A stretch of 64,000 bases of DNA from Amphiura filiformis (taxonomy: Eukaryota > Echinodermata > Ophiuroidea > Amphilepidida > Amphiuridae). Shown piece after piece: positions 1-64,000 of this stretch. The DNA lies in the NCBI RefSeq assembly GCF_039555335.1, contig NC_092628.1, positions 60,561,547 through 60,625,546 on the forward strand, in the 5' to 3' direction. Under the pieces are notes generated by a model. That model had not been told where the DNA came from. It did no database searches and saw only the letters and a program-made list of their open reading frames with translations. A program made the position numbers and the translations under genes. Positions within the stretch are counted from its first letter, which is position 1. Every line of letters begins with the position of its first letter.

Positions 1-1887
1 TTGGATTTTACGTTTTAGAAATACTTAAAGTAGTTAGGACATCATGTGATGTTTGTATTGGTGTGTGTGTTGGGTGAGAAAAACTATTGATGTAAATGTG
101 AATAACATTATCGTAAACAGATTTTAGTTGATTGCTTATCACAAACTGCTTAATTTTGAGACCAACTTTGACTAACAAGTGTGAATTTGTTCAATTCTGT
201 GTTGCCATGCACATACTTTTGTTCTGTATTGTACTCTTTGTGATGCTGAAGTTATGCACACATAGAGCAAAGGGAACTTGACAGACCGAGTATGTTATGC
301 AGCAAGATTCATGTAGCACAACAATAATGAATTGCCTTTGAGATAACTGTAGTCAGAAATACAATTTCTGGTACACTGTACCATTTACAGACACGCCACA
401 TATAATGACACACATCTTCTACGTCCTATTACCGCCTCCGAGATGCGTTGTTATGATTCAGTGGCAGGAACGCAGGCATTTGTCATGATGTGTTCAATAC
501 TTTATATAGTCGCCTGCCAAGTATAAAAGAGTACAACATCATTTTTCAGTTATTCTCAAATATAGTTTCAACACAGTCCAATAGTATACTCAGTCAGTTA
601 ATTTCACTTGCTATTGACTTGTGTAGTGTTTTTAAGTAATGTGTATATAGAATGCTCACATTGCATGACATTGCAAGTTACTAGTTATTTTACCCATTAA
701 TATTGAAGTCTCAGTTATTCATTTAGTAGGTCATGGTCCTTATTTTAGTCTTAATTGTGTTTAAAATATTAAACTTGTATCATGGCAGTCATTTCTGCCA
801 TAATGCATTACATCCAAGCAATTGACATAGTGAAAGTTCTCTACCTGTTGCAAAATGTGCAAGATGCACCCAGTGCAGTCCATTTTGAAATAGGAGAGAA
901 TTGTTATGTTGATAAATGTGAACCATTTTTCAAGCTTGTATCAAGAGCAGAGCGTAGGTATGTGCATGTGCAAAGTAGCAACTTGCATTAGCTGCACCCA
1001 TAGCTACATTTAATCTTGTTTTTCAAAATGGACATAGTGCACCAATAGAATGATGACAAATACACTTGTTCAACATGGTTGTTTGATGCATGTATAGCTA
1101 ATAGTTCAGAGTTCGGATTGGTGCGTTTACCCAGTATGGACAAATAGCTCTTCTACTTGTGTATGCATACGCTATTAAGAATCTGCCACTGTGAATTCCA
1201 ACATGGCGTTACTCTCAACTTGAGACGAGACAGATCATTTTGAACTAAACGGGAACACTGAATGCATACCTGCCAACTGCCCCTCATTTTGAGGGACTGT
1301 CCCTCATTTGGGGTTTACTAAAGTGAAAAAGAGGGACAGTCCTGTTTTCTGAAAATTTCAGTGATGGCAAATATAAATGTAAGAACAGCAGAAAATCATG
1401 CAAATTTCACTTTAAATTTTGCTATATAGCTGTTATTAGCATTCTCTTTAGTCTATTGTGATAAATTCAGACCTACAAAACCTTCTCTAAATTCTGAAAG
1501 TATTGCACGCCTTAAGTCATTGAATTTGTCGCTCCTGGTTTGTGTACATGTACAAGGTTTTGGTCTCAATGTCCCTCTTTCTGACTTCGGTAGGTTGGCA
1601 GGTCTGTGAATGCGCTATTTATCTCAAATCTTATTTACATATTTTCATGGAGTAGAGTGTAGACACTTGTACAGTTGTACTGCCAAATGTTAAAAATAGC
1701 ATTAAAGTATCTATGCATATTAGTTGAAAGCTGTTAGTATTGTCCAAGTCTAAATTTAAAATGATATGTTTTGTTAGAAAAACTAATCAATAATGACGTC
1801 CAACAACTGTGTGAAGATCTTTATTGCACAAAAATGTGCATTGTTGGACACTAATCATTAACCTGTTTGTTATTTGACTCATTTCAG
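1..1887 (+). other. Intron / upstream sequence of the unkempt-family gene
   Basis: No coding exon could be supported here. The stretch ends in a clear acceptor (atttcag) for the first recognised unk exon, so most or all of it should be intron. It contains a small inverted-repeat element at 1266-1605. An ORF of 69 codons at 782-991 has no recognisable motif, no convincing splice sites and ordinary intronic composition, so I did not call it. Confidence 0.55.
1266..1605. mobile_element. MITE-like element with TACCTGCCAAC ends
   Basis: The two ends are inverted copies: tacctgccaac on the left and gttggcaggt on the right, about 340 bp apart. Inside each end lies a CCCTC / GAGGG-rich block (gtccctcattt, gagggacagtcc, gtccctcttt) that can pair across the element. 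There is no coding potential. This is the usual build of a non-autonomous DNA transposon in an intron; the superfamily cannot be told from the sequence alone. Confidence 0.6.
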
Positions 1888-4800
1888 GTCTAGGTTTAGG
1901 TTCAACAACATCAGCACCTGTCAGCATACCAGGTAGCAGTAGTAATAGTATGACAAGTGGACCTTTTAACCATAAATCCAACGTCTCTGAGAGCCCTGGC
2001 TCACCCATGACCAATCTTCCACCATCATTTCTTTCCCAGCAGCTCCAATCACAACAATTAGATCATATTCAAGTAAGTAGTTACCATTATGTGTATAAAC
2101 GATGCAGTTATCTGCTGCAACATAGATCTCTTTTATGGATAAACTAACAAGGAATAAATACCAGACTTTCGTAACAAGTGGTCATCACTGCCATGTTCAA
2201 TTAAGGCTTAAAGAATTGATATTTTTATGGGGGCTGCTTTATAAATTTTCTTCAGAATGTGTTGCTTATTTGACAGGAGCATTTGTTTAAATAAGGGGTG
2301 ATTCTTTGATCCTTGTCTTCAATATTTTTGTTTATCTTGATTTGCAGGCAGCAGCAGCTTTCATGAGTCAACCTAACACTGTAATGCGTCACATGGGTTT
2401 AGGAAGGATATTGGATCCTCTGGGCACCAATAGTCCTCCAGGTAGTAATTCAACAAGGGGACCACAATCCCCGTTATTACAAGGATCTACCAACTTGAAT
2501 CCTGTCGGGACTGGCAGTGAAGGGGACAGTCAAAGGTTACAAGAGGAGATTACTAATCTTAGGAGTAAACTGCATTCTTGGGAAGAGTCTTGGAACCAAG
2601 CTAAACAGGTACAGATTTTATTAAGGAACATCTTAAAAGTCATTGCAGGTTTGGGTGCTTATTGGTTTCTCAGACTAATTTCATCGACTCAGTTCTTAGC
2701 GACAGCTATGAAATCAGCCCTTGCCTTATCCCTCTGGCTGGGAAAAAATAGGTTGACAGTCATTATTTTTTACGACAGGTCCTCAAAGTCTATTATGTCC
2801 GGGAAATGGCGGAATTACCTAAATTACATGCAAAACCATGCCAGTGTTTCTGTATAGAAAACAGAAGAAAAAGGCTGCTTAAAATCATTAAAGGGCAGGT
2901 CTATTGCAAAATCATCATCATATCATTGGCAAACTGATATTATGAGGACAATGAAAATGACTCCCTTTTTGAGAAAATAAAGACGTTTAAAATTGATAAT
3001 TTCGCAAAAACCAACTTAAGCGATGCGTTCCTTCGAACAAGACAGATTTGGCCTAGAAAAAAATTGACATCATGAAATTTCTGTGCCTGCTTTGGGAGAA
3101 GGGATTATAAGCATTCTCAATGCACAGAACGTATACTGTTGTTGTTCACAGAAAAAACTCTAAATTAAGTATTACAAATTTAATGGTTTTTAAACATATG
3201 GATAAAATCAGCCGATTCTTTTTTTATATATTAGTGAATTGTGATATTACAATTCATTCATGAGAAATATTAGGACTAAAAATTAAATAAATAATTAAGT
3301 CCACAAACTCATGTATCTGATTTCCCTGTGCTATAGTATTATAGTTTCAGTTGGATGAAATATTACAAAACAAACGCGCATAGTAACAATACTGTGTGGG
3401 CTTAGTCTCCGAAATGAGAGCAATAGTCTGCATATTGTTATGCAGCATTGTTATGGCAAATAATAGTACAACTCATTGTTGCTAATGTCAAACTTGTCAC
3501 ACAAGTAAATGAGAGCATGATATAGTGTCCACTTCATTTACCTACGTCATAGCCCGCTGCCTTGAAAATTAATTTTGCTTCAAATGGGGAAAGAACACGT
3601 ACAAGCCCGAATTTTACCCACACAATTTCTCTTTTTTCAGGAGAAATATGCATAAAAAAATTGCAACGAGTGTCAACTTGTAATGTAATAATTATTCTCT
3701 CCGAATAGAGATAAACTTGTTTTTGCAATAGACCTGACCTTTAAAAATTACTTGATCTCTCCCATCTGTGGTACACTTGCAGGATTTAACATTACTAAAT
3801 CATGACCAATCCAAATTTAGTCAAATTTCTGCTCATTGTAATGCTTTCTTTTGGTGTAAATGATTTTTTCTGAGAATTTAAATTAAAGGGTGCACAATCA
3901 TATAATACTTATTTGGTGGTGTGAAATAGAACAGTATACACATTGAAAACATGTGAGAGCAAGTATACACTGGTAACAAAATCCTCATAAAGATGCAGGG
4001 GCTCGAACACCGGACATAACATTAGCAGTATTATGTATTAAACATTACCAGTGCTCCTAAGTGGCAGCATATTGCACATATATTTAAAGTGAAATTTGCT
4101 GCTAGCAACAGTGACAGACATGCACAAAGTTTACATTGAGATTTTGGATGTAAAGAATGATTGTACAATGTAGCATCATTCCAATTATCAAATTGTCTAT
4201 TTATACACAAAACTTCAGTGTATGTTTTAGCTTTTGTTATTTATATTTAGAACAAATCAATTTAATATTCTTCATTTCCAAGGTGGATAAAATGCAATAA
4301 TATTTGTGTCCATTATCCAATAGGCATGTGATGCATGGAAAAAAGAAGCAACTGAAGCAGGGGAGAAATCTAAGCAAGCTGAGAAAGATAAACAAGCAGC
4401 TATTCAATCTAAAGATGAGGTAGGTTTCAATTGTACGAGTATTGTTGGTGTAATTCACCTTTAAAAGATTAACTGATCTTACCAAATTCATATACACACT
4501 GCACCCAGCAAGGCAAATATGACATTGGTTTTGTATGCTTTTGTGTGACAGCATTGAATACATGGAACATTTTGCACTTTAATCGAAGCTCGGGAGATAT
4601 GTCAAAAAATAACCTGAGGTCTTCCAAGGTCAAGGGTCACCTAAAGATCAAATTGAAAATTACTCCAATTTGACTAAAACTCTGTGGAAATAACCACAAG
4701 AAGAATACAATTCTACAAATCATTTTTTTGCCCCATATCAGTCTCTGGAAGATTTATTTGATACTGGTGTGAAATTCTTTTATTTCCTAGAATATCATTG

Positions 4801-6480
4801 GCGTGTGATTTTATGGGGTTTGCAATCATTTGTTCAGAGCAAATAATGAATTTCTGTGAATGCTCAATTCAGGCGAGGCTTATGTACCACCGGTGCTCTT
4901 GTTTCTAAAATGTGGGCACGGGTACAAAACTCTTAGTTAAAGTATGCAGTGAAATATTTGAACAACAATTCTGGCTTTTGGATTCAAGTAACGATTCTGT
5001 TTACTTTCTCTTCACAGGCGTTAATAGAATCCCGAGTATTAAAACAAGAAATAGAAGGTTTGACTGGTGGACCACATTTACATGTATTAAACAAGGTTTC
5101 CGAGTTAGAAAAGTTACCACTATCACAGCTGAAGAATTTGCAGGTCCAACTCAAAAACGATTTAGACAGATTAGAAAAGGTGAGTAGTTAGACATTTGTT
5201 GTTTCCAAAATAAGACAAATCTTTGATTATGATACTCTCTCTGGTTGAAATAATCTATGTGATCATGCTAAATACAATAAAATGATGTGAACTTTTAACG
5301 AGGCCGTACTTTTGCAAATGATGACGAAGTTGGAACTAGCAATGCGTTATTAGTGACTTGACAACAGCGTACATAGTAAAGTATGCTCTCGTCAAAGGTT
5401 TACCGCAATTGACTTCGGATTGAATCTTTTCATACAACTACATGCAAACAAAATGTCTCCCTTTCTATGAATCTAAAAGACAATATCAAGTTTTAGGTAA
5501 TAATTAGTTGATGGTGTAGATGTGGTTTTCATGTGCATAGCGAAGTTGCGGTAAATGTCACTAGTGGACCTGAATACAAATGTGGTAACTACATTTATAA
5601 CAACCACATATATACCTACGTCATTAGTGACGTGTATGGAATGTGGGAACATGAGACAGCAAATGTTTGAATTTGTTTGCAATTTCTTAATAACTTGTGA
5701 CTAAGGCTGTCTTAATTATATCCTGTGTCTCAAAGCTGCCGCCCGTGTTAGTAAAATCGTGCACGTAGTCCTCTTTGAAAATCAAAAAATTCTTTTTTTT
5801 TTAAACAAAAAGGCGAAAAATAAAACACAAAATTCATATTCGATCATAAGTGTAAGATTTTTTGGACACAAAAACAGTAAAAGAGAAGAAGAAGAATTTG
5901 TATAAGTGACTTTTTTTGGTCTACTATTCCAACATTTACAACATTGGATAATTTTTGCACAAAATTCTTGTCCAAAATCCTGTACTGACACATAAAAAAA
6001 ATTAACATAAAAAACTACAATAAAAAAAACGCATCCGCATTAGGTTTTCAATTTCTCACAAGCTTTGAGACATGGGATTTAATTAAGATGGCCTTCAAAG
6101 ATTGTCTCACTCTTGCAGTTCATGTGATTTTTGTGTGTCTGAACTGGGTTTTTTTGTTCTGTTTTTGTTTCCCCCAAAAAAAAAGCGCAGAACTCCCTAG
6201 TTGTATTTTTTTGTTAAGTGCACAAGACTAAGTATTTATAAATTGAACATTGTAGCAAAACGTTTTGACATTTATGTCTTTGTATTTTTGTTCTTCAATT
6301 CAGGTTATACACACCAAAGAGGCCTTGAGGTGTCTGATCTGTATGGAACGTGACCGCTCAGTAGCCGTGTTGCCATGTCAACACTTGGTTTTCTGCGAAA
6401 CGTGTTCCCCTACTAAAAATGAGTGTCCTGTGTGTCACATACAAATATCTACTAAGGTGTCTATAGTAGTACCGCTTTGA
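1888..6480 (+). CDS. unk: Unkempt-family RING finger protein, C-terminal exons (5' partial)
   Basis: Five exons join in frame: 1888-2072, 2348-2608, 4324-4419, 5018-5179 and 6304-6480. Each is bounded by AG and GT consensus, and the last ends in TGA. They encode a Ser/Gln-rich linker ending in LQSQQLDHIQ, then a helical segment (RLQEEITNLRSKLHSWEESW and ACDAWKKEATEAGEK) typical of the Unkempt coiled coil, then LPLSQLKNLQVQLKNDLDRL. The protein closes with a RING of spacing C-x2-C-x11-C-x-H-x3-C-x2-C-x6-C-x2-C (CLIC...CQH...CETC...CPVC). In the family, N-terminal CCCH zinc fingers bind UAG-containing mRNAs and repress translation in neural cells; those exons lie upstream of the window. The C-terminal RING is degenerate in some relatives, but all eight metal ligands are present here. 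UNK and UNKL cannot be separated, since invertebrates usually have one copy. Family call is firm; exact exon ends are inferred. Confidence 0.88.
2890..3742. mobile_element. TIR element, family A (copy 1), in unk intron
   Basis: The left end TTAAAGGGCAGGTCTATTGC is matched by ttttgcaatagacctgacctttaa at the right end, about 850 bp away. A second copy lies at 58276-59109 and shares interior blocks (atattatgaggacaatgaaaatgactcc; gagaaatattagg; cacacaatttctc; acttgtaatgtaataattattctc). TTAA at both borders fits a TA or TTAA target site. No transposase frame is visible; the minus-strand ORF at 3534-3728 is incidental. It is a non-autonomous DNA transposon lying wholly within an intron. Confidence 0.8.
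5702..6100. mobile_element. Inverted-repeat element in last unk intron
   Basis: The left end (5702-5737, taaggctgtcttaattat...tgtctcaaagct) is the inverse of the right end (6061-6098, agctttgagacat...aattaagatggcctt), with some divergence. The interior is A/T-rich without coding potential. The arrangement indicates a foldback or MITE insertion just upstream of the RING exon. Confidence 0.6.
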
Positions 6481-7730
6481 TCACAGTTAGGTAAAATTAA
6501 TATTACATTTTTAAAACCTAAATCCTTTATCAATTTAAAAGTAAACTAAAGAATTGAGTAACAGAATGCCACATATGCTTCCATGATAGATACCCATGTT
6601 CATATGTTTTAATGTTGAGTATTTTTCAGTCAATTTGATGTTAGAACTAATTTTCCACATTAAATTTGAAGGGAATACATTTAGAAAAATGTGGGAATCT
6701 GCTAATGTTTAAAATGTGTACACTTTGTTTACAGGAGATTAAAAAAAGACACTTGAAATTGTTTTGGTATTGTAATTGTGTAATATTTTTGCGACTTTAA
6801 GCATTAAAAAGTATATTCTGATATGAAAAAATTTGGATTGAGAAAGATCACTTTATCATGCTGACTAACAATAAAGTTACAAATATTCTGAAACATTTTC
6901 CATCGTTGGAGTATCATGTGGCATTCTGTATGAAATACACCTTTATTGAAGCGTTCTCAAAAAGACAAGTGACGTTTTGCATTTACCATCTCTCTCTCTT
7001 TCTCAGTGTTTCAATCTTCACTTTTTAAGTTGTGAGGGAAAATTTGCCATGGCATATTCACAATATCTACAAACACGTTAGAAATATTTTGACAAGCGGA
7101 CACTTATTAAACCTTCAAACAACAAGTATTTTCACCCCAACCACAAAGAGGTAAACTTTATGATGGTGTATTTGCATAGTTTTTTTTTGCAGGTACTTGA
7201 AATATTTTCAGTATGTCAAATCAATTATTTTATTCTCACAAGTTACTTTTTTCCCCAGTTATGTAAGCATAGGGGTGATAGCTAATGAATATTAACAACT
7301 GTAATGTTAAACTTTACAGTTGAAAAACGTGTAGGAGAATGTTTGCAGCATAAGTATTTTTACAAGAGAATTATTTTTTTCTCTCTAGGTAGTAAAAAAA
7401 AGTTATATAAAAGAAAAACAGTTGGTTCCAATGGGTTCGTTCACATTGAACAACAGAATTGTGTGTAGTGTTTTTACAATAATTGTAGACAATTGTAAAG
7501 TGTCTTTTCATTAACGATAGTTATTATCTGTTAAATTTAGATGAATATTTTTGGTTATTGTCTTTGTATCTTTTTTTCTGTGTGTAAAAAATTCATTGCT
7601 TTGTTATTTACCTGCCTTGTACGTAGCGATTTTTAAACAATTAGAATGCTAGGCAGTTGCTATAATGTTAGTGTTGTGTAAATTATTAGTTGTCCCCAAA
7701 GATTTAACTTTTCCATGATAATTTCCTGTG

Positions 7731-7768
<38 letters not shown>

Positions 7769-9190
7769 ATTTATTCTCAGGTAGTAGGACTGAAGTTTAG
7801 ACTTGCATGCAAGATGAATTATAACGTCTTTTAACAACCCAACTAGTTAGATTTTAAGGTGCTTATTTTTTATTATTATTTTTTTTCCATTTATATTGTA
7901 GTATTTTGGCTGCTTAATAAATTTATGTAAATTTTGTTTTTGAGTAAGGATGATGTTGAAGAAAGGAACTGTTGGGTCATGTTCATGGTTGTATAAAACT
8001 TACATCGAACTGTTGGTACATCAACTGGTTTCATTAGAATTGCATGGGTTACAACTATCATACTGGAACTATTCATGAGAAATGTAACTTTTCCTGATTT
8101 TGATGGAAATGTCAATTTTTAATTGGACGATGATATCCAGCATAAAAAGAGCAACATTCAAATTATTTGTAGGTTTGATTAGTCTATTCCCCAAGGCCAA
8201 AGGCCAGATCAATTTTCAGGATATGGATCTGTTACCCAGTTACATCTCTGATTCATACATACCCTATTATGTATATATTTCTGGGTACCGTAATAATCAC
8301 AGTCTATCTGATGTTTGAGAAATCAGAAGTAACATTTGAAACTTTTTTTTAAAGATTGGATCAAATGCATCATGGTAATGCATAGTTAAAAAAGAATAAC
8401 ATTTTGTTTCCTACACACTAATATTTACTCAGTGTTCACTTGTTGGGGAACAGAATTCCATTTGCATTTTTTATGGTTCATAGAAAAGCTTTTTGTTCAA
8501 CACACAATAGTTAATCAAATTACATTAGTTCACATCCCTTGTGTGACTAAATGATGTTCCCTGATTGTAAAACTACCCAAAATAATGTCAATGTAACTTT
8601 CAGAAAGCCTGATGTCATGTGGTAAAATCTTTTAACTCTAGATTTGAGTACCAACCATGGATATGACCCACTTTTCCTTATCAACATGTCTGCATTTATC
8701 TTCATGTCCTACAATTGATATTGGTTAATTTAGTTGCAGTGAATTCTAATGATGCAAAATAAAAATGAAATGAGTGTCTAAGACATTTGTTTATTAGGAC
8801 ATTTTACTTTATTGGTTAAAATAATTGAGATGAAACAGGTGCATATTTTATTGGGCCTAACCTGTTTCACTTTGTAGCATTGTCTATATATATGAAAATA
8901 TTTTTCCTCACATAATTAAGGTGGATCAGTATTGTTTATAGATATTTAAAAGAAAAATTGTTTCTTGTGGCTGCCTTGTGAGGTATATGAACTTTTTTTC
9001 ACCAAATTCAAGCAACCTGATACACTTCACTTGATGTACATGTTATGTATTGAGTTTTTAACTGGATGTGAGCCTACACCTTGAACCAAATAGGTTATTG
9101 AAAAGAAGTGGGTAGACATTTTGTAGGGCTTGATGAAGCTTCAGCTTATGCATTGAAATGTGTCTGTATTGACACTTTTCAGTGTAAATA
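6481..9190 (+). other. Probable unk 3' UTR and downstream AT-rich sequence
   Basis: The region follows the unk stop codon directly. The first AATAAA hexamer is at 6870-6875, with others later, so the mRNA end is uncertain. It holds a (TTA)n microsatellite at about 7734-7768. ORFs at 7891-8115 and 8100-8318 show no domain, no codon bias and overlap on opposite strands, so I regard them as chance frames. Confidence 0.5.
7734..7768. repeat. (TTA)n microsatellite
   Basis: About eleven consecutive TTA/ATT units. It lies in the presumed 3' UTR or downstream flank of unk. Confidence 0.9.
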
Positions 9191-9402
9191 AAGCCATAAT
9201 GTACGATCTTTCATGAATTTGGTTAATTTTTTTCCAAACCTGATTTTTGGGCATATTTGTAAGGCTTACACTTCTCCCAATTTACAATTATTTCAATTTC
9301 AAATGACTAGGGAAACCTTCTTTACAGTTACTAATATTATTTCAAAATATTTGGCCAAGAATAACCAAATTAAAATGCGACTGAAATTGTATATTATGGC
9401 TT
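9191..9402. mobile_element. MITE family B, copy 1 (TA target site)
   Basis: The left end is AAGCCATAATGTACGATC and the right end is tattatggctt, each flanked by TA (9189-9190 and 9403-9404), the target-site pattern of Tc1/mariner-type elements. It is about 212 bp with no coding capacity. Its interior (catgaatttggttaa, aacctgattttt, ggcatatttgt) is the reverse complement of part of the copy at 11685-11999. Confidence 0.75.
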
Positions 9403-11684
9403 TAAACAAGCTTCAGTGTGTTTGTTAAGAGAGTAATGTAATTTCATTTACACAGATTGTATTTCAAAAGCACAAGCGGAATTAATGTTGAGATCTGGTT
9501 CCATTGTACACTTTTCTAATTTGATCAGAAGGGCTTGCATTCGTCAAAATGTTTTTGAATTTTAACATTATGTCAAGCCAATATTGATGCTACGTGCAGT
9601 ATAATATTGGATCACTATTCTATTCAGCAAATTACTTCAGCGGTGTTTTCTGCGCTGTCTGATTACTGCGTAAAAGAACTAGGTCACATGATGCTACGCA
9701 GCTTGACCAGCGAATGAGGTGCCGATGTGATGATGACATGATTCAATTAGCCAATAAGAACCCCACTTCCGTATACACCATAAACTGCGCCAAATTGGCA
9801 AACCGCTGAGGTAGGCCTACTGTGCTGAAAACTATAGCAAGTATTTTGGTACAACCAATTAAATATAAAAGAGCTTTTGGAAGTAAACATAAGCTTTAAC
9901 TCTCTGTTGCTCATGTACATTTGCAGGCTGATCTCCTGTACATTTGCAGGCTTATCTCCTGTACATTTGCAGGCTTATTGCTAGGTTTTAATTTAAATTA
10001 TGAAGAGAAGAGGGGTTATTGTGTTTCACCAAAGAAAACAATCTGAGGTATGTAAAACAACTGATGACAGCTTAATTCAGAGGAATTGTTAATTACCAGC
10101 ACCAGTAGTGAATGGAACCTTCAGCCTACTAATACCCCCCTTGCAAGTTGCTAAGTTTCACATTTCCTTGCAATACAGTTTCACAGTCACCTTTGGAGCA
10201 TCCAGTTTTCAATATGGCACAGAATTGAGCAACAAAATCTTATATTAATGTAAGCAAGGATATTAAAGCAAATGGAGTGACACTGTAATTCAATAACTCT
10301 ATTATGAGAATAAGATGAATGAGTCTGATAAATAGATGTATATTGTATCAGTAGAGAATTAGCTATAGCCTTCTAGATGTCGTAGAGTGAATGAAATACT
10401 CAAGCAAGATTGCGGCATATTTTTTTCACAAAAATGCACATAATATGCTGTAGCATCTGATCTCAGAAAGGCCTGTAACTCATCACAAGATTCAAACACT
10501 CTTGGAGCATTAATGTGGGCCATTGCGTTGACTGTATTTGTGAAATTGGACCATGATGTATAGCTATGAATGTGCAAGTAGATTAAGTTGATGTAAGATT
10601 TTGTACATTGATTCAGATCAGGGGTGTGGTGGCAGCCTAGATGCTGGCCAGATATGTACTTCTCTATTGCAGCAGGCAATGGCAATTTTGGACCTACCCT
10701 TGAGGTTCAAACACCCGCTGTAATTCACCTTATCAAATACATAATTACCCTAAAATTAGTCAAATTTGAAATATTCACTCTTTGTCTTTAAGAAGATAGG
10801 TGAAGGGTTCATCCACCATTTGCTCCACAGTAACTTGTAGGTATGGATTGGCCCTCAAAAGAAATGTCAACCACTTCTAAAACTTTGAAAGTATTCATCG
10901 CTTACAATTTTGTTCATTAGGTGTCTTATCAACAACTAGGAGGGAGGGTATGGTCAAGTTCGTATTTGCGGCTGCATAATAGTTGGAAGTCATTCCATCT
11001 TTAAAATCCTCATGGCATGTATGACCTGTTGTTAAAACACTGAAAAGCAATGTACAGTGAAGGATTCAGGTAAATGTTGCACTAATGATGTAATAGTTCT
11101 GTTTGTAAGCTTCATAGCCAATTTGGTCTTTTTCATTATGCAGGTTAAAATAATGACAAAACAAAACCTTTAGAGAGTATGTTAGTTGTGTGAAACATAA
11201 ATAGCATGATCTTTTACTAATTTATTTGAGTGTTGTAATTATCGTATGACAAGCTCAATGCCCAATAATTAAAAAGAAACAAACAAATTTAAAATAGGGC
11301 TCGCTATTTAGTTGCCATATTGACTGACCCAACAACAAAATGATTTCTATCTATTCCAACAAAAACTTGCTTGTCCCTTTTAAAGGGATTTTTATACAGA
11401 TTCATGTGGCATGAAAGGCATGTTATATTTGTACAAACATAACAAACTTGAAGTGAACTTGATTTTGATAAGAATTCTGAGAGGAAAGCAGGTCGGATGA
11501 AATGAATAAGTCCTGAAGAACAGCTTGTCTGGGTATGCCTAATTGCCTATGTCCCTCAGAACATGGTTTGTATTTTAAGAAAAATACATAAATTTGAATT
11601 TTGGAATCCTTTTATGAATGTTGTTCTCTTTAAAAAAAAAAACCCTCTATTTAGCTTCACAAAAGTCAAGTTAGCTTTGTATTA
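9403..11684. other. Intergenic sequence without a supportable gene
   Basis: I saw no gene. It contains a triplicated 23-bp tandem repeat (9914-9979) and otherwise AT-rich unique-looking sequence. The longest frame (10359-10685, minus, 108 codons) has no recognisable domain and no splice context. Confidence 0.5.
9914..9979. repeat. 23-bp tandem repeat, three copies
   Basis: The unit tgtacatttgcaggctgatctcc is present nearly three times in a row with one base change (tgatctcc to ttatctcc), and the last copy is incomplete. Confidence 0.9.
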
Positions 11685-11999
11685 AAGCCATAATGTACGA
11701 TTTCCATCAAATTTTAATTTTGTTATTCTTTATTCAAAATGTTGAAATAATATTAGTAATAATTACCGGTATTAGGGTTGCTGTCCATTTTAAGCTGAAA
11801 TAACAAGGTAAAGTGAAAGGAATCCCACTGGTTATTTTGGCCATTCAACGTACAGTTCTATGGGAAGACTTTGTCAAACTTTGCTCTGTTAACCAACAAA
11901 AACAACAAATTTAACATTACAAATATGCCAAAAAATCAGGTTTGACAAAACTTAACCAATTTCATGTTATAACTATAATAAGATCGTACATTATGGCTT
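11685..11999. mobile_element. MITE family B, copy 2
   Basis: Ends AAGCCATAATGTACGAT and ATCGTACATTATGGCTT are perfect inverted repeats flanked by TA (within TTAA) on both sides. It is about 315 bp, and longer than the 9.2-kb copy, which looks like an internally deleted relative in the opposite orientation. No ORF. The TA target and short TIR fit a Tc1/mariner-derived MITE. Confidence 0.85.
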
Positions 12000-13646
12000 T
12001 AAGCCTGATTCAGGATTGGTATCGCTGTTTTCTATCTACATAATGGTCGTAACTGCATTATAATAAATTGTTTGTCCAATCTCTTAAATCATAATGCTTA
12101 TTATTAGGACAGAAGTTGATTGTGGATTTAAATATTAAACAATGATGTTGATTGTTATAAAGGACATTTTATTGAATAGCTCACCTATGAAAGGAATTGT
12201 ACCATTTTGTAAAGATATACAAAAGGGGATTTTTTATGAAATAATTTTTTGTTCTAATTTTGTTCATGTCCTCTTGCAGCCATGTACATCTTTTATCTTA
12301 TAAACTTTAGAATGAGACTAGGAATTGTATTTTTTGAAATAGGTGGTTCTTCCAGTCTCCAGATAAGTTCACACTTCGTATAGACATGTTTTCCTTGAAT
12401 GGGAAGGAGTAAAGAACAGAAACAAAACCATATACTTTGTCTTGTGTATTTATGTATGTCACTTATGCGTATGATGCTGGTATATTTATTTGATTTTGAG
12501 GAGCCCTGGCTGGTTTAATGATTTCACAGGTTGGTGCACCTAATTATACAATGTTGGGGGGGGGGGGTCACCATTTTGATGTTGCCACTGGATTAACACC
12601 TAATCATGAAATCTTCACTAACAATTCTAAATGTGTTTTGTGTTTTCAACACAAAATTATGTTAGTCTAAAACCGTGGGAGTGTGTCATGTAGCGTCTGA
12701 TACCAAAAAAAAAGCTATTCTTGAATAAGTTCTGTGAACTCAAAACAAGACATGACTAATAAATTAATACAGCAATAGGTGTTTGAACTGACTGAAAGGG
12801 GCAGAGGTCTTGTTTATGTCAAGTTAGGCTAATATAGGCTGAGACCATTTCATGTTCCAGCAAAAAAGTAAAAAATATAAAAACAATTTTTTCCATCGGT
12901 GGTGACACTCCTCATAAGACCTGGGTCAATTCATATCTCGAAATATTTATTTTGTACTTCCGAGTTGAAGGACTATAGCAGGCCCAAGTTGCTCAGACCA
13001 GACTGATAGTTAACTCATTGGGGATATGAAAGACCCCTCCTTTTTTTGGATTTTGCACTGAGCTCTGAAAGACCCCATAAATTTGAGCTTGAATGACCCT
13101 TGATTTTGAAATAATTTCAGCTCTAAAAGACCCCTTCATTGCTCCTTCCATGATTTCTGGGGTTTTTTCAACCAGAAAGCCAAGAAAGACCCTTGATTTT
13201 GACTGTTCGCAACTCCAAATGATCCCGTTTACTTGTTCGCAGTTACATAAAATGGGGTGGTAACTTCGGTCAGCGGTGTAACTTAAGTTGCAGGGGTGTA
13301 AGTTTGTAGGATTAATCCTGAATGTAGAATTTCCGCACTTTTATTATCAGCCCGTTTTGGGACTTTTTAGCCCAAATTCATGTGCTTTTTCAGGATTTTT
13401 TCAGAAAAAAATATGTGCTTGGTTAATTTTGTAAGGGGTCAAATGTCACAAAAACAACAACTTACCCATATATAGCGAAAATCATTTTTTTTGTCTTCAT
13501 GGAATGCAAGACCTAAAAAAATTGTTTGATTGGCGTAACCCAACCGACCTTAAAAATAGGCCCGACCCTAGACTTTTTTTCTTATATTTTTGCACAAAAA
13601 AATGTTTAAAAAAAGTTTTAAAGATTCCAATTTACGCAATTTACAG
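12000..13646. other. Intergenic sequence, repeat-derived in part
   Basis: No gene seen. It holds a G10-11 run near 12557 and a block at about 13025-13240 in which gaaagacccc / ttgaatgaccc / gattttgaa phrases recur in degenerate form, which looks like an eroded repeat. No coding frame exceeds chance length. Confidence 0.5.
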
Positions 13647-15061
13647 CTTAAGGCCAGAGTAATGGAAGACACATTCGCCCACGACCGAATTTGAGATTTT
13701 TTGATATTTATCAACACTAAGATGTATTCTCTCACTTGAAACTGATAAAATACAACTTGCTAATATTTATTCGTATTTTTGCTTGATTTATTTCACTCTT
13801 TTCAACTCTAAAAAGTTACATGGCTCAAGACAGCTTAGTAAATTGGCGGGAAATAATGAGTCAGAAATGCGCGAATGCGAAATATTGTGATTACGCGCGA
13901 GAATCGCGTCGCGTGACGCGGCGCAACTCTGCGCGTATGTCCAACGCAGTCAAGGCGCATTCGGTGTGTTGTTAACGCCATAGACATACCACCTAGACCT
14001 GTAACTGCCCATCCCTAACCATGGCAGTAGGTGAAGCCACGTATCCAAGGTGATTTTGGTCGGGTGGTCGGACGCGGAGAAATAAGCGTTCATGTCTGGA
14101 ACGAAAAACGCGATCGTTTGCGTGATTGCTGCGCCGTTATCGCCCGCGTCAAATGCAACATGTTCTGTAGACGCGAACATGTCTGCTTGTTTGCGTCCTT
14201 GTCAAAATCGTTGCTAAGCAGTGTTGACTTCACTACGCGAACCAAAGTTATAGGTCTAGGTACTTGTTTGTCTGGGGTTAACGCCAGCAAATGTGGTGTA
14301 AACAAAACAAAAATTTGCAGTCAAAATGCCACTTAGATTTTTTAATTATTTTGAATTTTGGCGCACTGAAAGCAGACATTATAGATTCATTGGTGCAAAA
14401 AGATGCATATTTAGACCATGCACCAGATACAGTTTTTACAAGTGTGAAAGTCTTACCGTTTTAAAATTTAAGGACGTTTTGTGCATAATTTCGACATTTT
14501 TTTACTAAAACGTCGATTTCTCAGAGTTCACTTTTGACAATATTGCGCGATTTTTGTGACAAGATAACTCGAAAAATATGCAAGCAAAGGGTAAACTTTT
14601 GCTCTATCCTTTAGAGTACATCAAAGTCTAGGGAAGGTTTTTCATTTTTTCAAAATATTTGTTTTAAACAAAAATATACACCATTATGTGCAATTTTTAG
14701 CTTAATAGAGTGACAAAATGGCTTTTTTCACATGTTTTTTTTCAATATTTCGAAAAAGAGACGAATTTCAAAAAATAAAAAACCTTCCCTAAGTTCATGT
14801 CTCTTCTTCATGAAAAGCTAACTGAATTTTTTTTACTCCGAACGGATTTTTTTCTAAGTTGTCACAAAAAAATTGGGGTAAAAAAGTGAATTTTTGTGAT
14901 TTTTTCAAAAACTTGAGAATTTTGAACAAATCTGACGTCACCATGGGATTCCTTGACTCAAAAAAAAAAAAAAAATGTATAGTTTTATATACTTTGGACA
15001 TACAATTCAGAAATAATGAAGCTCGAAAAGGTTCATGTTCTCTCCCATTACTCTGCCCTTA
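13647..15061. mobile_element. 1.4-kb TIR element
   Basis: The left end ttaaggccagagtaatgg (13648 on) is inverted at the right as cccattactctgcccttaa (15044-15062). The interior has a striking CG-rich patch (13880-13940, gcgcgagaatcgcgtcgcg and similar) in otherwise AT-rich DNA. A 101-codon plus-strand frame at 14031-14336 matches nothing I know and overlaps minus-strand frames. It is probably a non-autonomous DNA element; its right end abuts the next palindromic element and shares the TTAA. Confidence 0.65.
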
Positions 15062-15452
15062 AGGGATCTAAAATGAGCGTTTATTGCGTTTCGACAGTAT
15101 TTTTTGTGGGACATGAGAGCACTTCAGACCTATCGAATTGCATTCTGAATACGAAGCATGTCTTTCTGATATCAAATAATTTTAATTTTTGAAAATCACA
15201 ATATAATACAAATTTTATGACAAATTATAAAAATTTGATATTTTTCAAATTTTGATATATAACAGTCCTTGAAGTAAATTATATAAATCTAATGACATAT
15301 TCTTAAAGTGTGTAAAGGGAGGAAAAGCCGACGGTCAATTGAAAATTTTGACCTTTCATATTGAAGATATGGATTTTTTTCCCAAAAAGACCTTATTTTG
15401 GTGTTTTGAGAAAAAAAATCCATATCTTCAATACGTAAGGTCAACATTTTCA

Positions 15453-15786
15453 ATTCTTAGTCAGTGGGAGTGGTCTAGTTCGTAGACACATTTCTGATTG
15501 GACAATTGCATGATTTCGGGTGCCGTCTATCAGGCCGTAGACGACCCCACGTCATCATGCGTCTTGATAATGCGTAACACGCGTGTAGAGGTGCGCGTAT
15601 GTATCGCGCTGGATGCGTAGACTAGTGCGGAATACGCGAACGCGCTAGCAGTACGCGCAACAGAATACGTGAAGTTGTAAACAAGTTTCGTTCATTTTAT
15701 AATGAGGGAGTTTTTATGACGGTAACTTTGTTTTTGCTTTAAAAATTGTTTACAGTTATTAAAATAATATTTAACTGACTAAGAAT
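15453..15786. mobile_element. Small MITE with ATTCTTAGTCAGT ends
   Basis: A 13-bp terminal inverted repeat (attcttagtcagt and actgactaagaat) brackets about 330 bp that is absent from the compact family C copy at 45 kb. The interior is rich in CG dinucleotides (acgcgtgtagaggtgcgcg and nearby). It has no coding frame. Confidence 0.6.
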
Positions 15787-15972
15787 GAGAATAAACGATA
15801 GGAATTTTTTTTTTTTTTATCCTCTACCTATGATAGACGACAGGCAGGTCCAATATTTTTATCGTAGTGGATACCGGCTGCGCCGGCATCCACTACTCAA
15901 AATATTGGACCTGCTTGTCGTCTATCACACGGTAGAGGATAGGCAAAATAAAAATTCCTATCGTTTATTCTC
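15787..15972. repeat. 186-bp near-perfect hairpin
   Basis: Left arm gagaataaacgatagg..., right arm ...cctatcgtttattctc. The arms meet at a GC-rich centre, accggctgcgccggc, near 15880. Pairing extends through taggtccaat-type blocks (caggtccaatattttt against aaaatattggacctg) and gatagacgac against gtcgtctatc. The sequence could fold into a single long cruciform or RNA hairpin. It is absent from the 45-kb family C copy, so it is an insertion. Confidence 0.85.
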
Positions 15973-16130
15973 TAATTGATCGTCGGCTTTTCATCCCACC
16001 TACATACACTTTAAGTATAAATCATCAGATTTATAAAGTTTACTTCAAGTACTGTTAAATATCAAAAATATAAATTTTAATGATTTGCCATAAAATGTGT
16101 ATTAAATTGCGAATTTCAAAAAATCAAAAT

Positions 16131-16163
<33 letters not shown>

Positions 16164-16251
16164 AAGTTTTTTATTCCCTGTTCTTGGAACTGGTGGAGGG
16201 AGAAAAAACATACAAAATGGGCCACCAGTTCCCAACGATCATGAATTAAAA

Positions 16252-17434
16252 TCTATACTATTAAAGAGGAACTTGCCGATAATCGATACTGATCGATACT
16301 TTGAAGAGGAACTTGCCGATGGTGCCGGTGGCCCGCTTATTTACTGTCCGTTGCTGCGTTGCTATACGCGGATTACGCACAGGTCGTGGCAACTTCCCGA
16401 CGCGCTAATGGTAACAAAACTTCCAGTTTCATCTAAGACGGAAAATATCACATCGTGGTGACTTTCGATGGAGAGTGGGCATTATGCGGCATGGTAACCG
16501 CAACCGCTATAATAATAAATCAACTGCATTCGTTTATGATAACTTTCGGAAACTTCTTTTGTGATGACTTTCCGCAAACTTTAAATTCAAGGTAGGCCTA
16601 GGCATATATTGGAAAGTAATTTGAGTTTATTCGTTTGTCATGTTGTGATGAATTTCGATGGGGAGTGTGGGGCATTATTAGCATGGTAACCGCAACCGCT
16701 ATAATATCTCAACAATGGCGTAGATTTCTTTTTGACATTGGGGGGAGAGATGAAAACATTTCTTGAAGTAGGCATATTAATAGTAAATCTTTTGGCAACA
16801 TTAACAATGGCGTAGATTTCTTTTGACATGGGTGGGGGGATGGGTCCGTTTAAATCAATTTCTTGCAATAGGCATACAGTGAAGCCAGCATCTTGGCGAC
16901 AGAATAATTTATGGCAAGCTAATTAGGCCTACTGGTGAATTATATTGTGCAAAAGTGGAACAAATTCGCACGAAGACCGCAAAAATTGGCACTTTATAGT
17001 TTGGCCAAAAATGAGGTTAATTTTGTCAGAAACCCACATCTATTATACATGTGTCAACTTGGGGGTGATTGTGCGGATCATTGACCTTATCAAAATATTG
17101 CGGGGGGGGGGGGGGGTAAGAAAGAGAAAAAGAAAGAGGGAACGAAAGAAAGAAAGAACGAAAGAAAGAACGAAAGAAAGAAAGAAAGAAACAAACAAAC
17201 AAACAAACAACGGGAAAGGAAGAAAGAGAAAGGAAGAGAGAAACGAAAAGAAAGAAAGGGAAAAACAAAGAAAAACTAGACAGACAGAAAGAAAGAAGAG
17301 AGAGAGAGAAAGAAAGTGAACGAGTAAGAACAAGAAAGAGAGAAATGGAACGCAGGAAAGAGATAAACTGAAAGAAAAAGGGAGGAAAGACAAAGAAAAA
17401 ATAAGTAAAAAGGGGAAGAGGAAAGAAAGAGGGA

Positions 17435-17466
<32 letters not shown>

Positions 17467-18170
17467 GAAACAACGGGAAAGCAAGAGAGAGAAAGGGAGA
17501 GAGAAACGAAAAGAAAGAAAGGGAAAGACACAGAAAAAATAGAAAGAAAGAAAGAAAGAAAAGAGAGAGAGAGAAAGAATGTGAACAAGCAAGAAAAAGA
17601 AAGAGAGAAATGGAACGCAGGAAAGAGAGAGAAACTGAAAGAAAAAAGGGAAAGACAAAGAAAAAATAAGTAAAAAAGGGGAAGTAAAGAGGGAAGGAAA
17701 GAGGGAAAGAAAGAGGGAATGAAAGAAAGAGAACCAACGGTAAAGCAAGAGAGAGAAGGGGAGAGATAAACGAAAAGAAAGAAAGGGAAAGACAAAGAAA
17801 AAATAGACAGACAGAAAGAAAGAAAGAGAGAGAGAGAAAGAAAGTGAACAAGCAAGAAAAAGAAATAGAAATGGAACGCTGGAAAGAGAGAGAGAGAGAG
17901 AGAGAAACTGAAAGAAAAAAGGGAAAGACAAAAAAAAATAAGTAAAAGGGTGTTTACGCAAAAGGATTTTATGCTAAAGAAGTCGTTTGCAAAGTAGATG
18001 CAACAAATATAGGCCTACCACATCACTAACCGCGTAATAATTGAGCTGTTAAAAGCGATACCAATTGCCATGATAACCATTTCCATCGTTTATACTAATC
18101 GCTCCCGTTTACTAACCGCTCCCATTTACTCATCTAGCGGGGGCCCGCGCGAAGCGCGGGTACCCGCTAG
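16252..18170 (+). mobile_element. Non-autonomous Helitron inserted in the LINE 3' region
   Basis: It begins TCTATACTATTAAAG right after an A (16251) and ends CTAG right before a T (18171), the A^T insertion and TC...CTAG termini of Helitrons, with no target duplication. A GC-rich hairpin (cccgcgc-gaa-gcgcggg, 18144-18160, with an outer GCGGG/CCCGC pair) sits about 10 bp before the 3' end, as expected of the Helitron terminator. No Rep/helicase is encoded. The interior has internal direct repeats (gaggaacttgccgat twice; catggtaaccgcaaccgctataat twice; caatggcgtagatttctttt twice) and an ~850-bp polypurine tract. Confidence 0.88.
17101..17945. repeat. ~850-bp polypurine (AAAG/GAGA) tract
   Basis: The plus strand is almost purely A and G (gaaagaaagaaag, gagagagagaaag) with scattered c/t, preceded by a G-run at 17102-17116. 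Higher-order repeats of about 250-300 bp are visible: the phrases gaaatggaacgcaggaaagag, gggaaagacaaagaaaaaata and aagtgaac(a)agc/taagaa(c)aag each recur three times. Long minus-strand frames here (up to 311 codons of S/F/L) are composition artefacts. Such tracts can form triplex H-DNA. Confidence 0.9.
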
Positions 18171-18376
18171 TATAATATTATAGTCAAAATTTTTTAAGAA
18201 CAGGTACAAAGGACAATCACAAAAGAGACAAAGACGATGGACAAAGAGAACGTTCACTCTTACAAACAAAACACAAGCACCAGTCTTGTGTCAAACAAGT
18301 GCACACATTACTTGGTTACACCCATCTTGATCCTGCCATAATCAGTTTGAAAATAATTGAAGAAAAGGACAACAAT

Positions 18377-19320
18377 TTAAGATGCTTCAAGATCAATGGT
18401 CCATTTTTTGAAATGGAGCCGCAGTTTACCTTTACTTTCAGCAATTTTATACTCAATTTTCTGCTTCAATTTGACCATATTCAGAAAGGCATTGAAACTA
18501 AGGTTAGTCTGTTTAAATCTGCACTTATGAATGTAAAATTTAAGGCACAGAAAAAGGAAATTAATACAAAGGTCATGTTCTGAGGTATCCCTGATACCAA
18601 ACATTTTATCAAATTTGGAAAATGTAAAAGAATCCCCAGTGACACTGTTAATATAAAAACATAGTTCATCCCACATGGGAGACACATTCTTGCATTCACA
18701 AAATAAATGCAAAATTGTTTCGGGCAATTCATTACAAAAGTAACAATTGGGTGAATCCACCCTACCAATTCTGTGAAGAAAATTATTTGTACAAATTGCC
18801 CTATGAAAAACTTTAAAATAAAAAGAGCGTAACTGGGTTTCAATAGTACATTTAAAATTGCTACTATGCACACAGTTCCATTCAATTTCATCAAACACAT
18901 CCAGACAATCAACCCATTTGTTTTCAGCTTCAACAGTGGCTTGGTTCCTAAGAGTTGAGTAGGCATGTTTTGAAACCTTCTCTGCATCTAAAAGCGAAGC
19001 AGAAATAAAATCAAAATGTTTTCTTGAATGTTCTTAGGGTTCTGGAACCAATCCAAATAAATCCCATTCATTAAATAATTGTATTTTCTCCTGTCTTTAA
19101 TGGAAATATCAAATTCTAAAACCAAATCTTCAAAGGTTTTAACTAAATTGTGACCCATATAAAGATCTGAAATGCAATGGATCCCTTTTTCATCCCAAGT
19201 AGGGTAAAAGAAAAACTTTTTGTTTTTAACCGAACATCTTTGTTCCACCAAATTGGGTCCTGGAGATGGAAATCGGACCAGTTTAATTTTTCCTTCATCT
19301 TGCATTTGTATAAATACCAT
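18377..19320 (-). pseudogene. LINE ORF2 C-terminal fragment (zf-RVT region), frameshifted
   Basis: Minus-strand frames at 19320-18988, 18987-18481 and 18898-18377 together give a decayed reverse-transcriptase C-terminus. The first part (YPTWDEKGIHCISDLY) resembles the segment before the zinc-binding domain in Tx1/L1-like LINEs. The second (FKVFHRAICTNNF, then CYFCNELPETILHLFCEC, then MWDEL) has the C-x2-C...H-x3-C layout of the zf-RVT domain. At least one frameshift separates the parts. The clade call is by resemblance only. The polymerase catalytic core is missing because of 5' truncation. Confidence 0.8.
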
Positions 19321-19482
19321 AATTTGATAGTCTCAATTAGCTGACAATTTGACAGGGTATTTAAAACACAATTATTTGATATCAGAATGACATTCTTCGT
19401 ATTCAGAATGCAATTCGATATGTCTGATGTGCTCTAATGTCCCACAATAAATACTGTCCAAACGTTCATACCCCAGCCCTTA

Positions 19483-22329
19483 AAATGTGTGTAAAAAATT
19501 GCCGACAGACATACCCTAATTTTGTTTAATGCTATACGCCAATCAAACAATTTTTTAAGGCCTAACGGTAATAAAGTTGCCCAAAATGCGGGGTTACTTT
19601 GGTCAGGCTATTTTAACCCCTAGGGAACCCTTAAAAAATTAAAAAAAAAATCTTTTTTAACTTTAAGGCGTAGGGGGGAACATTAGAAATATAATTGATT
19701 TTGTGGGGCAAATTGACCACAGTTTAATATCCCATTTTACCCATGCCGTCAGCTTCCAAAGCCCAACAGCTCAAAATTCTGGGCCTGGGGGAACATACCC
19801 ACCAAAATGTTTCGATGTGCCCCCAAAATCATGGTCCCATACACTGATATAGGCCTACTACTAGGCACTGAACAAATGCTAAGCGAGCCTAACGACTCAA
19901 CTCCTGGCCTGGCCCTGTTGACACGGGGGGGGGCTCAATAATTTTGATGAGGGGGATTCACCTCAGCATGCACCCCGCCAAAATTGTTTGGTCTCAGCTC
20001 CCCCCCCCACCCTCGAAAATCTTAGCCAACGCAACCGTGTGATAGGCCTATAAAAGGTCGATGGGTCGATGCTTTGTTTTGACTGCAAAACCCCGATTGT
20101 TTTGGTGCGTGTTTTCTAAAAATAGCATATGATGTAGCTATAGTTGTATATGACGTCAAGAAAACTAGCAAATTCAAGGCCCAATCAACGTTATTTCTTC
20201 GCGTGATTGTATTTCCCAATAAATCATGATAAATAGTGTTGAAGGCATTTAAATTTCGAGTTCCGTATAGGCGAGTTATAAGCCAGATTTCATGGAAACT
20301 GCGTCGGTTGGTAGTGGTACTGGTGCCATGGTGAGCTTGCAGTGTACAGCCTGTCCCAAAATAAAACGCATGGCGAATAATTTTAGAAAAACCGTGAAAC
20401 CTATATGTATTTTGAAACTACCGTAAAGAAGGATAACGAACTGAGCCTTTATATTTACACTTTTAAATAGTCTATTTCACTTCAATTTGTGGTTTATAAC
20501 AGTGGCGTAGCCAGGATTTTGGAACCGAGGGGGCACAACTGGTAAATGTAGGCCTACCGACGGAAATATTTTTACCGACGGAAGTTATGATTTGTTGACC
20601 CAAAATGTTTTTGTATGGTTTGAAAAAGTGAAGAGCAAACTAACGGGGCTACTAACATAAAAACACATACATTTTTAGGTAGGCCTATAATTCACAATTT
20701 TTCATCATTTTTTTACAATTCTAACCTTTCTACCATGAAAAATAGTCTATTGTTAACCCAATTTTTTTTCACCAACGCCTTCCGTCTACCGACGGCCTTA
20801 CAAAAATATGTTATTATTAATCACGATGAACGCATTCCGTTGAACTCAATATACTTAGGCTATGTTTGATAGAATTAAATTGTTCAATAGTATATAAAAT
20901 GGTCATAAAGAGTTTATATACATGTAATTAGATGATTAGTGACAATAAAGGTTATATTGAATGCAACATATCTTGCATAATTACAATTGCTCACTTAATA
21001 TTGAACAATTCTGATTTTGGAATCTAGGCCTACCAGTTTATGTTTATTGATCGCGAAAGCCCGAGTAAAACTTGGGAAGCTGAAGCTAACAAACAGAGGG
21101 AGTACGGTGACTCAAGTGAACGGAGAAGTCAATTTAACCTGCCCAAAATTACTTGGGGGGGCTTTTCCTGAATTATTCTCGAAGTGGGCACTCGCAGTAG
21201 GTTATTGGTACGGGATAGGCCTATGCATTAGCGCCAATCCGGCTTAATGGGGAGGGGGGTCTAGCCTGAATCCTTCTGCCCTCTAATGGCGGCGCTTTTT
21301 TTTTTACCCACAATAAAAATCCTTCACATTGCACACTGAGTGGAGCGGCCGTGCGTGAGTACGGTATTCGAGGACTGGAGGATCGAGTCTACGGGACCGG
21401 CCAAAATATTTTTTTAAAGTGGCTGAACTTTGAACAAAAAATGGTTAATTTTGCCGAAAGGGACATGTCCCCATCCCCACCCCCATGGGTATAGGGCCTA
21501 TGTTTAATGCCTTGTCAGGCTCTCGCGACAGTTCTGAAAAACCGGCCCATTATGATCAGAGATCAGATTTGATGGTAAAAAAATAAACCCTACCATCTCA
21601 ATTTTTGATTGGCCACCACGGGAAAAATGGTCATCGGGGCCAGGAAAGGGTTGGTGGTCTGAAACTTGTGGGTCTTTTTATGGCTAGGCCCCTCAAGAGT
21701 TGAAATTCTTAGAGGGTGCGGGAAACTGTTGTTGAATTGATAAAGGAATCATGACCCATTAGCCAATTTAAAAATTTCCCCCAAAGCTCCACAATCTTGC
21801 ATGAGTAAAGGGGGGGGCGGGGGTCAAGTTGGCATGGGCAGTCCGTGGGCCCGTTATCCGGAAAGGGGAGCCTAGTTTTTTTCGGCCAAAGGGGGGCGCG
21901 ATTTTTTGCAGACCATTTTGAAAATTGACCACCCCGGGCCCGGGGTAGGCCTAAATTGCACCACCTCATAAACCCGGGCTCATAAACCAGGTATGGGCCC
22001 AATGCGCCATCCATTTTTAACTCAGACTGTATGCAACTCGTCTTTATTCAACTCACTATTTAGCAATGTCTCACTGTGTGCAGCGCTCTTGTATTTCTGA
22101 TGCAATCTTGCCGTTGCCTGGAACCGAACTACTTCTATTTTTTGAGCATGTTAATTCGCCATCGATAGATCAAATATAGTTCCCTATTGCATTTTTACGT
22201 TTTAACATTTGATATGTATTCAATATGGGTAGTAAGAATGTTGTAATGTTTTATAGATTAATGACTCGAAATTAAAGGGAAAAAACTAAAATTACCCCGA
22301 TATAAAGCGTCCTTTGAATCTTCAGCGGA
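19483..22329. other. Intergenic, eroded repeats
   Basis: No gene was supportable. A cagtggcgtagccagg motif near 20500, common at the edge of DNA transposons, starts a block with repeated accgacgg phrases (20569-20790). G-rich and C-rich stretches with many TAGGCCTA octamers fill the rest. Frames at 21017-21247 and 21709-22014 lack any recognisable domain. Confidence 0.5.
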
Positions 22330-22560
22330 AGATTAATTAAACATCAATCAATAGTTATCCGGTTCGTGGCACAGCTGCCACGCTTGTTGCCTACTTCCGG
22401 GTTCCGCATTCATTCTCCAAATAATCATGATAGAAAGAATACGAAGAATTCCAGAAAGGGACCAAAATAGTGTCAAAATGGCAGAGTGACGGTAAAGCAA
22501 AAGCACGGCTAAAACAAAGCAATTCGGCACGAATTGCCCCGGCAAATCTACAAAAATGGC
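22330..22560 (+). other. ATF4: Candidate first exon / leader of ATF4
   Basis: This more GC-rich, CpG-containing patch ends in caaaaatggc followed by a consensus donor GTAAGT at 22561. It contains two ATGs in good Kozak context (22478 and 22556) that behave as upstream ORFs when spliced to the exon at 23946. No other donor between here and 23946 looks as good. The transcription start and the 5' boundary are guesses, and splicing to 23946 is inferred, not shown. Confidence 0.5.
22478..22489 (+). promoter_or_regulatory. ATF4 uORF1 candidate (3 codons)
   Basis: ATG GCA GAG TGA with A at -3 and G at +4. In vertebrate ATF4 mRNA a first uORF of three codons allows post-termination scanning to resume, which is the positive element of stress-induced translation. 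Length, order and context match that role. It depends on this stretch being transcribed leader. Confidence 0.5.
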
Positions 22561-24132
22561 GTAAGTATAATATGCTTTTATAACGAAATAAAAAGCCGCA
22601 TTCTCGATAAATAAAATGTTCACGTTCGTCAATGCATGGCCACATATGGCAGGCAGCTCCCGCCACATCGTTGCCCCTTTTGTTTATTAAATTGTCATCA
22701 CAGTATAGGACTATAATACCTTAAGTTATACAATAATGTTGCATTTCCATGTACAATATGAGTTGATATATTTTTTCGTAGTATTTTAGAGTACATTAAA
22801 CAATGTAAAACATGCTTTTATGGCTTTTGAAACTGAAAGTTCAACTTGCACAACAATGCAATGCATATGGTGCGCCCCTCATATGCATGCTCAGTCAAGC
22901 GTCGTCATCGTGATCACGACTGTCTCACGTTCTAACTACATGTCATGGGTCTGTCATACACAGCCATGCAGCATGTCTGATTTTGTCTGTATTTTATTAT
23001 ATTGATCAGCCTCAAATTGTGTCCTTTGTTTGATCCCTGCCTGGGAGGGTAAAACCGGGGGGGTATAAAAAATGTTGGCAGGCCAAGAGGGCAAAACCAT
23101 TTTGGCAGGCTGAGAGGGGGGGCAGCAATTTTTGTTTGGCATGCCATTTGATAATTTTACTCATAATTATTGCACAGCCCCTTGCCATTTAAAAAGCATA
23201 TCAAGAACATCACTGTCTGAACATTATTTAAACTGAAAACTATTTAATACGCAGAAATGAGCTCCTGGCCTGGTTCCAAAGATAGCTTCTGGTCCTATAG
23301 TTTGTAACTAGTGTAAAATATTGGACACACCAGGAGCCAAAACTGGGCAACCATGGGGTAAAAAAAAAAAGCCGGAGTGTGTGCTTACTAATTAATATTT
23401 GGAAGTGAGCTATTGTTGGAATATCTTTCTTGGATCATCATGGATGCAGGTATCAGAATCCCAGCAGAGCAGACATGACAGAACTTGTAAGCTAGCATAG
23501 TCTTGAATAATTGATCTACACAAAGCTAAAGCCCCACATGAATCTTGTTTTCCAAATCTGCCTACAATAATATTAAATATCCAAAAATATTATAAAGCCA
23601 TCTCAGGTTTTGTTTTTTTGTTGTTACTCACTCAGACCATTTTCCTGGGAAACAATAATTCTCAAAGAATTCTTCAGAACATTAAAAAAGGCCATGATGG
23701 AGAGGGTAACAATGTCATGATGTCCAGGGATTTCGTAATGTTTAATCACCAAGTCTGTCAACAATCAAAGACCCATGAGACATGGATGATCTTGTCAGTA
23801 TTTTTATCACCTCAAAGTCCAGCTGCTTTTAAGAAAAAGAATAAGGAAACGCATTATGCCCCTCTAACTTCAATTCATGCCCCTGATCAAACTTATGAAT
23901 AGTCAATAATGTTAATTATTTAACACCTTGATTTCATTCATACAGGTTTCGCACGACAAGCACCCCCGACTTATCCCCGGACCAGCAACGGATCGGTTTC
24001 AACATCCAAGACAAAGATTTATTTTTCTTACAAAACCTAATACCAGCAAGTCAGAATGGATCCATTCTCGACAGACGCGGAATGTCTTCTGTCCTCGCTC
24101 TTGGGCGAGGCACCCAGCATCTGGTTGGATGA
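22556..24132 (+). promoter_or_regulatory. Second upstream ORF across the leader splice (63 codons)
   Basis: ATGGC at the end of the candidate first exon joins GTTTCGC at 23946 to open a frame of 63 codons ending TGA at 24130-24132. The start is in strong context (aaaATGG). The stop overlaps the in-frame ATG at 24129 as ATGA and lies 17 nt before the preferred ATF4 ATG at 24150. If the splice is right, ribosomes reinitiating here would finish just upstream of, or overlapping, ATF4. It rests wholly on the inferred junction 22560/23946. Confidence 0.4.
22561..23945 (+). other. Presumed first ATF4 intron
   Basis: Bounded by GTAAGT at 22561 and tacag at 23941-23945. It contains no exon I could support. 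Near 23030-23130 are short repeated G-rich phrases (ttggcaggc twice). Frames at 22820-23005 and 23618-23902 have no recognisable content. Confidence 0.45.
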
Positions 24133-24149
24133 CTTGTCAGCTGACCAAG

Positions 24150-26978
24150 ATGGGGAAAAGTGCCATCGGTACTGGGGAGACTTCAGCTTCGGATCTATTC
24201 AGCGAACTGGAACAGGCAGATTCTCTTTTAGGTAAAAGCTGTAAGCAATGTAAAGTGCAATATGAAAAAATGTTTAGGCCCTTGAAACTTGAATCAAAAA
24301 AATTTGGTTGCATTGCATTTTGCGTTGTTATTGTTTTTATCAATAATCAATATAGTTAATGAGCTAAAATGACTGGAGAAGCTCATTAACATATAATTTT
24401 TGCCAATATTTTGTTTAAAATCCATGCATAAATGTTTAGGGTACTTTTATTTTGCATACTTTTGCCTTGAAACTTGGTCAAAGTGTTTCTAATGTGTTCT
24501 AATGTATTGTACAATGAAGCCGCCCCCTAATTTGCATAATAAGCATTTATGTAAATTAGCTCATTAATTATGCAAATTAGAGGGCGGCTTCATTATATAA
24601 TACATAAGAACATATTAGAAACACTTTGACCAAGTTTCAGTGCAAAAATATGCAAAATAAAAGTACCCTGAACATTTTATGCATTGATTTTTAGCAAAAT
24701 ATTGGCAAAAATTACATATTAATGAGCCTTTGCAGGCCTTTTAGCTCATTAACTACTGTAAAACAAGTTAATTTCGCGAGGTATTTAATTTCGCGAATTT
24801 CGCGAGGTCTACAAATTCGCGAAATTAAATACTCATGAAATTGATCCTTGAAAACACACACAGAAAGCTTAAAACAAGCTTTATGTATTTTAAGCTTATT
24901 CTGTCTACACAAACCATCATATTTATATCCATTTACATCGCTCAGAATACAGCATGAAATTAATTTTTCATGATGCATGGAGGTAAAGTAATATTTTAAT
25001 TTTATTAGTGCACATCCATTTTGTTAATTTTTCAGTCTTTCTGGACTTATTTTGACGTTCTTTTTTGATATATTTTCTGGTATTTTTCTTATCAAATCGG
25101 CCATCTTTAACCCCCCTGAGCACTACCTGCCAATCTAACATTGCCTCTGATTGGTCAATTACGTGATAGCTTCATTTTAATCACCAATCAGAATGGAGCT
25201 TTGCAAATAATTTTTTTGCATGGTGAAATTATTCTAACAATGTTGCTGATTGGTCCAATCGATAATGAAAGCTTCTTTTTGGCCAATCGGCAGGTAGTTC
25301 TCATGGGGTTAATTTGTTTATTTCTGAACTCCAGTAATGCACCAACATCCTGAAATAATAGGTTAAATCCACGTGTCATTTAAAAGCTATGCATGGTCTT
25401 CAATCTTTAGGAAGAGGAGAGGAACTTAGGCTAATTTGTTACAGCATTGTGGGTAATAGGCAAGGGGCATTGGGAATAAGGTAATCAAATATGGCCGATG
25501 GTCAAACTCGGAAGTGGTAAAATATCGCAAAACTATCATGAAAATAGACAGTCAAAATGACAAAATATATAAAAAATCAAGGTTTAATCTGAATTACTAG
25601 ATATTCATTGTACATTATAGGCCAAGAAAAGGGAAATTTATCCAGTGTTTAGAGGGATGTAAACGGATAGAAATATTAAAGTTAGTGCAGAATTCTGTGA
25701 AGTTCAAAATTTGGCATACTTTGTAGGTGTAAGCTTATATCGAAATTGTAAATTCGCGAAATTAAATACTCGCGAAAATGTCGATCATCACCAATTCGCG
25801 AAATAAAGTACCCGCGAAATTAAAGTGTTTTACAGTATATTGATTATTGACAAAAAGAGCATATAAATTGATGTGTTATGGAAACCATATGTCCGATTTA
25901 CTCAAAACAAAAGTCATATTGATCAGTGTACTTTACCCTACTCAATTAATCTGTTTAAAACATGCTCAAAGCATTTCCTAATTTCTAGAAAATGCATCCA
26001 ATACCACCTTAACTTAACATATAAAAATAATTTGGGGTGAACTGGTGATACACCTTAGTTGCACATATGTTGACCAGGAAAATACATGTTTTATTATTTG
26101 CAGGTGATTCTGAACCTCTTCCTGAATGGATGTCGGAGAAGGTCTCCCTAGCCTCGTGGCTAGAGGCAGTAGACACCAAACCATCAGACCTGGTAATGGA
26201 GTCGTCTCTGCCATTAGACCCATCAAAATTGGATCTGGGTACCTCCTTGGAAGTACCCATTCCTTCAGAAGAATTACTCGACACACTTATTGTGGACACA
26301 AGGTTTGCACCCCAGCCCCCTTCTCCAGGGGAGGCACAGGCTCCTGATCTGCTGGCTCTTTCTCCAGCGAACTCATTGTTTGGAGATGATGCATCATATT
26401 CCAGCCCTTCTCCCAGCCCAAGTATTGGTAGTCCAGTATCTCCAAGTTCAAGCAATGAGAGTCCAGCATCCCCATTTGAACTCGTTCAAGAGCCTGCAGC
26501 CTCCACTAACCATGGAGATGTGAACCTGACAACGATTGATGCCAGTGAATTACTCAAGAGCATTGTACAATCGCCCACTATTACTAGCGGTGATATACCT
26601 TTGAACATTAATGGCGCCTCAATTGAAGTACGGATTGTTATAGAGCCACCTACATGTACTGCTGAAACACCACCTGCAGTAGAGATGGAAACTCCTAAGC
26701 AGAAGTCTAGAGCAAGGCCGAAAGTTAAGTCTGTGTCTGACCCAGTGATAAAGAAAAGCAAGAAGCGAGATCAGAACAAGCGAGCTGCAACAAGGTATCG
26801 GCATAAGAAGCGTAGTGAGCAGGAAGTGCTAGAAGATGAAAGGGATGGGTTAGAAAAGACCAACAAAGACTTAAATGATAAGGTGGACTCTATTTCAAGA
26901 GAGATCAAATATCTCAAGGACTTGCTTGCAGAGGTGTACAAAGTGAAAGGGGAGATAAAGGTTATGCAGAAGCGTTAG
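24150..26978 (+). CDS. ATF4: ATF4-like bZIP transcription factor
   Basis: CDS joins 24150-24231 and 26104-26978 (957 nt, 318 aa). ATG 24150 has strong context (aagATGG); ATG 24129 in the same frame is a weaker alternative adding seven residues. The first exon gives an acidic stretch (SDLFSELEQADSLL) continuing across the splice into GDSEPLPEWMSEKVSLASWL. A Ser/Pro-rich middle follows (residues ~95-150). The bZIP is at 244-318: basic region KRDQNKRAATRYRHKKRSEQ, where NKRAATRYRHKKR matches the ATF4/ATF5 signature, then heptads L270, L277, L284, I291, L298. ATF4 is the effector of the integrated stress response, binding C/EBP-ATF composite sites to drive amino-acid and redox genes. Two coding exons with an overlapping uORF fit the family. 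No canonical DSGxxS degron was seen. An AATAAA at 27632-27637 is a plausible poly(A) signal. Confidence 0.88.
24355..24754. repeat. ~400-bp palindromic element in ATF4 intron
   Basis: The left arm (agttaatgagctaaaa, then gctcattaaca..., ttgccaatattttg, gtgtttctaatgtgttct, gaagccgcccc) is mirrored on the right (ggcggcttcatt, agaacatattagaaacac, caaaatattggcaa, ttttagctcattaact). The centre is near 24555. It is a foldback MITE without coding potential. It would form a long hairpin in the pre-mRNA, within the intron right after the uORF-bearing exon. Confidence 0.85.
24756..25845. mobile_element. TIR element with TACTGTAAAAC ends and AATTTCGCG motifs
   Basis: The left end actactgtaaaacaagttaatttcgcg is inverted at the right end (cgcgaaattaaagtgttttacagtata). 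TTCGCGA / AATTCGCG phrases are repeated several times inside both ends (24769-24835 and 25745-25825). It is about 1.09 kb, and the interior frames (25141-25353 and its antisense) are unremarkable. It is a non-autonomous DNA transposon within the ATF4 intron. Confidence 0.75.
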
Positions 26979-27084
26979 TGAAACACTGTAGTACAGTAGG
27001 AAGCTAGTCAAATTGCAAAGTCAAAGTGAAATGTAGCATGCTACTGCTAGGAAAAAAAAATGTTGCCAAAAGCTGATACCTTTT

Positions 27085-27484
27085 TAAGGTGCAGTCCACC
27101 AAATTAATGCAGATTAGATCCAGTCCAAATGCTCTTTCAGTACTTATTCCATACCAAGTATTATATTCAGTTGTGCAAGTTCTGGGAAAACGCTTTCTTT
27201 AAAATAGCTCTATATTTTGGTCATTTACTGGACATACTGCCAAAGTCTTTCAACTGTTTATCAAGCACAAATGGAAATTATTTGAATTCTGTGTTGACTT
27301 GAGGTCCACCCAGGATTCAAATGTAATTTCTGTTTTGTGCTACATATAGACGGTTGAAAGACTTGGCTGTATATCCAGAAACAAGCCAAAATAGAGAGCA
27401 ATTTAACATTGCAGAATATAATTTACTTGGCATCTAAACCTGATACCAGTAAATCTGCATAACTCTGGTGGAATGCACCTTTTA
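27085..27484. mobile_element. 400-bp foldback MITE
   Basis: Ends ttaaggtgcagtccaccaaa and tctggtggaatgcaccttttaa are inverted and flanked by TTAA. Pairing continues inward over most of the element (gccaaagtctttcaactg against cggttgaaagacttggc; caagcacaaatggaaattatttgaat against attcaaatgtaatttctgttttgtgc). It lies in the probable ATF4 3' UTR if the signal at 27632 is used. Confidence 0.8.
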
Positions 27485-27690
27485 AGTGTACAGTGTTTTA
27501 CTCTGCTTCTGGACGTTGTCAGTAGCTCATGCTATTTGTTCAATGTATTATAATTATGTTGTAAATAACGGGCCTATAGTGGCCATTGACCAGTGTGTTG
27601 AATAATTCCTCATTTTGTTGGTAATTGTCCAAATAAATATGGGGGGGGGCAGATATCACCGCTTTCAATATATCTATTAATCTAATGCAG

Positions 27691-27838
27691 CCCATACAAT
27701 GTTATTGATCAATATTGCAGATTGTAAATGCAGGAGTAGATACAAAATCTACCATTGTGCGTGTACAATGGTAGATTTTGAATCCACTCTTGTATCAAGC
27801 GTCTTTGATATTGATCAAAAAATTGAATGTGTATGGGT
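27691..27838. repeat. ~150-bp imperfect hairpin
   Basis: cccatacaatgttattgatcaat on the left pairs with attgatcaaaaaattgaatgtgtatggg-type sequence on the right. The tip is acaaaatctaccattgt...acaatggtagattttg. It is non-coding and probably a small foldback element. Confidence 0.75.
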
Positions 27839-30800
27839 CGCTTAAAGTTGAGTGCTGGGCCATTATTGTATATTTGATGGAATCATGTACATAGCATTTT
27901 TTGTCGAAAATAGTGATTACTCTGTTCTAGGGATTGTTTTCAAGGAACTAAACTGCTTATTATGTGGTGGTACATCTGTATCTGTTTGGTTCATGACTCA
28001 AATCTGTGGAACCCTGCAGAATTGAGCTCTTGATATAAACATTCCCTATAATACTCTAAAATCTATTTTCACCAAAGTCATGACCTGATAGAAATTTGAT
28101 TACCTTACAGAAATTTGAAACAATTGCAATGTGTTAACTGAAAAATTGGGGATCCTACAGGAAGCAAAGTCTGATTGGAGTGTCTGCTTTCAATTCAATC
28201 ACAAGTTAACTAAATTTGATTTGGCATTGGGTCGATATTTTAGTTACAATTCAGTAGAAACTCCTGATCCTCATAGCTTCTCAAAAATGTTAAGAAAACT
28301 AGCATTTTTGGCATGTTGTTGAATAGAACTTTCCAAACTTTGTGTGACTTGTGATTGTACATGTAAGTTGTTTATTAATTAAATTCCCAAATTATATTTA
28401 AAATTTAAATAAATTTTATTTGAACACTAAAAAAATTATTTTGTGTTAAATACGGAAGCCAAGCTCAATGCAAGAAGTACAGTTCATTGCTGTGCACAAG
28501 GAAACAACTGTAATATTATTTTGTGAAATAGTTAACTGAAGGGTTCAACTTTCAATTTTAATTCTCAATGTAAAATGTTAGTTAAAAATTGTAAAGTCCT
28601 GTGTGTCCGATTTGCTCAAGATTTCAGATGAGCATTTCACTGTTCTTGAAAACTATGGTACATTGGTACTATCCACATTACGTAATGAAATTTAATAAAA
28701 ATTGTCCTCTGAAAGATTTGAACCATTCTGTACTATTCTTGTGTACAATGTTTGTGGATATCCACTGTAGAATTAGTGTATCTTTCATTTGAATACCTGT
28801 CATCGTTTCTATTTATTTTCCGAAAAATTGCCAGTAAATGTGATATAAATGGATTTTTTTTTTTTTTTGGTTTGGTTTTGTACAGAACAGGTGCATCACA
28901 GTTCCAGATGGCATAAACATCTTCGCATTTCAAATTTTTGAGTGAATGAAATAAATTAATTGAAATGCAAAAGTTATGGATCTGCGAATCTCATCTGTGG
29001 GTAACTTACAACAAAATACTGCATCAAACTTTTGTTGATATCTGATGCAGCAAGTTGTTGTAGTTTCTGCACCTCAAAAAATATTTTTATTCCATCAGGG
29101 TTATTATTATTACTTTTGTTATGTTACTTTTTGAATAGAATAACATTAAAAATATTTACTCAGATGACAACAAACAATTTGTGATAGTGTTTCTTTATTT
29201 GTTTGTACAGATACTGATTAAAGAGGTTTGGACTTCGCTCGATTTATGACTGGTAAAAAATACACAAGGGACATTCCACCCAACACTCCCATCATGTACA
29301 AGAGGAAAGTGTTGTTTATCATACCCTTGTTCTGAAACCATAGAATGTGAAAAAAACAAATGTGAAACGCATCTCACTTTACGTATTTCAGCTGATTTTA
29401 AGCTATCTTTTTTTTTTAAAGTACAATGGACGTCGAAAAATACAAACAACACAATTGGGCAAAAGTTTTGAACATTCAGAGATACTGTCCTTGAAATAAG
29501 AGAATATAATTCATACAGTACTAAGTATCGAAGGAAAACGTGCTCTGGAAAAACTGCGACAAACAACCCAAGGTACGGTACTGTGTTAGAAAATATAACT
29601 ACTTATCTTGGAATACACTAGTGCAGAATACATCGGGAATATTTTTTTTTTAAGAATAATATTTGAGACAATTTGTAAGCAATGGAATAAATCGCCAAAA
29701 TATGAATATTCCCGATGCATTCTGGCACCCGATACAATGGCTATAATTATAACACAAGAACAGTGGCAAGCACACTGCAACGGGTCGATAGCCATGACAG
29801 TGACAAAAAAGTTGGGGTTACATCCCAGGGGTTACATAATTTACAATAATTATATTTGGGCCTGCTACATTGGTTAGAAATCCGGCATAGCGTCATATAG
29901 TGCAAAGGACATCGGTAGTACCATAATGTATGTGATCAACTATACCCAATTCGGTGTAAATTATTAGAAAAGTCGCAGGAAAACTTCTGTCGACTTGCAA
30001 TGGCTGTGAAATTACCTAATTGTATATATTATACAGTTCTTATTTGAAGAAATTTCTATTTTACACTGAAAAGGATCGTTCTGATATACATTCGATAGTG
30101 TAGGTAGAATACTGCAGATCGATCATCGGAGAGTAGATCAATTTATTATTTATACACACCGTTTTCATGTTTGGTACCGGTATAATTATAAATTATAAAC
30201 AAGTACAATACAATTTAAAAATGGAGTGGTTCTCACACTATAGCTGGCCTGGCACATCTCTTAAGGGTAGAGCGAGGTATTGGTGAAGCAACCTAAAAAT
30301 CGATTTTCATTATCTAGATCAATATATTATTGAAAATTAACACCTTGATGTTTTGCAAAAGTTCATTATACAAATCGTATACTTTGCAAATTTGCTTAAT
30401 TTATTGTTGTTTATGAGTTATGTATGTTTTACAAAAGTGTTGTTGTTTCAGCTCTCTTTACAACGTAACTCAACCGCAGCATCTATAAAAGTACTAAGGA
30501 TATCTGTGATATTTTAATTCTTCTACATGCTCGCTATGAATTGAGCAATGCAGTTTTTGCCAAAGCTCTACTACCATTCGTAAGATGCTGTGAACTACCA
30601 AATCACAACAGTTTAAAATAATTAATAACCTTAATGGAATTCTCTAGTACCGGGCCTAGTTCATTCACTTGGCCTGAATCTGTTTTCAAATATCTGTGAG
30701 GTCTAAACTTTCATTGTTACATTCATGTTAAATTATGACCGTACCACGTTAGGAAATCAAAATATTATTTAAAAATTTCACTTTGACCCTCACAAAACCT

Positions 30801-31180
30801 GTGAAAGCAATCTCGTCGCTTCCTTTCAATGACCAAAAAAAGGCCATCGGATATAGTGTAGTGCGCCCTGAATATTAGTGGCCGTATAATAGTAATACTG
30901 CCCTCTATTTTTATAGATTTTTTTCATGTCATGCCTTTGGAACTAGCTGAGCTGGCCCAATGCATACAAAAATTCAGGAATGATCAGTGAGAAATTTAGT
31001 ATATTTGGTGAGAACTGCGCTTGTTGCATGTAATCTTTGCTCTGCGGAGTCGGGAAGTATATAATAAGGCTACATAGGCCTCCAATGTAGTCGAGCTGGC
31101 TGTAAAAGTAACCCCGGCTTTGTTTGGCATAAAGTTCCCGGGGAAAGTTCAATCTGAATTATAAATAGTTCAATACAACA

Positions 31181-31681
31181 TCATAAATGACGCATGTGGT
31201 TTTCATGTGTTTCATGCCCATATGTTACCAGCGGATTTGATAAGGAAACGGCAACTGCTGAATCCTGAACAGTTCCAATAGCGTTATTATTATTTTTATA
31301 CAAGTCCACCATGTTCACTTTAACTCCATATCTACACCTTACAGCAAACATTTCACATCCATAAAATTGTAAATTGTACCACTCCACTCCAACCTGCTCT
31401 AAAGCAGCTTCAACGATTTTCTCGGACTCCAAAGCAGGATATTTCAGTACTTTATGTTTCAAGTTATTAATTCTAACTAGACTCCCGCCAGCCGCAGACA
31501 AAATATGTTCTTTCTTGATCCACGGTTGTTTTACGTGAACCACACTCTCATCTCCAATGTAAACTGCCCAGTGATTAAAGCTGCACTTTGGATGGTTAAT
31601 TTCTATGAGGTCACCAGGTTCACACCTTTCCAGTATCCGATCAGCAGTGAAGAATTTATTATTCACGGTGCCCATGCTCAA
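31181..31681 (-). CDS. LRAT/PLAAT-fold (H-rev107-type) acyltransferase-like protein
   Basis: A single uninterrupted frame of 166 codons. The LRAT/NlpC-P60-type fold is shown by EPGDLIEI (residues 21-28), the histidine motif NHWAVYIGDESVVHV with H37 and H49 twelve residues apart, and the cysteine motif FYGCEMFAVRCRYG with C109. These match the His-His-Cys catalytic set of PLAAT/LRAT enzymes, where the usual motif reads NCEHF. Family members move acyl chains between phospholipids and amines or lysolipids at membranes. Length is normal for PLAAT (160-170 aa), but I see no hydrophobic C-terminal anchor; the tail is polar and His-rich. The start could be M1 or M3. No introns are visible, so it is either a genuine single-exon gene or a retrocopy that stayed open. 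Substrate is unknown. Confidence 0.82.
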   Translation of the reverse strand: MSMGTVNNKFFTADRILERCEPGDLIEINHPKCSFNHWAVYIGDESVVHVKQPWIKKEHILSAAGGSLVRINNLKHKVLKYPALESEKIVEAALEQVGVEWYNLQFYGCEMFAVRCRYGVKVNMVDLYKNNNNAIGTVQDSAVAVSLSNPLVTYGHETHENHMRHL

Positions 31682-32713
31682 TTAGTCTGTAGTGAAATAA
31701 AAAGTGTATAGTTAATTAGTTGGCGATAAAGTAAAATCATGCACATCAGTGAACTCATCAATTGCAATTTACAAGACGAGAACTTATTGTTTACTTATTT
31801 AAAAAATGTTTGGGGCGTAAACATGACGGCGTGTAAATCGAATTAAACTAAATTGGCTGCATGGCATCAAGGCTTTAAATTGTCACCACACAAGAACTCA
31901 CACATTCCCCGTATGCCGGCATCTGTTATAGTATATCAATTCTCCGATTATTTCATGTTCGACTTTTTTGTACACCTTGTAGTTGAACGTGAAATGATAA
32001 TTGCACAAACTCCTAAATAAGACATTTTCATTTTAGAACCTTGGAAAAACTAAATGGTACATTTAGGGGTCTACATGCATGCATGTTAGGCCTATGTGTA
32101 TATCTTGATCATATATAATTATGCCGATTTTGTTGATTAGTTATAGGCCTACACATCACCCGGGACACAACCTGATACTAGGCCTATAAACTAATTTCCA
32201 CGAATAAAGTATCACGACTTTTAATTTAAAAGTTAAATTATTATTTTTTTTTTTTGATGGTGATGATTACCCTTCTGTTACACCCTATATAGTGAAGCAA
32301 ATTCGTTTAACTATGAACATTGACCCTACTTGACTTTCGCGTTTGATTGAGTAAACTATATGATTGTATTGCTCGCCAAGGTTTAATTCGAGCCTTGATT
32401 TATAACCTGTGTCATCCAAACTAATGATGATTTGTTACCTGCATGTCCCGTACAATATAAATGGCATGGCATGTCAACTGCAAGTCTTTTCAGAACAATA
32501 AATTGTTGCCAGACAATTTTAGTTTACACTTTTCAGTTTAGTATGAGAGGCCATTCTGGGTCAAATTATGCATTCTTGGGTGTATCCTAATTCGTGCAAG
32601 AGAATACGAAACAAATCCCAACTCTATAATCCTAACCCTAATCCTACCCTAACCCGTACCCTAACCCTATAACCCTAATTCCTAACCCTAACTCTAATCC
32701 TATAAGGATATAA
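31682..32713. other. Upstream flank of the PLAAT-like gene, with telomere-like repeats
   Basis: No gene seen. It presumably includes the promoter of the minus-strand PLAAT-like gene. A degenerate CCCTAA cluster occupies 32623-32705. Confidence 0.5.
32623..32705. repeat. Degenerate telomere-like repeat (CCCTAA)n
   Basis: Phrases such as taatcctaaccctaatcc, taccctaacccgtaccc and ctaaccctataaccctaatt recur for about 80 bp. This is the CCCTAA strand of the metazoan TTAGGG telomere repeat in degenerate form, internal to the chromosome and next to a transposon end. Confidence 0.75.
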
Positions 32714-33704
32714 CCCCGGGGGGTCACTCTCACACAAAAGTGCCTCCCACCCGCGTCCGAACACCTCTGAAATGCACCCTTAATGGCGAATTTTCACATA
32801 ACCAAATTGCCCCCCTTAAAGCCATATTATAACATTTGCTGTTGAGGACGCCCTCACTGATTTTTTAAAATTCATTTTTTACACAATTATATTGTACTTT
32901 ATTAAACCAATATACCCTGCAAAAATCAAGACTCTAGGTGCTGTAGTTTTGTCAAAATCCGATATTTTGAATAAAGCGCCGGAACCGGCGTCTTATTATT
33001 ACGATGGAATTATTAGTCGAACGCATACACGATGCTCATAACACACAGTGCGGGACGGTGATCTACACAACAAAGGGTCGTACCATAACATGACCGAAGG
33101 AGTGGTACGTATTGGCGACATACGCGCTGGTAGTAAATTCCAATTTTCTTTGCTTTGACGTAGTTGTTCGGCTCAAAAATAAAAGGGGATATATCTGACA
33201 GTAAAAACTAACATTTTATGTCAAAGAAATGTTAATCTATTTTGTATGATAATGTTATAATATTGCTTTAATGGCGAAACATATGCAAAATCCTACCCTA
33301 AATGGCGTAGCACATGCAAAAACCATAGAGCCTACCCTAAATGGCGTCAACTTGGAAATATCTTTATTGATACTAAGTGGCGTAAACAGGGAAATGAGCT
33401 AATTTGATACCCAAGGTGTCTTTTGGATGTTGCAGACATATAGATACTGAAGAAAACATGTACAAAAGTAACAAAAGTGGTGATTTTTATCAAATTAGTG
33501 CAAACTCACTCAAACAATAATATTACTAACCCTAAACGTCTAAGGATTTGGCTGAAAAAGGACCCCTAAATGGCGATGCCTTCTGAAAAAGTACCCCTTT
33601 TTCAAAAAGACGTCGACGCCGCTGTGTGGTGAAAAACATACCCTTTTAGACGTTTTTCTTGGACACGGGTGCGTAGCAAGTCAAGTAGTGAGCGACCCCC
33701 GGGG
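32714..33704. mobile_element. 1-kb element with CCCCGGGGGGTCAC ends
   Basis: ataaccccggggggtcactc at the left is inverted at the right as gagcgacccccggggatata. Internally, ctaaatggcg(t) phrases recur (33255-33570: aatggcgaaacatatgcaaaatcc, aatggcgtagcacatgcaaaaacc, aatggcgtcaacttgg). No transposase frame is present. Non-autonomous TIR element. Confidence 0.7.
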
Positions 33705-33841
33705 ATATAACCCCATTCTTGGTCAAATTTGTGGCGTTTTATCAACCAAAGAAGATAACAATTTCTTCTCATCTTTTTTTACCCATTTGACTCATTACAC
33801 AATTTCGCTCGCATTTGTTGGTAAAGCCATTTTACTTGTAC

Positions 33842-34839
33842 TACAGGGTGTCCCAAAAAAAGAGGCCCCTCATTGCGCCCTCTTTTTCTCCTATTTTTAG
33901 AAAAGTTGATCAAGTATATGTTGGTATGTAAAGAAGCCTTTACCCGTTAGCTTTAATAAACCGAAACAATTATTTCAATCGGCTCATAACTTTTGAAGAT
34001 ATGCCCTTTTAAAGAAATGTATCAGTTTTTCACTCTGTCCACGGAGGAGGTTTGGCTACTTCAAAGATTGAAAAGTGCATATACTATGCATGAATATAAA
34101 ACATTCCTCGATGATAACTTTATAAAATAACAACTTTATTTTAGGGAATGGGATTTACCGGTGGGCTTATGGGTTATGGATTTTGTTTTAAAAGTGTCAT
34201 TAATTTGGGTGAAATTGATGTGGGATGGGACTTCTTTTGCTATACTTGCAATTACTTATGTTTTTCTCGGTTATTTTATGCATTTTTGTTTTATTATGTT
34301 TCTTACTTTCTTACTTTATTGTTTCTTGCTTTCTTTTATGACAACATAAGTCATTTCTCTTTTTGGAATAAAAGGTAGCTCTGAAAAGGGGTGTTTAGTT
34401 TGTCTTTGGTTGTTTTGATCTGAGTTTACTGTGCTGCTCTGCCCTCTATAATACCTGGTTGCCTCCTTGACGAATACAGGTTTCAGCCCTAGTCCTCATT
34501 GCATCAATTGCGTTGCGTATATATCAACCTTGTGCGCCGGATACTTGCGAATATAGCAGTAATATGTTTGCAAAGATCTTGGAGGTCTGGTGATCTTGCA
34601 GGCCACTCCACAGCATGACCCATCCCAACCACTCTGTTTGCTATCCGTGGACAGAGTGAGAAACGGGTACTTGTCTTTAAAAGGGCATATCTTCAAAAGT
34701 TGTATAAATAATTGTTATAGTTTATTAAAGCTAACATTTAAAGGTTTCTTTACATACCAAAATATATTTGATCAACTTTTCAGAAATAGGCGAAAAAGAG
34801 GGCGCACTGAGGGGCCTCTATTTTTTGGGACACCCTGTA
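33842..34839 (-). mobile_element. 1-kb mariner-like element with ~180-bp TIRs
   Basis: It begins TACAGGGTGTCCCAAAAAA and ends in the inverse, ttttttgggacaccctgta. Homology between the ends runs for about 180 bp (gaggcccctca, gaaaagttgatcaa, accaacatatac / cataccaaaatata, gaagatatgccctttt). Minus-strand coding remnant at 34605-34570 reads WPARSPDL, the motif around the last catalytic acidic residue of Tc1/mariner-type transposases. The rest of the frame is too short and broken to function. It is an internally deleted fossil. Confidence 0.78.
34496..34696 (-). pseudogene. Transposase remnant (DDE, Tc1/mariner-type)
   Basis: In the minus strand, gtggagtggcctgcaagatc and following bases translate as VEWPARSPDL then QDLCKHI. 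WPARSPDL normally precedes P-x-[DE] in mariner-like transposases; here the next residues diverge and no downstream helical domain follows. N-terminal helix-turn-helix and the first two catalytic acids are missing. The listed 66-codon ORF reads another frame across the same segment. Confidence 0.6.
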
Positions 34840-36717
34840 GTATAGCTTCTTTTTTTTTTAATAGTTATTTAGTCTATATTTTATAGATTTCTTTTTGACA
34901 ATGGAGGGATGGGGTAGTTAAAATTTAGTATCAATCAAGCATCTGTTGGATACTAGTAAGTTTATGGGGTAGGCCCTAAATGTGCGCGTAAAATGTGAAT
35001 ATTGAAGCTAAAACTGATGAAATATGGTGCAAAAGTGGAATTAATATGCACTTTTGGAGCTAAATCCCCCAATATTTTGGGGGGATGGTCCACAATCATC
35101 CCCCAATGTTGACGCCTGTATGTGGGTTTCTGACTGAATTAACCATGGTCATGTCCAGTGGCGTACCGTGGCCGCCCCAACCCCGGGGGGCTGAAGAAGA
35201 AACAATTTTGCCGCCCCTTCCTTAAAAGCCCGAAAAGGTTGACCCAATTTTTTTCACGGTCGTTTGAAAAGTGAAGAGCAAAAAAAAAAAAAAAAAAAAG
35301 GATTTTAGGCGCTAGCGCCCTAAAATCAACCTATTTTCAAAATTTTTTATGCTTTTTTTTTTTTTTTTGCCCTTTTTTCTTTGTTAATTCGTTTTGACGC
35401 CCCATTTGTTTTTGCCGCCCCTGTTTTTTGCCGCCCCTTCTTCCGCCGCCCCTTCGTTTTTGCCGCCCCTACTTTGACCCCGGGGGCTGGCGCCCCAAAG
35501 CCCCCCCAAAAAAAAAAAAAAAAAAAAATACGCGCATGTGACAGTCGGTGGCATAATCCGGTACGAGCAGGATACCAACAAATTATAGAAACATCTTTAG
35601 CGTGACATGAATTGAAACACTGATGTTGAGAGAAAAATCAGTAAAACTTAAAAGACAACAAATGAGAGCTAGAGGCCGGGGTCTGAGATGATAAGGGGGT
35701 GATAATCATGATAATTGGGTCTGGTTCAAAACGGGAGCAATTCAGTATGAGAGATTTCTTCAGATGCTCTTTCCGCTACATGAGCCTATGTAGATTTACA
35801 ATTATTAGTCAACTCAATGATACTGATACTGATAGGCCTAAAATGTCAGAGATGCGCCATTGGAATTTTGATTTGGGTCGGAAGTCATCTCTCATGCTGA
35901 GAGGATGCATGGTCCTAGCTTAGGCTACTTGTACTTGGCCAAAAATGCATCAGATGCACTGCAGCTGTGCAGATGGTAGAAATATATGAAACCACTCTAT
36001 GATGTACAACTTAACACAGCTTGAATTAATTGATACACATTATGCAATTATATTGAAACTTCTGAACATTTTGGTTCTAAAATTTTATAGATTCCCAGCT
36101 CTACCATGAAATAGACACGGATATATGATAAATGGCAGAATGACACTTTTTTTTTCACAAGAAAACCATAAACATGGGTCCCGATTTGATGAAACAAATG
36201 GTCAAAAACTGTCATGAAACAGCCGTTTTTTAGGTAAAAAAATTTCTAAACATGGGTCCCCATTTGAAAAAAAAAAAGATGGTCAAAACTGTCAAATCAG
36301 TCGTTTTTAAGGTAAAAAAATTCCTAAACATGGGTATGCCTAGAGCCTAGAGGTACGATCCAACCCAGAGTACCCACCCCGGGTTCCTCCGCATCGTGGT
36401 CCGCAGTTTTCAGTGGTTTTATATTGACCGCTTTTATATTAAAAGGCGTCAATTTATTTAATAATTGATATTAAAATATCTGATAATCTTACGCCTATGA
36501 ACGAAAATCAAATATTCCTTCTATATTCGTAAATGTCGTGTTTACACTTTAGGTCATTATCCTGATAAATTGTTTGGTATATGTCGTTCTAACGTTCAGA
36601 ATTGTGCGATGATGAAAAATTGATGAAATGTACCATGAAAACCGGTCTATGGGGACAAATTTATTGTCATATTTTTGCATATCAGCTCGTAAATATTTGA
36701 CCTAGATTTCTATCTCC
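34840..36717. other. Intergenic, transposon-derived
   Basis: A block at about 35156-35537 starts agtggcgtaccgtggccgcccc and repeats tgccgccccttc-type phrases, with A- and T-runs and a short hairpin (gattttaggcgctagcgccctaaaatc, 35303-35329). It is a repeat remnant. A ~75-bp tandem repeat lies at 36169-36333. No gene was found. Confidence 0.55.
36169..36333. repeat. ~72-bp tandem repeat, about 2.3 copies
   Basis: The unit aacatgggtccc, atttga, atggtcaaaa-actgtcat/aa, cgttttttaggtaaaaaaat recurs; the third copy is only aaacatgggta. Divergence between copies is moderate. Confidence 0.8.
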
Positions 36718-37491
36718 ATCGAATGTACACCACATTTCGCCATAATTCATTCTAGAAACGCTTGCTGTTAGAATAAGACAAATTTTAATGCTAAATTATT
36801 GCACATTCTAGGGAAGCGTGGTTACCGTTTTGAAATAACCGAGTGAGAGGGTTTTCAAGAAAATATTTTTCCTGTCAAAACTGAAGCATCCTCTGTATAA
36901 AAGAAAATATGAATATTAACTGCACATCATATATAACGATTCGTGATGCCCAATTGTGGTACATTTGATGTCGTTTATGAGGCAGAGAATTTTATTTCAA
37001 TTTTATATACGCCAAAATATTTTTTTAATTGAGTAAGAATAAGGATAGAAAAAACGTTGAAAATTCTATGTATAAATAACATTAGACCCGGCAAAAGATT
37101 ACTGTTTCGTTTTTATGGTAATCTAATCTTTTATTTCCTGAAAAAACATTTGGGGTCTAAAATGGATTTTTTATGTAATTGATAAAAACATCGAACGTGT
37201 ATACAAGAAAAATGGTAGGTTCCTCTATAGTATTTTACTGACCATGGAAATGTACTGACACCGTGCGAGCACATGTCAAAATCGATATAATGTATTGTCC
37301 ATATAGACGCGCATTTATCATGTTTATTGTCGGATTAACAACAATTGAGCGCTATTAATACACATTAATGTTTTTAGGCAAATAAAATTCCAAAATATGG
37401 TACGTTTTCTGCTTTTGCTTGTCACGTGGTAGGCCTATATTGAAGTTGCGATTATATCTTCAAATAAGTTTCAAATGGATTCCATCAAGAC

Positions 37492-37581
37492 AAGTGGCCG
37501 AGTGGTCTAAGGCGCTAGGCTCATAGAGCATATATTCAAAGCGGCGTGGTGCGCCGTGAGTTCGAACCCCGCCTCTGCCAA
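37492..37581 (+). pseudogene. tRNA-Leu/Ser-like sequence, copy 1
   Basis: The D-arm and A box (GTGGCCGAGTGGTCTAAGGCGC) are those of a type II tRNA-Leu, and the B box is gagttcgaacccc, ending in cctctgcca. The 5' acceptor strand (gacaagt) does not pair with the 3' strand (ctctgcc), and the T stem has a mismatch. The loop ctcatag would place CAT at the anticodon, odd for a Leu/Ser scaffold. It is a tRNA pseudogene or a tRNA-derived SINE head with intact-looking Pol III boxes. Confidence 0.65.
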
Positions 37582-38483
37582 ACTTTAAAAGAAGTAAAAT
37601 TAAAATTAAACTTTTGTTAAATTTCATATTGGGGAAATGTGACTGGGAGAATTTATGTATGGCGTGGAGTGGTGTGCATCGAATGTGTGTACACCACATT
37701 TCGCCATAATTCATTCTAGAAACGCTTGCTGTTAGAATAAGAAAAATGTTAATGCTAAATTATTGCACATTCTAGGGAAGCGTGGTTACCGTTTTGAAAT
37801 AACCGAGTGGAGGGTTTTCAAGAAAACATTTTTCCTGTCAAAACTGAAGCATCCTCTGTATAAAAGAAAATATGAATATTAACTGCACATCATATATAAC
37901 GATTCGTGATATCCAATTGTGGCACGTTTGATGTCGTTTATGGGGCAGAGAATTTTATTTCAATTTTATATACTAAGTACGCCAAAATATTTGTTTAATT
38001 GAGCAAGAATAAGGATAGAAAAAACGTTGAAAATTCTATGTATAAATAACATTAGACCCGGCAAAAGATTACTGTTTCGTTTTTATGGTAATCTAATCTT
38101 TTATTTCCTGAAAAAACATTTTGGGTCTAATGTCGAATATTCACATACTTGATCAAAACATCGAACGTGTATACAAGAAAATGGTAGGTTTTCCTCTATA
38201 GTATTTTACTGACCATGGAAATGTACTGAGACACAAGCACGTGTCAAAATCGATATAATGTATTGTCCATATAGACGCCCAGTTATCATGTTTTTGTTGG
38301 ATTTTTTTTTGTATAAAACACGTAGTTAACAACAATTGAACGCTAATAATACACATAAATGTTTTTAGGCAAATAAAATTCCAAAATATGGTACGTTTTC
38401 TGCCTTTGCTTGTCACGTGGTAGGCCTATGTTGAAGTTGCGATTATATCTACAAATAAGTTTCAAATGAGTTCCAACAAGACA

Positions 38484-38565
38484 AGTAGCCGAGTGGTCTA
38501 AGGCGCTGGGTTCATAGTGTCCAAAGCAGTCCGCCGCCGTGAGTTCGAACCCCGCCTCCGCCAAA
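38484..38565 (+). pseudogene. tRNA-Leu/Ser-like sequence, copy 2
   Basis: Equivalent position in the second unit: agtagccgagtggtctaagg (A box), ttcatag loop, then gccgtgagttcgaaccccgc (B box) and cctccgcca. As in copy 1 the acceptor stem does not close (gacaagt against ctccgcc). Shared defects show that the duplication copied an already degenerate tRNA-like sequence. Confidence 0.65.
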
Positions 38566-38882
38566 CTTTAATGAAGTAAAAGTAAAATTAAAATTTTACT
38601 TTTTAATAAATTTCTTATTGGGGAAATGTGACTGGCAGAATTTATTTATGGCGTGGAGTGGTGTGGAATGTGTGTGTTCGCCTTCAAGGTCAGAATAAGG
38701 TCACAAAATGCATTACCGAAATCAGAGGCCGAGTACAATGTGAGCTGAAAGGTGTCAAGAGCCAATCCAATGCCCGGGGGCTCGTCTAGAGTTCATTATT
38801 TGTACCAGGGTCGTTGCTGTAGGTAAACATGATTGATGGTAGTTCAGTCATGGATTCGTATTCGTGAAGTCCTGCATGTATG

Positions 38883-38918
38883 ATAATGTTGTTAAAGGTA
38901 TACCTTTAACAACATTAT
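38883..38918. repeat. Perfect 36-bp palindrome
   Basis: ataatgttgttaaaggta is followed without a spacer by its exact reverse complement. No loop, no mismatch. Confidence 0.95.
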
Positions 38919-40426
38919 ATTTATCAACATAGTAAAACATGGTATACGATATAGCAATTCATAGGCCTATATAGACACTGACATGATATCAGAAGTAAAA
39001 TATTTTTATGCCTTTTTTGGGAAAAAATGTATGTCTTCAATACGAAAGGTAAAAATTTTCAAATGATGGACGGCTTTCCTCCCAGCTACATACACATACT
39101 TGAAGTATATATCATTAGAATATGCCAATACAATAGATTGGTCTTACAATAATACTTGTTTCTATATATTATGGATCTGTAGTTCATTTGCTCAAACTCC
39201 ATATGGCGCCTGCATTAATTTAGTTTTCATCAGAAGCATTCTATACCGTATGCTTGTAGACGAGGTTTTACGGTATGATGCTTACTAAACTGTTGGCTTC
39301 AGGTTTTAACCATTTCCGACGTACCAAATCTGCATTCGCTTTAACCATGTATCATAATACATAGATACATGTATCGAAACAACCAAAAATAACATTTTCA
39401 TCAAATGACCGTTATTTTGTTGCCTATTTTAAAGGGGCATTTCGTGATCCACAGCCTCATCCCCCCACTTTTCTCCAAAAAAGTTGAGATTTTTATACTA
39501 CTGGAAAGCTTTGACTATAATTGTTATGTACCAAAAATTACTTGCAGATTAATTCGTATATTTGTTTACCAAAAAAACCTTGCAGATTAATTCGTATACA
39601 TGTAGGGCCTATTTGTTTAGCAAAATATCGTCACATTTGAATTTCGTTTTGGTAGGCCTATTTACAAAAGTGGATATGGAGCAGTGTTATACACATGCAT
39701 ATTAAACTCACAACCGCAAAATCGGAATCAACAGAAATTTTGGGAATAAGCTTTTTTCGTGGATATCTACTGAAAAATATCCTTAAAAGAGGATGATATA
39801 GGATCACGAAATCCTACTTTAGGAGTATAATCATGGGTAATTTCAACTTCCTGGCACGTAAGATAACAGAGATGTGACGATGACGGTAGAACTTTTTGAA
39901 TGACCCTCGTAGCTTAGGCTATTTCTGGAATTTTTTAATGAATTTCTGCAGTAAATTTAGACCTAAACCATAATACTAATAGGCTAGACATGTTGGAAAT
40001 AACCCATGCCTGACTGTTGTTTGTTCTCTGGGAAGGCATAATTTGGTTGATATTGTGTTGCTCTCAAAATGAACCATTTGAGTAAATATAAACATGGTTC
40101 CGTTTCTCCAAGACTGAATGGTGTGCATGTTATGTTTGCCTACACGTAGACTTAACTTGTGGCTCGGTAGTTTGTACATAGGCCTATATTATATTCAAAC
40201 ATAATTATTTGCAGAGCGCAGATTACCATTTTAACATGTCCGCCGCGATCGCAACAGCTATAGCTATTAAAATATCCCGGGTAAAATCATATGTACATGA
40301 TAGGGCCTATAGGCCTAATAATTATAGCAACCTTCAACCAACATTTTAGATAGCTATGGCAGCAGAAATCTGAATTCCAAAAATCTCCAAATAAATAGGC
40401 CTATAAATTTTAAGAATGGCCTGCTG

Positions 40427-40826
40427 CACTGCAAAAACAAGTGTTAATAGATTAACACTATTTGAGCAACACTTTTTAAACCGTTAATATATTAACATTT
40501 ATGTTAAAATATTAACAATTGTGTGTTAAAATATAAACACAAATGTTAATATTTGAACACATTAACGGTTTAACGTGTTTAAAAAGTAACATATGAACAC
40601 TTGTTTTTGGAAAGTGGTGTTAACGTGTTAAAGCATTTAAAAATGAACATCCTCATTTCATATACTGTAAATGTGTTAATAAAAGTGTAAAAGTGTTAAT
40701 ATTTTAACACATAATTGTTAATATTTTAACACAAATGTTAATATTTTAACACATTAAAGGTTTAACATGTTTAAAAAGTGTTGCTCAAATAGTGTTATAA
40801 ATGTATTAACACTTGTTTTTGCAGTG
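40427..40826. mobile_element. 400-bp palindromic MITE with CACTGCAAAAACAAGTGTTA ends
   Basis: cactgcaaaaacaagtgtta is inverted at the right as taacacttgtttttgcagtg. The interior is a dense lattice of gtgttaa / ttaacac words (aatattaaca, gtgttaaaatat, acattaacggtttaac) giving many alternative pairings. No coding frame. CACTG-type ends recall hAT-like elements but no target duplication was established. Confidence 0.82.
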
Positions 40827-42328
40827 TGACTGATGATCGTTGATGAATTTTCATAAACATGGTAAATCATCAAATAGCTGCAAATCAATCACTTGAATTA
40901 AACTTGACTATTCTGTTATTTTTTACGTTTGAACACATTTTTACGACTTTGGTCTATACCGCACCTGTAATTATTATTATCCCGGGATTATTATGCAGGC
41001 TAATAGGCCTACAAGCTTATTATATTTACCCGGGATATTTTGCCTGTTCATGCTGAAACAAAACTGCTATCCTGGTTTTACCAGAGATTGCAACAAGCCG
41101 TTTTGCTAGCCAGGTCTACTGCCCACTGCACCTGAGCACTAAGATTACTAAACATTCATGTTGTGGGCACCAATGCTAAACAGGTCATGTATTTACTAGT
41201 ACTCACATTATGAAAGTCCACAAGTTGCATAGCTGTTCGCATTCATGTTCATGCAAAGTCGATAATTATTGTAGGCTTTTGATCCTATTCCCGAAGTTGT
41301 TTTAGAAATTGCCAGCCGTCCATGAATGATGATCAATAATTGAAAACTAGGCTGCAATATAAAACCCCGGAAGAAATGCGAAAGTGAACTTAGCGTTGGT
41401 ACATGGGTACTGGTAGTTGGTTTTCATGCATCGTCGATTGCTACAGGGTGGCTCATATTGACAATGCTGGCAGAGTTTAACAATGCTGTCAGAGTAATCA
41501 GTGCACGTCACTCTACACTGCACTGTAATCATTGGTAATGTCACTGAGCCCTGACTGAGTCCTTCACTACATGCATGCATCGACCCAGAGTAGCTCGGAG
41601 TACTCTTGCGGAATGCAGATTGTATTTTCCTCTCATCTCAGCAAATAAATGTTTGATGTTTATGCACACCCTGACCCTACACAAACAAAATACTCATAGG
41701 TAAATACATGTACGACGTACGTGCTGCTCAGTGAGCTATGAATATATATCTAGGCTCCAATCTATTATAATTAGGCCTATAGCTGCTATTGAAGTAGGCC
41801 TATCAGTTAGGCACCCAACTCTTTCTATTTGCTGTTATGTTTGCAAAGAAACATACGAAACAAATCATGTAATTTTTTATGGTGTTTATGCCATCATCCC
41901 ATCATTTAAAAAATTACAAAAAATCGGCCATAAACCCTATGTGGCATAAAGTTATTAAGTTCACAAAGTTGTAAAAACTTTCCGATCGTTTATTTACATG
42001 ACGATCCAATAATGAGAATAATACGACGTTACGTTTAATATTCAAAATCCATTTGATTCGTTGATTCGATGCTATGCGCCCTGCAAATCAGCTGGTTTTT
42101 TTTATTATTGTGAGGGCGCTATTCCCCATAATTGATGGATTGATTGATACTACAAGCTGTCTTTACTCATTTCAGCTGTGGATGTGGATCATGTGGTGTG
42201 TTTTTTAAGATAAAAAATTCGCCCTGTAATTGTGCCATTGACATGTTTTATATGATCGACACTTCTTGTTGATTTTCATAGGATAAGGCTGAATACCCGA
42301 CCTCATGCAGACATCTTGATCTTCCAAC

Positions 42329-45300
42329 ATGTCTAATGACACTCTCTTATTTCGCTCTCGTCGTTCACCAGTACTAAGCTTACACGGGTGTGTTGCAAGT
42401 GGGCAACCAATAGCGTCCCAAGTAGGGGTTGGTAAGTACAGTGCAGTCTATGAGCGAGACTAGAATAATGAGATAATAAATAAATACACTCTGTAGTACA
42501 TGAGTAAATAGCCATGAAAACTAAGAGCACACAAAACGCCATGAGCCCAGTCCTTTAAGTTCAACTATAAAATGAGCTACATGTATATCAGTTAAAAATG
42601 GACACGCCATACTTTTAGTTAAAACATCTTCATAAATGATTGTAGTCCTTGCCCCTTACTGGTACATGATCAGGCATGAATTTATACAGTTTGAGATGAT
42701 TGTTTTATTTTTTGTTTTAAATACTAGCCCCAAATCGGCCAACTAGATTGGCTAAAAGGGGGTACTATTATACCCCTGGCAAATTTTGTGCCTATTTTTG
42801 CATTTTTCTCAAAAATTATAACGCATTGGTGACAAGTAAGATATGTATATTATAGGGGCAAGGACTACAACTACTGCACTGAAAATTCAGCAACTCAAGG
42901 CAAGTAGTTATTGATTTATCAATTGATCAAATAATGGTTTTCCCTCATTTTTGACTGTAACTCCAGTTTACTCCACAACTGTTGTCTGTGCTAAAATAAA
43001 AATTTCCAGTGCAGTAGTTGTAGTCCTTGCCCCTATACATATCTTACTTGTCATCAATGCTCTATAATTTTTGAGAAAAATGCAAAAATAGGCACAAATT
43101 GGACAGGGGTGTAGTACCCCCTTAATATGCCAGAGTAATTACAATATTTTTATGGCATAAAAAAATAAGCTTTCCAACTTTGGACTTTTGGATCAGAATT
43201 GCTATATATATTGAATACAGGCCTAACACATAATCAGTTCATGATATGTGACCATTGGACTCTACTTCACCTTTTTACCTTTGATTGGCATACCATGATA
43301 AAGATTAGATTACTATTACAGGGTGTGATCAGGACATACATGTACATGGATCAAAAGCAGCATTGTTCTTTGTTGTTTATTGCTGGATAGCTCTGGATGT
43401 TGCCTGTTGAAAGATTGAAAAACAGGTTTCTTTCATAATTATGTCATTTGTAAATGTTTTTTTTCTTCAATAAAACAAGTAAGGGGGCCATGACTATGTC
43501 AGTGACCACAGTCATTTTTTTTATAACCCCCTATCGCAGGCTAAATTTTTTTTATGACCCCTACCCCATCTCGGCTTGAAAATTTTTATGACCCCCCTTT
43601 CCACCCAAACAGACTTAAGACAAATTATTCACAGTTGGAACTATAAAGGCACAGAGCATGCAAACATTTTGATTGTAATTTTAAAGAATGCACATGGAGT
43701 GTGAAAACATTGAGTCAACAGCCCTTAACCCATTCTATTACCCCCATCAATGGCTTGATATGCATGTAAAAACAATATTTACACAACAAAAGGTGTTATC
43801 TGTTGAACAGTTTTGATAATTTGTGACATGATCAAGGGGAATGAGTCACATGTCGACCCTGGTCGAAAATGAGTTTTACATATATTTCTAAAGAGGACAT
43901 TTAGAGCTTTCTGAAACTGAAATGTTGACACGACTTTTCTTTGCAAAGTTACATCAATTTATCAATCGCTGAAAACAATATAAAACAAAAGAATTTTAAC
44001 ACTTTCTTTGCCAATATCTCAAAATCAATATTAGCGACATCCGACTCATTTCCCTTGATCGTGTCACATTTGTTACTTCTCTATCAACAAAAAAAACCCT
44101 TTTTTTCCTAATATGACTACCATTTACACATAATAAAATGGTTTAAAATGTTTGAAACTTGCATATATTTTAACCATTTTTAGGCCAAATATTACCCTAA
44201 AAATAGCCCGAAATGTCCATAAACTTTTTAAATATTGTCCAAATTAACTTGGATTTCTTTGTATTATATGTAGAAACACTACAGTGTATTTATAACTGCA
44301 TGAAAATGCCACATTGATACATGTATGTATTCATACACTTCAAGAATGGAAAGCATTTTTTTCATCATATCTGGCTATGAGCTCATTAATTATTCATGCA
44401 CTAATTTGCATAAAATTTACATAATTATTAAACTTGTTTCTCTAAAAGCTTAAAGTCCAAGCTTGCCTATGGTATGCCACTTATTGGTTTTTACCCAACC
44501 GATAACTGCAACACAGTAGTTATTATGCCTCCACACCACTCAAATATACCACTTTTGTGGGGGTAGTATAGGGTTAATAATTTGATAACCCCTTATTTTT
44601 TGTGTAAACAATTTACAACTCCTCTAGTTTGGGTATTAAAATTCTATGATCCCCATTATATTCATGACCCCCCCCCCCATTCCACATAAAATGACAGCCC
44701 CCCTAAAACATTTGTTAAAACCTTGTGTCTTTGTTAATTTATGCATAATAAAACCGGCATTATTCATGAAGCACCTGGTTTACTGCTTTACAACTTTATT
44801 ACTTAGACAGAAAAATAATTAAATATTAGAATATTTGCAAATTGAATAATATGAATTTAGTTTTTTTTTAAATGTGTCAAATATGACACTGGAATGAAAC
44901 GATTGCAAGCTGTCATACAATGTTAATGACAATCGTTGTATAGAAAAAGTGTAGGGAAATTGCATTCTTAAGAATTTTACATCTTATTTTTGGTTACCAT
45001 TTGACATAGACAATCACTGTGACAATCACTGTGTGTTGGGGAATGTATGATGAACAGGATTTCTTATCGAATTGAGGGCATGATCATTGTTTATATCCTT
45101 GGTTCCACCTTGGGCATTTTAATGAAGCCCTAATGCACAGAGCACTTTCTTTTTCAGAGGCATTTTACCCAATGCAATATAACTGTTACATTAGACTAGT
45201 CCTATATGATGAGTCCAGAACAAAAACGCATTGTTAAGGGATCTAGAACGAGCGTTTATGGCGTTTCGATAGTATTTTTTGTGGGACATGAGAGCACCTC

Positions 45301-48300
45301 AGATGTATCGAATTGCATTCTGAATACGAAGCATGTCTTTCTGATATCAAATAATTTTCATTTTTTGAAATTCACGATATAAATACAAATTTTATGACAA
45401 ATTATTAAAATTTGATATTTTTCACATTTTTGATATATAACAGTCCTCGAAGTAAATTTTATAAATCTAATGATATATTCTTAAAGTGTATGTAACTGGG
45501 AGGAAAAGCCCACGATCAATTGAAAATTTTGACCTTTTATATTGAAGATATGGATTTTTTTCCCAAAAAGACCTAATTTTTTTGGTGTTTTCAATTTTCA
45601 ATTGATCGTCGGCTTTTCATCCCACCTACATACACTTTAAGTATAAATCATCAGATTTATAAATTTTACTCGAGTACTGTTAAATATCAAAAATATCAAT
45701 TTTAATGATTTGCCATAAAATGTGTATTACATTTAATTTCAAAAAATCAAAATTATTTGATACCAGAAGGACATTCTTCGTATTCAGAATGCAATTCGAT
45801 ATGTCTGATGTGCTCTAATGTCCCACAATAAATACTGTCCAAACGTTCATACCCCTTCCCTTAATGGTCTTTTAAGTGATAAAAGAAAGTGGGGAAAAAT
45901 TATCAACTATAATATATTTAGACACCCATTTTTGAAAGTCCCTTGGGTGGGGGATACATGGACATGGTTCCAGCTAGGAGTTTTGTGGTCATTTTGCACA
46001 ATGCAATTTATACTTTTCAAAATTGGACGATTACGGGGTCCACCTGGATGTACCCATCTAGACTAAAACTTGATATGTCTGAGTTTGTATCTAGTTTTTT
46101 CCAAGTTTGCAAATTATGAAATAGCACATGAAATAGGGGCTACAAAAATGTATCTCGTTTCACCAGATTTTCATGTCTGTACAAGGGATTCCAAAATAAA
46201 TACTTTACTGACCTAAAACTAGTGAGCCCCATTGTGACACCCAGATGCTAAAAGTGATGCTGATTTCCTATGCTCTATTTAGGAGGATTTAAAAAATATT
46301 GTAAATTTGATACCATTTTAAAAACAAACAAACAATCATGTCAGATTATTAAATAAGATTTTACACTAAAATTGGGGCATAATTCCTACACCTCTTCATG
46401 TCCCTTGTGTTGGTCTACCCATTATTTCTATTACCAAGAAAAAGGTTTGTAACATTTTGCATATTATTTTATCTTCTAGAGATCTTAAAAGCAGGTGGGA
46501 ATGCAGCTGATGCAGCTGTTGGTGTGGCTGCTGCCCTCAATGTAACTCAACCTTGCTCAAATGGTATAGGAGGGGATTGCTTTTGTTTGTTTTATGATGC
46601 AAAAACTAAAACAGTCAAAGGCATCAATGGAAGGTAAGAATAGGGGATGACCTGTCAAACAAAAGGAACAAGAATCACCTATTGCGCTACACTGTGTTGT
46701 ACCTATTTTGCTTTTTAAAGCCTCATGAACTCTGGCTACCATAGGATACATCTCCATCATTGTACCAAGTATGAACCCTGAGGGTGCTTTTGCCTTTGAC
46801 TCACTTTCAAATATTTTTTAGAAAAATCTTTGCCTGAATACCCGGTATATTTTTGCTGAAATTCCAATTATAAAAAAAAGGAACATGTTTTTTTCCAAAT
46901 GACCAGGTCACTCAATCCATCATGCTTTCCATTTTTATCATCCACAGTGGAAGAGCACCTGCAAAGCTGAGTTTAGATTTACTTAAGGAAAGAGGATTTA
47001 GCAATGATAATCCAGTACCCAATGTTCATGCCCTCAACATTACTATACCTGGTGCAGCAGCAGGATTGGTAGACACATGGGAACAGTTTGGATCCAAAAA
47101 AGTAGGTATGAGATTAGTGTAATCAGCACTGGTATAAATATAATCAGTAAGATTATAAAACTAAATTCCTTTGCCAAAGTTTATGCACAATCTGGCACAT
47201 AATAGAATTCATGTTCACAAATAGATAAATTTGTTGCACCCTGTTTGTTCTCATGAAATGCGGGGAAATATCTGGGTCTGGAATCTGGCACCAGGTCGTA
47301 TATTCAGTCTGGCATATCTAGGTCTAGCACCAGACAGTATATACTTTCCCATATTTTATGAACAAACTGGGGTATTAACTAATACCAATGTTCATGCCCT
47401 CAACTTTATCTTTATATATAGTACCGTATTCGTTCCAATAAGCGCCCATGCCCCAATAAGCGCCCACCCAGCGACTTTGCAACAAACACAATATGAAATT
47501 ATTAACCGCCCATCCAATGTTGTCAAAATACTTCCAGTAAGCTTACCTGTCGAGTGATTTTACATGCATGCATGAGGGAAATTGAGCATCAAAAGTATCC
47601 AAAATGTTCACCAAAATTAAATTATGACGCTATTTCATAGTGTGCAGATGTATAGATATTAAAAATACTTCACAATAACCACCTGCAAATGCCTTTAAAA
47701 GGCCAAGTTTGAGCTAATTCTGTCTCAAATTCGTATTTTTTGCCGGCGCGGAAGCGGCAATCTTTATAGTGCGCCCTCAAAAATTTTTTGTCAATATAAT
47801 ATTAAATTAAGACACATGAGGGCGCACTAACTGAGAGTAACTAAATACTTTCAGGCGATGACTTAAAACCAGGAAAAAATAAGCGCCCACCCAAAATGAC
47901 TTTGTTAAGCGCCCTGGGCGCTTATTGGAACGAATACGGTACCTATAATATGTGGTGTAGCAGCAGGATTTTAAGACACACAATAACACTTTGGCAAAAA
48001 AGTAAAATATGAGATAAGTTGTTATAATGCAGTTCCCAATTGTCATGCCCACAACATTACTATACCTGGTGTAACCTTAGGACTGGTAGACTCAGGAACA
48101 ATTTGGATTTTTATCATTGGCCACAATATTTAGGGTTTTTTTCTATGATATGAAGGAGCATGCAGTGTTATTCAAATATACACCTATTGGAAATGGTGCA
48201 TATGTCACGGCCAACAGAGCAGGTACCTCACATAGTAACCTGTCACAAAGATGTTTTTTAAATGTTATTATATATCAATGATCATTGTCACTTTGAAATA

Positions 48301-51300
48301 TGTTCTTTTGAGTATAATCCACATATTTTTGTTCATCTACAGGTCACGTTGGAGCAAGTTTTAGAACCAGCTATAAAATTAGCTGAAACAGGTTATCCAG
48401 TCCATGAGATAGCTGCAGCAGAGTGGCAAAGTGGCAGCCATGTTGATATTGCAGAAGGTGGTAGCCCAGTGCATAATCTGGCAGACTTTGACTGGCCTTT
48501 GGGGACTACTTTACTGACTCATCCAGGTGGGTAGATCAGCAGGCAGTTAACTCCTCACTGAAAATGTAGCTGTGGTGGTGCCCCTTATCACACCCATCCT
48601 CACCACCACTAAAAGGCAAAGTTCATTTGTTACATCGCAACCTAATAGTACCAAAATGTAATCTTCGGATGGAACAAATGTTTGATATGTATTGTGTCTC
48701 ATAAAAGGGTAGGTGGCTTTGGATGCTCTAACCCACTACTTCCCTCCTCTCAGGTTTAGAAGTGTGCCAAATGAAGCATTTCTCCCCAAATTTGTCCAAT
48801 TTTGGGTCAGAAATTCCTCAAATTGACTAATTGTAATACATCATTGCAAATTTGTGTGCGCCAAATATCATTTTGACTGGGCCAAAATTGCGACATACAG
48901 CCTCTGAGTAAACACTGGGCAGACAACATTCCAAATTAGACTATAATGGGCACAATTTAGCCACTCTGCTCAGACCCTGAGATTGAGGTTTCTGGGCACG
49001 CCCCTGTTCTTAATACAATATTCTGGTAAAGGTTTATTTCAAAACATTTTTCAAAATTTATTTTTTTCACAGGTTGAAAGAATGTTGCTTCTTTTTTCTT
49101 CCTAAAACTGATTGAATACATTTATTTAAGCAACCTTTTCCATTAAGTTGCAAGATCTTGTTAGTACTTCTTAATTGGCTATGGCCATTGCACTTAGCTA
49201 TGACTCTGTATAGCTGGTTTAAAAGAATTAACATAAGGTTTTCCAAATAATGAAACTCCCAGTGAAACTGGTTATGGTTAAATATAAATATATTACCATA
49301 TTTGTTCCATTAACAGCCCATGCCCCTATAAGCGCCCACCCAGCAACATTACTCCATGTGATCTTCTATCATTATGTGTATGATTCAACCATTTACATAT
49401 GTATCAAACCAGCTATACATAAAATCCATATTTTGGGCCATTTTTTACATGCAATTACTATATAAACAATATACAAAATATGTGCCCACCGAAAATGACT
49501 TTGTTAAGCACCCTGGGCAGTTAATGGAATGAATATGATACAAGTAATGTCATTATATAAAATGAGCCATGGTCAGCAAGTTCAGCTCCACTTTAATAAT
49601 AAAGGCATATATGTGTCCATATCCATATGTGCTACATTTTTTGCTGATAATTCCATTACAGTGTTTTATGCCACATGTTCTCTTAGTTCAAGTGTATTCA
49701 TTGATTTTTGCAGGTAACCCACATGGTAAAGCCTTTCTTATTGATGGAAGAGCCCCTAAGCATGGAGAGGTTATCAAGTTACCATTGCTGGCTCAAACAT
49801 ACAGGGTAAGGCAAATCTGGATACAAAAATAAAAAGTTGTTTCACTCTGTTCAAGTTCTTATAGTTTGCGTATCACATAAATGAAATGTTGTATGTTAAA
49901 ATATACCAGCCTATGATCAACAGCACCTAAGAGGGCTGCTGCCCTTTTTATTTATATTTAGTTTGATTCAGTGCACATTGACTTTGTTGGTCACTGTTTT
50001 CTAGCTTATTTGATTTATTGTATAATAAGTCTTGTTCGGGTGTCATATATTTTGTAGGGTTTAGCTTCTGTCTGTCTTGGAAATGGTAATTGCTTGCTGT
50101 TGAACTTTATAAGCTTTTATATACTACTGTTCCCACATTTGCTGCTTGTTTTGCACCTGTTTTTTCCAAGTTAGTTAATAGTTGGTCCTATTTGCATTTG
50201 ATTGGAATATCCCCTTATCAAGTTGGTATACCGTGCTCATTCTTTTTGTTTCTATATGATGACAGGATAGGATAGGATAGAATAGGAAGCTTTATTTCAC
50301 CACAGAGGCTCAAATCAACAAAGCTGTTCTTCCTTGGGGCCATTGACATAATACAACATACAAAACATTAAAAAACTAAGTGCAAGTGAATTTAACCAGA
50401 CACACTAGAGGTGGACTTTGTCTTCAGTACATTCTTGTTTACATTCTATGCATAAACATTTGTAAAATTAACATTTCCAAGAATCCATTTATTATTTGTG
50501 GGATGTTGCCCAACTATTATATTACACAGGTGACAGGTTCAATAGGTGCATCATTTCTAGATTCTGTGCTACCAGTCTTTATTGGATTATGTACTGTGTT
50601 GTTGTCATTGGCATGTTCATTATAATCATTATAATTTTGTATGATTTCAGGAGCTGGCTACTCATGGTAAAAAGAGTTTCTATGAAGGCCGCCGAGCCCA
50701 GGCTATTGTAGATATAGTGCAAGCCAATGGAGGGGTAATAACACTTGAAGATCTCAAACAACACACCTCTACAATGGTAGAACCCATAAGTGTTTCCTAT
50801 AAAGGTGTACGTCTATGGGAGATACCACCCAACGGACAAGGGATTACAGCATTAATAGCACTCAACATACTGGATGAGATGGATTTGAAAGGTGGGTAAC
50901 ATCATGCCTTGGTACTTTACCTTCAATACTATGATAATTGAATACCTGAGTGGAAGAAGGGCCCAACGCCATCAAAACTGTTTTTGAGATATTTAGAAAA
51001 AACTTAATATTTGGAACAGTTTTATAGACAGAATGTGTTCATCTTCAGGAGACCTTTAACACATGAACATACTGTATTATATACATTCAAAATTTTATGA
51101 TGTTTCCATGGCAAGGGTACAGGTCTTAATGCGAACTGGAGTTGGGCCCTTCTTCCACTAATATACTGCAAGTGCCCATTCCGTAAGCAGATGTGTTATA
51201 GCTACAGAAATTTGGAAATTTTCCATTAATTGCAGAAGTAGTAGCATGTAATATGTTATCAAGAAAGTTTATTGCAGTGAAAAGCAGATTTCATGCATGA

Positions 51301-54300
51301 ACAAAATTCCTCTTTAACCCAATATTTGTGGAAGAAAGGCCCAAATCCATGGAGTTGGGCCTTTCTTCCATGAAAACCATGATTAAGTGTACTTGAAAGA
51401 CTATTTAGAGAGTGGATTTTGGCTCATATTTCACACACAAGGAAGAACAGTATGCTGGCAATAAAATGCTGGGGGTAACGCATTTTAGTAAAAAAAGCAA
51501 TTGTAGTTGGGCCTTTCTTCCACTCAGGTATTCATTATTGTGAACATTATAAAAAGTTGCTGGTACAGTCCATCATGCCAAATCTACAAGGCCTTGCCAC
51601 ACTTCACATATTATTGTTTACATCACAGTGACCCAAGATGTGGGTGTGGTTGATCTGTTTTGCTTGGAATAAAACTTGTGATCTATCCATCATCTGCCAC
51701 AGGTTTATTTGATAGTTTGGTATCTTTCATTGGTAAAACAACATAAATCTATCAGGCTTACATAGAAAAAGTAGAATTGTCAACAAAATGACCAAAAATT
51801 GTAATAAAATAATAATTTTTTTTCTTCTCTGCAGGCATGGAGCATAATAGTCCTCAATATCTTCATCATCTGATAGAAGCTTTCCGTTTAAGCTTTACTG
51901 ATGCCTTACAATACTGTGCTGATCCAGAGAAGGCAAATGTTCCTATTGAAGAACTCCTTTCTAAACGCTATGCTGCTAAAAGAAGACAACTAATTAAAAG
52001 TGACAGGTGGGTAGCCTTTCTTCCTCTTCCACCTTTTCACCTTCCCCTCTGTACCTCTAGTTACAAATATAGTTAAGACTCCGAGCTAATGTCATCAGAT
52101 TCTAAACATCAGATGCAGATTTCATTGTATCTAGTTAGGCATACAAAATCCACCATAATAGGTGAAATGTGCTGATAATCAAGGCAAATATACACAAAGA
52201 TGACAGATGGAAATTGTCTTGTGCTTTTACCAGCAGGATCATCAGTTGATTGCCACCTGTCTTGGGGAGTATTTCTCATAATCAAATTGAGACACCACCT
52301 CTAGCTGATGAGCTACTTTGTGGTAAAGTGGATGGGTGGATGTACGGCAGACTCGCATCAGTTTCAGGCAGTCATGTTTTATGTTGTCACAAAATGTCAA
52401 TAAAGTGGTTTAGAGAGGGGTGCCTTTTCAAATATTTCCAAAAATGTAGAACAATGTGCCAATTGTTCATATTTTAAAGCAAAATTGTCAACAACAAAAA
52501 TATTTGCAAATTTATTTTCATTTGAACAGAACCATCTGAAAGTTGAGATCACTTGACAAATGGATAAAGATAACATTTCTTCTTATTACAGGTCTATGCC
52601 AGATTGTTCCCATGGTGACCCAGCAGACGACGGAGATACTGTGTATTTCAGCATTGTGGATGAAGAAGGTAATGCATGCTCCTACATCTGTAGTAACTAT
52701 CAAATGTTTGGTACTGGTTTAGTGCCTGACGGATGCGGATTCACATTACAGGTAGGTTCAGTATTTTCAATATTGCTGTAAACGAAATGATTTGGATCGT
52801 GCATTCTTTTAAAGAACAAACATAAATTTTAACAGTATAAAAAGAGTTAACATTTGTTATGTGTATGCATGAAGAGTGAAAGTATGTGGAATTTTGATCA
52901 TTTCAAATAGTATGTAGGATAATCATGCTAAATGGGAGGATTATCTTGCTTAGCATAATAAGCATGTTTTAATTTCAGACAGAGAATTACTAAAGAAATG
53001 AGGAATGTGAAATTTGAAGGTGCCCAAAGAGGTGCCTATGGCACTTTTTATTGTATCCTGAACAGTGCATACGATTTTTATTTAAATGCAAAACTATAAC
53101 ACTATGCAACTGTTATTTATTATGCTTGTTACAATTTATTACATCTCCAGGAAGTGATGTTAAGAGTCATCGGTACCAAATCGGGCACCGATAGTTTTAT
53201 AGAACCAAATTCAATGCGGTGCCTAAATAAATTGCATTAAGATTAGATTATCTGTGTTCTGAACTTCTGGTGATCTTGACTATGTAACTCAAGCATAATT
53301 TTATGTGCAACACCAGTACATGCAGGCTAGCCATATCCTAATGTGAATGCAAAACTTGTCAACCAGACATCTTGTCAAGATCGTTCACCAGCCAATCAGT
53401 AATTATATGCAACACATTGCCTACTGCATGCCACGCTCTGTGCACTGATTTGAGAACAAGCATATTTACCTACTGATATATTTTGACACATTTTGCAGAA
53501 TAGAGGTCATGGGTTTTCAAAAGATCCAAATCATTTGAATGTGGTTGCTCCAAATAAGCGTCCCTTTCACACAATCATTCCTGCCATGGTAACGGATGAT
53601 AAGACAGGAGAATTACTGGCTAGTTATGGAGTAATGGGAGCGTTTATGCAACCTCAAGGACATGTTCAGGTAAGAGTTAGAGCAGACCCACACACATATA
53701 ACCCTTCCCTTCACACACACCCCCACCCCCACACACACACTCACATCCCACATCCCTACCCAAACTGTGTCAACTGGAGATATGCATTGTTTAGTACCCT
53801 GTCATGATGCACACAATACATACATTTTATAATGGCAAAATGAATCAAAGCATGTTATGTGCAGTATTTGACCATATAAAGAAAATGACCCCAAAAAAGT
53901 GAATCCTGATACTGACTTAATTCAGGTAAATGGAACTCAAATTTAGTCTTATTTGAATGGTTTTCCTAATGCTTGCCAATGGACATCAGTTCACCTACCA
54001 CATTGCATCCACCTATACTTCATCTGAAAGCTGAGTGAGAATAAAGTTTTGTAGATTTTGTAGCTGAGAGAGAGAAATTGACATGCCATTTCTTCTGAAA
54101 TATTAAACGGTCATTTGTGTTGTCCAAAATAATTTCAAAAGTAAACATAACATGCATCTATAAACTGATTCAAAGCAACAAATTTTCATTATGATTTCCC
54201 CACTGCAGGTTTTACTTAACATGGTTGAATTTGGTATGGATCCTCAGCGAGCTCTGGATGCACCTCGTATCAGAGTACAAGTCACCCAAGATGGCTGCCT

Positions 54301-54550
54301 GGATGTCGCAAGAGTAGAGGACGGTATCCCAGAGGAAGCCATCAAAGAACTACAGGTCATGGGTCATGATGTTTTTGGACCAATCAAAGGTCATCACAGG
54401 TGGATGTACCAATTTGGTAGGGGTCATGTTATTACTGTAGGTAACTGGTGGGATAAGTGGGAAGGAAGATTGAAACAAGAAACAGGGACAAAAGTATTAT
54501 GGGCAGGATCAGATCCAAGGGGGGATGGTATTGCCATGGCTCAAATCTGA
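42329..54550 (+). CDS. Gamma-glutamyltransferase-like protein (YwrD-type), complete, 10 exons
   Basis: Exons: 42329-42431, 46480-46633, 46948-47101, 48343-48526, 49714-49805, 50651-50891, 51835-52006, 52592-52751, 53499-53669, 54209-54550. All have AG/GT borders and compatible phases, and the 1773-nt CDS (590 aa) ends in TGA. Exon 1 gives [20 protein letters not shown], and its trailing G completes E of [20 protein letters not shown]. Then come [46 protein letters not shown] and, at the autoprocessing site, [19 protein letters not shown] with presumed catalytic Thr383. [14 protein letters not shown] and [15 protein letters not shown] follow. GGT enzymes (Ntn hydrolases) cleave gamma-glutamyl bonds of glutathione and related compounds. 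No signal peptide or membrane anchor is visible, unlike extracellular animal GGTs, so a cytosolic or other location is possible. Exon 1 lies 4 kb upstream but fits in phase and homology. Confidence 0.88.
42756..43123. repeat. 370-bp palindromic element in GGT-like intron 1
   Basis: aagggggtactattatacccct..., tgcctatttttgcatttttctc, aaaattata, gacaagtaagatatgtatat, aggggcaaggactacaacta pairs base for base with the right arm (tagttgtagtccttgcccct, atacatatcttacttgtc, ataatttttgagaaaaatgc, aggggtgtagtacccccttaa). The loop is about 110 bp. One extra copy of tgtagtccttgccccttac sits outside, at 42642-42660. Confidence 0.9.
43483..44706. mobile_element. Possible 1.2-kb TIR element in GGT-like intron 1
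   Basis: aagggggccatgactatgtca at the left and tgacagcccccctaaaac at the right are a rough inverted pair, and tgacccc / atgacccc phrases recur near both ends (43550-43600, 44650-44670). Long stretches between them show no coding capacity. Boundaries are uncertain. Confidence 0.45.
45235..45863. mobile_element. Palindromic TIR element, family C (copy 2, compact)
   Basis: TTAAGGGATCTAGAACGAGCG at the left, ttcatacccctttcccttaa-like sequence at the right, and arms of about 300 bp each that are inverted copies (cgaattgcattctgaatacg against cgtattcagaatgcaattcg; aagtgtatgtaactgggagg against cccacctacatacactt). The tip has lost part of the stem. It shows the uninterrupted junction used to date the LINE insertion at 16-19 kb. 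Confidence 0.85.
47421..47942. mobile_element. MITE family D, copy 1, in GGT-like intron 3
   Basis: gtaccgtattcgttccaata and tattggaacgaatacggtac are perfect inverted ends, continued by agcgccc / gggcgct. Just inside, agcgcccacccagcgactttg and aagcgcccacccaaaatgactttg are direct-like repeats. 522 bp, no coding frame. The ORF at 47231-47557 crosses its left end and is spurious. Confidence 0.88.
49294..49540. mobile_element. MITE family D, copy 2 (decayed), in GGT-like intron 4
   Basis: taccatatttgttccattaa ... ttaatggaatgaatatgata keeps the family D ends with several substitutions, and agcgcccacccagcaac and cccaccgaaaatgactttgt match the interior of copy 1. About 250 bp, internally deleted. 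Confidence 0.8.
50939..51534. mobile_element. 600-bp inverted-repeat element in GGT-like intron 6
   Basis: tgaatacctgagtggaagaa at the left and ttcttccactcaggtattca at the right are perfect inverse ends, followed by gggcccaac / gttgggcc. The same word recurs twice internally (gttgggcccttcttccacta at about 51133; gtggaagaaaggcccaaatc then gttgggcctttcttccatg at about 51326-51372), so several hairpins are possible. Non-coding. Confidence 0.85.
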
Positions 54551-57410
54551 TCTGGCTCACAAAATTACCTGTGCCTTATTTCTCTTGAGTTTTTGCTATT
54601 TCCATTCATTGATTTTACCAAGAATTGACTGCATCAGCATCCACATAAGGTATCACATATACTGGGGATTGTAGTTTGGAGCTTATAAAAATGCAAAACA
54701 ATTCTTCACAGTATACAAATATTGGCTGCTACGGGGGGCATGGTTGAAATTATAGGCCTGCATGAATTAGTATGAATATTATGTGATGTGATGTGGTATC
54801 TACCAATGGAAATGACAGGTATAATAATATGCATTATATAAAAGTAATTATATATACTGTATATATACATTCCTGTCATTTGATCAGTTAAAAGTTGGGG
54901 CATTGTTTAAACTATTTTAGAGAATTTCGTCAAAATGAACTATGCCTGAGGCCATTGGCGTACGCAGGGGGGGTGTTACGGGTGTGAAACACCCCCCTTG
55001 GTTCTGTCCAAAAAAATAAAAATGGGGGAGAAAAGGCAAAGAAAGAGAGAGGGAGAGAGAGAGAGGGGAGGGAGAGAGAGGGGGAAGAGGAGAGGAGGGA
55101 GAAGAGCAAGGCACAGGGGACATATTATCATAATTATCATAGGCCTATAGATGCCTTAACTATACCCGCACAGATTTTTCTCACCCCTATACCCGGCATT
55201 GACCGGTAACGTACGTAAATGTGTCGATACATGTTAACACCCCACCCTCACATCATCACACCCCACACCCTACCCCTACCCCCGGCAACGTAGGCCTACA
55301 AGGTTTTAATTGTGCAAATTGAGTTCGGGCCCTTTTTTCTGTTTGAAGCAATGATTAAAAATAGTGTAAAAATTTATCACCAAATGGCTTCAATCGGACC
55401 TTCATTTTGCAAATTTTTCCAACTTCTGCAGGAGGGGAAAACTCTTGTTCATGAAAGGCTTCATTGACCACTATTTTATCCAATTTCGGCTTTTTCAAAC
55501 TAACATTTTACACACTAATAGTGCCAAAATGGTCCACCAAATCGCTTCAATTAGGTCTTCATTTTGCAAAAGTTTCTTAATGTGCCCCCCCCACTCAGAC
55601 AACCCCTGCGTATTGTGGATAAACAAGTAGCCATTTTTGTTTCTACTTTTGACATTTACCAATTTGTGTTCAACACAATTCAATTTATAGGCCTACAACT
55701 GTAGGGAAAACTTGTTCACAAAAGGCTTCATGGGCCGTCATTTCACAAATTTTCGGCTTTTTCAAACTAACATTTTACACGCTAATAGTGCCAAAATAGT
55801 CCACCAATTCGCTTGAATTAGGTTTTCATTTTGCAAAAGTTTCTTAATTCTGAGGGGGGCACATCCCCCTCAGACTCCCCCCTGCGTCGCGCAGGCGCGA
55901 CGGGATGACCGCTACGCGGCCATTTCTTTATTTTACTATTTTTATCATCACACCCCCCTTGACAAATTCCTGCGTACGCGCATGCCTGAGGCATTGAAAC
56001 AAACTATTACCCTCACAATCTCAACATATCTCCAAAGTCCATGTACAATGGAAGGTAGGTCCTACCCCATAGAAATCAATAATAAAATAGATGAACTTTC
56101 TTCATGTTAGGGAACTGAAGGCACTGTATGTGTCTAAGAAAGCAAGCAAACATGTAAACTAGTAGTTTTACCTAGTTCAAGACTTGGTAAAAAAAGAAAG
56201 GCTATAGAAAATGCAACATGTATGTATAAATAGGGCCCTGGGAAACACTTTCAAATTGCATGCTTTGTCAGGCCTGTATTATGATTGCAAAATAGATTCT
56301 TTTAACATAACACACGATCTGGTCCATGGGGGCCAAAGGAGACATTTTTGAAAATTGAGTTACTGCAATTATTACATTATACATACAATACAATAGTCTA
56401 TCATTTACTGAAAACACCAAAGGTCTAGCATACTTGGTTCTAAAGTTATGAAGTTTTTTGATGTCTATTTTCTTATTTTATTGTTTTTCGGTATTCGGTA
56501 GGCCTAAAGTATATAAAACAAAAATTTGACTGCTTTATATTTGGGGTATTGTTAAAATCATAGGCCTTTTATTATATTTTAACCATGCTATGACATATAA
56601 ATATCATGAACATACTTTTTTAAAACGTTATTGTAAAATATTTTGGGCAAACATTTTTGCAAAACATTTTGCCAATAACTAAATAACATTCTGTTAGAAT
56701 GTTTTTTATCACATTTTCTAATATGTTTTATGAATGTTATTAAAATGTTTTTATAACCTTTTTATATAACCCACCATTTCTCTAAAATGTGTGTTTGCTG
56801 GGTTTAACAGCAAAATTTTGTTTAATAATAGACCAAAAATAATATAAAATTGCAAATGTTTGTGCTTTGCTTGCTCTAATCCCAGTTTGAGTCATTTTCT
56901 AACAGGTCAGGGAAGACCTTTAGTACAGCTACTAGGCTCCCAAACTGGGAAGCATTGTATATTCAATATTCATTAACAAAAAACTTGCATCTTTATATCT
57001 TGATGCTTTTGCTCAAAAAGTTATCAGCAACAGCATAACAACATTAGCTGTAATTGTGGTATTCAGATATATATTTTCTGAAATAGGTTAGTGTCTACCA
57101 TACAAATCGTGCAATTTTAACTGAAAAATTATATTTTTGAATGAAATGTTTTTAATTGAAACAAATAATCTTTGTAACTTGATTAAAGTAAATTTAGATC
57201 TAGATGTAACAGCAGAATATACCAGTTTATGTATTCTCTAATACTGAAGAACAAAATCTGTATACAATAATTGTTTGTGTACATGTGTGTTATTCATCAC
57301 CAGCTAATAAATGTTTTATAGCTTTTTTAATTTGACACTTTACAAATCAAAACATTGAAGTCCTATGAACCCGGGCTATGAACAAAACTAGTTTTGTTAG
57401 AAGTGTCCAT
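54551..57410. other. GGT-like 3' flank and intergenic sequence
   Basis: No clear AATAAA follows the stop within 450 bp, so the mRNA end is unclear. A 1-kb TIR element lies at 54951-55989. The rest is AT-rich with short internal repeats (aacattttgggcaaac, caaaacattttgccaa near 56640). No gene seen. Confidence 0.5.
54951..55989. mobile_element. 1-kb element with TGGCGTACGCAGG ends
   Basis: cattggcgtacgcagggggg at the left matches the inverse of ccccttgacaaattcctgcg, tacgcgcatg at the right. The flanks read cctgaggc on both sides (54945-54952 tgcctgaggcc; 55983-55990 atgcctgaggc), a likely 8-9 bp target-site duplication. Inside are a GA-rich tract (55040-55110) and a twice-repeated ~190-bp block (ggcttcattgacc, aatttcggctttttcaaactaacattttacac, gtccaccaa). 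No transposase. Confidence 0.78.
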
Positions 57411-57842
57411 TATCAGTCCAAGAGAACGCCAAATATGGATCAGGAGTATTACATAATAATACCCTGCTATGACAATAGCTGCACTAGGTTAATCGTATAA
57501 TCTCCTTATGTGGTTAGCATGGCTGGGCCAGGAAATCCACAAGGTCAGCCAATGTATGTACATGTATTCGGTACATGTGCCATATCTTTTACAATGGGTG
57601 ATAAATTTCTGGTTTGTTTTATTTCAAAAACGCAACAGTCGATATTCTAAAGCTTGGTCCAAATCCAAGAGAAGAACCAACTCTAGTAATTTATGTGGTT
57701 TCAAATTATATCGGCCGTTGCCTTTTTGATAGAAATGGTGTTTGTTGATGTGCACAGTTTCCCATTAGATCATAACATGCTGTTGTACATCCAAGGTCAA
57801 AGGTCTTTTAATCCATATTTGGCGTTGTTCTGGGACTGATTA
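57411..57842. mobile_element. 430-bp inverted-repeat element
   Basis: ttatcagtccaagagaacgc, caaatatggat at the left is mirrored by atccatatttggcg, ttgttctgggactgattata at the right. The ORF at 57508-57729 lies inside but has no recognisable domain. Non-autonomous DNA element. Confidence 0.75.
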
Positions 57843-57936
57843 TATCATGTCTTTTTCTTTGTATTAACAAAACAAAAGTTTGTAAGACTGAATGTGCCAT
57901 TCATCACTAAAAACATATAGGCCTAGGTGAATGTGT

Positions 57937-58090
57937 AAATTTCTAACACCCAGTCACCAAATGAAACTGAATGACACACACTCTCCAGTGTCTTAATTGT
58001 GTAGTTGCTGCTTAAATTTCTAAGACCCAGTCATCAAATGAAACTGAAGGACACATACTATCCAGTGCCTTAATTGTGTAGTTGCTGCTT
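57937..58090. repeat. 77-bp tandem duplication
   Basis: Two adjacent 77-bp copies starting aaatttctaa(c/g)acccagtca and ending ttgtgtagttgctgctt. They differ at a handful of positions (caccaaat/catcaaat, gaatgac/gaaggac). Confidence 0.92.
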
Positions 58091-58275
58091 CCATAGTTCT
58101 TGACTATTCTAAATGAATCTACAGTCATGTGCCTTATGGATCAAAAGTCAGCTTTTATTAAAATTTGTATGTTTTTTTTACAATGTGATGTAATTTTCAT
58201 CTCAAGGTCATGGTTAAAATTGTGTTCATTGTGGACTACATTATTTTTAAGGCAATTTAGGACTATAAACTACCT

Positions 58276-59109
58276 TAAAGGGCAGGTCTATTGCTCGGAC
58301 AACATCATATCATTGGCAAGCTAATATTATGAGGACAATGAAAATGACTCCTTTTTTGAGAAAATAAGACGTTTAAAATTGATATTCGGCAAAAAAACAA
58401 CTTAAGCGGCAAGTTCATGAAATGAGATGTGCCCGCTGTGAGAAAAGGGACTATAAACTCTCAATGGACAGAACGTATTGTTGTTCACAGAAAAAAATTC
58501 CAAATTTAGTATTACAATTTTAATGGTTTTTAAACATATGGATAAAATCATCCGCTTCTTTTTTTTATATATTAGACAATTGTGATATTACAATTCATAT
58601 GTATATCAATATCATGAGAAATATTAGGCCTAAAAAATAAATACATAATTTGAGCTTAGAATTTCATCTGAGACTAGCATATAAACTGTGTTAAGTCCAC
58701 AAACTCATGTATCTGATTTCCCTGTATATTGCAATGCTATAGTTTCAGTTGGATGAAATATTACAAAGCAAACACATAGTAACAATACTGTGTGAGTTTT
58801 GTTCCTGAAATGAGAACAATAGTGTGGTTATGGTAAGTGATAGTACAACTCATTGTTGCTAATGTCAAACTGATTGTGATTGTATGATTGTGATTGTATG
58901 ATGAGAGCATGATAAAGTGCCCGCTTCATTTACCTACGTCATCAGCCAAACGGGGGGAGAACACGTACAAGGCTGAACTTTACCCACACAATTTCTCCTT
59001 TTTCAGGAGAAATATGCACAAAAAAATTGCAACAAGTGTCAACTTGTAATGTAATAATTATTCTCTTCGAATAGAGATAAACTTGTTTTTGCAATAGACC
59101 TGCCCTTTA
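58276..59109. mobile_element. TIR element, family A (copy 2), inside an outer inverted repeat
   Basis: TTAAAGGGCAGGTCTATTGC and gcaatagacctgccctttaa bracket about 834 bp that is similar throughout to copy 1 at 2890-3742. Just outside both ends lies another inverted pair, taggactataaactacc (58258 on) and ggaagtttatagtccta (59112 on), so the element sits in the loop of, or extends, a larger inverted repeat. Confidence 0.85.
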
Positions 59110-62100
59110 AAAGGAAGTTTATAGTCCTAATATTATTATATTTGTAGGCACATGCCTACAAAAGAAGATAACATTGATTACAAAAATTACCATATTGGTA
59201 AGTTACATTGTGGTACAAAAAGCTACAAAATAGGGGTAAATGAGAACAGGGTTCCTGCTTTGAAAGGGTTTTTGTCTATAACCTATTGGTTTGCTTGCAG
59301 ATAAATAAAGACCCAAATTAGATAACCAGTGTTTTGATTGATTTTCACATCTGTTCAGAAAGCTTAAAGGTGCCAAAGTCAACCATTTCAAACTTGGTCA
59401 AATTTCCTTAAGCAATATATCAGTATAGGAACTGAATAGAATGGGAGAGGTAAGATTTACCAGCAGGTTGAGGGTAGGCTACATTCGTTGGCCGTCCATG
59501 GCTAATGATATTGTGTATAAGAATTTGAACTGAAAAAGTAGTATCAGATGAGCATTCAATTATGTTGTGAAGTTAACAATTATGTTGTGAAGTTATCAAC
59601 ATATCGATAGAAAGTAATTTGTATGTAATGGTATGTTCACAATTACTGCTATTGGAAAAATTAATGAAAAGAAAGTATAATGCAAACAAAGATTTGAATA
59701 TAGACCATAAATATTTCATTTTATAGAGTATTGTCAACTATATAGCAAAATGAAGTATGTTCAGCAATGTGAAGTGATTCATATTTTTTATATCATTTAG
59801 TTAATTGATTTCATAACAAAGAGTGAAACAATTTCTTTGTTGTTTAGCTAATTGGCATCATTTATGTTGCATATTATTTTTTTAAACATTCAAGAAGGAA
59901 GAAAAGGAAAATTCGTGCGTTCTTGAGCTGATTCGTCCATATAGCCCATTGTTTTTATCTAACAATCCAGCAAATATGCTGTAAAATGATATCATATCGA
60001 TAGAAGTAACAACTGGTTCACTCTTCTTAGGCTTATATAAGAGTAAACTGTCAAAATCTAAAACCACGAGTGTTTTAATAATGGTACGAGAAAGAAGACA
60101 TTTCAGAATTAGCAATTCACAAAATATTTAAAACTCCTAATAATTATAATGATTATGGTAGTACAAATATTTTGTTCGTATTTTGAAATGTATATCATCT
60201 CACATGCGCTGTATGCCAAACTTAGAGCAAACTGTACATTTAACAAAATATTGATGAATGGGTGACATTAATATCACAATTTTTATTAATTATGTGTCAT
60301 ATTGAATTAGTTTGTAAAAAAAACATGTATCCGTGTGATTTGCTGGCATCAAGGTTTTGCACTTAAAAAACTCTTGGATATTTAATTTTTGAATTCTGCA
60401 AGCATTTTATATTCGTAAATCTGGTAATCTTTCACTGCTTAGGCACCAAACCTTTCTAAATGAATTGATAATTTTATGCAGTTCTGTTGATTTAAAACGC
60501 GTTAATATGTTGTTATATCCTTTTAGAACAGTCCTTGGTGGTTGTTGTTTCTAAGTACTAAAGCGTTAATAAAATCACACAGTTGACGTCACGATTGCTA
60601 TTTGCTGTCAAACCGGGACACGTGATGACTAATTGGAACAACTCTACTTTATTCATGGATTTTCCTTCTCCTGAAACGCACAAATAAACTACAATTTCAA
60701 ATAAATCTTGTGTAATCTATGTATATTTATTCCGATCGGACCGGGCGGTGTCTCCCTTTTATGACAAGCGCCAATTATATGTTGCTTTTTAAATAAATCA
60801 AGTGCATGTATTGATTTGCCCAGATGATATATAGTGTCCTTTTCCGAAGAAAACACAGTCGTTGTAAATAATGGTTCAACTTGATTTTTATGCCGGCAGC
60901 TTTATATATCACAGTAGACCTATAGATACGTGTATATATTTTTTGCGTTTGACAGACAATATCGTGAATCCTCCTGAAACATAAGAACGCTGTATATCAT
61001 GAAAATATAAAGGAATAAACCACGCCCTGTATGTTTAGGGTCTCTGTAACACTTTTTAAACAATGCTAGACGTTTAATTTTTAATTAACACATTAAAGGT
61101 ATAAATGACACCTAAACATCAAAGTTAACACATAAACACAAAGAGTAAACACGTGAGCATTATTTAGATTCTAAACATTTAACGTGTTTACTTTCATATT
61201 GTTCGGGAAATGCATAATGTGTTTACTTTGTAAACATTTGGTGTGTTTACCTAAACAATTTGAAAGTAAAGATGTTAAATGTTTCGAATCTAAATCTCAT
61301 CATTACTCTTGGTATGTATGTGTTTACTTTGGTGTTTATGTCATGATGTGTGTACGTGTCCTGTACCGTTACTGTGTAATTGAAAAATTAAACGCATATC
61401 ATAGTAGCGGTGGGTAAAAAGTGTTACAGAAACCCAAAACACTTGGATTTACAGTGTGAGGAGTATTATCCGGGTGCATCCCCTATGGCGTGGATAGGGG
61501 TGTTTCTGTATGTTTTAGTCAGCGTGTATGTGTCCGGGGGTATCAAGACCCCAATACATTAAACAAAAGCAAAGTACGTAACAATTAACCAAACAATATT
61601 ATGTATAATTCCATTTGTTTCACAATTTTTAACATTTTTTCAGCCCCAAAGGCCTCTCCCATATACACGCATGGGAACCGCCCCTGCCGACACACCCCAC
61701 CCGCATATTGCTGCACTCACAGTAGGCCGTTTCCGTGATCTTGTCCAAACATTCTTGTCAACTCTTTATTGTAACTTAGTATGAAATGTCGTGACCTACA
61801 ACTCATGTAAAATATGAAATGTATTTAAAAGACTTTTACAAAAAATGTTTTAATATGACAGATTTGACAGATTGTCACATATTTCTAAGCAATAGTCCCG
61901 TGACAAATTTACTTTTCACAACATTGAGGTTACGCTGAAATGAACCAAGTCCGCCAGAAACAACCTAACAAAGGAGAAAGGACAAAGCTATATAGAGTAA
62001 GCGATTTCACTGTTCTGTTTTAAGGCTATATTTTCCGGCTTTGTTCTGACTGGCAACTTCACTAGTCAAAGTCAAGATGCAAGCTGTAGTAGCTTTAATT

Positions 62101-62723
62101 CACAGGGGCCACTCAATGTTTTTGCCTGCAATGCTGCACGCCTGAGAGTACCGTGTGTAAATTTTACGGGAACGCTGAACAGAATACTATTAAATATTGG
62201 AAAATATCCAGGAAAATATTTCTTTCATATATTACAACGGTGAAAAAGGCCAGAAAAATAACATTCTAAGACCAAGGATTTACTACGGATTATATATTAC
62301 TGGTGTTTAAAAAATATTACTTGATGTGAGATAAATATATTTGCCTCTTGATATATACCTCGGAATCTATTTATATCCGCAATCCCTGCTGCACTACGAG
62401 GTCACCGTGAAGAAATATACGGATTGTATTGAACCAGCAGGCGCATGCACGTATATACACACGTCGTTCATCAACGACGATATCTACGGGAGCTAGCAAT
62501 AGCTTTTGTTGTTGATGGGAACATAATTTAATGCTATAGTCGCCGGTCGCGTCAAAAACGTGTAACAAACACACAACGCCCGGTGGAAGCACATGAAAAT
62601 AATTCTACGTGTAGGATTTTTGGATACTGTATGATATGTTTTGATATAAGTGTAGTTTGACCAGGTGGTTTGGAAGCTGATGGTTTGAACTCGACCTTTT
62701 TGCGAAGATTCCGTGGCTATGAT
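59110..62723. other. Intergenic sequence and FBXL16 5' region
   Basis: AT-rich with no supportable gene up to about 62 kb. A TIR element lies at 61036-61427. From about 62030 onward the sequence turns more CpG-containing and probably holds the promoter and 5' UTR of FBXL16. An in-frame TGA at 62658 limits the coding start to downstream. Confidence 0.5.
61036..61427. mobile_element. 390-bp element with GGTCTCTGTAACACTTTTTA ends
   Basis: gggtctctgtaacacttttta at the left is inverted as taaaaagtgttacagaaaccc at the right. The interior is a lattice of gtgtttac / gtaaacac and aaacattt / aaatgttt words, a texture like the 40.4-kb element. The ORF at 61184-61417 is a by-product. Confidence 0.75.
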
Positions 62724-63955
62724 ATGAATACGGCCACTATACAACAGACTCTAAATGCTATGAATGGTTTGGCAGCCATGAATAGTAGCAATCCAGTTTC
62801 AACTGTCAGTGCCCCGGGGCCCGTCATACAGAGTACTAATAACAACCAGGCGACGACAGTTACACCACCTCAGAAGGGAATCCCTCCTGCAGTCAAACCA
62901 AAACCACACGTGAATACTACCAACATCACTGGAGCGAACCGTCCAACGCCGACTGGTGCTGAGGCTAATGAAAATGCAGCAGGTAGGAAAACGAAAGTTT
63001 CAAAGACGAGTGATGACACCATGGCGAATGGTGATGATGAAGACCATTCCGTAGGAGCCCGAAGACTGTCGTTACAAGCCCAAAGTCTTTCAGAACTGAT
63101 GATGGAAGATCGATACTTACAGAGGTTATTCTATTATTTCTCGGCGTGTGAGAGGTGTACACTAGCTCAAGTATGTAAAAGATGGAGGGCGATGGCGTAC
63201 AATTCCAGATACTGGAAGTATGTCACTCCGATTCTTCATAAAAGAGATCTTTATGATGATACGGATGATGGTGGCAAGATGTTCACATCGCTGTCAAGTT
63301 TTGAGCAGAGAGGATTTGAATCCGTTTGCCTGGTTAGTGTGTCGGACTTGGACATTTGTGAGTTCATCGATCACTGTCCAAAGACAAAGAAGACTCTGAG
63401 AGGTATCTCCTTGAAAAGATCGACAGTAACAGATGCGGGTTTAGAAGTGATGCTAGAGCAGCTAGGAGCAGTCACTGCTCTAGAACTCAGTGGTTGTAAC
63501 GACTTCACCGAAGCAGGCCTCTGGTCCAGTCTTCAACCGCGAGTAACATGTCTTAGCATCAGTGATTGTATCAACGTTGCTGATGAGAGTGTAGCAGCCA
63601 TTGCCCAACGCCTACCAAATCTCCGAGAGTTGAATCTCCAAGCTTATCACGTCACCGATAGCGTTCTTGCCTATTTCCCAGCTCGACCCAATGGTCCCAT
63701 GTCTATTCTGAGGTTAAAGTCCTGCTGGGAGCTCACCAACCATGCGGTAGTCAACATCGTCCACTGCCTTCCTCAGTTAGTTGTGTTGAGTCTAAGTGGT
63801 TGCAGCAAGATAACAGATGAAGCCGTGGAGCTTATTGCAGAGAATATGAATCAGTTGAAGTGTCTGGATCTGTCCTGGTGTCCTAGGATCACAGATGCGG
63901 CTCTGGAATATATCGCCTGCGATCTGCCCAAACTGGAAGAACTTGTACTTGATAG
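62724..63955 (+). CDS. FBXL16: F-box/LRR-repeat protein 16, first coding exon (3' partial)
   Basis: ATG 62724 is the first ATG after the in-frame stop at 62658. The exon encodes 410 codons plus two bases and ends at a donor (ag|gtaag). Residues 1-125 are low-complexity Asn/Thr/Pro-rich. The F-box follows at about 128-170 ([20 protein letters not shown], then [12 protein letters not shown]), then [13 protein letters not shown], and leucine-rich repeats with the AMN1/FBXL-type cysteines ([73 protein letters not shown]). These are close to vertebrate FBXL16 across the exon. FBXL16 lies in the SCF F-box family, though vertebrate FBXL16 has been reported to act partly by stabilising client proteins. 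The remaining LRRs lie beyond the window. An upstream non-coding exon is possible. Confidence 0.92.
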
Positions 63956-64000
63956 GTAAGTTTTAATCAGATGCATACAATCTGTTCAGTTATACCTTAC

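Follow-up and report, generated by a model that had tools for sequence, protein, structure and literature searches.

Does the leader of this gene hold the translational switch of vertebrate ATF4, and which of its open reading frames (ORFs) plays which part? The ATF4 leader of humans and mice has two upstream ORFs (uORFs): uORF1, of 3 codons, and uORF2, of 59 codons plus the stop. ORFs of the same two lengths precede a bZIP-coding frame in the present DNA, and the first-pass annotation took this as the same switch, kept down to the uORF lengths. The reading to which we give somewhat more than an even chance is that of a three-exon co-orthologue of ATF4 and ATF5 from a non-vertebrate animal, its leader housing a metazoan-type ATF4 switch. 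The assignment of parts to the individual frames is less clear than was first proposed.

Gene identity and putative exons

The gene is an ATF4/ATF5-type bZIP gene, a member of a stress-response family of animals. In the PDB, the protein encoded by exon 3 matches ATF-4 (1ci6_A) with an E value of 1e-14, and its matches at E ≤0.001 comprise only two distinct sequences, ATF-4 and a DISC1–ATF4 fusion; the predicted protein also contains the Pfam domain bZIP_1 (PF00170, E 5.4e-13). Within the bZIP, 40 of 71 residues are identical to ATF4 and 37 of 65 to human ATF5. That the bZIP is about equally near to ATF4 and ATF5 would be consistent with a non-vertebrate origin, and the original assignment to ATF4 holds at the ATF4/ATF5-type level. 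Viral contigs searched with the 318-residue spliced protein gave four stretches that fit a pattern, and genome contigs searched with an 84-residue bZIP piece gave 78 stretches, with no relative among either set. Scans for tRNAs and for Rfam families (gathering threshold) across the window, i.e., the whole 64-kb stretch of DNA analysed, returned none.

The predicted transcript structure is summarized in Table 1. The exons proposed at first are bounded by splice-like sites of high rank: of the 3,566 GTs in the window, donor 22561 (GGC/GTAAGT) ranks within the top 4.4% and donor 24232 (TAG/GTAAAA, score -0.08) within the top 10%, and of the AGs in the window, acceptor 23946 is in the top 2.5% and acceptor 26104 in the top 5% (5.1%), as scored with a donor matrix and an ad hoc acceptor score. 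Transcription start near 22330 is suggested by a TATAAA read directly at 22301-22306. If another transcript were used, with donor 22492 or with a start downstream of 22427, the leader would be cleaner, lacking the 22556 or the 22427 start; donor 22492 does score near 22561 (1.25 vs 1.76), but 22561 is the better match and the TATAAA points to the more upstream start, which makes such a transcript unlikely. The position of intron 1 in human ATF4 was not found in a literature search.

Table 1. Features of the ATF4/ATF5-type locus (positions within the window)
Feature	Position	Strand	Remarks
Putative exon 1	22330..22560	+	Donor 22561; start as guessed in the first-pass annotation
20-codon uORF (same frame and stop as the 3-codon uORF1)	22427..22489	+	Missed at first
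3-codon uORF1, ATG GCA GAG TGA	22478..22489	+	Strong context
Alternative donor ACG/GTAAAG	22492..22497	+	Top 5.8% of window GTs; use would remove ATG 22556
63-codon uORF	22556..24132 (22556-22560 + 23946-24132, spliced)	+	Strong context; missed at first
Putative exon 2	23946..24231	+	Acceptor and donor scores
59-codon ORF	24056..26107 (24056-24231 + 26104-26107, spliced)	+	uORF2 as first proposed; ATF4 N-terminus if there is a frame break
Predicted ATF4 CDS	24129..26978 (24129-24231 + 26104-26978, spliced)	+	PDB and Pfam matches
GGGGAAAA stretch	24152..24159	+	Read directly; near the change of coding-like frame (best 24158-24161, low power)
Coding part of putative exon 3, including the bZIP	26104..26978	+	PDB and Pfam matches

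Upstream open reading frames and their expectation by chance

The 3-codon uORF proposed at 22478 is present. However, an in-frame ATG at 22427, with A at -3, lies in the same putative exon and gives 20 codons ending in MAE, so that a uORF1 of 3 codons depends on a transcript start downstream of 22427. A further ATG, at 22556 (ACAAAAATGG), lies five bases before the end of exon 1 and opens an ORF that crosses intron 1, encloses a nested ATG at 24082 and stops at TGA 24130-24132; it begins 66 nt past uORF1 and overlaps the 24056 start by 77 nt, with an offset of 115 nt in the +1 frame. The ORF from 24056 has 59 codons both when spliced (stop TGA 26105-26107, just past the junction) and when unspliced (stop TAA 24233-24235), and its overlap with the CDS in another frame was confirmed. 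The extent of that overlap varies with the CDS start, for which there are two options: ATG 24129, the first ATG in the bZIP frame (weak context, 325 codons), and ATG 24150 (strong context, 318 codons). From 24150, the originally reported offset of 94 nt is true, with an overlap of 86 nt in the +1 frame; from the earlier 24129, the offset is 73 nt and the overlap 107 nt. A long out-of-frame uORF over the CDS start is present with either.

How much of this would arise by chance was gauged from 20,000 dinucleotide shuffles of the leader. An overlapping uORF occurs in 51% of shuffled leaders, a 3-codon uORF in 12.6%, and the two in order (3-codon uORF first, then an overlapping one of any length) in 5.3%; with the second uORF at 55-63 codons the ordered pair falls to 0.62%, and at exactly 59 codons to 0.055%. 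The exact match to 59 codons is nevertheless weak evidence, because the stop is fixed and no other overlapping length is possible: given ATGs 24056 and 24150 and a fixed CDS, 59 is the sole overlapping length, and it is seen in 40% of shuffles. The leader has 6 ATGs against an expected 6.25. That the uORFs are chance open frames devoid of a regulatory part agrees with this count and with the frequency of a lone overlapping uORF, but the ordered pair is infrequent, strong-context ATGs (A at -3, G at +4) are enriched (22478, 22556, 24056 and 24150; at least 4 in 90 of 5,000 shuffles) and conservation of the arrangement has been published (PMC4176352); we regard chance as very improbable.

The ORF at 24056: uORF2 or ATF4 N-terminus

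In human ATF4, uORF1 begins Met-Ala, uORF2 follows uORF1 by 87 nt, and the offset from uORF2 to the CDS is 97 nt in the +1 frame, with an overlap of 83 nt. The frame relation of the 24056 ORF to the CDS is likewise +1, at 94 vs 97 nt, and this speaks for the co-orthologue reading with its switch, as do the bZIP matches, the ordered pair of uORFs, the four strong-context ATGs and the Drosophila reporters cited below. Against this stand the ATG that lengthens uORF1, the 63-codon uORF that begins ahead of the ORF named as uORF2, a peptide of no detectable similarity to the human uORF2 peptide (score reached by 1188 of 2000 shuffles) and an overlap with no SL3-like stem-loop: from 24129, folding was not beyond that of shuffles (z 0.45 and 1.02), and neighbouring folds gave no clear stem-loop either (24056-24135, z -0.32; 24078-24160, z -1.76, 12 of 200 shuffles as stable). 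In the PDB, the 59-residue peptide found weak matches only (best LAMTOR1, E 0.38), and Pfam, at E up to 1, had no match for this or the 63-residue peptide.

The ORF at 24056 may instead be the N-terminus of ATF4. In that case translation of ATF4 would begin at 24056, uORF2 proper would be the 22556 ORF, and the N-terminus would mimic a 59-codon uORF owing to a one-base break of frame near 24130-24165 (an assembly error, an allele or a lineage change); orthologous ATF4 proteins starting like MDPFSTDAECLLSSLLGEAPSIWLDD would then be expected, as against a start near MGKS. We consider this possible but doubtful. The 22556 ORF has strong context, and its geometry (66 nt, 115 nt, +1 and 77 nt) is set against 87, 97, +1 and 83 for human uORF2, but an ORF from 22556 reaches 24056 in 39% of shuffles. 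Of the two long ORFs, the one from 22556 is by a weak margin the closer to the human uORF2 peptide: a DKD.F.L segment is in common, with a score reached by 59 of 2000 shuffles, yet a control, an untranslated stretch of exon 2 in the bZIP frame, came near to this at 90 of 2000. Aligned with human ATF5 from the Met over 30 residues and ungapped, the 24056 peptide was equalled by 1495 of 100,000 shuffles, but its local alignments to the N-termini of ATF4 and ATF5 (1777 and 1195 of 2000), its ungapped alignments to ATF4 from M1 and M17 (72,599 and 19,929 of 100,000) and a nucleotide alignment to the human leader (108 of 1000) were not significant.

Composition speaks on both sides as well. The first 33 residues of the 24056 peptide hold 8 acidic and no basic residues, a composition matched by 4 of 17,049 noncoding open windows (overlapping), but one that is likewise missing from 873 right-frame windows from the five coding stretches. 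On these stretches, which include a second transpeptidase piece and an LRAT piece, a codon score was trained, and the first 24 codons from 24056 score 0.405, as against 0.124 and 0.171 when read in the two remaining frames; this value is reached by 79 of 8,881 random open windows and, leaving one gene out at a time, by 126 of 918 right-frame vs 6 of 390 wrong-frame windows. However, the score parts the frames poorly (means 0.138 right and 0.080 wrong, likelihood ratio 2.0, windows overlapping), that of the 22556 ORF resembles a wrong frame (0.75), and a selected uORF2 peptide would produce an identical pattern. The switch out of the 24056 frame and into that of the bZIP is best placed at 24158-24161, at low power, and a conserved WM, counted through both frames, falls at residue 67 vs 66 in ATF5; nevertheless, a break is required of which there is no other sign here.

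Splicing that links 24056 to the bZIP frame was rejected: of seven GTs within 24059-24232, only 24084 is in phase for this joining, with a score of -8.1, and acceptor 26078, whose phase fits by hand count, ranks lower than 26104 (top 14.8% vs 5.1%). A real one-base change could also have made the ancestral N-terminal segment (24056 to about 24158) a second overlapping uORF, with the activator start moved to 24150 or 24129 and the ancestral uORF2 at 22556 kept; we rate this a shade below the alternative transcript. If true, the leader would have two long inhibitory uORFs in series.

Predicted switch and comparison with known ATF4 leaders

For the co-orthologue reading, translation and the stress response can be predicted as follows. 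Ribosomes would translate the short uORF1 (from 22478, or its 20-codon extension) and then resume scanning. In unstressed cells, reinitiation would fall on a long uORF with strong context (22556 and/or 24056) and, as this uORF reaches or crosses the ATF4 start in another frame, ATF4 would be blocked; on the sequence as it stands, the 22556 ORF would be an extra barrier beside the overlapping 24056 ORF. When eIF2alpha is phosphorylated, initiator tRNA would be reacquired late, the long uORF starts bypassed and ATF4 made from 24150 or 24129. An ATF4-type gene with the ingredients of delayed reinitiation stands, but sameness "down to uORF lengths" was an over-reading, because of ATG 22427, the 22556 ORF, the fixed stop behind the 59 codons, the ambiguity between 24129 and 24150 and the possible N-terminus at 24056. 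Lengths equal to human values can mislead: here, 59 codons are set by one stop codon. Telling uORF2 from the N-terminus in another invertebrate ATF4 would show whether the uORF2 peptide (DKD.F.L) is conserved.

The locus resembles human and mouse ATF4 in its ATF4-type bZIP, a putative Met-Ala 3-codon uORF, a long overlapping uORF in the +1 frame and a choice of in-frame ATGs where the CDS begins. It is unlike them in the in-frame extension of uORF1 and the additional 63-codon uORF, and unlike human ATF4 in that no SL3-like stem-loop was detected in the uORF2/ATF4 overlap. In human cells, ribosomal frameshifting from uORF2 into ATF4 has been ruled out (PMC11058473).

Paired ATF4 uORFs, a short permissive uORF1 and a long uORF2, are in print for animals that include arthropods, Aplysia and Hydra (PMC4176352), so the present leader is an additional case of a known kind and extends the reported conservation of translational control at ATF4 by one animal lineage. 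The main text of that paper holds none of six deuterostome names looked for; it describes, for arthropods, a weak-context ATG upstream of uORF1 and, for other animals, a third uORF, short and overlapping uORF2. In the present leader, by contrast, the additional upstream ATG shares the frame of uORF1, and the additional uORF is a long one. The two uORFs of crc/ATF4 act in opposite directions in reporters tested in Drosophila S2 cells (PMC4433282). As here, uORF2 of that gene runs into the CDS out of frame, with an overlap of 125 nt (PMC4433282) against 86 or 107 nt in the present gene, or 77 nt if the frame is broken.

Reading frames of the leader

The protein encoded by exon 3 (coding part 26104–26978) has a Pfam bZIP_1 match, and its PDB matches at E ≤0.001 comprise two distinct sequences, ATF-4 and an ATF-4 fusion. 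The bZIP has similar identity to ATF4 (40/71) and to human ATF5 (37/65), as expected for a gene older than the vertebrate duplication. No relative was found in the viral and genome contig collections searched, neither of which is eukaryotic.

The first-pass annotation had proposed a 3-codon uORF1 and a 59-codon uORF2 opening at 24056 (the 24056 ORF). ATG GCA GAG TGA was read directly at 22478–22489, translation of the leader recovered the 59-codon frame, and the splice-like sites that it named were found at 22561, 23946, 24232 and 26104; its start offset of 94 nt and overlap of 86 nt hold when the CDS is counted from 24150. With the proposed exon 1, an in-frame start at 22427 precedes uORF1. 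When every ATG of the spliced leader was translated, six lay upstream of 24150, including that of a second long uORF (the 22556 ORF), which, given this exon 1, begins 66 nt downstream of uORF1. If ATF4 started at 24129, the first ATG in the bZIP frame, the offset would be 73 and the overlap 107.

The 24056 ORF stops at TGA 26105–26107 when spliced and at TAA 24233–24235 when unspliced, and thus has 59 codons in either form; the sequences at 24229–24235 and 26104–26107 read G/TGA with intron 2 spliced and G TAA with it retained. An alternative donor at 24241 (GCT/GTAAGC), 9 nt downstream, scores 1.40 versus −0.08 for the 24232 donor and, by inspection, preserves the ATF4 frame.

Features of the leader and of the window
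Feature	Position	Strand	Detail
ATG	22427		20 codons; overlooked by first-pass annotation
ATG	22478		uORF1; listed
ATG	22556		63 codons, strong context; spans intron 1; stop 24130–24132; overlooked
ATG	24056		59 codons; listed
ATG	24082		nested inside 63-codon ORF
ATG	24129		weak context; overlooked
Inner fold-back repeat, intron 2	24430–24540/24567–24677		arms 92%
Inner fold-back repeat, intron 2	24353–24432/24676–24755		arms 88%
Outer inverted repeat, intron 2	24334–24354/25836–25856		
Outer inverted repeat, intron 2	24754–24790/25801–25837		
F-box/LRR protein ORF	62661–63959	+	near window end; top-scoring PDB entry is F-box/LRR-repeat protein 2 (E 3.2e-28)
Gamma-glutamyltranspeptidase, two open stretches	53487–54550	+	PF01019, E 1.1e-14 and 1.7e-9
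LRAT-domain ORF	31181–31681	−	PF04970, E 6.1e-19
Reverse-transcriptase-associated zinc-binding domain ORF	18377–19033	−	PF13966, E 1.2e-8; probably a retroelement remnant
Purine-rich AAGA array	17118–17947		264-nt higher-order unit, 3 copies, 87% (17160–17947)

The intron 2 repeats, nested fold-backs enclosed by outer inverted repeats (24334–25856), are MITE-like insertions.

Start codon and uORF2

The assignment of uORF2 and start codon allows two readings. On the sequence as it stands, the ATF4 CDS begins at either 24129 or 24150 and is overlapped by the 24056 ORF as a uORF; we put this reading ahead because the alternative requires a frame break of which there is no other sign. In that second-ranked reading, 24056 would be the ATF4 start and the 22556 ORF would be uORF2, with an offset of 115 nt and 77 nt of overlap in the +1 frame; a one-base break around 24130–24165, where a GGGGAAAA stretch lies (24152–24159), would shift the N-terminus out of frame.

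In favour of the second-ranked reading, the 22556 peptide resembles human uORF2 better (59/2000 shuffles) than does the 24056 peptide (1188/2000), which, aligned from its Met, resembles human ATF5 (1495/100,000), but these matches were selected from 3 ungapped tests and 12 local alignments. A control, the stretch in the bZIP frame ahead of 24150, reached 90/2000 against human uORF2, not far from the 59/2000 of the 22556 ORF, and the 22556 ORF reached 111/2000 against the ATF5 N-terminus, where no relation is expected; neither local alignment of the 24056 peptide (to ATF4 or ATF5), nor either ungapped test against ATF4, nor the nucleotide alignment with the human leader (108/1000) was significant. 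Also in favour of the second-ranked reading, the first 33 residues of the 24056 peptide are unusually acidic, being matched by 4 of 17,049 overlapping noncoding windows. The codon score likewise favours the 24056 frame upstream of ~24160 and the bZIP frame downstream (best change point 24158–24161), and that of the first 24 codons is reached by 79 of 8,881 random open windows; however, in known exons it discriminates poorly between the right frame and the wrong ones (means 0.138 versus 0.080, likelihood ratio 2.0), and a conserved uORF2 peptide would produce the identical pattern.

Chance expectation and folding

The leader was dinucleotide-shuffled 20,000 times while the CDS was kept fixed: 51% of the shuffles had an overlapping out-of-frame uORF, 5.3% a 3-codon uORF and then an overlapping uORF, 0.62% such a pair with the latter of 55–63 codons, and 0.055% with exactly 59. 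The 59-codon length matches that of human uORF2; yet, given ATGs 24056 and 24150, 59 is the sole possible overlapping length (seen in 40% of shuffles), so that the match adds little beyond the position of ATG 24056. Strong-context ATGs are enriched (4; at least 4 in 90/5,000 shuffles). The ATG total is average (6 versus 6.25 expected).

Exon 1 folding is unremarkable (z −0.52), and the fold of 24078–24160 has somewhat greater stability than its shuffles (z −1.76, 12/200). Near the presumed promoter or within the leader lies a perfect 7-bp inverted repeat, CGTGGCA-CAGC-TGCCACG (22365–22382; hairpin of −11.5 kcal/mol in a 36-nt piece, z −1.04), containing CCACG half-sites as in ER-stress elements.

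Comparison with known ATF4 leaders

The human ATF4 leader used for comparison has a 3-codon uORF1, an 87-nt gap and a 59-codon uORF2 (offset 97, overlap 83); its motifs and their positions match those given in PMC11058473. In the leader here, the overlap that begins at 24129 is no more stably folded than its shuffles (z 0.45 and 1.02), so the human SL3 element has no evident counterpart there. None of six deuterostome names looked for is in the main text of PMC4176352; within that check and a literature search combining ATF4 with sea urchin and uORF, no earlier account of such a leader was seen. The Drosophila uORF pair was tested by reporters in PMC4433282. The paired-uORF ATF4 leader is an already established kind, to which the leader here adds a member.
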